Below, in pieces: positions 1 to 64,000 of a DNA stretch of 64,000 nt. The stretch is from Pleurotus djamor (taxonomy: Eukaryota > Basidiomycota > Agaricomycetes > Agaricales > Pleurotaceae): positions 1 to 64,000 of the forward strand of contig JAPEVF010000019.1 in the NCBI GenBank assembly GCA_029747585.1, given 5' to 3'. The position numbers and the translations under genes were made by a program. Each line of letters starts with the position of its first letter. Position 1 is the stretch's first letter. Under the pieces are notes generated by a model, which saw only the letters and a program-made list of their open reading frames with translations, did not search any database and was not told where the DNA came from.

Positions 1-164
1 TCGTTCGACAAGTCGTCGTCGCCGATGTCGATGTCGACGTTCGTGCGGTCGTCGTCGTCCGAGTCGTCGAGCGCGAGCACGGCAGGCCGCGATCGTTTCA
101 AATTCATTAAAAACAACCGGGGGGANGGGGGGAAGAGAAAAGGTAAGTATAACGGCGTGGGAAA

Positions 165-400
165 CACATCATCATCATCACAACATCATGCTTGTGCCAC
201 CACCCTCATCACACATACCATCCTACTTTAACTTTATGTAAGTAACTTACGACCTACTATCATTGTTCACGTTCATTGTTCGTACGATCATGGGAGTCGG
301 GACGAAGCATACGCACTCTCGTGTCGCCCAAAATTCAAAATGTCCCTCGATCAGAAGCTTGCCTTGTTAAAGGGTGTAGTCCCGGATATGGAGATCAAGG
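165..400 (+). pseudogene. GH3 beta-glucosidase 5' relic, copy 1
   Basis: This stretch is a decayed copy of the sequence at about 2470-2655. It has the same His/ATC-rich intron tail, the same 'accatcctacttt' segment and then a damaged version of the exon that encodes the start of a GH3 beta-glucosidase catalytic domain. The splice acceptor of the better copy (TTGTAG before GATCATGG) reads CGTACG here, a short deletion removes part of the exon, and the frame is lost. No later GH3 exons follow. Seen directly: the repeat and the lost acceptor. Inferred: non-functional remnant of a tandem duplication, or an assembly duplicate. Confidence 0.6.
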
Positions 401-419
401 ATGCGCAGGGGAGGTGGAA

Positions 420-2340
420 CTAGAGACATGCACGGAGGGCGCCCGTTGATGATCGATGAGCACTGAGCAGACGCTGCAGCCAATGCGGAGAGTTAGTAAG
501 GCTGGGTTGGAGAGTTCGGCGTATGGAGGTGGGGGGTTGTGAGTATCTTATGTGTAGTGGCGGTTGAGTGGGGAGTTGAGTAGGGAGGAGGGTGTTGTGT
601 GTTGAGGAGGTGCTTTTTTTGCGATTTACTTTTTGCGTGGTTTTTTTTTTATCTTGGTCTTTCCCGCNTCATTTACCCTCTACTTATATATCCCTCATCT
701 CATATCCCCTCATATCCACGCATATATCATTTATATATCTACGGAGGCGAAGAATTGATACGTTGAAGCTTGGAGTATCTATCTCGTTCGTCTCATCCAT
801 TGACTCTTCGTCTGGTGCACCTCGTCTATCTCTTGTGCACTACATAAGTACATCGAAGCAAAAGTTCAAGTTCGTAAGGTAGTAAGGTGGTATGGTGGAT
901 CTCTTTCTCTGTGTCGACGTGGTTTCTGAGTCTCGTCCAAATGTTCCTCTTCATCCTCCTCGTATGCTACTTAGTAGAAGATACAACCTCTCAAGATCTC
1001 GCTCGCGCTTGGCTTCCGTGGCGTTACTTCCTCTTTCGCCTTCCTTGTCCCTGTCCCTGCTCCTCCTGCTCCTTTTCCCTTCCAACTTCCCGAGATTCCA
1101 TTCCAATGGCCTTCTCACTCAGACTCTCAGCACTAGCACATCGTAGTACTTACGCCCAATCCGGCGCCGTACATATGTCGTTCCAGTTGACTCACCAGTG
1201 GCACCGAATTTTCCGCATTCCCATCAATTGCTACACAGTTACACTTGAAGCTCGAAGCTTGATGGGATTTCTCCGAGGCTTTTCTCATGGACACACTCCC
1301 CCAAATCCAATCTCGTCCTGACATCTCTCTTCTAAAGTTCCAATGATCTCCCTCATGAATCTGATGCATGATGATAAGTTGTGCCCATGCGTCCACGCCA
1401 ACTTCCAAGCCCACACGCTCTCCATTCTTCCCGTCCTTCTTCAAGTTCTTGCATCATGCTTCTCAGGCTCCCATCTACAGTCTACTATTGCATACTCTAC
1501 TATACGGTACTCAAAGTGCATAGGAAATCCCGACGGAACCNAAAAAAAAAATGAAAGAAGCTACAGCTACATCGCCTGGTTCAGTACTTTCTTGGGTTCC
1601 TCACGCGCACGCGCACCTATCTTCCTTCTCCTTCTCCTTCCACACTTCCACTTCCACGACACTCTCATCCTGATTCTGGCATTGATCATTGATCCCAGAG
1701 CTCCACCTAATAGGCTCGTTAGGCTTATGAGACACCTCCCACCTCTCTCTTTCGCTTTTCGCTTTCCATGACGCCACCGTCTCATAACATAACCGAACCA
1801 GGCTTCTTCTTCAAAGTTCTCGTCGCTTCAATTGTCGCTTGTCGGCGTAACTCCCTACTGCTCCGGGTGGATGCTTCAAATTGATGCCTGATGCTTGATG
1901 CTTCTCTGTCCGTTTCCTTTCTTTTCTTTTCGCATGCACCTCGCGCAACGCGTACAGTCTCAAGTCTCACATGCTCACTTCCACACATGCGTAACACGTC
2001 TGACGTCTGCCTCTAAGGACCTAATAGTAAGGTTACGCGAACGCTTCTTCCCAGCTTCCAGCTTGAGGGTCGTTGACGCATAGGAACAGCGAACAAGCCA
2101 CAATGCATAATGCATAAAGTACGGTTATGTCATCGCGTGCCCTCGTGCGTCTTCCCCTCCCCTCCCCTCCCTCCCCTTCAGACTCAGTTCTCAGTACTCG
2201 GTTCTCTCAATTCTCTCTCCCCTCCCTTCCTCCCTCCNCTCCTGCTGTTCAAGTTCATCCTCATTCTCATTACGACTTGATCGTCCTTGTCATCGCTACC
2301 CTCGACGCGTATAGCGGTTCGTGTCGTGAAGCTTGAAGAA
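420..2340. other. No supported gene
   Basis: Pyrimidine-rich on the plus strand with long CT and TC runs and single N bases at 667, 1541 and 2238. I found no spliced reading frame with recognisable protein content on either strand. It could be promoter or UTR sequence of the flanking fragments, or unannotatable repeat. Confidence 0.5.
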
Positions 2341-2342
2341 GG

Positions 2343-2660
2343 ATGGGTACCAAATCCACGCTATCCATCTGCACATCGACCTCGCTCGTCTTTTACATAC
2401 TCTCGCTCTCCTCAGTAGCGATCAACGTATCCGCCTTTGTCGAACGTACGTCCCCATCACCACCACCACCACTACCACCACTACCACCATCATCATCATC
2501 ACCCTCATTATATATACCATCCTACTTTCACTTACGAGTTACTATCATTGTTCATTGTTGTAGGATCATGGGACGAAGCATACGCACTCTCAACCGCTCG
2601 TGTCGCCCAAATGACACTCGATCAGAAGATTGGCTTGTTAACGGGTGTAGGGCAGTTTAA
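2343..2660 (+). pseudogene. GH3 beta-glucosidase 5' fragment, copy 2
   Basis: Exon 1 (from ATG at 2343) encodes a hydrophobic signal-peptide-like segment ending near SVAINVSAFVE. An intron of roughly 120 nt with a CAC/ATC microsatellite follows. Exon 2 (ends about 2663) reads SWDEAYALSTARVAQMTLDQ and then KIGLLTGVGQFN, the typical N-terminal block of fungal glycoside hydrolase family 3 beta-glucosidases, secreted enzymes that cut cellobiose and other beta-glucosides. A donor-like GTACGTCC follows, but none of the remaining GH3 protein (usually more than 700 residues) is present. The next coding sequence belongs to a Zn2Cys6 regulator. Only the start of the gene survives here, so it cannot make an enzyme. 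A truncated duplication and an assembly artefact are both possible. Confidence 0.7.
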
Positions 2661-5339
2661 CAGTACGTCCTTCCTCCTCCTCCTCCCGGCATCCCGCCGT
2701 CTATACACCCCGCTGAGCCTCTCGCGCCGTACACGTATCCGGCTCCGCCCCATTTCGCGCCCCATCCCTCTTCTTCCTCAACCACCACCATCTCCTCCGT
2801 CGCGCCAGGTCCTCCCCCTCCTCCTCCCCCGCTTCCTCAACATTTCCATCACCAATCGTCGCCGCTGATACGCGAAAGAGAAAGAGAACGCGACCGTGAC
2901 CGCGACGCAGATGTGTATCCAATGGCTGAAAGTGAGATTGAGGACACAGAACAACCGCCAAAGAAGAAACGGCGGCGTCAGGCACTCAGTTGTACCGGTA
3001 CGTCCGTTTTTGCCGAGGCTTTCCACGTTGTTTGATTTGACGTGCTCGCTGTTTGGCCTCACTATATGCGCTATCGATTTACTTGATGTTCTGCCACCAC
3101 CAACCCAACATCTACGGCCCTGACATCCCCAAACGCTCCGGCCCACGCTTCCATCTTTGACTGTTCCATCAACCGCTCCAATGGGTCCAATGAATGTATT
3201 CTGGGTCTTGTGATGTCGTTACACACGTCACACGCTGTTCGACGTACTCATTCATTCGCCCCGTCGGTGTAGAGTGTAAAAGGAGAAAGATAAAGTGCGA
3301 CAGGTTCGGAATTTCCATATCCACCCACTCCCGTCTACTTGCTCACCTGTTTCCTCCCTTTGCCACCTTTGCGCGTCGCGTCTTTGCTTGACAACTCGCA
3401 TCAAACGCCTCTATCGGTTTCAATCTCCCCGCTTCCCTTTCGCCTGTCGTCCCTATTTCGCGTACCTGGTCTCCACACACGCACGCTTTTGGGGAAATTC
3501 GCTACATTTTCTTCGGACTTATCGCGCTTTCTGCTTGGTCTTTGTTTGACGCTTCCCTTCTTGTGGCGTTTTAGAACTCAACCATGCGGCCCCTGTTCTC
3601 GGAGAGGGGAACACGCCAAATGCCATTGGCACGTTGTTGAACCAGTGTACGTGAACTTGTACCCACTTCACCCCGTCATGAACTCACTTCATCTATCTTC
3701 CCTGTCTCATCTCCCCTTCATCTCCTTTTTCACTTATCCGTTAATTCATTACTTCCTGGTTATCATCAAATCCACTCCCATTCCATCCTGAATTCTTGTC
3801 TCCATTTGTCGTTTACTGCCGTCACCATTCACGGCGCTTTTTGCCATAACATGCCGCTCGTTCCATCTCACATACTTCGCTAACATAAATTGTTCACTTC
3901 TATCTTTCATTCTTCCTTGACTTATTGATTCATCCCTCGAAAATTCACGTCTTCTCTTTGACAACTCTCCGCCACCATCACTTCCTATCCGCGCATTCAC
4001 CCTCCTATCTCCATCCACGATCAATTTTTTTGATTGATTTACTCACTATTTTTGCCCTTTGCGCTTTTTCTGGGCTTCTAGCGAGAAATACGTAACGCGC
4101 GCCGAGTATGATGAGCTCAAGGCACGGTTCGACCAGTTAGAGGCCATGATACTCCGCAATGCCCCACCAGGTATGGTCCCGCCGCCAATGCTGCCTCATC
4201 CTGGCCAGTCCTCGTCATCAGCTCCAGGTAAGCATACCTTCCTTTCCTGTCTCGCCATACCCTCCCTTCCATCGCATTATGCATAATGTCCTTATCTGAA
4301 GCAAACACCTTAGGCTGATTTTTTTCCTTAATTTTTTGGGTTCTCTTTGGGAAATAGGCACGGCGGTATCCCTGTATCATGTCGGTATACACCCATCTCC
4401 ACCTGGAGACGGCAGTCCTGCTACAGCTATTCCGACACACATGATATTTCCACATGCACCTCCGCCACCGCAACATTCACCTCAACAACCCCAACATGGC
4501 CTTGGACCATCGTCATCCTATGTTCCATCTGCTTCGAACCCTCATCATTCGGTTCCCCCATTGCCACACTTCGATCAAGGGCATACTCCGCAGGCGACCT
4601 CAGTTCCTGTTCGTTACGATCTCCACGCTCCTCAACACCATCTCATCCCACAGCACCATCAGCGCCATCACACACCACCGTACGAGAGTACATCCCCATC
4701 GTTAGCTCATCTGTACACCTCACCAAGGTTGAGCGGTGGTGATCCTGGCCTTGGGGCAGCTTCCTCGGGACAGGGTATGCGTCTACCTTCTCCAGGGGAC
4801 ACAAGATCGCCTCCCCTTGGTTCATCTATCCATGCGTCTGGAATGGCGATGATGGCGCCCGCCTCTCCGTCGTCGACGCCTGGTGTAGGGTCAACGGGCG
4901 TAGCTTCGAGTACAGGGTCGATGACATTACCAACGAAGAAGTCGCCCTTATCCCTGGCAGCGATTACGTCGCCTACTCTTACCTCACCGCGGCCAAAAAA
5001 CTCATACGCGCAGATGCTCAAGCTGGGCGAGCGTCTGCGCCTGGTGGGAGTTTGGCCCAGCGGGGTGAAAGAGGGCCCAGTAGCAGTAATAGCGGCGGCG
5101 GCGGTAATGGTCATGGTCATGGTCATGGCTTTGGTCATGGGATGGGTGGTTCAGAAGGTCGACGACCTGGTAGTGGGACGTCGAGCTCACCGAAATTCCT
5201 CTTTGCTGGCGAACCGTCGTCTTCAAGTCACTCGTCGCCGACTCTCCTGGGAGGATCAGGGTCAGGACTCTCTAGGCGACCCGCAGACTCAGCGTCATCA
5301 CCGACCATGCTACCAGAGCCGAGGTCTGATAGACGGTAG
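2661..5339 (+). CDS. Zn2Cys6 fungal transcription factor (frame break near 5040)
   Basis: Nuclear DNA-binding regulator. Five exons: about 2661-2997, 3273-3303, 3575-3646, 4082-4227, 4358-5339. Exon 1 is Pro/His-rich with an RERERER stretch, then MAESEIEDTEQ and a basic KKKRRR run. Exons 1-3 join to a full binuclear zinc cluster, C-x2-C-x6-C-x5-C-x2-C-x8-C, with CKRRKIKCDR and PCGPCSRRGEHAKC. Exon 4 encodes a coiled-coil linker (EKYVTRAEYDELKARFDQLE), the usual dimerisation element after the cluster. Exon 5 is Pro/Ser/His-rich and carries SPLSLAAITSP and AQMLKLGERLR. At about 5040 the good frame changes: the continuation (GGSLAQRGERGPSSS, a Gly-His repeat, stop at 5337) lies in another frame, fitting one lost base or a real mutation. 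The start is uncertain. No Met precedes in frame, an acceptor-like TTTAACAG sits at 2656-2663, and the first Met is at 2922. Target genes are not visible. Confidence 0.8.
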
Positions 5340-7408
5340 TCTAGCAGGGTTTCTTCTGTGTAGATCATACATTCTGCTCGAGGGCGAGCAAGGGCATCAG
5401 GAGTGCGGACAACGGCTTTCCGTCCTTTCCTCTCTGGCTCTCAAGGCAACCGCTCAATCATTTCTTGGTCAGCGACTATCCCCAACTTTCCTCCACACAT
5501 CTACAATTTAGGGAAAATCTATTCGATGAACTATTTCTATTCGCCATCCATCGTTTCGTCCTTCAACATGTTCCTCAAGTCACGTATCATTGTCTTTTAC
5601 TATCGATGGCATCGCACCATCCCATATTATCTATCAGCATCCTATGCGCGCTCTTTCGATCATCTGCTATCCCTTCGCTCCCATGTTTGGCGTTTTTGGT
5701 CCAGGCAGCTCTCAGTTTGCTCTGATCACTGATCCTTTGCCGTCCTATCTCATTTTCAAGGCACATGCACATGCAATTCGCACATTCATTCATCCACCTC
5801 GCGCAACCATGGCCCGATTTTCCGACCTTGTCGACGAACCGATATGTCCGGCTCGTTCATGGGTCAAGGTTTCCTGCCTCGTACGGTCTATGTAACCTAT
5901 AAGCTCTATATTCGTCATCGGTATCAACATTACACTTGACACTCCGCCGATGAAACTTAATCCAGTCGTGGACCCGTCGTTTGGGTATTATCTCCCTCGC
6001 TGTCTGTCATCTCCTGTTTATGGATGAGAAGTATTGGTGCGGTCCTCGGTGCGATGTGCATTGTCGAACGTGCCATCTCTGTTGCGCGCGATACCAAGCA
6101 TGCAATCAATATTCGGGCCGTTGGACCATGCTCTTCATGCTCCCCACCCTTCATTCATGTCGATGTTACCCAGATGGAATCCATTCTGGAAGGATACATC
6201 TGATGAAGCATCGCCCACTCTTGCAGTGAGGGTCGTCGTGATAGTCGGCTCGATGATAGTTGATCATCATGGTTATGATGTCGCTCTTTGAACTATTAAT
6301 CTCCGTATCAATCGCGTCGGACTCGGGAGGCTGCTGGCGCTAGGTCAGCTGCCTTGCGCGCGTTGGTCATGAAGATTTAGGCGAACATCATTCTTTGGGC
6401 GTTCATTCCCCCTCGTTGATGTCCTCACTACCGCTCTTCTGTATGCTTTTTTCGTGTCGTCCGCGCTTTTTCTGGCGCCTTCTTTTCATTTTACACTTAT
6501 GCCTTTTCGTTTAATCCCTCTTTGTGCCAGCGACTTTTATGATACCTTTTCCTCTACGCCGCTGCTTGTCCACCTTTACCTCATTCTAATCCGGTGGCGT
6601 GCTTGTCATCATCCCCCCTCTCTATCATACCGTACCTCATCCTTTTTCCCTTCTGATATGACCAGTCATGATTTCTTGTCTTCTGTTGGCCGCTCAAACG
6701 AGAATGTTTTTCCCGTTTCAATCCTGTATATACCTATACTCGTATATTCTCGTTAAAGCAGACTCTTTGTAGCCCTTTTTGTTCGACGTATATTTATGGT
6801 ATCTATTTATCAGACTGTCCCAGAACTTAATACCCCCTTCCCCCATCAATCTGTCACTTGCTCTGGTATCTTTGGTCGTTTGAACGGCTGGATAGTANTT
6901 TTTACCTCCACCATCGTCACCATCCTAGAGTTATTGGCGCTACTGGTAACCTACGACGCCCTTGGTAACTTGACCACGTACATACGTATGTCGGTGATAT
7001 ATGTCGGGAAGCATGTAATGTATACATGAGTTCTGAATATGGAACCATGAACAATCGGATCGCTTTGAAACATTCACAGAAGCTCACACGTCCCTTCAAA
7101 AGCTATAATTTTAGCAAGAGGTATGTGAAAGAAAAGAAGCTCAAGACATAGTATGCTAATAATGTAACGACTTGTCGAACCGTGTTTCTGGTGCGAGTGT
7201 TCCCGCGAAAGCCAAGGCGCAACGAGGTTCTATAATCTACTCGACGTCTATGATAAGGTTATATGAACCATGCGCCTTGGGGGTATGTACAAACTCTGCC
7301 ACCATAGCCAAAGTCAGTGAATCTGGAAATCGGAGCAAGAAAGGTATACGGGGCACACGCACCGCCCAGGTGGATATTTAGAGTTGACTGAGAGAAGGAA
7401 CAGAACCG
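5340..7408. other. Intergenic, no supported gene
   Basis: About 2 kb between the transcription factor and a minus-strand gene. It includes pyrimidine-rich stretches (about 6440-6680) and an N at 6898. Short open frames exist but none shows a recognisable domain or convincing splice structure. It probably holds the 3' UTRs of the two flanking convergent genes. Confidence 0.5.
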
Positions 7409-8892
7409 CTACTTCCGGGCCGCGATCTGTTCCTTCATCCGGGTTCGTTCGAGTTCGCTCTTGTGCTTCGCCAGCCTCGCCAATCGATCTGCCTCAGCCG
7501 CCTCTTTCCCTGCCTTCTCGGCCTCGCGGCGATTAGCGTTCTGGCGTTGACGTTTCGTCATCGTTTCTGGTGATTTGGCCGGAGTGGTTGCCGAGACTGA
7601 CGAGTCTGCTTGTGGTTGACGTTCTGAGGTTTTTAGAGCGGTGCAATCAGTACTCAGTACATTAGGATAAATTGATACGAATGAGGGGGAAGAAATAGAA
7701 ATTGAGGGTGAGGAACTGACTTGGTCGACTGCGCCTGACAACGCCCCATCCGTCATCTTCTCCATCAGCGTCGTTTTCACCAGGCCCACTGGCGTCAACG
7801 TCTTCATAGTCACCCCAAGAGAAGCCTGATGCCGGCTTCTCATCGGGTCGTGGTTGGACGCGCATGACACGCGCAACGGTAGGGTAGTCAGGTGTTTCGG
7901 TCATGCTGTGAATAAAAGCGATCAATCAATACGAAGCCAAAAAAAGGTAGAAACATGACCCACTCATCAACGCCCGTCTTTCTTGGCTTGGGCAGTAACT
8001 TTTCAGCCAGTGTCTTACGATTCTCACTTGGGCGTTCGCGCGCAATGCTAGCCAAGAATGGCACACCTTCATCTTCCTCCTCTTCACCAATCTCTCCGCC
8101 GACCCCGAGTTCCATTCCACGCTCGGCGATTGGAGATGAGGTTCCTGTTGTTGTGACTGAAGTGGCACCTGCATCGCTGGTGACAGGGTACGTTTCGCCG
8201 GTTGTTATTATGGAAGCTGGCTGGGGGTTTTCAGGATTGCGCCGTTTCCCTCGGCGCGTTTCGACGCGTGTCCATGAACTGTCCGTCTCAATGGACGTCG
8301 TAGACTGTTTATGCGGTCGGCTGAGCGGCGGAGAAGGACGAGGTTGTGAAACAGGCGTTCTGGACTGATGGAGTCCCAGTGCCTTCATTCCTGACCCTCC
8401 TCCATCTTCATCCTCAGAGGAATCGACCGAGCGGTTTTCGGAAGACGGTGAAACGCCTCCAGGCACGGCGGAATCATTATTATTACTTGTCGCGGTGAGA
8501 GTTGGTTTAGCCTTGCCCTTCTTGCTCTTCTTCTTGTTCTTCTTCGGCTTTGGTTCGCCCACCTCCGTCGTCGCAGGAGGCTTTGCTGCTATAGAGCCCG
8601 AATCAAACTGACCGGGTATAACCTCGGGGAAAGCCACGACATTGGGCTTCAAGGCGTCAACGGAACCAGACACTGTCCGTTCTGAACCACCTCCGCCAAC
8701 GCGTTTCTTCTTCTTCCCCTTCTTCCCCGACCCGCTGCCCTCAGCATCAGCAGAGGGCTTATCAGCCTCCGAAGTACCAGACCCGGGTTGAGCAGCACCC
8801 TTTGTCTGCAAATATCCAAAAGCAATGGCGCCAGCAACAGCGACGGTGGTGAAAGCAGCTTCGGGCGGGATGTAGCTCTGAGTAGCACCCAT
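7409..8892 (-). CDS. Membrane-anchored Lys/Ser-rich protein of unknown function
   Basis: Three exons on the minus strand: 8892-7964, 7905-7721 and 7623-7409, all GT..AG. The N-terminus has one hydrophobic stretch (TVAVAGAIAFGYL, about residues 15-28), likely a membrane anchor. A long low-complexity region with Lys clusters (GKKGKKKKR, KPKKNKKKSKKGK), Ser/Glu/Asp segments and a basic RRGKRRN patch follows. Exon 2 encodes SGFSWGDYEDVD and DGWGVVRRSRP. Exon 3 encodes a highly charged helical C-terminus (TKRQRQNANRREAEKAGKEA). The layout of one N-terminal anchor, a disordered basic middle and a charged helical tail is seen in some fungal ER or ribosome-associated proteins, but I do not recognise the family and assign no function. 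Joining the exons keeps one frame to a clean stop. Confidence 0.75.
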
Positions 8893-9399
8893 TTTTGCAG
8901 CGACGACGAGGAAGAAGAAAAGGTTCTCTTTTTTGTGGGAGTCCTAGACCAAGAAATTGGGAGCTGCGTAGCGTATTGAGCAGGAAAAGTGTGTGAACGG
9001 AATTAAACTTGGTTCAAGATGCCCTGTGACGTGGGGCCATGTGGCACAAGCCAGATAAGATAAGATGGAGCGCCCATAGATTGGCGCCGGGTCCCTTTGG
9101 CTCATTTTTTGCTCATTTTACTGGCTTCAACCTTGCTCAGTGTCAACCCTTTGCTCGAATCTCGAGCCATTGTCATCACTTGATTCAGGTTAGGGAAGAC
9201 GCAGCCCCAGTCATAATGAGTCGCAGTGAGGCTTTACGCGGAAATGCTCACGCTACAGCGCTGAGGCGTTGAGCGGACGAACACTCCTGCCGGACATATA
9301 AGTATTCGACGAGGACAGTACGCGAAAGTGGTATGTTGGCTGTCATTTTTCTCTTTGCTTTCTTCCACTACTCTCAGCCCTCCTAGTTCTCTGCGGTGA
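8893..9399. other. Divergent intergenic region
   Basis: About 0.5 kb between two divergently transcribed genes, so it should contain both promoters. CT-rich tracts precede the plus-strand start at 9400 (about 9340-9370). I see no clear TATA box or known operator. Confidence 0.5.
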
Positions 9400-10363
9400 A
9401 TGGACCCATTATCCATTGCGATTGCTGTAGTCGCCTTCGTTGGGCTCTGGGATAACTTCCTCGATGCTGTGCGCAAGGTAGGCTTTCCGCTTGTGAGCCA
9501 CCGATACTTGTGTAACCCGACCTTCATGGATAGGCTCGGAACGTCTCCATACGGGCCAGAGAGCTCTCTGGTGATGTCCTGGTCGATCTCACAACACTGA
9601 GAGACTTTTGCATCGCTCATCAAGATGAGTTGCGATACTCTCCGGAGCTGAAGCGGGCAATGGATCGCCTCCAGCGGTAAGTTTTCTTTCGTGATACGGC
9701 TCCGATATGATTGCCCTTCACTTACCTTCATCGATGTCAGTCAAATGACGCACACCTTGTCAGAATGCCAGCAACTTGCGCGTGATCGATCCCCGTTCGC
9801 GCGTTTCAAGCTCCTTGCGTTGTTCAAAGCTGACAAGACCGAAGATGCCATCTCCCGACTGAGAGATGAAATACGCTCGACCTTGTGTCGTTCTCATGTA
9901 AGCCTTCCTCCGTATTTGCGTTTTGTCATTGGACTATTTCTAAGTAATTTCTCTTTTGACTAGTTCTTCGTCGCCGCACGCAATGAGCTATCAATTACTA
10001 GGATGGAGAATCGTATAATTCTCCTCCAGTCCACAATCAACGACCAGATTCGTCGATACGATCATCTCTTATCTGAGGTGGTGACAACCTCGCAAGGACG
10101 TCGATCTACTCTCACTTATCCAGTACGCCTTCACTCCCCCGTCTTTTTTCAAACTTATCTACCTTGATACCTAGGCCTCCCAGGATTCAACGCAGACCCT
10201 CCAAACGGGCCATCAATCCTTTCAGCATCGCCCTGTCCTGCGAACGGGGAATGCTTTCCGCTTTTCTTCTCAGATTTATTCGTACTCACGCCTACAAAGC
10301 ATAATCAAATCGACTCATCGGCTTCCCTTCATCTTCTCCTTTTTTCGTATCTCGCTTGTATAA
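9400..10363 (+). CDS. Small helical protein with a STAND-N-terminal-like start
   Basis: Five exons, 9400-9477, 9534-9676, 9741-9897, 9964-10122 and 10175-10363, joined by GT..AG introns of 52-66 nt in a continuous frame of about 241 residues. The start MDPLSIAIAVVAFVGLWDNF is close to the MDPLS-hydrophobic helix that opens many fungal NACHT/STAND proteins (the fungal N-terminal, HeLo-like class). It is followed by amphipathic helices (RARELSGDVLVDLTTLRDF, ISRLRDEIRSTL, ENRIILLQSTINDQIRRYD) that look like a helical bundle. A short Ser/Arg-rich tail ends FIFSFFRISLV. No nucleotide-binding domain or repeats follow, so it would be a stand-alone N-terminal domain. Possible roles, by analogy only, are membrane targeting, signalling or cell-death execution, or a truncated remnant of a STAND receptor. 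The exon structure is firm; the family is an inference. Confidence 0.65.
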
Positions 10364-11184
10364 CTTTGAGAACAATGATGTCCTCCACGGAATCCATCAT
10401 TTGGTCAGGCAAAAATAATCATTCTTTACAAGTTGACTTATCAATGTCAGAACTCTGACCGTGCGAATGCTAAGTAGTGGTTCCGTGAAGGTTTTGAGAT
10501 GGCTTGTGTGTTTGGTTTATGCACTCTACATCCCATTTATCACCAAGTGTTTGTTCCTCTCGCCAATTCGTGGACATCAACTCCTCTCAGTCTGAGCGCA
10601 TGGAGATAAAACCACACTTCTGGAACGAGGTGAAAGTTATCCTAAATCCTGACGGAATCTTCCAAAATGGTGGTGAGAGCAGTCTAGCAAAAGACTATTC
10701 AAAACGACCAGGGAGGGACTTTGGAAGTACGGACACCACATAGGTCCTGTAGGATCCTTTTTTTCTTTGAATCCATATTTTACCTCCTTCACGGCCAGGC
10801 CGTATGTTGGAGGGATGTAGGATCCTTGACAAACGGCACCCCGTGTGCGCAGATCTTCCGAGGGGATCACTCCCAGGCAAGCTCACCGCTCACCTTCGTA
10901 CTTCATATAGACACAGTATTCTCAACCATCTTCATCAAGCAGAATCCCCGCTGGTAACCATCTCAGAAGCTCCTGAGCCAAGGATCCGCTCTCCCGCTCT
11001 CCCCATGGGTAGGCTGATCGCTCACAGGCATGGAAGCATTCCCATCTTCTATGTTCAAATTTGAACTGACCTATTTTTGCTAGCAGATCCCAGTGATATG
11101 GCCATTCCGTACACCGTCTTACTAAGAGGTCTGGTCCTCCATATAATCGCACTGGACCACTTGATATCAGTTTCGCGCTCCAAC
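10364..11184. other. Intergenic, no supported gene
   Basis: 0.8 kb between two plus-strand genes. It contains the 3' flank of the helical-protein gene and presumably the promoter of the dehydrogenase. The short open frames here lack introns, domains or coding bias. Confidence 0.45.
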
Positions 11185-12297
11185 ATGACTCCACCACGAG
11201 TTTGGCTTGGTGAGCGCCGCCATTTCACTTTTCCATTCCGGAAATGTGCATTTATCACCACCCATATACAGTGACAGGAGCCTCTGCTGGCTTTGGTCGG
11301 TCGACAACTGAATTAATCTTAGAAAATGACGAGATCGTCGTGGCAACCGCTCGAAACCTTGAATCACTCCAAGACCTGGCTGCGAAATATCCGTCCTCTC
11401 AGTTACTCTTGCTCAAGTGCGATGTCACTCAGAAGGACGACATCTCCTCTGTGTTCAAGGCGGCCGTAGATACCTTCGGAAGAGTAGACGTCGTCTTCAA
11501 TAACGCTGGTGCTTCTGTTCTTGCAGAAGTTGAAGTGCAAGAACAAGAGGATGCATCAAGACGCATGTTCGAGGTGAACTTCTGGGGCGCTGGCCGTGTC
11601 GCGGCTGAGGCTGTGAAGGTTTTCAGAGACGTTAATCCTGCTGGAGTGGGTGGATTACTGTTGAACGTCAGCTCCGCTCTTGGGCAGGTCGGATGGGCTG
11701 GCGGTGGATATTATTCGGCGAGGTATGTTCAAGTTTCAATATGCCTGTTGATTTACTGATTCAATTGTTTCTGCACTTCACAGTAAGCACGGTACGTCCT
11801 TGTAGCTTGGAATGTGGATTACCGTCGATGACCTGTTGTATCGAAGCTTTGGAAGGTCTGACAGAGTCTTTGGTCATGGAACTCGACCCGAAGTGGAATA
11901 TCAAGGCAAGTAACTAAAGTCCGACTATTCATAGAGTTTTCTCTTGACGCCTCTCCCTTCCCCTTAGATATGTCTTGTCGAACTTGGCCCGTTCAACACT
12001 CGCATGGGCCAGTACAGTAGGGAAACACCGGCGTTCCCAATCCATCCAGCGTACAACAACCCTGGCCTTCTCGCTTATCAGGCCCACGAAATGGTCGGTA
12101 AAGGTTCACCCCTCCTAGGTGATACAGTCAAGGCCGTGAAGAAGATATTCGAATTGAGTCAGCTCCCGCGCGACGAAATTCCGTTGTATTTCCCCTTGAG
12201 CAAGATGGTTTTCGGGATGTTCCAGACGAAGATCAAGGCTATCGAGGATTCATTGGAGAGGTTTGCCAGTTGGTCTGAGAATTTGGAGATTGATTGA
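11185..12297 (+). CDS. Short-chain dehydrogenase/reductase
   Basis: Classical NAD(P)-dependent SDR, probably cytosolic. Exons: 11185-11209 (MTPPRVWL), 11272-11722, 11784-11791, 11847-11905 and 11968-12297. Visible motifs in order: cofactor loop TGASAGFG; CDVTQKDD, which reads the adenine side of the cofactor; NNAG in VVFNNAGASV; the Ser-bearing strand LLLNVSSALGQVG; catalytic Tyr and Lys in YYSASKH; and the PxxxxT-like GPFNTRM segment. The SKHA part of the catalytic motif is supplied by an exon of only 8 nt (TAAGCACG). The last intron uses a GC donor (AAG then GCAAGT) and ends CCCTTAG. The C-terminus (MGQYSRETPAFP to LEID) resembles fungal SDRs often called oxidoreductases or ketoreductases of unknown substrate. 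About 290 residues, normal for the family. No pathway partner is visible nearby. Confidence 0.88.
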
Positions 12298-13215
12298 TAC
12301 TTGCTGTTTATCATTGAATGTTTACGCGACTGATATCCCGTTTCCCATGATCAGGCAGCTTGAATAGTCAGTTCAAGGAAGACACCGACGGCGCCTGGTT
12401 TGCGTTCATTCCCATCATCACTATCGCTGCCGTGTGCGCGTAAAAATGGGGATACCCCAGAGGCTTCGGATTCATCATTCTTCACAAGCAGAAAATTTCT
12501 CAGTCCATCACTACTTAGTCTTCGTCCGTTCCCTCAAACGCTAATAAGAGATACTAATCAAACTTCCGTCATCATAGGTTCGAAAATAATACGGCATCGA
12601 TGAATCAAGGTATCATACTACCGGGTGCCAATCTATACGATCGCTCGACAAGTCAGCGGCGAAAAAATGCGCACGCTTGGCAAATCTCACCAACCCACTT
12701 ACATTGCAAATTGAAAGCCTCTTCCTACAGTCTCCTTTGAAAGACCCCGTGAATGGTTTTTGAAGTCGTACCAGGCTGCCATTCGAAACTTGAGAGTGGT
12801 AAGCTCAGAAAATACCCAGGATCTCTTCCCTCTGAGATCTGAGGTCTTTCCTAGATATTGTAAGTATAGATTTCCCTGGCAACACACTTACGCTGGGAAG
12901 TTCAAGAGATAAACAACATTGTGGTCGTTTGTGATGGAGTGCAGCGAGAACAACCCTGTAGTGGATTCAAGTACCCAAGCCTCGAGATCATTGATGCGAG
13001 GTTAATAGGCTGTTTGCTGACGAGTTCTGACCGTATAAAATACGGTAGTTTGAATTCATCGTGCGTATTTCACAAGTTCAACTGCCAATTCAAAAAGGGA
13101 CCTCCTTTATTGATGTGACTTCATTTCGAGATACCGGCAACGGACACTGAGTCAAATAATCTCTCTAAATAATAGAATAGAATAATTTAAGTAGCCAAAG
13201 CCGTGAACGCCCAAA
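12298..13215. other. Intergenic, possible coding remnant
   Basis: 0.9 kb between convergent genes. Around 12,720-12,860 the plus strand carries a fragment that could be decayed coding sequence (LKSYQAAIRNLRV before a GTAAGC donor), but it is interrupted and has no partner exons that I can place. Nothing else is supported. Confidence 0.35.
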
Positions 13216-13996
13216 TCACAATATCCTGCAGCCTGCAGACGCTCCTCCAGGTCGGACGCTGATCTTCTTGACATCGAGCACAGTCAAGGTCTTCAACGCG
13301 TCGGGACCAATGAAGATCCCTTGCCAGAGCATGTTCATGTTGTCCTGTTGCATAGCTCCAACCTTCTTTCCTCCCGCAACGCGCGAGTAAGGTCCTTCAA
13401 CAATGTTGTACTTATGGGCCTTGTTAGCGTAGTTATCGTTTACGAACTAAAAATCAAAGTTGAGTGTAAGGATCAACGAGAAGAACATAAGAAGGAGGAA
13501 GCGAACCTTTTCCCACTCGCTTGTCGGCTTCGTGAAAGACTTCACAGCGGTCTTCTTGCCCGGAGTGTAGCCGAGAGTGACAATGTAGTAGGCATCGAGG
13601 GGTTTAGGGATACCAGTTGTGTAGCACTTCCCGAAAAACATCGCCTCATCAAGATTCTAACGGTTCGAATGAACGGTCAGTTATTACGGTAGCTCGTCAG
13701 ACCTGGAGGAAGAAACATACATCGAAGACGTAAAGACCACCACGGCCGCTGGGAGAGAAGTCACCACCACTAGAAGAGTGACCCGTTGGAGACTTGTTGA
13801 GTGGGTACACCTGTCCGATGCGAGGAATTTCTGAGCCGGTGATGGCGCGGTAGAATGTTGCTTTTCCTTTCATGTGCGAGGGGACTGAATCGGCGGCGCG
13901 ACGGCTCAGATACGAGGAGCCAGGTGCAGCGAAGACGCTGGTGAAGCAGAGGGCGGCGGCGACGAGGACAGCGGGGATGGAGATGGAGAACTTCAT
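13216..13996 (-). CDS. Small secreted protein, ADP-ribosyltransferase-like pattern
   Basis: Three exons: 13996-13721, 13656-13507 and 13446-13216, giving 218 residues. A clear signal peptide opens the protein (MKFSISIPAVLVAAALCFTS, then VFAAPG). The mature part begins with a basic pair and then TFYRAITGSEIPRIGQVYP, SSGGDFSPSGRGGLYVFD and NLDEAMFFGK, later WEKFVNDNYANK, and near the end NMLWQGIFIGPDALKTL. The order 'YRA', then a Ser-rich DF..G.GLYV strand, then an EA..FG helix is reminiscent of ADP-ribosyltransferase-fold families such as DUF3990, but I see no clear catalytic Glu pair, so this is an inference about fold only. Two Cys in the mature chain (KCYTT and GCRIL) could form a disulphide. 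It is probably secreted to the medium or wall. No neighbour suggests a role. Confidence 0.75.
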
Positions 13997-14388
13997 TGTT
14001 GAATGTGAGTGGGTTGGAAGTTGAGAGGTTGGAGAGGATAAGGTGATTGAAGGCGGCGAGTGAACTACCTGAGTACTCGAGAGATGCTTTGACTACCAGA
14101 GTCGTGAGGAATCATTTGTCCGGCGATGGAGGTCTTATATAACATGGTCAGTAGTAGAAGCTAAAGCTTGAGTCCCTGTTGCTTGTTTCGAGTTGGATTC
14201 AGCTGTCTGAACGCAGCTCGTCGAACCTGAGGGCAAAACGCTGGATGAGTAACAGAGTGGTAGTTGAAAGACAGGTCCTGCGTAGGAACACTGCAAACGC
14301 GCATGGGTGAACGACAAACTTGTGATAATCAGCGGCTCTCAGGTTTCACAAATGATGACATGCTTCGTAACAGGTACGTACAGCATTT
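13997..14388. other. Promoter of the secreted-protein gene / downstream of F-box gene
   Basis: About 390 nt. It holds the 5' flank of the minus-strand secreted-protein gene (a TATATAA-like block on the complement at about 14,135-14,142, roughly 140 nt upstream of its ATG) and the 3' flank of the minus-strand F-box gene. No further gene seen. Confidence 0.4.
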
Positions 14389-15614
14389 CTAACAGTCTAC
14401 TTCCTGAGTTGAACGTGGTGACGGCGACCCTCGTGATAATGTCACCGCAAGGACATTATAATCGTCCCAATCCCTCCACCATGCCACCTGAGGCTCGCAG
14501 TTCCATTTGATTTTTGAAGGTGTTGATTGATGCCTACACCACCGGTCGTACACCCCATCCGCAGCAGCTTCGAAATCGAGGCAACGGAGTGAAGGGAGGC
14601 AGTCGAAGAGAGTTGCAATCACAGATTGGGAGGTTTTCGCATTGTAGATACCAAGGCAGCCGACAAATCGGATGTGACGAATTGTTTTGTTGCGACATCT
14701 CAGGTTGGAGACCCATTCCAAAACGGCAGTGTCTGAGTACTAGAGTCACAAGGGATGGTAAGTGGCTGGGAGCAGTGTTGTGGGGGAGCAATGCCCACCT
14801 GGTAAGTGAAACCCAAACTCTCTAGCTGAAGATATTCTAAGTTTGGCATATACCTCGCCACTTCGAACATCTTCTCGAGCGTGCCGTTTCTAACGGCTAA
14901 GACCATGACATCGTCCAAAGACTCTGTCATTCCCTCAACGTCTAGAACCTCAGGACACATTGGCGACATCGTTACTCTGAGATGCGTCACGCGGTTGCCT
15001 CGGAGGATGTCTACGGCGGAAGGGAGCGTTGTGTCGAGAATTCTTAGACAAGGGAATAATCCAGAAGGAAGGTCTATGGGCGTGAAGAGCATGGGTAGTT
15101 CGAGGTGTTCGAGGCGCGATTGGGAGTAGAGAAACTGGATGAAGACATCTAACGTGTAGAGCACATGGCCAAAGACGAGTTTCTTGAGAAACATCGGATG
15201 ATGTCCGTTGGTACTGCTCGACGTGTCGTTGATGTCGAAAATGGGTAACACGATGTTTGGCTTCGCGAGTGGACAATCAAAGATAAATGTGTCCATGCGA
15301 TGAAGATAAGATAGGATGGGTTTCAAAGGAACGGCCAGTTGCTTGGTGAACAAGTCCCCGTACAGCTTGATGACAAGCTCCTTGACGCAGAGACCCAGAT
15401 ACGGTGCTTCACAGAGGGTTCTTAGAAACGCAGCCAGGCGAGCGAGGAGGACACGTCGCTTAGGCTCTATGAAACGAGCATTGGAGAAGAGAACGGGAGT
15501 AGTTACAGCGTGGAAAGAAAGTGAAGACAGCGAAAGGGAGTGGAGGGACGGTTGGTCGTCGATGAATGTAAGGATTTGGCGAAAGACATCGATGGGGAGG
15601 TGGGTAAGGGCCAT
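14389..15614 (-). CDS. F-box protein
   Basis: Two exons: 15614-14799 and 14739-14389. The phase-0 intron has donor GTGGGC and acceptor ending CTCTAG. The product is 388 residues. The N-terminus reads LPIDVFRQILTFIDDQPSL with SLSLSSLSFHAVTTPVLF after it, which matches the F-box fold that binds Skp1 in SCF ubiquitin ligases. The rest consists of Leu-rich segments with LRR-like spacing (SRLEHLELPMLF, PCLRILDTTLP, MPNLEYLQLESLGF, LPSLRCLDFEA), as in many basidiomycete F-box proteins where this part selects substrates. The C-terminus contains a Trp-rich KWNCEPQVAWWRDWDDY. Target proteins cannot be predicted. Basidiomycete genomes carry many such genes, so this is an ordinary family member. Confidence 0.8.
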
Positions 15615-16439
15615 CGTTTTCCGAGATTTTTATCCCAGTTTTCTCGTTGGATAGCTAGTAAACCGTCAGAACTGTAAGGCAGAGCCTGAGTGGTGTGCGG
15701 CGGCCGTGTGGCCAATTCTATGGTGGCTTATGTACCATCCTCGTCGACGGATATGAAGAGGGTTATGACCGCTTCTCTGCTGCTTGTGGGTCCGAAACTC
15801 CCCAGGGGATCAATCCAATCTAGAGTTCGCCCGTGTTTTCATGACATGGCGAGCGGACTACGATAAGAAACTGCGGTAGATTGGATCCGGGACGCCGGGC
15901 CGCTAGCATCTTAGTCGAGAAAGATGAAAGGCATCCTATTGAGCTCCAAGTCTGCAGTGTTTTGGGTGATCCAAGTACGTCAGGAAGCGCCTACACAATG
16001 TCGGGAAATGTGCTGCCCTCCACCCACGAATAGATCATGAAACAGCCTTTCGGGGCAGTGTGGGATCCACATATGAAAACGAGACAAACTCGAGTAAGTA
16101 AGTTGTTACAAGCGAACTGAGGAAGTGATGCTTACCGTGTGTATTAGAGCCATTGAGCCATTGAAACTGACGACACAAAGCTAGGCATGGGCTTGAGATA
16201 GAGTAAACGTTCTCGCGGTCCACAGCATTGAGCACGTGACTCGATGCACACGTCCCCTCGAATTGGTCCAGCGCGGACGTGAGGGCTTGTCTTGAGCGTC
16301 CAAGTTCCTCCTGCCCGCGAAGCCAACGGTCCAATTTCCAAGTGTACATTTTCCCATCCGAACTCCTCAACCTCATCCAAATCTAGCTCTCTTCCATTCG
16401 TAGCAGTGGCGCTGATTACTAGTTTGCGTCTTTGGTTCC
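15615..16439. other. Intergenic with a decayed coding-like segment
   Basis: The minus strand at about 16,376-16,150 reads SSDGKMYTWKLDRWLRGQEE, then ELGRSRQALTSALDQF, with a GTAAGC donor near 16,135. This resembles a piece of the small basidiomycete proteins that carry a DGxxYxWK motif (DUF6593-like), but no start or complete frame can be built. I regard it as a remnant. The rest of the interval shows nothing. Confidence 0.3.
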
Positions 16440-16860
16440 TTGTTGGTCCTTTGTTGGTCCCAGTATTCGGTGCTCGTCGACATGGTGGGTCTTTTGCAAT
16501 GCAAGCGCCCCTCTACAAGGCTCTCCATTGCTCACACCCTTCTGCCAGCCTCCCCATTGACCACCTGAACATCGTCAGCTCACTAAAAGAGGTCACCGCG
16601 GAGACCCCGTGCAACCCAGCCGAATCCCATCGATGATCGTCCCACCGAAGGATAAAAACACTTTGGTCATGCTAGAACGGACTCCCTGTGATACTCGAGA
16701 GGGTGGAAGGACATGGCGGTGGGGAAGAAAGAGAGGTGCGAGGAATGAGATGGTATTTATGTCATTCGCTCCTTAGACCCCTGTCAGGGATGCTGTGCGA
16801 AGGACTCATATCCGTGACATATACCTCATCCGCGACAGGCTGTATTCGGTAGTGAATATT
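16440..16860 (-). repeat. Dispersed element, copy C
   Basis: Minus-strand copy of a degenerate element also found at 17,400-18,065 (minus) and 25,705-26,320 (plus). It closely matches the plus-strand copy over the promoter-like block, the ATGTCCTTCCACCC start and about 250 nt downstream. The apparent reading frame stops after about 15 codons in this copy and in the plus copy. It looks like one gene with its promoter that has been duplicated and has decayed. Confidence 0.6.
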
Positions 16861-17399
16861 GAATCATCACCGTTGTTGAAATTCTAGTCCGCCATCAATA
16901 GAATGCCAATGAGGGTGGAGTCGAGACAAGTGCGAACGTGCAAAGCACCCTAATCATCCAGCAACAGCGTCCCGATATTGAGAGGGATACGGTAGGGTGC
17001 TCGAGCAGTGTGAACCGGCCGATCGTAAAGAGAAAAGTAGGATAGGGTAGACATTCTTCAGCTCGAGCAATATCCACAGATGTGGGACGGAGAGCGTGGA
17101 GTACATGTGACGTTTATTCCGCCGCTAATGTTTTCAGCATGCGGCATTGAGGCGGAGGCGGATAAGGGTGTGCACAAACTCACTGCCGTCAGTGTCGCCA
17201 CGGATTAAGTATACTCTAGAGCAGCTGTCGCGAACTGAGATGAGCATTGCCGAGGGTACTAGTCGAAGACTTCGAACATAACAAAGGCCGCACGAGAGAC
17301 TGGAATTGAGGGTCACGGACTCGGAGGTCATTGATTAAGCGTTGAGAATACATGTCATTGAGAGTGCAGTTAGAACGGTAAAGTTTAAATTGAGGGGCC
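16861..17399. other. Spacer between repeat copies
   Basis: About 540 nt between two same-strand copies of the dispersed element. No supported gene on either strand. Confidence 0.4.
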
Positions 17400-18065
17400 T
17401 ATTGGGGGAAACTATTGGGGGAAAAAAATGAGATGAAGTATGGAATGGGATGGCGTATGCAAGCTTGCCTTCAAAAAAGATACTGATCACCCACCCGCTT
17501 CCTACCTGGGCGGAAATCCTCCCCAATCCACCCCCAAAACAGAAATCGTATAATAGTAGGAACAATGGACCGCTTTCTTGAGATGTTCACCCCATCTTCT
17601 CGACAAGCTCCGCAAGTAGGGGATGCAAGTAGAACGTCAACGGAGACTCCCCTGGCGCATAAAATGCCCCAGAGCCTTTAACATCCAGCTGCCGAAGCAA
17701 CCTTCCGCCGCCTCCGAATTGAACTACCATGCACATCGCCGACTCGCTGAAGAGAAGAGAGAGAGGATACCGCAGACGACACTGGACCTCCATCCGAATC
17801 CCATGGTTGATTCAGCACGCAAGTTAGGACGTGTGATGACTCATGGAAACACTCCGGTAGGCCGAACACAGTGGACAGTGTCCCAAGCGATATCTCGAGA
17901 AGATGGGGGGAACATTGCGGTAAGGAAGAAAGAGAGGTGTGAGGAATGGGAGGGTTTTTATAGGTATTTGCTCCTGGCCCCTATGAGGGATGCTGTTGAG
18001 GGGCGGTTGTGTCATGCCTCTTCCGCGACGTCTGGTGTATCCGCGACAGGCTGTTCACGGTGGTC
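17400..18065 (-). repeat. Dispersed element, copy A
   Basis: Minus-strand copy, the most divergent of the three. Order on the minus strand: CCGCGGAAGAG-like block, a TATAAA box (complement of 17,954-17,960) about 45 nt before ATG at 17,915, then a frame stopping after 19 codons. A later open segment ends ESPLTFYLHPLLAELVEKMG with stop at 17,587. A final conserved block, GATTGGGGAGGATTTCCGCCCAGG-like, is shared with the plus copy near 26,230-26,250. The conserved promoter plus broken frames suggest a decayed small gene family rather than a transposon. No terminal repeats or transposase were seen. Confidence 0.55.
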
Positions 18066-18507
18066 GCGAGACACCGGTAGACAAGGGCACTATGACCTGG
18101 GCTTAGGATTCCAAAAGAACGTCGTATCGTGGAATCCGCGGCGGACGGTGAAAGTCCAACAGTTGTTGCAGGCTGTCGCTAGGGCTCGAGCATAATCGGG
18201 TCGATGTCTACAGTGCAGGACGGCGGACTGGAGACACCTCAGAACATTCAACTTGTAGAGTAGTTGAGTCGCAGAGCAAGGTATCACTATATATGTGAAT
18301 TCGATTGGACATCAAAGCAACCTCCACAAATAGAAAATAAAGTTGTGAAGGACGGACAAAACGATGCGAAAAGGTCGTATGTAAGTATACAAAATGCATA
18401 TACATAATGCATAATTGAAGAAAAAAATGTGATTAAAACGTTAAGCTTCAAACGATAAGAAAGATCATGCATGAATGATTGAATGATTGAATGGAAGGAA
18501 TTACGCG
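18066..18507. other. 3' flank of the Ser-rich membrane protein gene
   Basis: About 440 nt, AT-rich towards 18,290-18,480. It probably holds the 3' UTR and poly(A) region of the minus-strand gene to the right. No gene is supported. Confidence 0.4.
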
Positions 18508-21500
18508 TTACGACTCGTAGTCAGAGCCGAACGTTGTAGTACTAGGCATACGGTGGTTGAGCAACTACAATACAGAAAAACAAGCATCGTTATATCAGTA
18601 ACACACTTCATCAAAGAGGGAGGAAGGGTAAGTAGGAAAAGAAACACTCACAGCACCAATCGGCCTCGAATAATCCACATGATCTCTCAAACTCCCAATA
18701 CTCTCCCCATCCACATCGTCCCACCCCCTCCTAACTGGGTATCCACCTCCACCTCCTCTATCCACACCATATAAATCATCATCATCATCATTCCCCGCGC
18801 GTCCCACCCCATCCTGCGCTCTCAACCCAAGCACAAACGTCCTCAAATCCGGCCTCAACAACCCCTCCGGCACACCAACCCTCCCATTACTCCCCACACT
18901 CGAACGATCCGTCCCCGTTCCATTAGACCCGTTCGACGCGTAAGATGCATATGAAGCATACGAAGTACGATCTTGTGGTGATGTCGGTGAAAACGGGTAT
19001 GATTGACGTCTTTGAGTGTTGGGTTGGTTGGAATTCGCAGGATTTGAGGGGTGTGAAGGTGAAGGATTTGAAGGTGAAGGATTTGAAGAGGATGACGAAG
19101 ACCCCGAGGGAGAATGTCCACCACCAGAACGAGAAGGCGAGATCGCTTCATCCCCACCAGCAGCGAGGTAGAACGAGTCGTTGGTAACGAGACTCTCAGC
19201 CCACCGTGTGTCGTTACTGATATACAATTGACTTCGACCTCTCTTCGCTCGAGTTGTAGCTGCCGAACGTGGTAGGGTCGCGGGTGCCGACGTCGATGCC
19301 AAGCCACTAGTTGAGGATGTAGGTTGAGTGGGTGTGGGGGTGGATGGAAGTGCGGAAGCAGCGGAAGAAGGGAAAGAAGGGTTGAGATGAGCTTGAGGAG
19401 GCGTAGGCGGGATAAACATCATCGAAGGCAACGAATGTCTCCTCTTCCCAATCCCCGACACCTCCGCCTCCCTCTGCATGGAAGGGGAAGTGGAACTTGT
19501 GACCTCCGGTGAAGTGGGAGGAAGCATGGACATCCTCTGCGTCGACGCAGACCTCGACTGAGCAAAAGCAAACGTCGGTGAAACGGGACTCGCCGACGCC
19601 GAATTCGCATACGACGCATACGCATGCGGGGGATTCAACAACGACGACGGTCGAATTCTCCCATGTTCCTCAACACCCAAACCCAACCCATCATACCCAT
19701 ACCCAAACCCACTCCCATAGCGTTCAGAATCCTCCCCAGCACTCCTCATCTCACTCGTAAAACTCATCCCCGAAACCGGCATACCCACACGCAACGGATC
19801 CTTCCCCTTNNCCTTTCCCCANCTTACTCCTCCNCTTCGACGACCCATTCCCACCAGCACCNCTCCTCAACCTCCCCAAAAACCCAAANTCNGTNTCNGA
19901 NTCCCTCTTCCTCCCATTCCCATNCCCANTTCCCATACCCATTCCCATACCCACTTGAACTCCTCCTCTTCCCACCAGCATTCGAACCACCATTAGAGAG
20001 ACTAGCAAACGCCGCAACCAAACTCCTCCTCTTCCTCTCCTTCCCAGGGGGGGACACTCCACGCCTCAATACTCCCCGACGACTCCGTCGCAGTCCCATG
20101 GTACGCACTCGACCCATCATACCCATATCCAATTCCCGCTCCAGGAGTATGACTATGATCGTGTCCAGATGAACTCCCCAACGCGTAATACCCCACAACC
20201 TCAGGTGAAGGCGAAAACGCCGTAGACTCGTTGGAGGAGTTGTTCGTTCGTACGAGTTGAGGTGTCGGGCTGCGTGTGCGTATAGCCGTGGGGTGATCAG
20301 GGTGGGAGGGTGTAGGCGATGGTGATGTCGAATGAGGGGGGACGGGGGAGGTGGTGGATTTCCAGTGGTACGAAGACGGAGGTAACGTTGCATTCGCGTT
20401 TCCATTAGTAATTCCATTCGTCGCGATAGGTCCTGAAGGAGGTGGGGGAGGTGCTGAGGACGTTGCCGTGGTAGGTGAGAGGGAAGGGTATTGCGTCTGG
20501 TAAAGAATGGGCGCACGACCGCTCGTCGTCCTGTTATGTCCATAAAGGTAGGACTCCGGCATCGCAGAATCCCTCGTCGTCAACGCAATCCCCACACCAC
20601 CAACAATACTAACACCCCGTCCAACTTGCACCATATCCATATCCCCATTATGCGAGACAGGACTTGGGTTCCTAGAGGAATCCTGTAGGTGTGGGTGGTC
20701 AAGATGTTGCTGTTGCTGTTGCTGGAGATGTTGAAGGTGTTGTTGATGCAGATATTGATGATGCTGGAAATGCGCTGGGGGTACGTTCGGATCCTCCAGA
20801 CTAAACTGCGACCCAAGACTAATCCCGCTCCCCCTTGTACCAGCCATAACCGGTCTTCCTCCCACCGAACTTCCCTCTCCCTCGTCCTCTTCTTCCATCA
20901 TCCCCAACCCTCCACCTCCACCTCCACCANGCGCCTCCTCTCCCACTCATACCAGCAGCCACACCAGCACCTGCCGCACCACCCATCCCCAATCCCAACG
21001 ACGAAGTGGACGACATCGACCCACCCGTCCCCGTAGTCCTCCCAAACGACGGACTCCCACCCAAAAGATTCCTCAACGCGCTTCTCCTTCCTCCCGCTCC
21101 TCCCCCACCACCTCCAACGATACTACTCGCGCCAACACCATAAGTGTACTCCCTCCCTCTCCTCCTCCTTCTCACAACAAAGAAAAACAACGCAACAACG
21201 AGTGCGATCAACACCAAAATCGCCGCAATGGAGATCCCAATGATCGCGCCTGTGTTCTTCGCCAATCTACCACGCATACAGACAATCAATAAGCCAGTTG
21301 ATCGAAAAGGAAGGAAGGAAGAACTCACGCATTCCCTTCATCCTGGGGTAACACACTAGCCGTGGTGTTGATGGAGCTAGTCGTCTTCGATGACGATATG
21401 GACGACGTTGGTCTCGCGCTAGTCGTCAACGTGACAATAGGCGCCAAGGGAAAACTAACACTAAAAGTAAATGTGCCTGTACTTGTTGAGCTTGTTGAAT

Positions 21501-22315
21501 TGGGTATGGGTATCGGGTTGAGCGGTATAACAGAGGTCCGAGGGGTGGATGAAAATGAAAATGAAAATGACGAGATGGATGATGGGGATGGGGTTGTCCG
21601 GGTGGTCGGGACGGAGCTGAATGGGGATGCTGGGGATGGGGATTCGGATGCCCATGGGGAAGTCGAGGAGGCGAATGATGTGGAGTCGATGATGGTGGAG
21701 GAGATGGAAGAGGAAGGCGGTGGGGGTTCCGGTGTCAAGGATGAAGATTGTGGAGGCTCGGAGGATGTTTCAGAGGATGATGTTGGCGTCGACGACGATG
21801 ATGAGGAAGAGGGTGTCTCGCTCATACTACTGCTTGACGACGATGACGTTGCTGATGACGATGATATGGAGCTCGAGGCCGACGATGATGAGCTGGGGGA
21901 GAGTCAGAGAGAGTCCAGAGGGACAAAAGGGATGGACTCACGTCGCAGAGGACGATGACGACGAGCTTGAGGAAGACCCGTCGTCATCGCCTGGCGGGGG
22001 ACTGGGCAACGGAATCCCCAGCGACAAACTCGTAGGCAACGTGATCGTCGGCGTCGGCGTCTCCTGTCGTCTTTGCCATTGCGCAGGAGCAGGAGCCATC
22101 CGGCCTATTCTCCTCCTCCGCTTTCTGTGATTCACCAAGCCTCTCCGCACCACTTCCTCCTGCTCCTTCTCCTCTTTGTCGTCTCCTTTCCCCTTGTCTT
22201 TCCGTTCCTCTTCCTGCTGACAATTCCAAAGCCACCGTTCCGTTTGCCGTCTATCCTCTTCCACACTCGGCCAAGCCCACGAAAACGTAAAAGGGTGATG
22301 GCGAAGAAAATCCAT
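18508..22315 (-). CDS. Ser-rich single-pass membrane protein (Mid2/WSC-like layout)
   Basis: Four exons on the minus strand: 22315-21942, 21892-21329, 21266-18652 and 18564-18508. Exon 1 starts MDFLRHHPFTFSW, is charged and then Thr/Pro/Ser-rich. Exon 2 is an extreme Ser/Thr/Pro tract of about 190 residues, a likely O-mannosylated outer domain. Exon 3 opens with one strong transmembrane helix (IIGISIAAILVLIALVVALF) and a stop-transfer run RRRRRGR. A very long low-complexity tail follows (Gln/His repeats, Gly runs, SNPSPSNPSPSHPSNP, YASYASYASNGSNG) ending LLNHRMPSTTTFGSDYES. The layout of Ser-rich ectodomain, single helix and long tail recalls fungal wall-stress sensors, though no conventional signal peptide or WSC Cys domain is present. 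Ns at about 19,809-19,927 and 20,930 and a G-homopolymer near 20,048 break the exon-3 frame, most likely sequence errors. Role as a surface sensor is inference. Confidence 0.7.
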
Positions 22316-25099
22316 CGTGCTTGTTGACGAAGTATATGTATATGTATCCCCGCCGAAGGTTCGTGCCGTACACTGAACTTTGTACGCTGGACTGAACTTT
22401 ATGTTGCTATCGAAGCTCGAATGGCGATTCTTGATGGGAATGGGGGTGTGTATCGCGGGAAGCCCGGTGGACGCCTAACTGTCGTATGCCGTATGCCGTA
22501 TGTATGTCGTCGAAACTGAATGGTTACGGGGGAATGGAAACGCGTGTGCCGTAAAAAAAAGAACGAACGAAAGTGGTCGATCCAGCCAACCTGAGCGAGC
22601 GAGTGTAATAGTGTAGAACGAGTGCGTGTATGTGTGTGGGGTGTATAGGGAGATGTCAGAGTTGGACGTTAGAGTGTAAGCATCCCTTGCAGCAGATGGC
22701 CAACGAACAAAGGCTCCGTAGACCACCTCCACAGTCTAAGAAAAACGAGGAAGGAGAGGGTTCTTCCTCTTCGGTTCCTGCTTTCAATCATCATTAATCA
22801 TTTCCCATCAATACCATCAAAAACACCACCACCACCGCAGATCCACTCACCGCAATCCTTTCCTTTCCTCTGCTCTTCGTTACTTTCCTCGTCGTTCAGC
22901 GTCCGAGTCCAAAGGAACGACGGAGAGTTGGAGTTGGAGAGAAGAAAAAAGGACGAGGAAAAAAGAGAGGAATTCGTTATTCGGTTCCTAGGTCCTGTCA
23001 TCGCTGTCCTGTCAACACCACCTTCTCCGCTTCAGCCACATCAGATTTCCAAGGGCGTCCACTTACCAAATATAGTAAAAATGCACAATGATAGGCCAGG
23101 GTGACAGGGTCCCAAGGTCCAAGGGTCCACGCGTCGTTTTTTCATCCTGTTGTCTTTCGTCGTCGTTTTTTTCAGGTTCCGGCTCGAGGCCTCGACGACC
23201 ATGACAACAAAATGAACAGAACAAAGGNTTTTCCCCCCCCCCGANCCGGGAGAGGAGGAGAGAAGAACAATGAACAAGTAATTATCACAAGTCTTCCGTC
23301 CTCCCGTCCTCCGAGTTCCGTGCATGCATCATGATGCATGATGTATCAGTGCCATCGCGGGTCCGAGCAGGAGTTGTCTTTGTTCCTCTATCAGTGAGCA
23401 TGCCGCTGGACCAGACGTACTCTACTCTATTGATAGGGCTACTACTTGCACGTACACAGGCCACCAGGTGTCAACTACTCTATACTCTATACTCTGCTCT
23501 AGAGTCTCTGTCCACGCCGCTCAACCTCTCGATCCTCTGTATTCTCATTGAGCTAGAAATCGAACGCACGATGGCCATGATGCAGATGCAATGATGCATG
23601 ATCGAGGTCACCCAACCACCGCCAACGTCTACGTTTACGATGGCTCTGACCTCCAGCTGCCAGACCAAGTCCTTCTCTCTATGTCTCTGTCTTCGTAACG
23701 GATGTATCTCCTGGTTCTATGCTGCTCATGTCATTTGGAGATGCAAGCTTCATGGTACTTTCCACCAACGGCCATAGCCTAGCTAACCCTGTTACTTACT
23801 CGCATATCGACATGGGAGATATCAGTACACGAACCAGTGTCCGACGAAACCTCGACGAAACGAAGCTAACAAGGAGGGCACGTCTTCGGTAAAGCATCGA
23901 CTGATCAACAGGCCGTAACGCATCCTCGAATGTCTTTGTTCCTCCACCATCAATATAGTACATGGCGTTTTGGTGTTGTCTGTCCTCCATACTCTAGTCT
24001 CTTCATCTTTTCGTCCTTCCGGTCCTCAACTGTTCCATGATCTCTGGCTAGAGAGCTCAAACACACACCATGCCATGCGATACTCTTTATCGCATCCATA
24101 GCCCTCCTATCCAGTGTACCCTCGCCTTCTCCTAGAGGATTCTTTTCAGTCCGATTCTTCTGCATTCTAAATTTCTCGTGTTCGAATACACGCCGGAATC
24201 ATCAACGACTAGGTTCTGTCATCCGACTTCTTCTCATCTTCTCTTCGTAACTCTCCTTAGAGTACATGGAACCATCTACAAGAACATGGCATTCGGCTCT
24301 TACCGAAGTGAAGAAGGAAACGTCTCCAGTCTCGCAGCGTACTCGATCTTCTCTTCTCTTCTCTCCAATTTCGTCCCTTGACCCCTTCGTGGTCTCAAGT
24401 CCGAACTAGAATCCGTGCCAATCACCGACATCATCGATAGTTCTGTCATTCGGCCCCTTCCCCTCTCTTCCCCTCTCTCGCTCGCTCTTCGCTTCTTCTA
24501 CGTATACTCTAGGCATCATCAACACTCTACACGCCCCTCATGCTCTAACTTACAACAGTTATCATTTATCAGGTTATGCCAATCACCAATCACCGCCAGT
24601 CGGTGGATCTATCATCCTCATATTCCCATATACGTGGTCCCGGTGTTCGAAGCCTCCGGGATACTTACATCGGGTCATTTTAAGCTTCAGTCCTCCTCTA
24701 CATACGCTGGGGTCCTGGGTCCTGGGTCTCCGTTCTCGGTGGGGTGATGGAAACTCCATCGAACCTCGAATCTTAGGGAAACAGCTGGAGCTTTCCGTGT
24801 CTATGTTTCTTTGACCTTTGTTCCTCGAGCACGCGTCGTAGTCTATGCATCGGTTCGAGAGACCAAACCCAGCCTACTCTGCGGACCGGGATCGCGCGTT
24901 GGGCTAGTAGGGCACGACAGGTACCCATGCGCAGCGTTCAGCTCCCACCTATCCCCACAACCCACCCTCTTCAGGTTTATCATTCTCAGCAAAGTACGTA
25001 TACTCTCCCACTAGAACCCGTGTCCGTGTCAATAACGCAATGACACCTCATATCCACATAGTAGGCGGTTGCGTCATTCGAAGCGTTTGGAATACATTG
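22316..25099. other. Long intergenic stretch, no supported gene
   Basis: 2.8 kb. The left end is the promoter of the minus-strand membrane-protein gene (alternating TATATGTATATG at 22,331-22,346). Farther right are CT-rich stretches, N bases at 23,228 and 23,244, and short repeats of CTATACTCTA type (23,475-23,510). No coding sequence with domain content or a splice structure could be found on either strand. Confidence 0.45.
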
Positions 25100-25560
25100 A
25101 GAAGTAAGAAGTGGGAAGTGGGATGTACAATGTACTGAATCATGCCAATAATAGCATGTATCAACACACGAGCCCGGGCTTCGACGAAACCTTATCCAAG
25201 CGAAACGAACAGGAACAGGACGCCGAAAGAAACATCCTTGTTTGTTGATAAATAGTCGACAGGTCCTATCAGTGAACACGATGACTGTGGGTATGGGGTT
25301 CCCGATTTGATTCAGATCCATCCCAGCGGTATGCCGATACAAGAAACGCTCCCCTTCCGCGCTGATCCCATCATCTACTCCAATTTTCTCGTTGGCGAAT
25401 AAAAGCATTGGTACCCGAGCACCGTGACCCGCTCGCGTAGCGTATTGTAAGGGATCCAACCCGTGGTCTTCCCATGTCTACGTCTACCCCATGATACAGC
25501 TCTGTCATCCCGACACATCTTTCCCTCCCTTCATCAACTCTTCGCACGTAGGACATCAAG
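25100..25560 (-). pseudogene. Ankyrin-repeat-like relic
   Basis: The minus strand contains EDHGLDPLQYATRAGHGARV and PMLLFANEKIGVDDG, matching the G-x-xPLxxAxxxGH..xxxLL pattern of a single ankyrin repeat. An open segment follows without further repeats, ending at a stop near 24,986. No start codon, second repeat or splice partner was found. A weakly similar block occurs at about 23,800-23,910 on the same strand (shared GTTTCGTCG and TCGTGT.CTGATA segments). I read it as a fragment of a former ankyrin-type gene. Confidence 0.35.
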
Positions 25561-25704
25561 TTAATCTCAACACTCGGACAGCTTCTCTCCTCGTACTCAT
25601 ATCAATTGGACGAGAAAAGCCAGGAAGGCTGACCAACGAGATTGCTGGACTATTATCCTCTAGTGATAGCTCACTTCTGTGGTACTCGGCGACTCACCAC
25701 CACC

Positions 25705-26320
25705 GTTAACAGCCTGTCGCGGATACACCAGACGTCGCGGAAGCGTCATGACACACCCGCCCCCTGATAGGGGCCAGGAGCGAAAACCCATATAAACCCT
25801 CCCATCCCCCACACCTCTCTTCCTTCCTTACCGCCATGTCCTTCCACCCTCTCGAGTATTGCAGGGAGTCCGTTCTAGCATGACCAAAGTGTTTTCATCG
25901 AGACATCGTCCATGCACTTCGGTGGGACGATCATCCGATGGGATTCGGCTGGGTTGCACGGGGTCTCTGCGGTGTCCTCTTTTAGTGAGCTGACGATGTT
26001 CAGGTGGTCAATGGGGAGGCTGGCAGAANGGGTGTGAGCAATGGGGAGCCTTGGTGAGAGGCGCTTGCACCTGGAGTCAACATCTTGTCGGTGCCATGAG
26101 CACCGGGGAGAGCGCTCTCTTGACGGCTGTCCTGCATCGTCTTCTCGCGGGAGCTCCGTCGAGAGGATTGGAGGGACATTTCAAGCGACGGTCAATTATC
26201 CATTATGAATCTTTCTGATTTTTTGGGATGGAGGGGGAGGATTTCCGCCCAGGCAGAGAGAGGGTGTGCAAGATGGATTTCAATTTCTGGTATGTTCTGT
26301 CCTTCGTTAAGAAAACTTGG
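25705..26320 (+). repeat. Dispersed element, copy B
   Basis: Plus-strand copy of the element at 16,440-16,860 and 17,400-18,065. It starts with CCTGTCGCGGATACACCAG, has a TATAAA at about 25,791, then CACCTCTCTTCCTTCC and ATG at 25,836, with a frame that closes after about 15 codons. It continues with sequence nearly identical to copy C and ends with the block containing GGAGGATTTCCGCCCAGG, shared with copy A. One N at 26,029. Orientation is inverted relative to the other two. Confidence 0.6.
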
Positions 26321-27455
26321 TGTCGAACTCATGTACAGGCGCACTCGAAACGCAACAGAAAATAACGTAGAATTATCTGAAACTCTGTCAATTCACTGTA
26401 AAGATAAGTGCATCGAATCGTCGCAAAGTTTTTTGCCCCCTCTCCCCCTTTAATCCAGCGCCATCGTAGCGCCCGTCTCATTTTTTTTTTCTGTCTCACC
26501 CTACTTGCGGTATTCGTCGTTCGACGTATGTCTACAGTCTGCCGCCTGGAAAATAGCCCTCCGTAGGACTCGGTCTTCGTTGAGGACACATCTAAGAGAT
26601 GTTCGTGATCACTGTGTCACTCGCGCAACTTGGTTTCCCCATAACACCTGGACCCTCCACGAATATGGTTTTCCGTTCTCTCGCTGGTTCAACACTATCT
26701 AGGTACAATCCCGTAGCCGGTTCTCAGCATGCTTCCTCTCTTTTTGAGCTGGCATACCGCTACCCAATACCAACAAAATACTCTACCCTACATTCGACAT
26801 TAACTCTCCGCGAGAGGAGGACTCGCGCTGCCAGGCTATGAAGTTTTCTGCTCCAACCCCTCTTCTTGATTCTGTACATTCCAAGAAAGTCACCACTTTA
26901 CTAACAAACGGCACAAATTATGCACAGTTGTCGGAATTGTCGCCGAAACCTTGAATCCGATTGATTCACAGCGATTGCATCGCCGCTTCCATCACCAGGC
27001 CAACCCTTGCGTAGGACTTTCGTCTCAATCAGAGCATGTGTCATTTCACTCAATCAGCTAAATAATCTCCTCGGTTCTCGTTCTGCTTCTACTCCTATGC
27101 CTAGTCTTCTTTCGGCCGCAAAGCTCTCTTCCCTCTTAAATGTCCTTTGTACGAAGCTTGTAAGCCGGCTACCCAGTCCTCGTTCAGTATATTCCTCCTT
27201 AATCGAACGTGCCGCTTCCATTCGACCTCTGGGTGTTCACACTTCTCATTGTGAAGAACGCTCATTTTCCTGTGAATGATTGATTACCTGATGTTCGCCT
27301 CTACCCGCCTGGGCCACTGTTCTCTTCGATGAGACCCCTGGAAGTGAGGTTCTAGCCATCACCGTACCTTATAATGGGAGTTGGTAGTGTGAGCTCATTT
27401 CGAGTCTTCGGATCGTTCTTGTTCGTCTTCGCCATACTCAAAGACTACGGGCACA
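26321..27455. other. Intergenic, upstream of P450 gene 1
   Basis: 1.1 kb with no supported coding sequence. The last few hundred bases should contain the promoter of the P450 gene that starts at 27,456. Confidence 0.4.
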
Positions 27456-29614
27456 ATGCCAACCACCGCCCTTTTGCTCTTCCTCGCCTTCTTGGTGCTC
27501 GTAGTCTCCTACACACGGCCTCGTTCGAAGTTGAGTTTACCCCCTGGACCGAGAAAACTCCCAATTGTTGGGAATCTCCTTGAAATGTCAAAGGAACGAC
27601 AATGGGTTCAATTAGCGGAGATGTCCCGGACCTTCAGTGCGCACTCAGAGTCATACCTTACAAGTCCTTTTATCGTGATGTACCCTTCATAACGGTTCAG
27701 ATACGGATATCTTATTCCTCAAGGCTCTTCGGACACCAATCATAGTCTTGAGCTCTGTAGAGAGCGTTTCCGAGCTATTGATACGCAGGTCAGCGTTGAC
27801 GTCAAGCAGGTGAGTCCTCGACCATGTCTATCGTTGATCCTATCTCAATTTGAGGTTTTCCATTCTAGGCCAGTTTCGCGAATGCTTGTAGAGTTGTATG
27901 TACTTCACATCCTGAAATTTCGTGTTTTGATCCTTGAAGAATGGGTTGGGGGTTCAATGCTGCTTTTCTCCCATACGGAGAGAAATGGCGCGCCAGACGC
28001 CGTGCCTTTTGGCAGGAATTCCACCCGGAACGCCTGCACACATACTATTCGACGCAGGAAAGACACGCGAGGAGATTTCTCAGGCGCCTCCTCGTTGACC
28101 CAGATAACCTCTTTCATCACATCCAGTAGTACGTCCGATTTGGAGTATTCACATAGTTCATCCTCATAACACCTTGGCCCCAGCACGCCTGCTTCAATGA
28201 TCATACAGGCTGCTTATGGGATCGACGTCGCATTCGAAAACGATGCTATCATATCACAGGGCAGTAAAACCCTTGTACATCTGCGAATTGCAGGCACCAT
28301 CGGAACCTTCTCGGTCGACTACATCCCTATGCTCAAATACGTTCCTAAATGGTTCCCTCTTGCTAAATTTCAGATGCTCGCTGAAGAATCACGAAGCGAT
28401 GTTGGTCGCATGTGTGACGGTCCCTTCAAAAAAGCAAAAGAAACCATGGTGAGGACTGTCCCTTACAATTGACCTACTTGATATTTCTCAAGTTCGATGC
28501 TACAGGGCAGGGGGAGTGTCGCACCGAGCGTAGTATCTCGGAGTCTGACTGGTGCTCGCCAACGTGGCCTGGTGGAAGATGAAACTGAAAGCATCATCAA
28601 GGATGTTGCAGCTGTCAGTTACGTAGGTGAGTACCTTCGTCGCCATATATTTGTGCAGTGGTTACACTACATAATGATCTGAATATACCTCACAGGTAGT
28701 GCCGAGACCACACCGTCGTCTCTGATCAATTTCTTTGCCGCCATGGTCCTTTATCCAAGTGTCCAAAAGAAAGCCCAAGACGAAATCGACAATATCGTAG
28801 GATTGCTACGCCTCCCGACCTGTGAAGACCTCGGTTCACTTGTATACACCAAAGCTGTCATGTGGGAGGTTCTGAGGTGCGCTGAAAGAACGTCATCCGT
28901 CTGAAACTACAACAATCCCTGATACGAGGACTTAGATGGAAGCCTATTACACCGATGGGTAAGGAGCGTTCCAATACATAAGCACTCACTATTTTTACTA
29001 ACTAGGAGTACGATCAGGTATTGCTCACTTGTTAACTGCTGACGATACATACAAAGGGTACCATCTACCGAAGGGTTCACATATCTTCTGCAACGTTTGG
29101 TGAGCTTCGTTGCATCCTGTCATCGTCGAATCTCGTTTGCGTATCATCTCATTGACGTTCCTCCAGGCAAATTATGCAAGATAGCAAAGTATTTCCCGAC
29201 CCGTTTACGTTTAGACCAGAGCGTTTCATCAAGGACGGCCAAATTGACGTAGACCTAACCAACATTGTCCAAATGAACTTTGGTTTCGGTCGACGGTGCG
29301 TGAACTCGGGCATGTGGTTTACTACCCTCTTCTCAACATCGCCCCTAGGATATGTCCTGGACGATTCATGGCCATGGACACATTTCAAATATGGATGTCC
29401 TCGACGCTCGCCGTGTTCAATATTATCCCCGCGCTTGACTCCGAAGGCAGATCAATATTGCCTGAAACTGAGTTACTGCCCGGTTTTGTCACGTAGGTCC
29501 ATCATCCATCATTTGGCCATTCCTCTACTGTTGACAAAAACCTTCCGTCTCGTCATGTGCCCCACTTCAAGTGTACCATACTTCCAAGGTCTCAAGCCTC
29601 GGCCTCCCTTGTGA
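27456..29614 (+). CDS. Cytochrome P450, array member 1 (last acceptor lost)
   Basis: Membrane-bound haem monooxygenase. Twelve exons: 27456-27636, 27701-27809, 27869-27895, 27940-28128, 28184-28448, 28506-28626, 28696-28876, 28936-28958, 29018-29099, 29167-29295, 29349-29492, 29572-29614. N-terminal anchor LLLFLAFLVLVVSY; hinge LSLPPGPRKLPIVGN; C-helix WRARRR; I-helix GSAETTPSS; ExxR in MWEVLR; PERF region FRPERFIKDG; haem loop FGFGRRICPGRF. Exon lengths 2-11 equal those of the two paralogues to the right. In the last intron the expected acceptor, just before TCATGTGCC at 29,552, reads CG instead of AG. The next usable AG (29,571) enters another frame and ends the protein VPYFQGLKPRPPL, instead of a tail like the paralogues' FECTILPRS. 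The haem site is upstream, so activity may survive. It resembles basidiomycete P450s annotated as OrdA/CYP64-like; substrate unknown. Confidence 0.87.
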
Positions 29615-29940
29615 GCGATCCAGAGACCACATAGATTTGAGACGCTTCCGCGTGACGGGTGATTTTTGTCTGCATTCAGTTTACACCAAACTTTTGCAAG
29701 ACGATGTTCATCTCTTTCCACCTTTGAATGATTCATCGACAGTCGCAATTGAAGTCCCTTTTAACGGGAATTGAGTTCTAAGCATCGAAGTCATCGTCCC
29801 TCGTCAATTGTTACTTCGACTGGGGTTGGTGACAGACCTATGTGACTAGCACCTAGCCGAGAAAAAGGAGACTTCACAAGGTTGTTGAAAGCACCTGAGA
29901 CTAGACAGGAAAAAGTGATGAAACTATGCTCGAATCCGGA

Positions 29941-30014
29941 TGGACACTTTGGGAATTGAACCCAACCCCTCCCGCATGCTAAGCGGGCGTGATAACCAAC
30001 TACACCAAGTGCCC
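29941..30014 (-). tRNA. tRNA-Ala (AGC)
   Basis: The minus strand folds as a full cloverleaf. Acceptor GGGCACT pairs with AGTGTCC, the D-arm is GTGTAGTTGGTTATCAC, the anticodon stem CCCGC/GCGGG encloses loop TTAGCAT (anticodon AGC), and the T-arm is TTGGG-TT-CAATT-CCCAA with discriminator A. 74 nt, no intron. A T-run (complement of 29,911-29,915) about 25 nt downstream fits a Pol III terminator. An identical gene lies at 35,016-35,089 on the plus strand. Confidence 0.93.
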
Positions 30015-30355
30015 GACAACCAGCTAGCCATAAGTTCAGTCGTATAGCAATTTTGGGACCCATCCATGGAGGACTTCGTCAATGACAAGACATCTTTTAG
30101 TGCTTATAAGTGCAAAAGACACGAAGTCGTTACTGTAAAGTTTAATAACAAACAAATGGTAAAATTCCATCAACAACAAAAACAAGGTCGTACACGAGTA
30201 AAGGACGATCTAAATAGATAAGAGCAACGGAGGATGGGTCGTGAGTATGTAGGGATGCATAAACGCGAAGGTGTGTAAAGGGATATCAGGGGCACTGTGA
30301 GGTGACGAGGTATGAAGCGACGAGGCGAGTGGGGTGTGTGAGCTGAGGAAACATT

Positions 30356-32222
30356 CTACTTCTCGTGTTCACTTCCACTACTCTCTTCATGATGCTTCTG
30401 AGGGATCTTGTGATCCGGTTCACGGGCACCACCAACGGCACCAACCTCCATCTTCGGAGAGTGTCCAATCTCGAGCTCGAGGTTAACGTAATCGTAGGCA
30501 TACTCGCCGAGCTCCTTGTCATCAACACCAAGGATCTCAGTAGCCTCATCGCAGCGGACACGTAAGAAGGGGATGAAGTGAAGGATCCAGAGGATGATAG
30601 TGGTCATGCCGAAAGCGTAGGCAACACCTGCAACGGAGTCGGCGAGCTGGTGGGCGAGTTGAATGTAGTGGTGATCAAACCAGCCACCAGGGATCTCAAC
30701 ACCATCAAAGCCGGCAACGGAGGCCTGGGCGAAAAGGGCGGTGAGGAGGTTGCCGAGGATACCACCGACACCGTGAGCAGCGAAGATCTAAGAGTGAGGA
30801 TAAGTAAACCGGTGACAAGACATACAAGAAATGACAATGGGGCTTACATCAAGAGCGTCGTCGTAGCCAACNGAGGTACTTGAGCTGGGTGGCGAAGTTA
30901 CAGACTGTACCAGCGAGGAAACCGAAGGCGACGGCGGCGGGAGCACCAACGAAACCGGCGGCGGGGGTGATGGCAACGAGGCCGGCGATGGCTCCAGAAC
31001 AGAAACCAACAAGAGGCCATCGCTTCTCAAGGCGGTAATCCTATCAAAGAGACAAAGATCAGGAAAGAAAGAGAGGGCGAAAGGATTAGTACATACCCAG
31101 AGCATCCAGGTGATACCACCAACAGCGGCGGACAAGTTGGTAACAATGCAGGCCTGGATGGCCTTCAAGCTGGCGGCCAAAGCAGAGCCACCGTTGAATC
31201 CGAACCAACCGATCCAGAGGAACACGGTGCCAAGGAAAACGTAGGTGGTGTTATGGGGCTTGTAGGCCAGACGTTCGGTTCCGTATCCACGTCGCTTTCC
31301 AAGATAGACTGATATGGCGAGAGCGGCAGTACCAGAAGAGATATGGACAGGGGTTCCACCAGCGAAATCGAGACCACCAAGGACGAATGACCACCCATTG
31401 GCGTTCCAGGTCCAACAGGCCAAAGGATCGTAGACGATGGTAGTCCAGATGAAGACGAATACGAGGAGAGGCCCGACACGTGCACGTTCAGCAATAGCAC
31501 CAACAGCAATCATGGGGCTGCATTTCCAAGTTAGAATGTCGCTGGGAGGAAGTGTCACAGTTAAACTTACGTGATGCAGGCGAACATGCACTGGTAGATG
31601 CAGAAGACAAGGGCCGGGAGCTTGTCCGAACCCATGGAGGGCTGGTCAAGGACATTCTGCAGGGCAAAGTACTCTGAACCGAGAAGTAACCTGAATCAGG
31701 AAAAAGCGTTCCTGGGCCAAGTCAAAGTGAATACGCACTGAGATTGCCGATATACGCGCTTCCCGTCTCACTAAACGTCAAAGAGTAACCCCAGAAGAAC
31801 CACTACGACGCACAGACCATTAGAAAAAACGGAGCTAGCCACGTAAAAGGACACATACTTGGAACGACACGACGCCTATGCACATGAATGACAGCCACAT
31901 CATCGACAAGGCATTCTTGCGCCTCAGCAAGCCCGAGTAGAAGAAACCGAGACCTGGAATCATCAACCAGACCAAGGCCATACATGTCAAGACCCATGCG
32001 ATGTCGCCCGAGTTGTAGGTGGTGGTCTCGAAGGTCTCGGGGTCGGTGTAAACATAGTTACGCGCTGAAAAAGGACAATGTCAGAAAAAGACGGAGACGA
32101 AGAGAGTGTGTGGGAGGCGAGAAGCATCGAGGATGTGGGGAATGATGGGCTGATGACGATGGGTGATGGTGATGAAGACTGCGTGCGTAATACTCACAGG
32201 CATCCTCGGTAACGTTAGGCAT
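30356..32222 (-). CDS. Ammonium transporter, Mep/Amt family
   Basis: Plasma-membrane ammonium permease. Seven exons on the minus strand: 32222-32198, 32064-31859, 31802-31739, 31673-31571, 31517-31097, 31040-30848, 30787-30356, giving about 480 residues, normal for the family. Recognisable blocks: SGDIAWVLTCMALVWLMIPG and FFYSGLLRRKNALSM (first helices); YDPLACWTWNANGW; the signature DFAGGTPVHISSGTAALA with the first pore His; WFGFNGGSALAAS; and FAAHGVGGILGN with the second pore His. The cytosolic tail is acidic and ends SSGSEHEK. A single N at 30,872, inside the codons for LKYL-VGYDDALD, adds one base to the frame. Without it the frame is intact, so I treat it as a sequence error. Two GATA-factor sites lie upstream. 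In fungi such permeases feed nitrogen uptake and some act as nitrogen sensors. Confidence 0.95.
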
Positions 32223-32403
32223 GGTGGGCTACCGAAAGTCGACGACGAGGAGAACGACTTTGAGGACGTGTCCAACGACGAGCAGCGCTGAAGGAGATTG
32301 GTGTTGGGGGGAGGAAGGTCATGGCAACAAACGAAGCCATTTTAATAAATTCGCGAGAAGCAGAGGTAAAGCGATCAGGGACCGCCCATGGAATTCCCAC
32401 GCG

Positions 32404-32441
32404 CTTATCGTCCAATGAACGGGCGCCGTCACTACTTATCT
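32404..32441 (-). promoter_or_regulatory. Paired GATA sites upstream of the ammonium transporter
   Basis: Two HGATAR motifs read towards the transporter: CGATAAG (complement of 32,404-32,410) and AGATAAG (complement of 32,435-32,441), about 180-220 nt before its ATG. A CCAAT pentamer lies between them at 32,412-32,416. AreA/Nit2-type GATA activators use such paired sites to switch on nitrogen-uptake genes when preferred nitrogen is scarce. Binding here is inferred. Confidence 0.55.
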
Positions 32442-33899
32442 CCTCCTAGGTACACGGACGACATACCAAGCAAATGTGCATTTCCAAGATCTGGCCTCTG
32501 CACTCCAAAATTCCACTCCTTCGCACCGCCGAATTCCAAAAATTCCAGCAGTTTTTGCGCTCGAGAAGTTGCGAATCGCGACCCCTAGAATACCCCTGTC
32601 TTCGCAGTGTCTTCAACGAACTTTGCGGACAATGGGAAACATATTCGCACCGCCCTAGACCTGTCGAACGAAACCTGGAGGCTGTCGCACAGAAACACCT
32701 CAAGTCGCCCTAGATAGTCCTTGATAACCCTGACCCAAAATCCCAAGCCCCCAAACTCGATCTCGTTCCAAACTTACATCCTGACAATCAACACGACCAC
32801 CCCTTTTTGCAAAATGCCTAGCCCTGCTCCGATATCCCGAACAACAGCTTCTGGGCTTCAGGTCTTTGCTTGTGCCCATAGCGGATACTGGGGGCCGACG
32901 GTTTCGACTCCATACGAGTAGGAAAGGGAAACCCCCTGGAAATCGGGATGTACGATCGACCGAAAAAACTGAACGGGTATACTTCGTCCCCCTCCGTCAC
33001 ATTTCATGTTATTCACGTTTTTTCTCACAAATCATTTCCAACACGTATGTCATCGATCTCGGTGGTCGTCTGCACACGAAGTTCGAGGCTTTTGGGGGCG
33101 GAATGGACACACCGGGTGTTTGCGCGGTATCGTATGCTTAGTAGGTTGAACCCTGGATAGATGGAAATGCCCGAGTTACAAGTTACCACCTCCCCTCAAC
33201 AACAACTCGACCGAAGCAGTCCTTTGTTCTATTTGATGCAAATGATTGACCTGAATGTCTTTTGATGGACGTCTCGTGCGAGTAGTAGAGTGCGTAGATT
33301 GGTTTCACGAGCAAGTACCATCATAGACTATACCCACACCGTCCCTGAATCAACCCATCTCCACCGACGACGCGACAAAGCCACTCTCNAAAAACGTCCG
33401 TAAATTGAAGCCTCCCAGTCCTCGACCCTATGCGTCAGTTTAAAACCCCATGCCGCATCCAGCATAGACTTCTTGGTCGCTCGGTTGGCGGAGTCCATGA
33501 GACATGATCTCGTGTCTCGTGTACATGGTCTTCCCCGCATTTTATGTAAGTTGATAGTACCTTTTCGCAGCACACGACCCGTCACGTCCGAGCTTTCAAT
33601 TCAGTTCAGTACGTGCATTCGAGAAAGGTCTAGGAGGTAGTCTACACCACCGCCAAGTCGGCTGCAGCCCGTCCTTATCTCAATGACGTAGCTGCGCATC
33701 GAACTCGAGGCTACTTACCTCTTACCTGTTGCAATCGAAAACGTCGCGTTGACTCGGACACAGTCACATCGACGGAACAAGAACGAGTCAAATACGCTGA
33801 TGGTGATACGGATCACTCACCTTGACTGTTGATGTGGTATGCATACCGCCCAGCTGCGGGGTGCTAGACGCAATGGGATTGACCGTTTGATTGCCCAAT
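32442..33899. other. Intergenic, no supported gene
   Basis: Short unspliced frames only. On the minus strand at 33,585-33,420 there is a coding-like piece (MDSANRATKKSMLDAAWGF, then KLTHRVEDWEASIYGRF) that breaks at an N at 33,390 and has no partner exons. Nothing recognisable. Confidence 0.35.
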
Positions 33900-34395
33900 G
33901 GAGCGTTAATGCCTGGCTTGGGGACAATGACTGGGAGCGTCAGGGGAACTACTAGGAGTTAAAGGAGTAAGATCGGGCCACAAGATCGCCCTTGAATCTG
34001 GTGTACCCACCGTTGAGGTAGACGTCTGATGCATTCTGTCTACTGCAGCGCCTTCCTCGTCTGGTAGACTCGAAATGTTGAAGCTTGGATAACGGCCGTT
34101 GATCGGGTATCTGGAACACGAATGATGGGATGACAATGAATTGTTCCGTGTGTTCAATACAAACAACATCACCGAGGCTTTCCCAGTCAATTCGGCGAGG
34201 TCCATCACTCAATGGAGAATTGTCTCGAGGATGTATAGGTCCTTGGAGGGCATGATGTACGTCCTGAACGGATGAGCACCTTGGAATCAGTGCAAACGTC
34301 GAGCGGCGTAGGATGGTGAGAGCTGAGTAAGGCGGCGAAACTAGCGGGGATGCGGTGCGCCGTCGACCATTAAGATGGAACGAGGAAAACACGGT
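33900..34395 (-). other. Possible unrecognised gene fragment
   Basis: The minus strand has two overlapping open segments of 100-146 codons (for example DGPRRIDWESLGDVVCIEH and SFNISSLPDEEGAAVDRMHQ, SRAILWPDLTPLTPSSS). A short frame farther on (VPKPGINAPLGNQTVNP) ends at a GTGAGT donor near 33,830. They could be exons of one disordered protein, but I could not join them without a frame conflict and see no domain. Low confidence as a gene. The remainder up to 35,015 holds nothing supported. Confidence 0.25.
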
Positions 34396-35015
34396 CCAGC
34401 ATACCGGGGTATAATACGCGGTGGTCTGGGTGAACCCTCGTTTACTCTGTTGCCGCCGCCGAACTCATTTGCAAAAGCCAGAAAAATTCCGTTTCTCCGG
34501 GTTTACTCGGGTTCCTCTAGAGTCCTTCAACATGGGTGTTGCGGTCACCGTATCAAGGTCATCGTCAGACTTCACGGTGAGAGACAAGCTGGTCGTTTGG
34601 CTGAGAGTTACATAGTGGGGAGACATGTAGACAGAACCAATGAGCTCGCACGTATTTCCTGTCGGGATCAGAGTCCGATTCCGAGATCACGATTGCAGCA
34701 ATGATCATACCTTCAACACACCTTCCCTGCACGCCGTAGTTCAAGAGACCACCTTGATGCCGCGCGCTGACAGGTGGGTACCCCTTAAACAACAAGCATT
34801 GTGCCTTGAAGACGGAAAGAGTCAGAGGAAAGATAAGGACTGGGGGATAGGGACCTGGGCCGGGCTTAGAGTGACGTCGTTTGTGTTTGGAGGCGTTGGG
34901 GGCGTTTGGGGATCGTGTGGTTCGTCTCTGCAGGGTCATGAATAGTATTCATGTTCCTGGGCTCCAAAATTTCTACAAGATGAATGAGGATGATGGAATG
35001 GAGGAGGCTGACATC

Positions 35016-35089
35016 GGGCACTTGGTGTAGTTGGTTATCACGCCCGCTTAGCATGCGGGAGGGGTTGGGTTCAATTCCCAAAGTGTCCA
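35016..35089 (+). tRNA. tRNA-Ala (AGC), second copy
   Basis: Same 74-nt sequence as the minus-strand tRNA at 29,941-30,014: acceptor GGGCACT/AGTGTCC, anticodon loop TTAGCAT (AGC), T-arm TTGGG/CCCAA, no intron. Downstream T-rich TTNTTTAG at 35,108-35,115 may terminate Pol III. The two copies are inverted and enclose the ammonium transporter gene. Confidence 0.93.
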
Positions 35090-36868
35090 AGTATCTTGGA
35101 ACACCATTTNTTTAGCCTCTCCACGTTGTGTGAAGGCAGAATGTGTCGATTTTCGGATGTTGAGTTGGACACGGACCTTATATTTTAGGTCTGACTACGA
35201 GGGGGTAACGCGAAGAAACAAAGACCAGTTGAAAGCTGGTGTGCACGATACTACACCCGCTTGAGGGATGTGCGGGTACATAGTCCGATTCAGCGTTGGC
35301 TTCGTTACTTATGTCGAGTTTGAGACAAAAGGAGAGGTTATGGAGGCTCGATTCCAGCCGTCCTTTAGTAACTTTGTTCGACTTTGATGAGAAAGAAAAC
35401 AAAACAGCAGACAATTTGGTATCTATTTCGAGTGTTTTATTCTCCCCCTCCCCTTTGCCCACGCAGACGAGGAACTATGTACATACCAAGGACGACTGGC
35501 ACCGCGTCTAGAGGTGATGTGACATTCGTGTCCAAGAATCAGGTTGACGATGAAGTCGAAACGGAGACAACTTTGAGCGTGGGAAGGAGGGTTCCCACAG
35601 TTAATGATTGTTGTTGTTGGCAGTGGCCTCCTGCGTTGGCGGTGCACGGTGCACGGAAATACCTCAGCTTCATGTGACCTGCCATTGTATGGTGTCAAGC
35701 CCACGAATGGTGGCATGGTTCCTAGCAGCCCAACAAAAGCTCAGAGGATGGCGAGCTCTTGAGCGATGTCGATGAGGCCTTGAAGCTTAGGACGTCAGGT
35801 GCGTCATTTTCACCAGAACCTTGTTTTTCGTGGGTTTGATCCTGGTTCCAGCTTGGTCGCTTCTTCCATCTTCTGACGGTAGATGAGGATTAGTTGAGGA
35901 TTTCATTATAAATAACCCCCTTCCTATATTCCGGGTGGATTTGAAGTGCTGGCACAACATCGGCAATTGCTGGCACCAGCTCTACCATCCCTCCAGTCTG
36001 CGTATATCTTCACCCAACTCCACATCTCCTGGAGTCCTAGCCTTGAAAGCTTCTCCCCCAGCTGGGATGAACTCGAGTTGCCTTGACCTCGAGTTCGCTA
36101 GACTTGGGGCAACACAGCTCCGGGGATCTTTGCAGCTGACCAACCCGCGTGTCGCTGAGACAATTCCCAAGGCTTCCAGTTACGCGACTCCAAATCTGTC
36201 AATTTATAGACGGGCATGCTACGGTCGATTAGACGGTTTTCCCACTCCGTCGCTGAATATTCTAGATGAATGTGTAGTTCTTTGCACGTCAATCTTCTAA
36301 GAGTCATTGGCCTATCGGCCACTTACGCCCCACCATCAAGTCTTCCCTACTCCGCTTGGGCTCATTATTCATGTTCTGTCAGGTATGCTACGACCCCCAC
36401 TCCTACCCCAACGGTAACTATCTCCATCCTGCATATGCTTCGATGGACCGTCCTGTCTTATGTGTGTGCGAATCATCCGTCATTATCGATGTGCCTAATA
36501 CAGGTATGTATTGTCATTCATCTTCCACATATTGCTTTGCTCATTTGCGCCATTGAGAATACATACGAACTGGTTGGAGCTGGATCGGAGGAGTCTAAGC
36601 TCATGCTTGACCCACTCTTGCGGAATTCAGCACCAGAGGCCACCCTATCAGCCAATTACAGTATGTTACGGAGTCAGATCAACCGCAGCGGTTCTCCGAT
36701 TTCTTATTGAACTGCCTTCATTGCACTCCCACATTACGACCCATGGTGTCGATCCCCCTCCTTTGACCCATACGGGTGCGTGGAGTCACCTCGCGCGCGC
36801 GTTGGCTACTTAAGCCGTACTCATTCACTTTATCTTCTTCCCAGGTTCTCGACGAAGTCGAACACATA
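35090..36868. other. Upstream of P450 gene 2; coding-like fragments
   Basis: 1.8 kb without a gene I can name. The plus strand has open pieces flanked by possible splice sites: LRISSPNSTSPGVLALKASP at about 36,000-36,055, RRACYGRLDGFPTPSLNILDE ending near 36,270, DPHSYPNGNYLHPAYASMDR at 36,391-36,450 and ELVGAGSEESKLMLDPLLRN at 36,561-36,620. They may belong to one decayed or poorly conserved gene. No domain is recognisable. The last 100 nt are the P450 promoter. Confidence 0.3.
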
Positions 36869-39164
36869 ATGTCAGCAACTACACCCACTGTGATGTTCGC
36901 CGCTCTCGGGCTCGCCGTGTCTGCAATTGCTTTCATCACGCGTTCACGCTCTAGACTGCCACTTCCTCCTGGACCAAGTAAACTTCCTATCATCGGGAAC
37001 ATGCTTGACATGCCAAGCGAGAAGCAGTGGGTCTATTTTGCAGAAATGTCGAGGGCTTTGGGTAAGTGTGTTATAACCAAGGCATCGTGTGGCTAAGCGT
37101 GGATGCTGACACTTGCGCACTCAATCGTTACCCTTTTATTAGGTACTGATATACTCTGCTTCAAAGTCCTTCAAACGCACGTTCTCGTACTGAGCTCAGT
37201 CGAGAGCGTCACAGAGTTGATGATTCACAGATCATCCCTGACATCCAGCCGGTAAGTCTAGATCTGAAAACCAGTTTGTCAGTGTTCCTCTACCTAACCG
37301 CGCTCGGTGACCTTCTTCTTGACATCAGGCCGAGGTCACGAATGCTCACCGAATTGTATGTCTATCTCAATTCTGGAATTCGGACCATTGTTCATTGTCG
37401 TCCTTTCTGGTGCTTGAGTAGGATGGGGTGGGGTTTCAACGTCGCTTTCCTACCCTATGGGAACAAGTGGCGTATTCGGCGTCGCATGCTCTGGCAAGAA
37501 CTCAACCCTGCCAATTTACCCACCCACTACCCAGCCCAAGTCAAGAACGCGCGGAATTTCTTGAAGCGTCTCCTAGAGCGCCCATCTGCTTTGTCTGAGC
37601 ATGCCAAGTAGTGAGCCCTTCTCGTGGACTCGTTTGCTATGACTTGATTCTTACTGACACCGTTCTTTCTAGTACACCTGCTGTGCTGACAGTTGAGGCT
37701 GTTTATGGTCTAGACGTTAAGCTCGACGACGATCCTATCATTGTGCATGCTGAAAAAACCCTTGATCACCTTCGAGGCGCAGGAATCGTTGGGACGTACC
37801 TCGTCGATTATTTCGCCCTCCTCAAGTACATACCGAAGTGGGTTCCTTTTGCTGCGTTTCAAGTTCTCGCGGAGGCGTCTCGCCATGACGCTTCAAGAAT
37901 GAGTAACCACCCATTCAAAGAGGCCAAGGAGTCTATCATGAGTGGGGATGCAGTCTCCTGTCGTCGGCTATTTCAGACTGAAAATGTTTCCTAGCGAAAT
38001 GGGAAGGCGACTCCAAGCTTGGTGTCACGGAGCTTGGCTAATCTTGGGGCACAAGGGCATGCCGTGGATGAATCAGAGCTGATTGTGAGGGATGTCGCTG
38101 GCGTCGCCTACATCGGTACGAGAACTCTTTCCCCATGTGCTGCAATTCATGAATCAAGGGCTGATGCTCACTCTGTGTGGTTAGGTGGTGCTGATACGAC
38201 ACCGTCTTCAATTACCACCTTCTTCGCCGCGATGGTTCTGTTCCCTCATGTTCAGAGGAAAGCACAAGATGAAATCGATCTAGTACTTGGGTCTCTCCGC
38301 CTGCCAACCTTTGAAGACTTTCCAGAAATGCTGTACCTTCAAGCAATGGTGTGGGAAGTTCTCCGGTACGTACAGTGTCTTTATCTCCCTCCACTTACAG
38401 TGTGTGTCCTAATGACAATATTGTAGATGGAAACCTGTGGTCCCGCTAGGTTCATCCTTTCCTCTGTCCGTATCTCGCATGTATACTGAACTTGCCACGT
38501 AGGCGTCATCCATATGCTAACAGTTGATGATATCTACAGAGGTTACCGTCTCCCAGCAGGGTCACATATCTTCTGCAATGCTTGGTAAGTGTCAGGATTG
38601 TATCACTTCCTAGGCCGTCATTACTTATTACGACACCCCTCCCTTCTTTTTTCCTTGCCTACGATATGACGCAGGCAAATAATGCAAGATGACAAGTATT
38701 TCACAGATCCGGCCTCGTTTAACCCCGAACGCTTCATAAAAGACGGGAAAATTGACACTGAGCTAACGGAAGTGGTGCAAATATCGTTTGGTTTTGGCCG
38801 TAGGTGTGTGCTCCATCCGTTTCTCATCCCCAAAAACACCATGTCATCATGTTTGTCTTGTCTATGTATAGGATTTGTCCCGGACGGTTCATGGCCATGG
38901 ATACGCTTCGACTATGGATGGCTTCGACACTCGCAGTCTTCAACATCACCGCGGTGAAGGATGACCAAGGCAATTACATATACCCTCAAACAGAGCTGGT
39001 CCCGGGTCTCCTTTCGTACGTTCCACGTTGTATCAATAAGCATTTCCACATGAAATAGACGGCTGAGGCTTCAACGCAGGCACCTTCCGCCATTTGAATG
39101 TACTATCCTACCGAGATCGAAACAAGCGGAGTCTTTGGTACGCGACAATTTAGAGTCGCTTTGA
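36869..39164 (+). CDS. Cytochrome P450, array member 2 (broken splice donor, possible pseudogene)
   Basis: Close paralogue of the P450s at 27,456 and 41,609. Exons: 36869-37061, 37143-37251, 37329-37355, 37422-37610, 37673-37937, 37995-38115, 38185-38365, 38427-38449, 38503-38584, 38675-38803, 38872-39015, 39080-39164. Exons 1-11 match member 3 in length exactly. Motifs: hinge LPLPPGPSKLPIIGN; MGWGFNVAFLPYG; I-helix GGADTTPSS; ExxR in VWEVLR; NPERFIKDG; haem loop FGFGRRICPGRF; tail FECTILPRSKQAE. Intron 5 should start GT directly after codon ATC at 37,937 (GTGAGT in member 3), but here reads ATGAGT. Read-through meets a stop at 37,992-37,994, before the I-helix and haem loop, and the nearest alternative GT (37,942) gives the wrong phase. 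Unless the AT-AG intron is tolerated or the base is a sequence error, the gene yields no working enzyme. Confidence 0.85.
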
Positions 39165-39337
39165 TGACCCATGCTTTACTACATACCTCGCACAATCAAA
39201 CCAAAGAATTCAAAGGACAGAGTGTTATGTGAGCGAGGTACCAATGAAATATATGTAATTCTGCACGGAATCAATTTATTGACATCCTCGAGCCGTGTCT
39301 ATCAGAATTTCGCAGTGGCGTGAGTCATGAAGGCTCA

Positions 39338-41609
39338 TTAAATCGTCTCCGAGTCGATGTCACGTATCAAGGACTCAGCCTGCTTTGATCTTGGAAGGAT
39401 GGTACATTCGAAGGGCGGGAGGTGACTGCGGTGGAGCACAAACAGAGCAAACTGTTAGTACAACATATTAAAAGGAAAGAAGTACACAACGGAACATACG
39501 AGAGAAATCCAGGGACTAGTTCTGTGTCAGGGTAGACGTAATGACCCTGTCTATCTTTTGCCGGCGTGATATTGAAGACCGCTAGCGTGGAGGCCATCCA
39601 CAGTCGGAGAGAATCCATGGCCATGAAGCGTCCAGGACAAATTCTGGGGATAATCATTTGCCCAGACGCGATGCGTGAGCGTCATTACCACGTAAGCGAG
39701 AAACGGCGGGGTAACGTACCTACGACCAAAGCCGAACGCGAGCTGCACGACCTCCGTAAGCTCAGTGTCGATTTTCCCGTCCTTGATGAAACGATCGGGG
39801 TTAAACAAAGTCGGGTCCGCGAAATACTTTTCGTCCTGCATCAATTGCCTGGTACAGTAGTAAGACGTGATCAGGGATCTCGCATAAGCAGATGATGGGG
39901 GCAAAGAGGAATAAGGGCAGATTTACCAAACGTTGCAGAAGATATGGGATCCTTTTGGAAGGCGGAAACCTCTGTAGATATCTTCGACCGTCAACATGTG
40001 GACAACACCTAGATATCATAGTAGTTAATATACGCGAAAGAATCAGAAATGACGGTCAAACCTAGTGGAACAACAGGCTTCCATCTCCGGGCGTGGTCAA
40101 TCGCGACTTGAAATCAAAGAAGCGAGATTTAGAGGTACCTGTTTACCTCCCACATCATTGCCTCAAGATATAAAAGCTCTGGGAGGTCGTCGCAGGTCGG
40201 TAGCCGGAATGAACCCAATACAAGGTCGATTTCCTCTTGAGCCTTCTTTTGGACATGGGGGAAGAGGAGCATGGCCGCGAAAAAGGTAGTTATTGAAGAC
40301 GGTGTTGTGTCGGCACCGCCTAAATAAACAGAATTTGTAAGTAATGGATTTATCGTACTCTCGCGGGGTGTTCGAGCCTATGGAGAAGCCAAGAACAAAC
40401 TCACCAATGTACGAAACACCAGCAACGTCTCTGACAATGGTATCCGCTTCGCTGGGGTCATATCCCTGTCCACTCAGGTCCGATAGACTTCGAGAAACTA
40501 AGCTCGGAGCTGCACTCCCATCACGCTGCATAGCAATGACAGTGATCAGGAACAGATGACGCCGTGAGCGTAGAGGAAACTTTGGACTCACGATGGATTT
40601 CTTAGCCTCCTGAAAGGGATGGTTGGCCATTCTGAATGCGTCTCTTCGGGATTCCTCTGCGAGAACTTGGAAGGAGGCAAAAGGAAACCATTTCGGTATG
40701 TATTTGAGCGGGGCGAAGTAGTCAACGAGATATGTCCCCAGGATACCGGCTCCTCGAAGATGATCAAGGGTTTTCTCTGCGTGTGCAATGATAGGATCGT
40801 TTTCAAACTTGACTTCGAGACCGTAAACAGATTCAATGGTAAGCGCAGCGGGCGTACTTCGAAACGAGACATGGTCAGTCGATTCAAATTTCCAATCGGT
40901 GGAAAATAACGCCGCACTATTTAGCATGTTCGAATAGAGCAGAAGGGCGCGCTAAGAGCCGCTTCAGAAAATTTCTTGCATTCTTGACTTGAGCCGGATA
41001 GTGAACCGGTAAATTTGCAGGAACGAATTCTTGCCAGAGGACACGACGACGGGCACGCCATTTGCTTCCATAGGGTATAAAGGTCACATTGAAGCCCCAG
41101 CCCATCCTGCGAGGAATAGACACGAAGTCCGTATAAGTTAAAAACGATCAGGTGAGGTTAACACGTACAAGTCGACGAGCATCCTAGACTTCGGTCTAGT
41201 GTCAAGGAAGATTGAGGGGAGATTACGGGTAAGGCTTGAAGAGGAATCTTACCGGTCAGACGTCAACGAAGACCTCCGAATCATCAGCTCCGTAATGCTT
41301 TTAACTGAGCTCAACACGATGACCGGCGTCTGAAGAGCTTTGAAACACAAGATATCCGTATCTTCGGTGGTCCAAGTGAGCATTGGGTTACGATCAACGG
41401 AGTTCAAGAGGCTTACCCAAAGCCCTCGACACTTCCGCAAAGTATATCCACTGCCTCTCCGTCGGCATGTCGAGCATGTTCCCAATGATGGGGAGTGTCT
41501 TTGGGCCAGGAGGAAGTGGGAGGCGAGACCGTGGACGCGTGATGAGAACGACGGCGGACGCAGCGAGCGCGAGCGAGACAACGAACGTCGTCGAGGTCAA
41601 AGTTGACAT
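39338..41609 (-). CDS. Cytochrome P450, array member 3 (intact)
   Basis: The only member of the three with every splice site intact. Exons on the minus strand: 41609-41417, 41361-41253, 41195-41169, 41106-40918, 40856-40592, 40525-40405, 40319-40139, 40084-40062, 40008-39927, 39848-39720, 39643-39500, 39425-39338, about 516 residues. Anchor TFVVSLALAASAVVLI; hinge LPLPPGPKTLPIIGN; MGWGFNVTFIPYG; I-helix GGADTTPSS with the Asp/Thr proton-relay pair; ExxR as EVNR (the paralogues have EVLR; Glu and Arg kept); haem loop with RRICPGRF; tail FECTILPRSKQAESLIRD. It is inverted relative to member 2 and the two 3' ends are only 173 nt apart (tail-to-tail). It resembles basidiomycete OrdA-like P450s. 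An ER-bound monooxygenase of secondary metabolism or detoxification is likely; the substrate is unknown. Confidence 0.93.
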
Positions 41610-44604
41610 GCTTTCCTGTGTTCTCTTGGGTTTCTGCCGAGCTGTTATAAAGATGCGGTAAGAATTACTTATACGTACAGCGAGGACTGGCTCAATTTAA
41701 GTACCTCGCGAAAAGCGTCTTTCGGATTCCCGGCGCCGCAAGTGAGCATTCTCATCGACACCATGGGAGGGAAAACGTGAGAGCCGAACAGNAAAGACAC
41801 AGGAACTTGAATAAAAAGATCGGGTCCATGAACTTCCNATTTCCACCGGTTGGCTGATAGAGTGGAATTACTTGGGAGGACGAAGGGTGGTATTGATCCC
41901 CTGCGAACAGGAGAGCCTTCACACATACTTTTACAAAGCCATGGAGCTAAAAGATGGGTATGAGTCAACGGTAGGAACGAAGTGGAAAGGTGCGGGGATT
42001 GAGAGACGCACATTTACAAACGGTACAAGAGTCTGACTTCGAAGAAGCCGGGTTCGAAGCAAGAGGTAAGTAAGGCGGCAATGTTGAATAGGGAACGCTT
42101 AAGTATGTGTCCCAGGAATTGATAGACATGTGGGGTTCAAAGCTAAGGCAGCACCGCCCATAGAAGATACGCCCAAAGGAAGCACCGATTGGGGATGGTT
42201 CGGGAGGCGCGTGGGGTGTCCAAATGGTTATGAGACTGGAGGTATGGGGAGCTTAACTCTGTTGATCCTTGCAGGAAGCACATGCAAACCCCATGAATCG
42301 AGCAAGGTACGCTCGCCACTTTACCAACGCACCAAGAACTCTATCAGACAAACGTCAGATAACCATCGCGAAGAGCATCAAAGTACATAAGTAAGTACTG
42401 TCTGGTAAGCGATTATTGCCGCCGATTTGAGTGAATCCGAAGGGAGCAAGCGATGCCTCTGTGTATGGTTTTTCTCAAAGCAAGGTCGAGTGCTCAGGTG
42501 AAAAACGATGCCAGACGCTCCGTATCTTGAGATTTGAGGAAGTAGCTAACTCGCTTCATGCAAGTCAGGAGACTCCGTGGTCGACCAACCAGTTGTGGTG
42601 GATAGCAAGACGGGTCCTGTAAAAGGTGGTTCTTCGACCATACTATACGGGCATGTAAGACGATGTTGCGTTTCTTTCGGGCGTAGAGAGATATCAGGTT
42701 TTGAAGCGAGGTCTCGTGTCGCAGAAGAACAGATGTCACACCGCCCGCGGGTCCACGGGGTCTCATGGGGTAAACCTCCAGCACTAGTTTGTTTGTGTTG
42801 ACTAGGGTGCCCCCAAGCGAAGCTATATGCCTTGGTGTAGCTCGATCTAGAATGAGGAAGCTTGGATCAGCCTCATAGCCAAAGAAGGTTGATAGAGACG
42901 GACAGGCCCAGAGGGAAGGGCAACGCTACCAGTGACCTCTTCAACCGCGACCAAAAATAAACCAGCTGCAGTATTGGCATCTAACGAACCCAGATAACTT
43001 ACCCACACTACCTCCTGCTTCCTTGAAGAAGTATCCGACTTTCTAGCCCTTTGTCAGAACAAGCCTTTTCTGAGGGCGCGAAATCTCGGGTACGATTCCT
43101 AGGGACTCGCGTAGCGACTTGGACGGGAACGAGAAGAGGAGAAAGAACGAAGCCAATATATCGTGGCTAAATTTGCAAGAAAGACGACCTCAGCCTGACT
43201 GAGGCAAAGCTGGGCAAAAGACGGGGTACTTCTTGGGAGCGTCCAAGCTACGTTTTCATAGGTGTGCCTATCAGCGAGCCTTGGAGGAATGATTACATGG
43301 AGGGCTGGAACCAGCGGTCGACACGCCAGTAAGCCCAATACTGACGGTACTGTCCCCACGCGAAGACGGGCCCATGGGGGCACGGGCTCCCCAGTGGTTG
43401 AGGTACCCATACCTATGAAAGGGTGATAGTTACTATGCAGCTCGAACTTCCACCAACAAGGGAAATTTGCAGTCAAAACGTGCCATTGATGATGAGAGAA
43501 TCAGCCGGAAAACAGCATTCCGACCAATTCCCACCGACTATCCCAACTCCCAGCTTCTTACTACCGCCACTGTGGTCGAGCTCTCTTCATCCCATAGGGC
43601 CGTGACTTCAGACGTGCTCACTGCTCCGCGAATGAGAGGATGCGCTGTGCAGGACTCTCACACAGATTTGAGGTCGAGCGTGCACCGCGCAGTGCAGGCT
43701 GAGGCTGAGGCTGCAGATTTCGCGGGGTTTATTCNACTGGTATCGGGCATGTTTGCATGGTATTGGTATGGGAAGTGCGAAGCGGCTTGACACGGTGCAA
43801 GGACAACGCAATGCAGAGACACGAAAGATTCAAGAACCCGAAAAGAACCGAAAAGCGAAGCGCCCGTAGGAGTTAGCACAGGAGAGTCTCCTAAATGTAC
43901 TTATGCGGCAGTGCGGGGATGCAGGATTTATCGGAGCTGTTCATAGCTCGCTGTGGAAACTGAGGCCTGAGGAGCTGAACGCTGGTGAGTGGAGTGATCA
44001 TGTCTTCAGGGCGTACTCATGCTTCAATACTTGCACGGGTGTTGACCGTGGACAAAGATCCGTAGAGTATGTTGTGACATGTCCATCCCCCTGCTCTGAA
44101 GAGCTCGGACTGAGCCTCCCGCGAAGGGTGATGGGATCAGCGAGAAAGGTATGGATCGTTCAAAACGACCAATTCCAGTCAACACAACGGCGCTTACTTG
44201 TCACTTTCTTCCGTCCCCACTGCATGCACTGGCCATTCCCTCCACCCTTGGCAATAACAACTCTAAAACCAGCCCCTTACGCCGAGTCTTTTCCAAAATG
44301 TTCACCATCAAGAAACGATGCAAGGGATGCGCCACAAAAACGGCAACGCCACACCCGCTTATTAGCACAAGCAACGACGGTTCCTTTCTTGAAAGGGCGT
44401 AGACATTGTCATGTTGAATTTATCGTAGACAAGATCATCACTTGAACCTTGGCTAGAAGCACTCGACGACCAGAGACTACACGAGGATGAACGCGCTGAT
44501 TGCACCCGTCGCAGCAGCAACCGCAAGCCCCATCCTGCAGCGTTCACATCACGAATCTCGAGGACCCCAATTGCAACTTCACAACCACCGCCGATGACAT
44601 AGAG
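41610..44604. other. 3 kb without a supported gene
   Basis: It contains the promoter of the minus-strand P450 (41,610-41,900, with Ns at 41,792 and 41,838). Unassigned open frames: minus strand 43,476-43,099 (WARLRVGTVPSVLGLLACRP, LSQAEVVFLANLATIYWLR), with an AG acceptor-like site in front, and plus strand 44,151-44,402 (ending MFTIKKRCKGCATKTATP). Neither shows a domain or a secure splice structure, and I make no functional call. Confidence 0.35.
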
Positions 44605-44611
44605 TATAAAT
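44605..44611 (+). promoter_or_regulatory. TATA box of HsbA gene 1
   Basis: TATAAAT in AGAGTATAAATCC, 113 nt before the ATG at 44,724. The same GTATAAAT context precedes two other HsbA genes in this window. Confidence 0.5.
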
Positions 44612-44723
44612 CCATGCTCTTTCATCACCTCCTTCACCATCTCTTCCGTCTTTTGGTCCTCTGTCCCATAGCAATTCACCGAGCTTGGCTGCTTCGCTGA
44701 CGTTGTCAACATCGATAGCTATC

Positions 44724-45580
44724 ATGTTCAAATTTACATTCATTGTCCTCACATTTCTCTTCGCCTCATTCCCCATCCAAGGTTTCAAAGTGACCGACCC
44801 TATCGCAACTCCAGGCCAGATCAAAGCCGACGTCAAGCATATTGACACTTCCTTCAAAGCACTCCGTGCCGCAGTAGATGCGCTCCCAGTGGATAAACCC
44901 ATGGAAACTCTGGGCATGACGGTTCTTGTACGTGAATTCGTTGATCCCAAATAATGTACGCTCCTCACCACTGACTCGCCGTTTCGCTGGCTCTAACATA
45001 CTCTAGACTATTCATGCGATCTCTGCTATGTTGAGTAGCGACTTAAACACAGCGAGCCTTCATCTCAAGGTATGGTCGCTCATTTCCCCTCTCATCACCA
45101 ATCGCCCTAACCTCCGCATACTTGAACAGATAGTCGACACACTTCCCGACGACGACAGCCGCGTCGTTCTATCCGCCATTCGAGGCATTGAGCCGACCAT
45201 CAATTCTACTGTCCACACGGTGCGTTTTATCTCTCTCCTCTCATCTCCTCCCGGACTATCCCTCAACCTAGCACATCCCCTGATATTGAAACAGCTAATC
45301 GCGAAGAAAGTGGCAGTGGAAGCATTCCCTTTTGCAGTCTCCACCCTCCAAGGTAGCCTCCGACTCCTCGATTTCTCGATTATGCGGTTCTTCGAGAAGT
45401 GTGTTGGTGCTTTCCCCGTGAGTTGTTTCCTCGCGTTTGTGTGTCCATTTTTCCAACATCATTCATCGTTATGACGTTTATAACGCGATGCAGGCGGCAC
45501 TTTTTAATGAAACGTCCGCATGTGAAGATCGCATTCATAAATCGCTTGAAAGTGCTGTGGATGCATACACAATTGCGTAG
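44724..45580 (+). CDS. HsbA-family secreted protein 1
   Basis: Five exons: 44724-44927, 45007-45069, 45130-45219, 45295-45417 and 45494-45580, all phase 0, 188 residues. The signal peptide is MFKFTFIVLTFLFASFPIQG. The mature chain starts VTDPIATPGQIKADVKHIDT and continues as helices: FKALRAAVDALP; an exon-2 helix (IHAISAMLSSDLNTASLHLK); VDTLPDDDSRVVLSAIRGIE and PTINSTVHT; LIAKKVAVEAFPFAVSTLQG; and a last helix ending ESAVDAYTIA. This 'DVK.ID' start, '.IEPTI...', '.IAKK.A...P' and '...A.DAY' ending match the HsbA/cell-wall galactomannoprotein domain (PF12296). Founding members bind hydrophobic surfaces and recruit hydrolases. I chose the Met at 44,724 over an upstream in-frame Met at 44,685 because it gives a clean signal peptide and aligns with the paralogues. 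Confidence 0.87.
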
Positions 45581-45779
45581 AGGCTGTGAAATTTGATCTC
45601 CCCGAATATTCGCGTCGTGTCCATACTTATCCATCTTCCATTCACCCGTTTGTTTCGTCTTAGCACGCGTGTAGCAAGGTCCAGAAATTCTTCGAGTCTC
45701 TGTAAGAGTCTTAGTGCTGCAAGTTGTGTTTTGTACCGATATGGCTCTGCGCATCTTTGCTGGTGGTCTAGCATTCAAA

Positions 45780-46504
45780 GATAAAATGAGCCCGAGGAGA
45801 TTTGGGGCAAGATAATTGACGGCTTCTGACTATCTCGGAAAACTCGGCCGCTCTGACTCGTCTGACTATTTATAACCTGGTATAAGCTCTACCTGCATTC
45901 GTCAGTGCGCTTGAGCCACTTACCACCTCATACAGAATCTCCTCCAAGTCATCAGCGTGAGCAGCGTTATCCCATCGACCTGCGTGCCGGAACACTTATT
46001 AGCGAGGCTAGGAGGATCAGGAGGATCTCCTATCGGAGCCCACTGTGAGCGCCTTCTGGGATTCCGTTCCGTTCCTCCATGACCACTCGACAACCGCTCG
46101 AAGAAGATACCAGAGCGATGAGCGCAAGAGTACTTGGTTCTTTTTGCCCCACTCTTCTCTGCCCATTCTGATCCTAGCATTTCGGAAGGACAATTCTGAA
46201 TATTGGAACGTTGAACGGCGAATGCTGATGAATCGATCAACACCCAGGTCCCACTAGTGGGCTCATTTACGTGGGTGCAGAGCACGAGAAGCATCAAATA
46301 TAAATCTTATCAAACACTTTGATGGCATGCCGGTGAACGATCGTGGCTAATACAGGTTGTCGCAACATCGTGTCCACATGAACGTTGACACTAAGTTCAA
46401 CTACTCTCGCCATCTGCATCAACTTTTCCTTAGCCTTCCGAGTCCGGATATCAGCATGTATCGTTCTGTAGATACATCTACTCTGCTTGAAGCAGCACTC
46501 TGCG
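45780..46504 (+). repeat. Duplicated 5' flank of HsbA genes 2 and 4
   Basis: This upstream region is similar along its whole length to 55,632-56,293, the upstream region of HsbA gene 4. Shared segments include CAGCGTTATCCC.TCGACCTGCGT, GACCACTCGACAACC.CT, CACTAGTGGGCTCATTTACGTG and GCAGAGCACGAGAAGCATC. The duplication therefore includes promoter as well as gene. No other gene lies here. Confidence 0.8.
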
Positions 46505-46511
46505 TATAAAT
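46505..46511 (+). promoter_or_regulatory. TATA box of HsbA gene 2
   Basis: TATAAAT in TGCGTATAAATACTCC, 61 nt before the ATG at 46,566. The block GCGTATAAATACTC.ACTGCTCACCTC is repeated at the same distance in front of HsbA gene 4. Confidence 0.65.
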
Positions 46512-46565
46512 ACTCCACTGCTCACCTCGAGTACGAGCAGACTATCCATCTCTCCCATTGTCACC

Positions 46566-47667
46566 ATGTTCAAACCCATCCTTCTTGCCATCCTCCTTGC
46601 CTCCTCCGCCATCGCCTCCACAACCACCACCCTCACCGACCCTCCCACGCCCGCCTCACCCTCGCCCTCACTCTCACCCGCCTTACATACCTCCTTGAAC
46701 ACCAACCCCAACATCCAGATCAACAAAAAGCGCATCCCGCAACCTTTGATGAAGGAATTCCCCAAGCTCGTCATGACTATCGAGAGATTCGAGAATGAAG
46801 CCACCCACTTCCCTGATGAGAATCCCGCTCCGGTTGATGCTCTCGTGCGTCGTCTCATTAATATCCCTTGAACACTCACCTCTACATCTCGACAGGCGTT
46901 CCAAGAAAGGTTCTCCAATGTGAACACGGAATTGAGGACTGTCACTAAGCTTGTCAAGGTATGTACTCTAGTACGTATCAGTATATCAGTACCACGATTC
47001 TTACCCTGCCCTACCCCTACCCCTACCCTACTCTTATCCTTCACGGATAATCAAAGGATTCAGGCTCTCTCTCCGAAGCCGACAGCGTGGATATCATCTC
47101 CAATGCAGAGAATATGGAAGGAGCCTTTAACTCGGCGATGAAGGTGGTGCGTTCTTGAAACACCTCCCTCCCTCCCTCCCTCTCCCTCCCTCCTCTCCGA
47201 GTCCTCCTCTTCCCAAATCCCTCTTCCCTCTTCCCTCTTCCCCACCATCCAAAAAAAAACACATTTTAAAAAAAGTTAAAAAAAACAAACAAACAGTTAA
47301 CCACCAGAAAACACGCACTCCAAAGCTTCCCCCTCGGAAGCGGGGTCTACACAACCCGCGACAACCTCATCCGTCTCGATGACACAATAATGAAGTTTTA
47401 CGACCAGTTTTTGCTTACTTTCCATGTACGTGTCCGCTCCATCCTTTGTTCTTCGTTCTTCGTTTGCCTCCCTCCTTTCACCGTTTTCTCTTCACCGTTT
47501 TCCATTTTCTATTTTCCATTTTCCATTTTCCATTTTCATATTTTGGGCTACGTCTCATGGTGATGTGGTACCCTTGGATTTGTTAGAATTCCACGACGTG
47601 TCGGGTGGCTGTTCTCAAGAAGGAGATCCATCGTGTTTTCCAGGGTGTTATTGATGCATACGCGTAA
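46566..47667 (+). CDS. HsbA-family secreted protein 2
   Basis: Five phase-0 exons: 46566-46844, 46896-46958, 47057-47146, 47297-47425 and 47587-47667, 213 residues. Signal peptide MFKPILLAILLASSAIAS. A Thr/Pro/Ser-rich linker absent from gene 1 follows (TDPPTPASPSPSLSPALHTS), then the HsbA helices: LMKEFPKLVMTIERFENEA, AFQERFSNVNTELRTVTKLV, LSEADSVDIISNAENMEGAF, TRKHALQSFPLGSGVYTTRD and VAVLKKEIHRVFQGVIDAYA. The exon-4 acceptor is the CAG at 47,294-47,296, giving LTTRKHALQ in frame; the later AG would shift the frame. The introns hold A-rich (47,250-47,295) and 7-nt TTCCATT (47,500-47,539) repeats. It lies tail-to-tail with a decayed Ecl1-like copy. Probably a secreted surface protein; the long proline-rich spacer may be O-glycosylated. 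Confidence 0.9.
47500..47539. repeat. 7-nt tandem repeat in intron 4 of HsbA gene 2
   Basis: About four to five copies of TTCCATT with variants. The same intron of HsbA gene 4 holds a shorter CATTTTC/AATTTTC version, and that of HsbA gene 6 holds about nine copies of a different 7-nt unit. Confidence 0.7.
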
Positions 47668-48784
47668 CGGTAAGAGGAGTTTAGAGTTACAAGTTGGAGT
47701 AGAGGCACTTGTTGCATCACGCGTCGTGCCTTGTTTGTCTGTCTGAATCATTCATCAATGCATCACTTGTCACTTCGTCTATTGCACTGGCACTCAACAT
47801 GCACCGTTGTTTCGCTCTTGTTCTCATCCTCGTTTTCTCCTGCATTGAGTGAGACTGAGACGACTACCCTGGGGGAAAGATGGCGCATCTTTACGAGAAA
47901 CTGGAGGAATTGGAGGTGCTGCCATTTTGAACGATTCTCCACGCTGCGACCGGAGTCAGACCGGAGCATGAATCTTGAATCAATCTTGGTTGAAAGCCGC
48001 TGCTTCGTGTACCCATCAACGTTTCGATAGACCACAGTGATCACCTACTATCGTACTCTACTCTATAGTAAAGTACTACCATGTATAATCTACTTATACA
48101 ATCACTGCGTGAGGTGATTGGTTTTCCGCGCGGAAAACCTGGCAGGTCAAAACACACGGTCTTTGAATTTGTTTTCACGGTAGAAAACGTTAGCTTCCCC
48201 TGTCGGAAAACTAGATAGAAAATAATAACTTTTCTGATAAGTCTTCACAAAGGAAATCTTGAATCAATCTCGTGTATCCATCAACGTTTCAACTGACCAT
48301 AGGTCATCTATAGTACTCTAGAGTACCGGTGCATCATCTACTTATAATAATGTCAGTCAAGCAGGGAGTCAAAATACAATGGGCACATTTGATTCAAGCC
48401 TGAGCTCGGGTGGTGCGGAGGACGGTAAGCGAAGTATGACGGGATATCCACTCTGAAGGGAGTACATACTCTACATGCAGCCGTTCGGTCGGATTTAGAG
48501 ATCGACATGGGTGGGCAGGGGGAGTCTGATAGGAGATGGGAGATGGAGGTATGAGCAGTTAGATACCGAGGAACGGTCGAAGTACGGACGGGTCGGGGAA
48601 CGAGAGGGTTTGTTCGAAGCCACACATGAGTCGTAGTGGATGGGGGTATAATGATAGAGTATATGTCACAATGAGGCTGTGTTGAGGGTGGGATGGGAAG
48701 CAACCAGAGCCAACGGAGGAGCGAACAGGGACTCTAGGGATAAGCTGAACGATGGCTCGATGACGTGTTGATGATGAGGTGATG
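47668..48784. repeat. Duplicated spacer between HsbA gene 2 and Ecl1-like copy a
   Basis: Most of this spacer is matched, with gaps, by 57,421-58,019 downstream of HsbA gene 4: the blocks AAAGATGGCGCATC, ACGATTCTCCACGCTGCGACC, and GATACCGAGGA with flanks. Internally, 47,965-48,040 (CTTGAATCAATCTTGG, CCATCAACGTTTCGA) recurs as a direct repeat at 48,255-48,300. No intact gene is seen. Confidence 0.65.
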
Positions 48785-49520
48785 GGAGTCGGTTCACATG
48801 CCTGAATACGGAGTACACGGTGCAACGGCGGCAGCCACCGACCAACAGACTCGATGTTCAGGTGCACCAGGTAAACCAATACCAATACTCGGAGACCCCG
48901 TTTTTGCATGCGCAGAAGCAGCGACAAAGGTAGAGAGGACAGAAAAACACCAGGTCGCAGCGTTTTTCATAAGAGCGACAACACGACGCCATCAATAGAC
49001 TAGGCGCATGGCATGGGCTGCGATGACATGGCAGTGTTGGGGGAGAGAAGCACCCACGAGGACGATAGGGTGGATATTGGAGAGAAGGGGAGGGGAAAGG
49101 GTACTAGGGAGATCTTGCGACAAGGATCCGGAGGTCATCAAATCGGGAGGCGAACATGATGCTTGGTGGAGGCGGCGGCGGGTTTGATGTGGGGTTTTCT
49201 TCATCTAATATGATGACGTTGTCGGCAGCAAAGTCAATCCTCTGGGATCTGCTGAGGACCTCGAGACTGATGAACATTTGAACCGGCGTTCTCACCAGCA
49301 TTCGACGACGCATATGCCTCGCATTGATGGAAGCTCTGTCGGCTCGATCGCAGACAGCGGTTTGAGTGGATTCACGCTCATACTTGAGAGCAGTCTCCCC
49401 AGAGTCACGATTCTATCGCCACGGTGGTATGGATGGTCATCGTGAGTCGTGACGAACAAGTGATGAATACAGTGGGCATGGGTGAAGGGGATATCAAATG
49501 TATGCACTGGACTTGATCCA
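48785..49520 (-). pseudogene. Ecl1-like copy a, decayed
   Basis: Minus-strand relative of the intact gene at 49,698. Recognisable pieces in order: EENPTSNPPPPPPSIMFASR (compare EPTPNPSPPPTSSMFASAHD in the intact gene), PLPFSPISTLSSSWVLLSP, a stop codon, then MKNAATWCFSVLSTFVAAS and GLPGAPEH (compare MKEAATWCFPLLSAFVVAT and GLPGALER). The N-terminal zinc motif is not preserved; sequence around the expected start instead resembles copy d at 58,280-58,400. The in-frame stop and missing motif make it a pseudogene. It lies head-to-head with copy b, about 180 nt apart, and tail-to-tail with HsbA gene 2. Confidence 0.65.
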
Positions 49521-49697
49521 ATGAGAGTCTGAGAGAAGAGAGCGATGCGTGAGTCGTGACGTGGGCTGCCAGATCAGCCTGGAAGGAGGAGTAGGCGGAG
49601 AAAAGAGTCGACGGTCGAGCGCTCAGTAAGTGGATGAACCAGTCACACGACGTCACACATCACGCTCTCTTTTTCTCAACGACGTCGACGAACAGCC

Positions 49698-50538
49698 ATG
49701 GACACGGACTGGTGTCTCCTCTGCGGAACCTATTCTCCAGTACGCACCCGACTAGACACCCTGGCATCCCAATTGAACTTAGTAGGCTGGCCAACCGTAT
49801 TGCTCCGATAGGTGCAGCCGAGCGGACAGCTTCTATGCATCGATGTCACAGCAACCCGAAGGAAGGTGGGCGGATGAAGGGAGCGGGGGTGTGATTGAGC
49901 AAGCAGACGATGAACTCGGCCTCGACCCGTCGTCTGCAAGCTCACAACATCACGGGACCAACGATGGTTCATCAGCATCCTCAACAGCCCCAGAAGAGGC
50001 GCCTTCTTCACCGCCAACGTCTCCCAACATGGGACCTATCGTAGCCGAGGAAGACGAGCCCACGCCGAACCCATCCCCGCCGCCAACAAGCAGCATGTTC
50101 GCCTCTGCGCATGATCTGACAATCTCTTCGTCCCAGTTCAACCAAGTCGGTCGGGATCAACACAGTGCGTTCCCCGTTCCCCATCGACTCGCTGCCTACT
50201 CATTTGATTCGGTCCTAGTTTCGCATGTCGCCAACCACCACCACGTATGCAACCCTCTCAAGGTTCTTCACCTTCCCCTCCCACTGCCATTCTCTCCGTC
50301 TTCCACGCTCGCATCCTGGTGGGCGCTTCTCTCCCCCGACACAGCATTCGAATCGCCGCCCACACGTCTGACCTGGTTCCCTGGTATCGGAGGCTCCGTG
50401 TCGACGTCACTCATGAAGGAAGCCGCAACATGGTGCTTCCCTCTCCTCTCTGCCTTTGTTGTCGCTACTGTGTATGTCAGCACACTGGACTCGGGTTCTT
50501 CGACTCGTCTTGGGTTACCTGGTGCACTCGAGCGCTGA
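49698..50538 (+). CDS. Ecl1-like CxxC...CSxxC protein (intact copy b)
   Basis: Three exons: 49698-49739, 49786-50164 and 50219-50538, 246 residues. Exon 1 encodes MDTDWCLLCGTYSP; exon 2 opens AGQPYCSDRCSRADSFYASM after an acceptor ending TTAGTAG. The joined DWCLxC...YCSxxC motif matches the short zinc-binding motif of the Ecl1/2/3 family, known in fission yeast as extenders of chronological lifespan that respond to nutrient and metal limitation. The rest of exon 2 is acidic and Ser/Pro-rich (EEAPSSPPTSPNMGPI, EEDEPTPNPSPPPTSSMFAS), as in fungal homologues. Exon 3 continues SHVANHHHV and ends LMKEAATWCFPLLSAFVVAT. The frame is supported by decayed copies a and c, which conserve the same residues. 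It is the only one of four copies with motif and frame intact. It converges on HsbA gene 3. The cellular role here is inference. Confidence 0.7.
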
Positions 50539-51025
50539 ATCATTTGCCCGACATTAATCTGTCCTGCCACGCGAAGCAAACGATCCTTACACCCGACCTA
50601 GCATCTCTGACTACCGACACGAGTCCTTGGTCATAGCACCCCGCATACGATGATCCATATCCCAAAGCCGATCGACTTGTCACAGGTCGTTCAGAACCTC
50701 CATGTCCCTATCTCCGCCGGTCTCCGCATCTCCGCCCGCATCCTCTTCACCCTATCAGTTGTTTCACGGTTAAGCATAAAGTTCGCGTGTATCTTATAAT
50801 ACTGTACTCTATACGGGATGAACGCGACAGTTGTTGCCATCGTTGAGGTTGGTCGTTTGCAGGACGGGCATGCCAGTTCGCTATAAGGGCAAGAGAAAAA
50901 CAATGTAGGTGTACTCTAGGTGGAATCTCGGGTCTCGAGAAGACGAATAAGAAACAACTGTGCATGACAAGAAATAAATGGCAAAGGGGTCGTGATAACC
51001 AACTTCAAGTGAGTGTCTAACTCCT

Positions 51026-51909
51026 CTACGCAGCTGCGTATGCATCAATAGTGTTCTGGAATATGGTGTGAACTCTCTTCTTGAACACAGCTATCCGGCA
51101 CGTAGTGGAGTTCTAACAAAATAAGAGCAATGTAAACATCAATCCGAATGTGGAACTGCAAAAGGGGGAGCGGTGCGTACATGGAAAACAAACAAAAACT
51201 GCTCATACTTCTTCATCGTTGCGTCATTGAGACGGACAAGGTTGTCGTGTGATGTGAAAACCCCAGATCCAAGGGGGAAGCTTTGGAGTGCGTGTTTCTT
51301 TGTCATGAACTGGTATTTCAGGGATTATTGTGGGTAGCGAAGATTCTGGAGAGAAGTGGGAGGAGGTAGAATGAGAACGTACCGCCTGCATCGCCGATTC
51401 AAAGCCTCCTACCATCATCTCTGCTTCGGAGATGATTTCCCGACTGTCGGCTTCGGAGAGGGACCCCAAGGCCTTTGTGATACGTTATATAATAAGATGT
51501 TGAGGATATTTGAATCAGAGCCAATCGTCATACCTTAACATGACTTGTATAAGTCTTCAAGTTCTCGTCCAACTTGGTGAAGCGGTTTTGGAGGATCTGT
51601 AGGGTAGAATATACCCAAGCCCACAAAGGGATGTATATGAGTAGGAGACTTCCAGGGAGATGAATTGGGCAGACGCACAACAGCATCACTCAGAGTAGGA
51701 TGTTCATCAGGGAAGTTGGTGGCTTCGTCTTCGATTGCTTTGAGAACAATGGTGAAACGGGCTAGGTCGTCTTTCAATGGCGACGGTATGCGTTTGTTAA
51801 GGACCTGGATGTTGTGGCTGGGGCGGGTATCTGAGGAGATCAGAGGGTGGGTGAGGGTGGAGATGGCGGAAGACGCAAGGAGGATGGCGAGAATGATGGT
51901 TTTGAACAT
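51026..51909 (-). CDS. HsbA-family secreted protein 3
   Basis: Minus strand, five phase-0 exons: 51909-51679, 51596-51534, 51472-51383, 51309-51181 and 51112-51026, 199 residues. Signal peptide MFKTIILAILLASSAISTLT. A spacer shorter than in genes 2 and 4 follows, then LARFTIVLKAIEDEATNFPD, ILQNRFTKLDENLKTYTSHV, LGSLSEADSREIISEAEMMV, FMTKKHALQSFPLGSGVFTS and a last helix ending FQNTIDAYAAA. Exons 2, 3 and 4 are 63, 90 and 129 nt, identical in length to genes 2 and 4. An AATAAATA element (complement of 51,996-52,003) about 90 nt upstream may serve as TATA box. It is tail-to-tail with the intact Ecl1-like gene, about 490 nt between stop codons. Likely a secreted, surface-active wall protein. Confidence 0.9.
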
Positions 51910-52632
51910 GGTGACTATCGGGGAGGTAGAGACTTGTACGTGAGGTACTTGGCTGGGGACGAATGTGAAATAGAAAGGACGGTTTGAAGAACTAAGCAGT
52001 ATTTATTGCCGAGTGTAGCGTTGAGAAGATGGTAAGCATGTGGGGATGTCCTCGATCCTTTGAGAGTCAGTAATAATGCACCCGTACACTGGCATGTCAT
52101 CAAGATGCTTGACGAAATTATCGGCTCCCGTGTCAATGCTACACGCGCATGCCGCATGTGCAAGCAGATGATGGATGTAACCATACCCGCGAGATGGCGG
52201 CGGCGGCGTTGGTGGCATTCAGCGTATACGGGAGCACTGGGCTCACACTATATTCGAGGCTCGTATCTTGATTCTGACTGGGAGGGATGGATTGAGGAAC
52301 GAACGGGGGTACAGTGGAGGAGTTTACTCCATGCGCAGAGACGAGATGGGTAGGATACTCTCCTTTAAATGTCCTTGACGCAGATCAAATTCGGTGAAGG
52401 GGGTGCGACTTGGGGACGTTTCTGTAGTACCTGGTAAACGATACCAGGATCCGGTATTGAGACTCACATATTGAGATGGCTCGAATCATGAAGGCCGTAC
52501 GCGTCTGAACGAGATTTTGGAGGGTTTGTGTAAGAAAGGCGGTGCGGATGCGGGTTGGATGCGGGTACGGTCATGGCGTCACATGTCACATAGCACGCGT
52601 CTGGCTCTCTTTTTCTCAACGACGTCGACGAA
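51910..52632. other. Divergent spacer between HsbA gene 3 and Ecl1-like copy c
   Basis: About 720 nt. It contains the promoters of the two divergent units. The 50 nt before 52,633 (TCTGGCTCTCTTTTTCTCAAC then GACGTCGACGAA) match the 50 nt before the intact Ecl1-like gene at 49,698, so the promoter-proximal region was duplicated with the gene. No other gene seen. Confidence 0.55.
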
Positions 52633-53310
52633 ATGGACACGGATTGGTGCCTCCTCTGTAGCACTCATTCTCCCGTACGCATACTTGTCTACTCTGCACA
52701 CCCTGGTATCTCAATTGAACTCAGTAGGCCGGCCAACCGTACTACTCGGATAGGTGTAGCCAACCGGACAGCTTCTATGCGTCGATGTCACAGCAACCTG
52801 TCGGGTCAAGGGAGCGGGAGTGTGATTGAGCAGGGAAACGATGAACTTGACCTCGATGCATCGTCTGCGAGCTTACGACACGGTGGGGCGTACGCGTCAT
52901 CGAATGCTGGGACGCCAACGACGGTTTATCGGCGTCCTCAACAACCCCAGAAGAAGCACCTTCCTCACCGCCAACGTCTCCCAACATGGGACCTATTGTA
53001 GCTGAGGAAGACGAGCCCACGTCGAACCCATCCCCGCCGCCAACAAGCTCTGTGCACGATCTCACAATCTCTTCGTCGCAGTTCAACCAGGTCGGTCGGG
53101 ATCAACACAGTGCGTTCCCCGTTCCCTATGAACTTGTTGCCCGCTAACACGATTCCTTTCTAGTTTCCCATGTAACCAACCACCACCACGCATACAACCC
53201 CTGCAAAATCATCCCCATTCCCCTCCCACTACCAACCTCCACTCATGCTTCCTGAGTCGGGGGCATCCTCTCGTCTGCGTCTGCCTGGTGCGCTCGAGCG
53301 CTAAATGACT
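52633..53310 (+). pseudogene. Ecl1-like copy c, decayed
   Basis: Starts like the intact copy (MDTDWCLLCSTHSP, donor GTACGC, acceptor ending CAGTAG, then AGQPYYSDRCSQPDSFYAS), but one motif Cys is Tyr (YYS for YCS). After MSQQP an 11-nt net deletion shifts the frame and brings an early stop. A second indel lies near 52,880-52,915. Further on the original frame is again recognisable (EEDEPTSNPSPPPTS, SSSQFNQVGRDQH, an intron, then SHVTNHHHAYNP) but ends early. These lesions make it a pseudogene. The 3' flank matches that of copy b (CGAAGC.AACGATCCTT, CCGTTCAGAACCTCCATGTC). Confidence 0.75.
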
Positions 53311-53630
53311 TGAACCCTTCATCATTCTGTCCTGCCACGCGAAGCCAACGATCCTTCCACCAAACCTACATCTCTGACCGCTGATTCTCTCCTGGATATC
53401 GACTCAAGTCCTTGGTCATAACACCCCGCATACAATGATACATATCAGAGCCGATCGATTTGCCACAGGCCGTTCAGAACCTCCATGTCCATGTCAACGC
53501 CCGTCTCCATATCTCCGCCCACATCCCCTTCCCTATCACTGCTGTTGTCCGCCTAGTCGCCTAGCCTTGCCGTACAACAACAAGCAGGACTGAGAAATAC
53601 TCGCGTGGAAGTGACGATGAACAAACGTAC

Positions 53631-53835
53631 ACGTTCTTGCTCCGGAGTAGGCTTGGTGCCGGGAGTGATATTGGCGGCGGCGGCTTCAAGTTCCTTTGAA
53701 AGATCCACGAGCTTGGATACGTCTGATTCGATTCTTGATGAGAGTATTATTATTGACGTTGGGGGAGAGGGGGGCGGCAAAAGTGGAGATGGTGGAAGAG
53801 GCGAGCAAAAAGCTGATGACGAGGAAGTTGAGCAT
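53631..53835 (-). pseudogene. HsbA exon-1 remnant
   Basis: The minus strand encodes a signal peptide (MLNFLVISFLLASSTISTFA, then APLSP). After a one-base frame slip it reads SRIESDVSKLVDLSKELEAA and ANITPGTKPTPEQER, then a GTACGT donor at the same place as in HsbA gene 5 (compare EADMSSLVDRSKEFEGAVAN and LTPGKPTPVQMH). The exon is 205 nt, not a multiple of three, unlike the phase-0 first exons of all complete members. No exons 2-5 follow. It is therefore a broken relative of gene 5, lying tail-to-tail with Ecl1-like copy c. Confidence 0.75.
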
Positions 53836-53849
53836 CGTGGAGACTGAAG

Positions 53850-53890
53850 CTGATCGCAACGAACACAGTGCGTTCCCTGTTCAAGTTCTC
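53850..53890 (+). repeat. Isolated Ecl1-like exon/intron junction fragment
   Basis: GATCGCAACGAACACAGTG followed by CGTTCCCTGTTC and a CTAG closely matches the exon 2 donor and intron of the Ecl1-like genes (GATCAACACAGTGCGTTCCC). It sits directly beside the start of the HsbA remnant, a scar of rearrangement rather than a gene. Confidence 0.5.
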
Positions 53891-54521
53891 TAGGCACTCA
53901 TCGTTGATCTTGCCTCAGTCTTCCATGTACCACACCAGGACTTCGTGCAGTTTGTTTGATCTATACCAAACCCTCGTCCCACTGAGTCCCTCTTCGTCGC
54001 CGGTGTTGATGGCATCGTATTATCCAAAGCAATTGCGACATTGATCTCCTCTATGGACCAGGGGTCGGTGGCGGCGCCGTTGGAACCCTTTGGTGACGTT
54101 TCGTACTACTACGCGTCAATCAACTTTTGGGTCGGTCCCTCCGGAAGCAGGCTAGTGCACGTCAATGCCCCTTCCGAAGGGCTCTCAACATGCGCTACGC
54201 GTAGGCGGAAACAAATATATCAACTTCATCACCGAGCTAATCAATGGTCACTTACTCTAGATGAATCGTCGAATCGTGGGGACGCATATGGGTACCCATG
54301 CTAGAAGCGCCGTTCGACGGTTTGAACGTCCGGATGTCGAGCAACCGCAGTCTACCCAGCATCCGTATGAACGATGTCAGTAAGTTCTCGAATTCCATCG
54401 TTTCATGTACATAAAACTGAGCGTATAAAAGGCATGGACTCTCAACGACTTTTACCAGCAAGCTCATCCCACTGCGAGCTCAACTTGGAACGTCAACTTG
54501 AACTATTTATCAATCTCCACG
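53891..54521. other. Upstream region of HsbA gene 5
   Basis: About 630 nt. Includes a TATA box, TATAAAA at 54,424-54,430, 92 nt before the ATG at 54,522. An open plus-strand segment at 54,041-54,300 (FGDVSYYYASINFWVGPSGS) has no recognisable domain and no splice partners. Confidence 0.4.
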
Positions 54522-55332
54522 ATGTTCAAATTCCTCTTCCTCGGCCTTTTCATCGTCTCTTCCACCATGTCCGCCTTGGCCTTCCCTCTGTCACCCGCAC
54601 TTGAAGCTGACATGTCAAGCCTTGTCGATCGTTCTAAGGAATTCGAGGGTGCCGTTGCCAATCTCACTCCCGGCAAGCCTACTCCGGTCCAAATGCATGT
54701 ACGTAGCATCATCTTCTACATCCCACCCTACAATATCCGTTCTCACTCCTCTCCTTCCGGTAGGCGGTCCAGAGTCAGGGCGCTGCGTTGAACAAGGCGT
54801 TGGAGACCGCTAAGCAACATATAAAGGTCTGCTCTCCTCTTCTGCATACGAAAGGCATGTTTTGTTTATACTGCTCGACCGGAATTCTAGGCGGCCGGTA
54901 CGCTATCTAATGCTGACAATCTTGTTGTCCAGAAAGGTTTTACGGATATGAAACTGCATGTAGTCTCCGCTATGAAGCAGGTGGGTCTCCCCCTACGTGC
55001 CGATCTGACCAATCTCAAAATCTCGGTCCTCCCCACCTTCACTTGTAATTTCTTAGATGGAACCGTTTGCTCGCGGTGAGGCCCTAGAAAAACTGCGTGA
55101 AAACACAGCGCGGCTCGAAGGAATCGACTTGCCGATTGACCCAATGCCTAACCTTGTCGTATGTCCCTCCCCTCCCCTTTCTTTTCTTTTTTTGGCGCAA
55201 TTATACACGATTCTGACTCTGCTTTTGGTCCCCTTACTCGATATTGTTGTGTAGGAGCTCCTCATCGCAGTTCGCAACTCCTTTGATGACCTCCCGGGGT
55301 TAGGATTGGGGGGCTTAATTCCAATTCCTTAG
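54522..55332 (+). CDS. HsbA-family-like secreted protein 5 (divergent)
   Basis: Five phase-0 exons: 54522-54698, 54764-54826, 54891-54980, 55057-55158 and 55255-55332, 169 residues. Signal peptide MFKFLFLGLFIVSSTMSALA. Helices follow: LEADMSSLVDRSKEFEGAVA, AVQSQGAALNKALETAKQHI, AAGTLSNADNLVVQKGFTDM, MEPFARGEALEKLRENTARL and ELLIAVRNSFDDLPGLG. Primary similarity to the other HsbA genes is weak, but exons 2 and 3 keep the 63- and 90-nt lengths, intron positions agree, and TLSNAD matches the TLSGAD/SLSEAD of the paralogues. It lacks the 'KK/RKHALQSFP' exon-4 block and the DAY ending. Probably a divergent member, paralogous to the broken exon at 53,631-53,835. The in-frame Met at 54,498 is rejected because it would precede the signal peptide by eight residues. 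Confidence 0.75.
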
Positions 55333-56293
55333 CTTCCCAGACCGTTGGCTCGCGAATTATAGTCTGACACTGAAGACAATCTCTATACCAGTACTTCTAC
55401 ACCTTATACTCTAAATGGCATAATGCATACTCTATGTAAAGTACGTGCTAGAAGTCGGTGGAACAGATTTTAGATATTACAACGCCGTTCTGGTTGTGCA
55501 AGGATAAAGACAGAAGTAGAAGGAGTCCAGTCGCTCTGGACGAGATTTGGAGGACACCGAGAAGGAACAAGCAACAAACGAAATTTATTCCGATGAAGAC
55601 GGACTTGTCAACTTTACGCATGATGTATTATTCAAGTATAAAAGAAGCCCAAGGAGAGCTGGGGCAAGACAACCGACTTCAGAGAATTCGCCGCCGCATT
55701 GGCTTGTCTGACTACTTATAGCCTGATATATACTCGACCTGCATTCTTAGGTACGCTTGAGCCCGAGCATCATCAGCGTTATCCCGTCGACCTGCGTCCC
55801 GGACCACTTGTTATCAAGGAGGATTCAAGGAGTATCAGGAGGGTCTCCTACCCTGTGGGCGCCTCCTGGGAGATCGTTCCGTCCCTCCATAACCACTCGA
55901 CAACCACTTGAACAAGATACTCTACATGAGCACTTGACTCTCTTCTGCCCATCCTTGTACTAGCATTTCGGAAGGTAAACGCTGAATGTTGGAACGTTGA
56001 ACGGTGAATGCTGATGAATCGATCAACACCCACTAGTGGGCTCATTTACGTGGGTGCAGAGCACGAGAAGCATCAAATAATCCTATCAAACACGTTGACA
56101 GAATGCCGGTGAACAATCGTGGCTGAGAGAGTACGGCCGTATGGGCTATTGCAGCATTGTGTCCACATGAACGCTGACACTAAGTTCAACTACTCAAGAC
56201 ATCCGCATCAACGTTTTCTTATCCCCCGGGGTTCGGGTATCAGCATTTCTCGTTCTGTATATGCATTTGCTCGGCTTGAAGCCACACTAGGCG
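55333..56293. repeat. Duplicated 5' flank of HsbA gene 4
   Basis: From about 55,632 this region parallels 45,780-46,504 upstream of HsbA gene 2, with many substitutions and small indels. The first 300 nt (55,333-55,631) are the 3' flank of gene 5 and show no gene. Confidence 0.7.
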
Positions 56294-56300
56294 TATAAAT
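56294..56300 (+). promoter_or_regulatory. TATA box of HsbA gene 4
   Basis: TATAAAT in GGCGTATAAATACTC, 60 nt before the ATG at 56,354. Same block and spacing as HsbA gene 2. Confidence 0.65.
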
Positions 56301-56353
56301 ACTCTACTGCTCACCTCAATTTCAAGCAGACTCGCCATTTCTCCGTTGTTGCC

Positions 56354-57420
56354 ATGTTCAAAACCATCCCCATTCTTCTTGCCATTCTCCTTGCCTCCTC
56401 CTCCATCGCCTCCACAAATAACACCCTTACCAATCCCCTCTCACCCCTCTCGCCCTCGCCCTCACCCACACCCGCCTTACATACCTCCTTGAACACCAAC
56501 CCAAATATCCAGATCAACAACAAGCCCACCCTTTCAACTTTGAAGGAGGCATTACCCAAGCTCGTGATGACTGTCAAGAGATTCGAAAATGAGGCCACCC
56601 ACTTCCCTGATAAGAATCCCACCCTGGTTGATGGTCTCGTGCGTCCACCTAATTCATCATGTTTTTCAAACCCTTCTGATTAATGTTGGAATCGTCATCG
56701 TCATCATCGTCACAAAACTATCCTTGAATAATCACCTCTACACCTCTACAGGCTTTCCAAGAAAGGTTCTCCAATGTGAACACGGAATTGAACTATGTTA
56801 GCGATCTTGTCAAGGTATGTAGAGTATGTATCAGTATCAGTACGACGATTCTTACCCTACCCTACTCTATCCTTCACGGATGAACAAAGGGCTTGGGATC
56901 CATCTCCGCAGCCGACAGTGCGGATATCATCTCTACTGCAGAGAATAGGGAAACAGCCTTCAAGTCGGCGATGAATGTGGTGCGTTCTTTCTACTCCTTC
57001 CTTCCTTCCTTCTTCCCTCCCTCCTCTTCCGGGATCCCGAATCTCCACCTCCACCACCCCAAAAACACACATTCTGAAACAGTGAAAAAAAACCCCCAGT
57101 TAGCCACCAGAAAACATGCACTCCAAAGCTTCCCCCTCGGAAGCGGGGTGTATACAACCCGCGACAACCTCATCCGTCTTGATGACGCGGCGATGAAGTT
57201 TTACGACCAGTTTTTGTTTGCTTTCCATGTACGTGTGGCTCCATCCTTCGTTCTTCCATTCTCCATTTCTCATTTTCAATTTTCAATTTTGGGCTCATAT
57301 GTCTCATGGTGATGACGTCCTTGGATTTGTTAGAATTCCACAACATGCCGGGTAGCTATTGTCAAGAAGGAGATTCATCGTATCTTGAAGGGTGTTATTG
57401 ATGCATACGCAACCGCGTAG
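56354..57420 (+). CDS. HsbA-family secreted protein 4
   Basis: Five phase-0 exons: 56354-56638, 56752-56814, 56890-56979, 57100-57228 and 57334-57420, 217 residues. Signal peptide MFKTIPILLAILLASSSIAS, then a Thr/Pro/Ser linker (SPLSPSPSPTPALHTS) and the HsbA helices LPKLVMTVKRFENEATHFPD, AFQERFSNVNTELNYVSDLV, SISAADSADIISTAENRETA, ATRKHALQSFPLGSGVYTTR and VAIVKKEIHRILKGVIDAYA. It is the closest relative of gene 2: promoter, introns and 3' flank are all shared, so both arose by a segmental duplication of several kb. It faces Ecl1-like copy d tail-to-tail. Function as for the family: a secreted, surface-active wall or adhesion protein, by inference. Confidence 0.9.
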
Positions 57421-58019
57421 GAGGAGTTAGAGTTAAAGGCACTTGTTCATCACGCATCATGCCAACTTATTTGTCATTCATCATTGGTCAATTTGTCTAT
57501 TGTCATGCGCCGTTGTTTCGTTCTCGTTCTCGTCTTCTCTCGCCTTGATTGAGATTGAGACTAATCTACACCTAGGGAAAGATGGCGCATCCTTACGAGG
57601 AACCGGGGGAACCGGGGGTGCTCCCATTTGGCTCCCATTGTGAACGCGACCAACTTCAACGATTCTCCACGCTGCGACCGGAGCCAGACCGGAGCATGAA
57701 CCTCGGATCTGGTTGAAAGCCAATGGGTCATGTTCCTGGCATTGTGTACTCTACTCTAAAGCCCTATGATAAGTGCAGTATGACAGGAAGGCCACTCCGA
57801 AAGGACTTGGGCATACATGCAGCCGCTCGGGTTCAGAGATTGATGCGAATGGATGGGGAGGGTCTAATAAAAGACAGAGATCTGAGCACTTAGATACCGA
57901 GGATGGGTCAAAGCATGGACGGGAGGGGAACGGGAAACTGGGAGGAACTTGAAGTGGTTGGTAACATGAGAAACTACTAGTACAGTGAGATGTTGATGAG
58001 ATGAGAGCGCAACGAGGAC
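57421..58019. repeat. Duplicated spacer between HsbA gene 4 and Ecl1-like copy d
   Basis: Parallels 47,668-48,610 downstream of HsbA gene 2 (for example AAAGATGGCGCATCCTTACG, CCACGCTGCGACCGGAG, ACATGCAGCCG, TTAGATACCGAGGA), with a deletion of several hundred nt relative to it. No gene is supported. Confidence 0.6.
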
Positions 58020-58420
58020 TCGGACACGAGGAACAGGGAACACACTGTGTTGAAAATCAACCTTGGCTACCTTGGGTGAACTGCGACGGAGAGGTCATGA
58101 GTCTCATCAGATCGTGAGCGGAGGCGAACATACTCCTCAAAGTTGATGGAGGCGGCGTCGGGCTTGATGTGAGCTCTCCTTCATCTAATACGATGAATTC
58201 CAAGTTTAGTAGCGAAGTCGATCCTCTGCGATAATTCCTCCGAGTCCCCGCTCTCCACAGCACTCCCCGGACAGTAAATACATCAATGGTCATCCTGGTG
58301 AACACAGTGGGCACAGGGTGAAGCGGAACTTATTCGTACGCACTGGACTTCCGCAGGTGCCAGTGAGACTCCAGATCCATGGACATCGACGGGAGAAGAG
58401 AAGAGGAGAGGGCGACTCTG
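58020..58420 (-). pseudogene. Ecl1-like copy d, decayed
   Basis: On the minus strand the region of the expected start reads ATGTCCATGGATCTGGAGTC, aligned to the intact ATGGACACGGACTGG start but with the Cys codons lost through indels. Next comes the AAGTCCAGTGCGTACG intron start shared with copy a, then LLNLEFIVLDEGELTSSPTP and SMFASAHDLMRLMTSPSQF, matching the middle of the intact protein (PPTSSMFASAHDLTI). It ends near an AACACAGTGTGTTCCC junction. The zinc motif is destroyed and the frame is broken. Confidence 0.65.
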
Positions 58421-58581
58421 CGTCAGTCCTGACAAAGTGTGACCGTCCTCGCATGACGAGGGGAGAGCCAAACTTGATGCGTGAATGAGCTGGTTCAAGC
58501 TGTATACATGGCGCATTTGAATACTCTACAGTACATCTGAGCATCGTATGGGGCATTCCGATCCCGAATTTCAAGCCAATT

Positions 58582-58696
58582 TCAAGCGGTAGCGAAGGCA
58601 TCGATGGCGGTTTGGAAAAGTTTATGGAGGTCGTTACACAGCCGCGTGACTTGGGCAGACATATTCGTCTGGACGGACGACGGAAAGAGCGAAAGT

Positions 58697-58762
<66 letters not shown>

Positions 58763-59332
58763 AGAAGTCGAGAATGGAAGAAGTCAGAACCACGGGAAAT
58801 GACGAACAAAACCAAAAACCAAAAACCAAAAACGAACACACAAAAACGAGTGGAAATTCAGAACTAGAGTAAAAAGGAAAAAGATGGAGGTGACGTACCG
58901 GGATGGCACGTAACATACTAGCACACGTTCTCGCCATACAATCATCAATGGACTCGAGGTCATCATGGACGAGTGTAACGCTATTCGACAGCGCGAGGTG
59001 TTTGACCGCCTCTTTCTTCGCGATTAACTGTTTTGGAAACGGGACGAGGTGAGGTGAGTATTCAAGTTGATGCATTTGAGAAGGGGGAGGTGGAGAGCAG
59101 CAAACCATTGTCATAATAGAACCGACCGTTGGTTTTAACCCCTCGAAATCCATTATGATGCTTTGGCTATCGGCTCCAGAGAGGGTTCCCGTTGCCTTCG
59201 TATGGAGTAGAGTAGAGTAGAGCACCTTCAGCGTAAGGCATAATGTAAAAGAGGAGCGAAAAGCCGCACCTTGATATGCTCACTCGTGGTATTCAAATTC
59301 TGACTCAACATCTGCGCTTTGGAATGGATAGC
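58582..59332 (-). CDS. HsbA-family protein 6, missing its first exon
   Basis: Minus strand exons: 59332-59270 (63 nt), 59195-59106 (90 nt), 59027-58899 (129 nt) and 58668-58582 (87 nt), exactly the lengths of exons 2-5 of the complete paralogues. Protein pieces: AIHSKAQMLSQNLNTTSEHI, ATGTLSGADSQSIIMDFEGL, LIAKKEAVKHLALSNSVTLV and LCNDLHKLFQTAIDAFATA. The last intron contains two 7-nt tandem repeats. Just upstream of exon 2, where exon 1 with the signal peptide should lie, the sequence enters an N-rich patch (59,354-59,383) and then a different gene on the other strand. The truncation is thus probably an assembly fault and the real gene may be whole. It resembles gene 1 in its LIAKK block. Confidence 0.85.
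58697..58760. repeat. 7-nt tandem repeat (AGAAAGT)n in HsbA gene 6 intron 4
   Basis: About nine head-to-tail copies of AGAAAGT, followed at 58,808-58,834 by a second 7-nt repeat, CCAAAAA. Both lie inside intron 4, the same intron that carries 7-nt repeats in HsbA genes 2 and 4. Confidence 0.85.
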
Positions 59333-59344
59333 CTACCAGAAACC

Positions 59345-59383
59345 AAAACACCANAACCNCNCCATTNAAANANATNCCTCAGN
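59345..59383. other. N-rich junction, likely misjoin
   Basis: Ten Ns are scattered over about 30 nt (59,354-59,383) exactly where a minus-strand HsbA gene loses exon 1 and a plus-strand Egt1 gene loses its N-terminal part. Scattered rather than contiguous Ns suggest a forced overlap of two contig ends. Confidence 0.75.
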
Positions 59384-62182
59384 AAGACTTCCCAGATCCT
59401 CGCTGGTCTTTCTCGCCTAGTCCCATCTACTTGCGAAACCGCTCCCATCACCTACTACGCCCTTGACCTCGAACACCGAGAACTTCAACGCTGCCTCGAC
59501 TCGATCTCTAACTCCAGCGTAGGAAAGATGCTTCAAGGCAAGGTCGACACCAAGGGTCTCTGCGGCACCTACGAAGATGGCCTCAAATTCATTGAATCAG
59601 CTGGATACTCCCCAACATCCCCTCTGTCTAGCGACTCGCCTTCCGGTGGATCGGATCCCTTCCCAGGACGAACCAGGCGTTCGAGTTCGAGCTCTGGATC
59701 CGTGAATAGTGCATCATCTTCATCGTCGGCTCCTCCCCCTTCCACCCCAACCTCCCGATCTGGATCGAACAACCCCCTGCACATCCTATTTTTAGGGTCC
59801 TCCTTAGGCAACTTCGGTCGCAGCGAAAGTGTCAAATTCTTACAGTCTCTTCCATTGCGTCCGGGATCGGGTGATACCCTCCTGATTGGCTTGGATCACG
59901 ATAATGATAAGGCACTGATTGAAGAGGCGTACAATGACCGCATGGGGTACACAAAGCGCTTCATTATGAATGGCTTGAGAGCAGCTGGGAGAGCTTTGGG
60001 CGATGAGAAAATGTTCGACGAAGACAACTGGGAATATGTCAACCAATACAACGAAGCGGAGAGTGAGTGCTGTCAGATAGATTTGAGGACTGACTCATGA
60101 CCTTTCTCCATCACCAGGGCGTCACGAAGCCTACTACAAATCAAAGTCCAACCAGACATTCAAAGACCCCAATTCCTTTGGACACTACGATTTTCTCAAA
60201 GATGAACTCGTCAAAATCGAGGTATCTTACAAGGTAGATGCGCCTTCTTGCTACTCAGCTTCTCGTCCATTTACCCTCCTCCTCCCTAGTATTCAGATAG
60301 AGATGCCTACAGTCTCTTTACTGATTCGGGTCTTCGCCCAATTCAGCGCTGGACTGACAGCGCTACTCAGTACTCACTCTGGCTGGTTGAACGCCCCCCT
60401 TTTATGTTCCCTCTCCTCAAATCCCCAGTCACTTTCAATGGGCTCGGGGAAATGGTCCCGAACGCTCCCATCTCTTCAACTCCTTTCGGCGTTCCTTCGT
60501 CTCAAGAATGGGCAAATCTCTGGGCAGCATGGGACTTTGTTACCCTAAAGATGATTCCTCCTTCAATGCTCTTTGTAAAACCGATCCACCTCCGACACAT
60601 CTGTCTTTTCTACTTTGGTCATATCCCAACATTCCTAGATATTCATCTCAGCCGATTACTCAACGAACCTCACACTGGACCCGAGAATTTCAAGGTTCGC
60701 ACTCTTCCTTTCGTCCACTATTCATTTGTATTTAATTCGGCCTACAGGATATATTCGAGGTAAGAATCATCTCGACGTACTTCTCCCCCTGGCCCTCATG
60801 CTTGAATAGCGCGGCATCGACCCCAATGTTGACAACCCCGAGGAATGTCATGTAAATGGAAATTAATTTCTCAATATGATATCGATGCTCACATCAGAGC
60901 TTCGTAGCCGCACTCTGAGGTACCTCAGAAGGATGAAGATTGGCCATCACTTCAAGATATCCTTCAGTTCCAATCTCGGGTCAGAGAGAGGTTGCTAAAC
61001 CTCTACAGTGATATATCCAGCGGTAGAATCGCGTTAACGCGTGCCGTTGGGCGGGTCTTGTTTATGGTCTGGGAGCACGAAGCATTCCATCTGGAGGTGA
61101 GTTCCCGAACGACCCGGTCCCATCTTTGCGCGTTTCTGATTCATATTCACAACAGACCCTCTTGTACATGCTTCTACAGGGTGCTGGAAGCGGCACCATC
61201 TCGCCCACAGGATTTACTCCTCCACCATGGAAGTCCCTCGCCGCCAACTGGAACTCTGCTCCAAAAATTTCAGAACACACAACTGTCCTCGGTCCCGAGA
61301 CTATCTCTCTCGGCATCGACGATTCAGAAGATCAAGACAAGTTGCATGCGACCGATGTGAATGACCATGTTTATGGCTGGGACAATGAGAGCCCCAAGCG
61401 AGAAGTTCATGTCGCGCAGTTCAGGATTGAATGGAGACCCGTGACCAACGGCCAATTCTTCCAATTCTATCAAGATCATAAGGAGGACAAGAACGTTCAT
61501 TTCCCAGCTAGCTGGGTAGAGAAGGACGGTGAAACCATGGTACGTCCCCGTGCAGGACGGTCCAGACTGTAATGATGTTCAACGTATTATCTAGGTTCGA
61601 ACTCTATATGGTCCTGTCCACATGAATATAGCACAAGATTGGCCGGTTGTAACATCGTATGACAATCTATCCGCCTACGCCGTCGTCAAAGGAGGTAGAC
61701 TACCCACCGAGCCTGAGCTTCGTCTTTTCTATGACAAGTTCGAGAGCGGATACGAAGGCGGTGCTAACGTTGGTTTCCGCAACTGGCACCCTGTCCCGTA
61801 AGTATCTGAGCTGTCCTCCAGAGGCATTTCTGGTTTACTGAGCACGTCGATCTAGCGCAACAATGGGCGGGGCTACAAACGGTGGCAAAGGGCACAATGG
61901 TGGAGTTTGGGAATGGACCTCGACAGTCCTTGAAAAACATGATGGATTCGTTCCTTCCGAACGCTATCCGGGCTTCACTGCCGATTTCTTCGATGGATGT
62001 CATAACATAATTGTAAGTTTGTTCGTCCGGAATCAGTGCACATGGTGCTCATCCATTCATTTTAGTTGGGAGGCTCTTACGCCAACATTCCTCGGATGAC
62101 CGAGAGGCGTAGCCTTCGGAATTGGTATCAACGCAACTACCCTTATGCTTGGACTGGAGGCCGAATCGTCTATGATTTGTAG
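59384..62182 (+). CDS. egt1: Ergothioneine synthase Egt1, 5' truncated
   Basis: Fusion enzyme: SAM-dependent histidine trimethylase plus FGE-type iron sulfoxide synthase, which makes hercynylcysteine sulfoxide, the precursor of the antioxidant ergothioneine. Exons: 59384-60062, 60118-60233, 60290-60694, 60748-60759, 60810-60851, 60908-61096, 61156-61539, 61595-61797, 61856-62012, 62066-62182. It opens inside the methyltransferase part, just after the SAM-loop position (KTSQILAGLSRL, then YYALDLEHRELQRCL, LHILFLGSSLGNFGRSES and LLIGLDHDND), with a Ser-rich insert between. The second part has HEAFHLETLLYMLLQ (metal-site His pair), RIEWRPVTNGQFFQF, RLPTEPELRLFYDKF, GGVWEWTSTVLEKH and the family ending RRSLRNWYQRNYPYAW with GGRIVYDL. 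About 767 residues are seen and roughly the first 100-130 are missing at the N-rich junction. One exon (DIFE) is only 12 nt. It converges with tRNase Z, 168 nt apart. Confidence 0.93.
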
Positions 62183-62350
62183 GTGACTTGTGTATCAGTC
62201 TGCTATTATCATGTAAAATAGGATACGGAAAGAGTGACTTTGATATGCAAACTGCGAGTGTTTACCGTGGATGAGGGGTGTCGAGATGGACAGATGGCAG
62301 GCGCAAATAGATTATCGAGAAGCGCTGTTTCCGAGGAGGGCATTATGGGC

Positions 62351-64000
62351 TTATAACCCGGGGATATCCACCTCCATTGTATTCACAGTGCTCTCGTCGT
62401 CATCGCCTTCGTCGAGCGAGTCTGCTAGGCACTGTTCGATGGCGCGCATGTAGTGCCCGAGTTTCCACATATCCCCGATTTTGATGGACGCGTGGTCAAA
62501 GGCTAGAGCGATGACAGGTTCTTTGGCCTGAGCTTTGTCACCAATCTTCTTTGAAGGTGACGATGACCGTGCGTCTGGGGGTAGCTTGGGATATCTCGCA
62601 GAGAAGTGGGTCAAAAGGATATTCTCTGCCCCCATGCTGTGTCAAAGGGTTAGATCAGGGGACACGATTGGTTATTGCAAAAAGACAAACCTCTTGCCAA
62701 TCCCCACAGCCTGACCGTAAGTGCTATGTGCCTTCTTGCGGGCCATTTCTTCCTGATCGTCTGCCATGGTAGCTTCATGGATAAGGAGAGTAGCACCTCT
62801 CCCAGCCCAGACTAGGTTCTGAGTCGGTTGGGTATCGCCAGAAAAACTGATTTAAGGGATAAGCAAGACGAACAACCATACATATATAGGCCGGGCATCT
62901 TACACGATAGACCAACCGTCTTTGTGCTTGATCACAGCTCCGTAACAGCGAGCACGGTGGTACACATCCACGGTTCTGAAGCTCTCAAGGCCCATTGCTT
63001 GACACATATCCGCCGCAGCGTCCCGGGACCTGAAAAAAATTGAGCGAGAGACATCCGAAAATTGGATGGAACCAACACGTTTATATCCGTCCACAGTTCA
63101 TCTCCTCCAAGTTGCCACATCCCGGTAGTTTGGTAGGAAGTAGGTCTCTTCCAATGAAGACTCTCCGAAAGGACAGTTACTACGCCGCTCGGGGATGCAT
63201 CATACAATCCAAGATCTTCAAGGTCGGAGAGTTCGCGTAAGTAAACATGCGCAGCCCGTAGAGCAACTAAGTAAAGAGGCTGAGTTGGCGGAGGATTTAG
63301 CTATATGTGAATGAAGCTCGTTAACATGGACACGATCCCCTCAAAAGGCATTACCCACCTGTCTGCGCTTTGCAAGAATTTTCGCAACACCCATATGGTG
63401 GTCGCCGTGTAGATGGCTGATATATATACACCTGAGGTCTCTCAAGAAAGCATCCACATTAGCAAAACCATGCCTGGCGTCGCCATGATCAGTCCCGGGG
63501 GCGCCGAATAAGCGTACGAGCTGACCCCAAGTCCCTTCTCCAGCATCAAGGAGTATGCTACCCCAATTGGGTATTTGGACGAGCGTGGAGGAGACTAAAA
63601 GGCTACGTGGGTCACAAGGCACGCGTAAACCGAGGAGTATAACGTACCATTGCGATATTTTGTGGGAAGGGCACTACCAGTACCTAGCGGTGTGATTGTG
63701 ACGTCTCGACCGCGCTCAGTCCCAGGACCAGCAGCCCCACTGCCTAGGAATCCGTCGATCTTAGATTTGGCAACCTTGAAGGCTTCTGTCGTTGACGGTG
63801 GGATGACTATGGGGGTTTCGGATTCTACAGCCGGATGGAAGCGGTCGTGTGCGGGTAGGTCCGTGGAGGAGTATATGGCATCAACAGCAGGCGGAGCGAA
63901 CGGACGCATTTTGATTGCGAGATTCGATTGTAATAGCATGGTCTTGCTGGGTAAATTAGGCAACGCTGAAATTCGTTTAGCACTGCCGAGGTTTGCTGCG
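62351..64000 (-). CDS. tRNase Z (long form), 5' part beyond the window
   Basis: Endonuclease that removes the 3' trailer from pre-tRNAs in nucleus and mitochondria. Minus strand exons: 64000(open)-63648, 63594-63359, 63300-63077, 63029-62904, 62846-62691 and 62636-62351. The visible part is the C-terminal metallo-beta-lactamase half: DVTITPLGTGSALPTKYRN, SSTLVQIPNWGSILLDAGEG, the zinc motif SHLHGDHHMG (HxHxDH), YHRARCYGAVIKHKDGWSIV, SGDTQPTQNLVWAGRGATLL, IHEATMADDQEEMARKKAHS, and MGAENILLTHFSARYPK with the last metal His. An acidic tail follows (DEGDDDESTVNTMEVDIPGL). Sequence from 63,963 to the edge stays open in frame (GSAKRISALPNLPSKT), so the N-terminal half of the long (ELAC2/Trz1-type) enzyme lies to the right. 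All splice phases agree. Confidence 0.95.

What the first reader, a model, noticed from the sequence alone, without database searches (positions are those of the whole stretch)
46566..59332. HsbA and Ecl1-like genes co-amplified as tail-to-tail pairs
Four Ecl1-like copies exist here and every one lies 3'-end to 3'-end with an HsbA copy: HsbA2>/<copy a, copy b>/<HsbA3, copy c>/<broken HsbA, HsbA4>/<copy d. Copies a and b are also head-to-head, so HsbA2-a-b-HsbA3 forms a near palindrome of two modules about 49.6 kb. A surface-active secreted protein and a small nutrient/lifespan-type Cys-motif protein travelling as a unit is, to my knowledge, not described. Either the pair is a functional module (shared regulation, overlapping 3' ends) or it is a duplication-prone segment.
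Basis: partly seen in the sequence, partly recalled or inferred. Interest (0 to 1): 0.8.

Follow-up and report, generated by a model that had tools for sequence, protein, structure and literature searches.

The report
Mushroom surface-protein gene cluster with hitchhikers
In the pink oyster mushroom a cluster of duplicated genes for likely secreted surface-binding proteins carries along mostly dead copies of a neighbouring zinc-motif gene, so the repeated pairing looks like a by-product of gene duplication rather than a working two-gene unit.

Summary
The window is Pleurotus djamor. The tail-to-tail layout is real on this contig: 4 of 4 Ecl-type copies face an HsbA 3' end (p 0.009; 0.035 after collapsing one duplication). 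But there are not four Ecl1-like genes. Only copy b is intact: its cysteines sit at 6, 9, 20 and 24, as in fission-yeast Ecl1, and it is under purifying selection (dN/dS 0.25). Copy c is broken; a and d are relics without the cysteine module. The apparent other haplotype (contigs C160, C248) lacks HsbA3, c and the broken HsbA, so there b has no convergent HsbA. The pairing recurs mainly with dead a-type copies: HsbA2/a, HsbA4/d and a paralogous locus on C567/C584. HsbA2-a and HsbA4-d are one segmental duplication, and HsbA4 on C248 looks partly converted toward HsbA2. Best reading: birth and death of an HsbA array with a hitchhiking neighbour, not a functional module. The freshest part is b, an Ecl1-type gene with relatives found only in P. 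djamor.

The parts
44724..45580 (+). HsbA1, 5 exons, phase-0 introns, 188 aa
   Evidence: model; PF12296 44.9 bits; counterpart split between contigs C160 and C248
46566..47667 (+). HsbA2, 5 exons, 213 aa (public model g1498 skips exon 4)
   Evidence: (34.4 bits); dN/dS 0.27 against C248
48857..49412 (-). Ecl-type copy a: relic of the C-terminal half of b, no cysteine module found, three frames, two stops
49698..50538 (+). Ecl-type copy b, the only intact one in the window: exons 49698-49739, 49786-50164, 50219-50538; 246 aa, identical to NCBI ONZ45_g1499
51026..51909 (-). HsbA3, 5 exons, 199 aa; no counterpart on contig C248
   Evidence: (35.2 bits)
52633..53572 (+). Ecl-type copy c: pseudogene (Tyr for Cys20, frame-breaking indels, 187-nt deletion, stop)
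53625..53850 (-). broken HsbA, exon-1 remnant, resembling HsbA5
50543..53947 (.). 3.4-kb segment (HsbA3, c, broken HsbA) present here and replaced by about 250 bp on C248
54522..55332 (+). HsbA5, 5 exons, 169 aa
   Evidence: (27.0 bits, below cut-off)
56354..57420 (+). HsbA4, 5 exons, 217 aa, NCBI ONZ45_g1503
   Evidence: (29.5 bits, below cut-off)
58060..58329 (-). Ecl-type copy d: open frame holding a relic (58072-58206) that matches residues 95-134 of b
58582..59329 (-). HsbA6, exons 2-5; exon 1 missing at the N-rich junction but readable on C248
   Evidence: (38.4 bits)
55630..58232 (+). direct segmental duplicate of 45773-49248, carrying HsbA4 and d as copies of HsbA2 and a

Best explanation
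This is an HsbA (PF12296) array of a mushroom, evolving by birth and death, in which a neighbouring Ecl1-type gene was carried along. An ancestral block HsbA> <a b> is found here and again at a paralogous locus (C567/C584); a direct duplication of HsbA2-a made HsbA4-d. Most HsbA copies stayed intact; the a-type copies and copy c decayed. In the window only copy b is a working Ecl-type gene: the four-cysteine module of Ecl1 at its N-terminus, a Ser/Pro-rich acidic linker, a motif shared with other P. djamor reading frames, and a borderline hydrophobic C-terminal stretch. The repeated tail-to-tail geometry comes from that ancestral block plus local rearrangements, and no joint function is shown. 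Shown: gene structures, decay, purifying selection on b and on five HsbA genes, presence/absence between two contigs, an HsbA2-like mosaic in HsbA4 of C248. Inferred: that C248 is the other haplotype, that the mosaic is gene conversion, that HsbA proteins act as secreted surface binders and b as an Ecl-type zinc protein.
For: Direct duplication 45773-47998 / 55630-57721 with 48426-48605 / 57770-57935 and 49135-49248 / 58104-58232. Decay of a, c, d against purifying selection on b (dN/dS 0.25 with C248, p 2.7e-8, coding length changes of 24, 6 and 3 nt; 0.22 with C808) and on HsbA1 (first three exons), 2, 4, 5, 6 (0.15, 0.27, 0.42, 0.31, 0.09). Segment 50.54-53.95 kb missing on C248, where b' is followed by HsbA5' in the same direction. 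HsbA4' of C248 matches HsbA2 at 96, 91 and 98% in three 200-column blocks where it matches HsbA4 at 83, 73 and 91%. At C567/C584, which match each other at 92.8% over 2.2 kb, an HsbA gene faces an a-type relic with a stop. Passages of PMC5872309 say HsbA evolution was shaped by multiple duplications.
Against: Of the 7 a-type relics counted, 6 have an HsbA converging on their 3' side, so the HsbA/a linkage is old and survived duplications; past selection could explain that. One duplication does not fully explain 4 of 4 (collapsed p 0.035). b/HsbA3 and c/broken HsbA are not copies of one pair, since the broken HsbA resembles HsbA5, so convergent pairs arose more than once. HsbA2/HsbA3 dN/dS is 0.64 (p 0.025), so constraint on HsbA3 is only weakly shown. 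No expression data were available.
Confidence: 0.77

Rival explanations
1. The convergent HsbA/Ecl pair is a functional module: shared chromatin or overlapping 3' UTRs couple a secreted surface protein to a nutrient-sensing zinc protein.
For: 4 of 4 convergent on C518 (p 0.009); HsbA>/<a recurs at C567/C584; b and HsbA3 both intact with stops 487 bp apart.
Against: The Ecl-type partner is dead in a, c, d and in the C567/C584 a-types. The pair b/HsbA3 is missing on C248 although b' is intact there. No HsbA seen 3' of the b-types on C584 (1.1 kb held), C567 (3.2 kb held) and C808 (under 0.8 kb, contig end), though C584 and C567 are broken themselves and C808 is ambiguous. Coding ends do not overlap.
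Confidence: 0.09
2. The layout is an assembly artefact: copies of one locus were stacked by the assembler.
For: The 50.54-53.95 kb segment has no counterpart on C248; the N-rich stretch at 59354-59383 looks like a bad join, since HsbA6 exon 1 is missing there but readable on C248.
Against: C160 and C248, separate contigs, repeat HsbA1-HsbA2-a-b and HsbA5-HsbA4-d-HsbA6. The copies are too diverged to be one locus: HsbA2/HsbA3 dS 0.48, b/c dS 0.47.
Confidence: 0.07
3. C248 is not the other allele but a further paralogous locus, so the missing HsbA3 segment says nothing about polymorphism.
For: Identity is mosaic, 69-100% per 250-bp block, and inner genes have higher dS (0.22-0.32) than outer ones (0.07-0.09).
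Against: C160 ends and C248 begins inside HsbA1, tiling C518; outer blocks are 82-100% identical on the left and 89-98% on the right; gene order matches on both sides of the segment.
Confidence: 0.12

Closest known systems
HsbA / PF12296 small secreted proteins and antigenic cell-wall galactomannoproteins (Aspergillus oryzae HsbA)
   Same: PF12296 match, hydrophobic N-terminus, 169-217 aa for HsbA1-5, multiplied by duplication as passages of PMC5872309 report for the family
   Different: Mushroom copies with weak scores (27-45 bits); no binding or enzyme recruitment tested, unlike A. oryzae HsbA (passages of PMC9394342); array differs between contigs and holds Ecl-type relics
Ecl family (PF12855; S. 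pombe Ecl1, zinc-binding TORC1 inhibitor)
   Same: Copy b has cysteines at 6, 9, 20 and 24, Leu7 and Asp22; passages of PMC11984688 give Cys6, 9, 20, 24 for Ecl1, position 7 often hydrophobic and position 22 mostly acidic elsewhere. An Ecl1-like reading frame at C575 aligns with b at 12 of 25 N-terminal residues and, spliced by eye, keeps the same cysteine spacing
   Different: 246 aa instead of 80; PF12855 only 10.2 bits against a cut-off of 28.3; extra motif and borderline hydrophobic C-terminal stretch; relatives found only in P. djamor
Birth-and-death arrays of fungal secreted-protein genes (recalled as a general kind; HsbA duplications)
   Same: Local duplications, pseudogenes, presence/absence, conversion-like mosaics
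   Different: An unrelated neighbour gene was co-duplicated and mostly lost

Membership tests
HsbA (PF12296) | Pfam profile match above 33.5 bits | tested here: met
   4 of 6 models pass (HsbA1 44.9, HsbA2 34.4, HsbA3 35.2, HsbA6 38.4); HsbA4 29.5 and HsbA5 27.0 do not, but share the five-exon structure, and HsbA4 is 77% identical to HsbA2
HsbA (PF12296) | secreted protein with N-terminal signal | tested here: inconclusive
   hydrophobic N-terminal 19-mers (1.58-1.92 Kyte-Doolittle) in HsbA1-5; no signal-peptide predictor available
HsbA (PF12296) | binds hydrophobic surfaces and recruits enzymes | not testable with these tools
   needs protein; described for A. oryzae HsbA (passages)
Ecl1 (PF12855) | four conserved cysteines at 6, 9, 20, 24 | tested here: met
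   copy b and its C248 counterpart: met; copy c: Tyr for Cys20; a and d: module not found (positions from PMC11984688 passages)
Ecl1 (PF12855) | Pfam profile match above 28.3 bits | tested here: not met
   copy b 10.2 bits, C248 counterpart 13.8, P0003 8.3; the N-terminal fragment at C575 scores 17.3, with PLATZ at the same score
Ecl1 (PF12855) | inhibits TORC1, extends chronological lifespan | not testable with these tools
   no expression or genetics here
Functional convergent gene pair | pair kept together where both genes are alive | tested here: not met
   b/HsbA3 present on C518; on C248 b' is intact and has no convergent HsbA. This is one comparison: the other b-type copies without a visible HsbA are broken (C567, C584) or ambiguous (C808)

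The most novel reading that the evidence does not exclude
Copy b founds a Pleurotus-specific branch of Ecl proteins: a membrane-anchored, zinc-dependent TORC1 regulator (Ecl1 cysteine module, a motif shared with other P. djamor reading frames, hydrophobic C-terminal stretch) sitting in a haplotype-variable secreted-protein cluster, so that the two nuclei of a dikaryon carry different HsbA sets beside one conserved Ecl-type regulator, which could tie substrate attachment to nutrient state.
Probability: 0.1. Interest if true: 0.6.

Novelty: new member of a known kind. Interest (0 to 1): 0.3.

Why it matters
It shows how a striking repeated gene geometry can come from duplication plus decay: the pairing is most regular where one partner is dead. 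It gives an example of HsbA copy-number change and apparent conversion in a cultivated mushroom, and it points to one intact, selected gene (b), found only in P. djamor so far, with the cysteine spacing of Ecl1 although the Pfam profile scores it far below threshold: a test case for how far the Ecl family reaches in basidiomycetes.

Tried and rejected
Own-genome family searches: PF12855 found nothing, and PF12296 three sub-threshold exon matches; six-frame exon searching is weak for intron-split genes, so protein queries were used. These tools score only best candidates, so counts are lower bounds. Of the 30 places, 18 lie in the copies discussed here; the other 12 (C1374, C1070 twice, C189, C506 three times, C842, C727, C14, C563, C1079) share only the central motif or less and were not counted as Ecl-type copies. 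A DNA pattern for MDTDWCLLC found 6 places, 0 in the reversed control; a looser one gave 26 against 8 and was not used. Structure prediction of copy b was too poor to use (mean pLDDT 42, four sequences), so no fold search was made. Solved-structure profile search with the HsbA alignment: 12 sequences up to E 1, the best two named 'Uncharacterized protein' (5j5k, 5j5l; E 8e-9, 1.5e-8), not followed up. Pfam scans of five other reading frames with the motif found no family. Weak tblastn matches left in the window (18.9-21.9 kb, E 5e-5 to 0.007) and on C985 and C1 (composition correction off) were not counted.

Literature: no held paper has both 'hydrophobic surface binding' and 'Ecl1'; PF12296 with Pleurotus gave one paper, whose Pleurotus passage concerns galactan. 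PMC11984688, PMC9394342, PMC7105643 and PMC5872309 were seen as passages only; all others as search listings with abstract starts. Synteny in other agaricomycetes could not be tested: no other fungal genome could be searched, and the protein search gives no context.

Full report
WHAT IS THERE. The window is bases 1-64000 of contig C518 of a 55.9-Mb, 1413-contig assembly. Database hits name the organism as Pleurotus djamor: HsbA2 matches ONZ45_g1498, copy b is identical to ONZ45_g1499, HsbA3 is g1500 and HsbA4 is g1503. As g1498 and g1499 are consecutive numbers, no gene seems to have been called for copy a.

I built spliced models for HsbA1-6. HsbA1-5 have five exons with phase-0 introns and GT-AG borders; HsbA6 has exons 2-5. 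Four of six pass the PF12296 cut-off; HsbA4 and HsbA5 score 29.5 and 27.0 against 33.5.

THE ECL-TYPE COPIES. Copy b (exons 49698-49739, 49786-50164, 50219-50538) reads MDTDWCLLC...YCSDRC, with cysteines at 6, 9, 20 and 24, Leu7 and Asp22. Passages of PMC11984688 give Cys6, Cys9, Cys20 and Cys24 as the conserved, function-critical cysteines of fission-yeast Ecl1, and say that position 7 is often hydrophobic and position 22 mostly acidic in other members. Yet PF12855 gives 10.2 bits against a cut-off of 28.3. An Ecl1-like reading frame of the same genome, cut by a contig end at C575:61378-61670, aligns with b at its first 25 residues (12 identical); spliced by eye it keeps the cysteine spacing, with its intron one codon earlier, and it too fails the profile (17.3 bits). 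I call b Ecl1-type by motif, not a profile-confirmed member.

Copy c has Tyr for Cys20 and carries frame-breaking indels, a 187-nt deletion and a stop. Copy a survives as pieces in three frames with two stops, and d as one stretch matching residues 95-134 of b; neither shows the cysteine module.

IS THE GEOMETRY MORE THAN CHANCE? Shuffling gene order gives p = 0.009 for 4 of 4 convergent copies on C518, and shuffling strands 0.008. Counting HsbA2-a and HsbA4-d once, since they are one duplication, gives 3 of 3 and 0.035. C248 has 2 of 3 and p = 0.29.

THE APPARENT OTHER HAPLOTYPE. The end of C160 and nearly all of C248 (12,217 bp) tile C518 from 43.8 to 59.4 kb, with identity of 69-100% per 250-bp block. 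Written in C518 direction they carry HsbA1, HsbA2, a, b, HsbA5, HsbA4, d, HsbA6. HsbA3, c and the broken HsbA (3.4 kb) have no counterpart; about 250 bp stand in their place. There b is followed by HsbA5 in the same direction, not tail-to-tail. HsbA3 and c are old (dS 0.48 to HsbA2, 0.47 to b) compared with outer divergence (dS 0.07-0.09), so loss from C248 is likelier than recent gain; this is inference, as is the allelic status of C248.

OTHER LOCI. A paralogous locus lies on C567 and C584, which are 92.8% identical over 2.2 kb and so probably alleles. There an HsbA gene is followed by a convergent a-type relic: C567:17628-17975, and its 74%-identical counterpart at C584:45802-46608. Both have a stop in the central motif. 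On C584 a remnant LLCGTYAPS of the cysteine module is visible; its matches are weak on their own (E 0.004-0.005). If real, the a lineage once had the full gene. Of 7 a-type relics counted, 6 have an HsbA converging on their 3' side (a and d on C518 and C248, C567, C584); the seventh (C584:53916-54008) has none in the 1.5 kb held.

Seven places in the assembly carry a b-type or Ecl1-like cysteine module or its remains. Two have a convergent HsbA (C518 b; C518 c with a broken one). C248 does not. C584 (1.1 kb held), C567:21.6 kb (3.2 kb held) and C808 (under 0.8 kb to the contig end) show none, but C584 and C567 are broken and C808 has ambiguous bases. C575 cannot be judged. An eighth protein, P0003, comes from a 3,216-bp contig that I did not see. 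HsbA-type matches on C1144, C996 and C281 have no Ecl-type match in the 2.3-5.9 kb held; C475, with two weak profile matches, gave no tblastn match to either family.

SELECTION AND EXCHANGE. Copy b against C248: dN/dS 0.25 (p 2.7e-8), coding length changes of 24, 6 and 3 nt. HsbA genes against C160/C248: 0.15 (HsbA1, first three exons), 0.27 (HsbA2), 0.42 (HsbA4), 0.31 (HsbA5), 0.09 (HsbA6). HsbA2 against HsbA3: 0.64 (p 0.025). HsbA4' of C248 is nearer HsbA2 than HsbA4 in several blocks of its middle and 3' half, most clearly 96, 91, 98% against 83, 73, 91%, while upstream it is nearer HsbA4. Ectopic gene conversion would give this. C248 has an ambiguous base and a one-base length change in that gene, so its frame there is uncertain.

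MECHANISM. The best-supported account is birth and death of an HsbA array. An ancestral block HsbA> <a b> explains HsbA2-a-b and the C567/C584 block; a direct duplication made HsbA4-d; HsbA3, c and the broken HsbA are older local rearrangements present on one of the two contigs. The a-type partners were carried along and died. HsbA proteins likely act as secreted surface binders, as A. oryzae HsbA does (passages), and b as a zinc-binding Ecl-type protein; both functions are inferred from family resemblance. Nothing seen here shows that HsbA and Ecl-type proteins work together.

NOVELTY. HsbA expansion by duplication is known (passage of PMC5872309). No held paper contains both 'hydrophobic surface binding' and 'Ecl1', so the adjacency may be undescribed, but it looks incidental. 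Copy b is the part worth keeping: intact, selected, with relatives only in P. djamor at the thresholds used (4 proteins at E <= 1 for full length, 3 at E <= 10 for residues 1-45). The HsbA2 search likewise returned only P. djamor (4 proteins), so the restriction may partly reflect database sampling and fast evolution.

Noticed in passing
window 59354-59383: N-rich stretch where HsbA6 exon 1 is missing; exon 1 is readable on C248, so this looks like a bad join. The gene to its right (59.4-62.2 kb, which I recall as resembling ergothioneine-synthesis Egt1; no call made) may lack its 5' end too.
   Followed up: partly
window 48.2-58 kb against C248: dS between the two contigs is about 2.5-4 times higher inside the cluster (b 0.26, HsbA4 0.32, HsbA5 0.22) than at its edges (HsbA1 0.07, HsbA2 0.09, HsbA6 0.08), while blocks from 45263 to 46310 are 100% identical.
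   Followed up: partly
L028, L012 (C506), L009 (C1070), L008 (C1374), L021 (C842), L022 (C727), L010 (C189): Unrelated reading frames share a motif like SAHDxxISSSQFNQVGxDQ with copy b; the five scanned (L028, L009, L021, L022, L012) have no Pfam family.
   Followed up: partly
L094 (C575:61378-61670): Apparent canonical Ecl1-like gene of P. djamor, cut by the contig end; its fragment also fails the PF12855 cut-off.
   Followed up: partly
window 46566-47667 and C248:3610-4647: Public gene models P0006 (HsbA2) and P0007 (HsbA4 of C248) skip exon 4.
   Followed up: no
C584:54894-55736 and C567:21560-22260: Although the two contigs look allelic at the HsbA genes, the C584 b-type copy is much closer to C518 b (dS 0.27) than the C567 one is (dS 0.82), which suggests exchange between loci.
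   Followed up: no
window 52728-52800 and C567:21621-21680: Copy c and the C567 b-type copy share the same change, YYSDRC for YCSDRC, in the cysteine module.
   Followed up: no
window 58700-58760: Short tandem array of a GTAGAAA-type unit inside the last intron of HsbA6, seen by eye.
   Followed up: no
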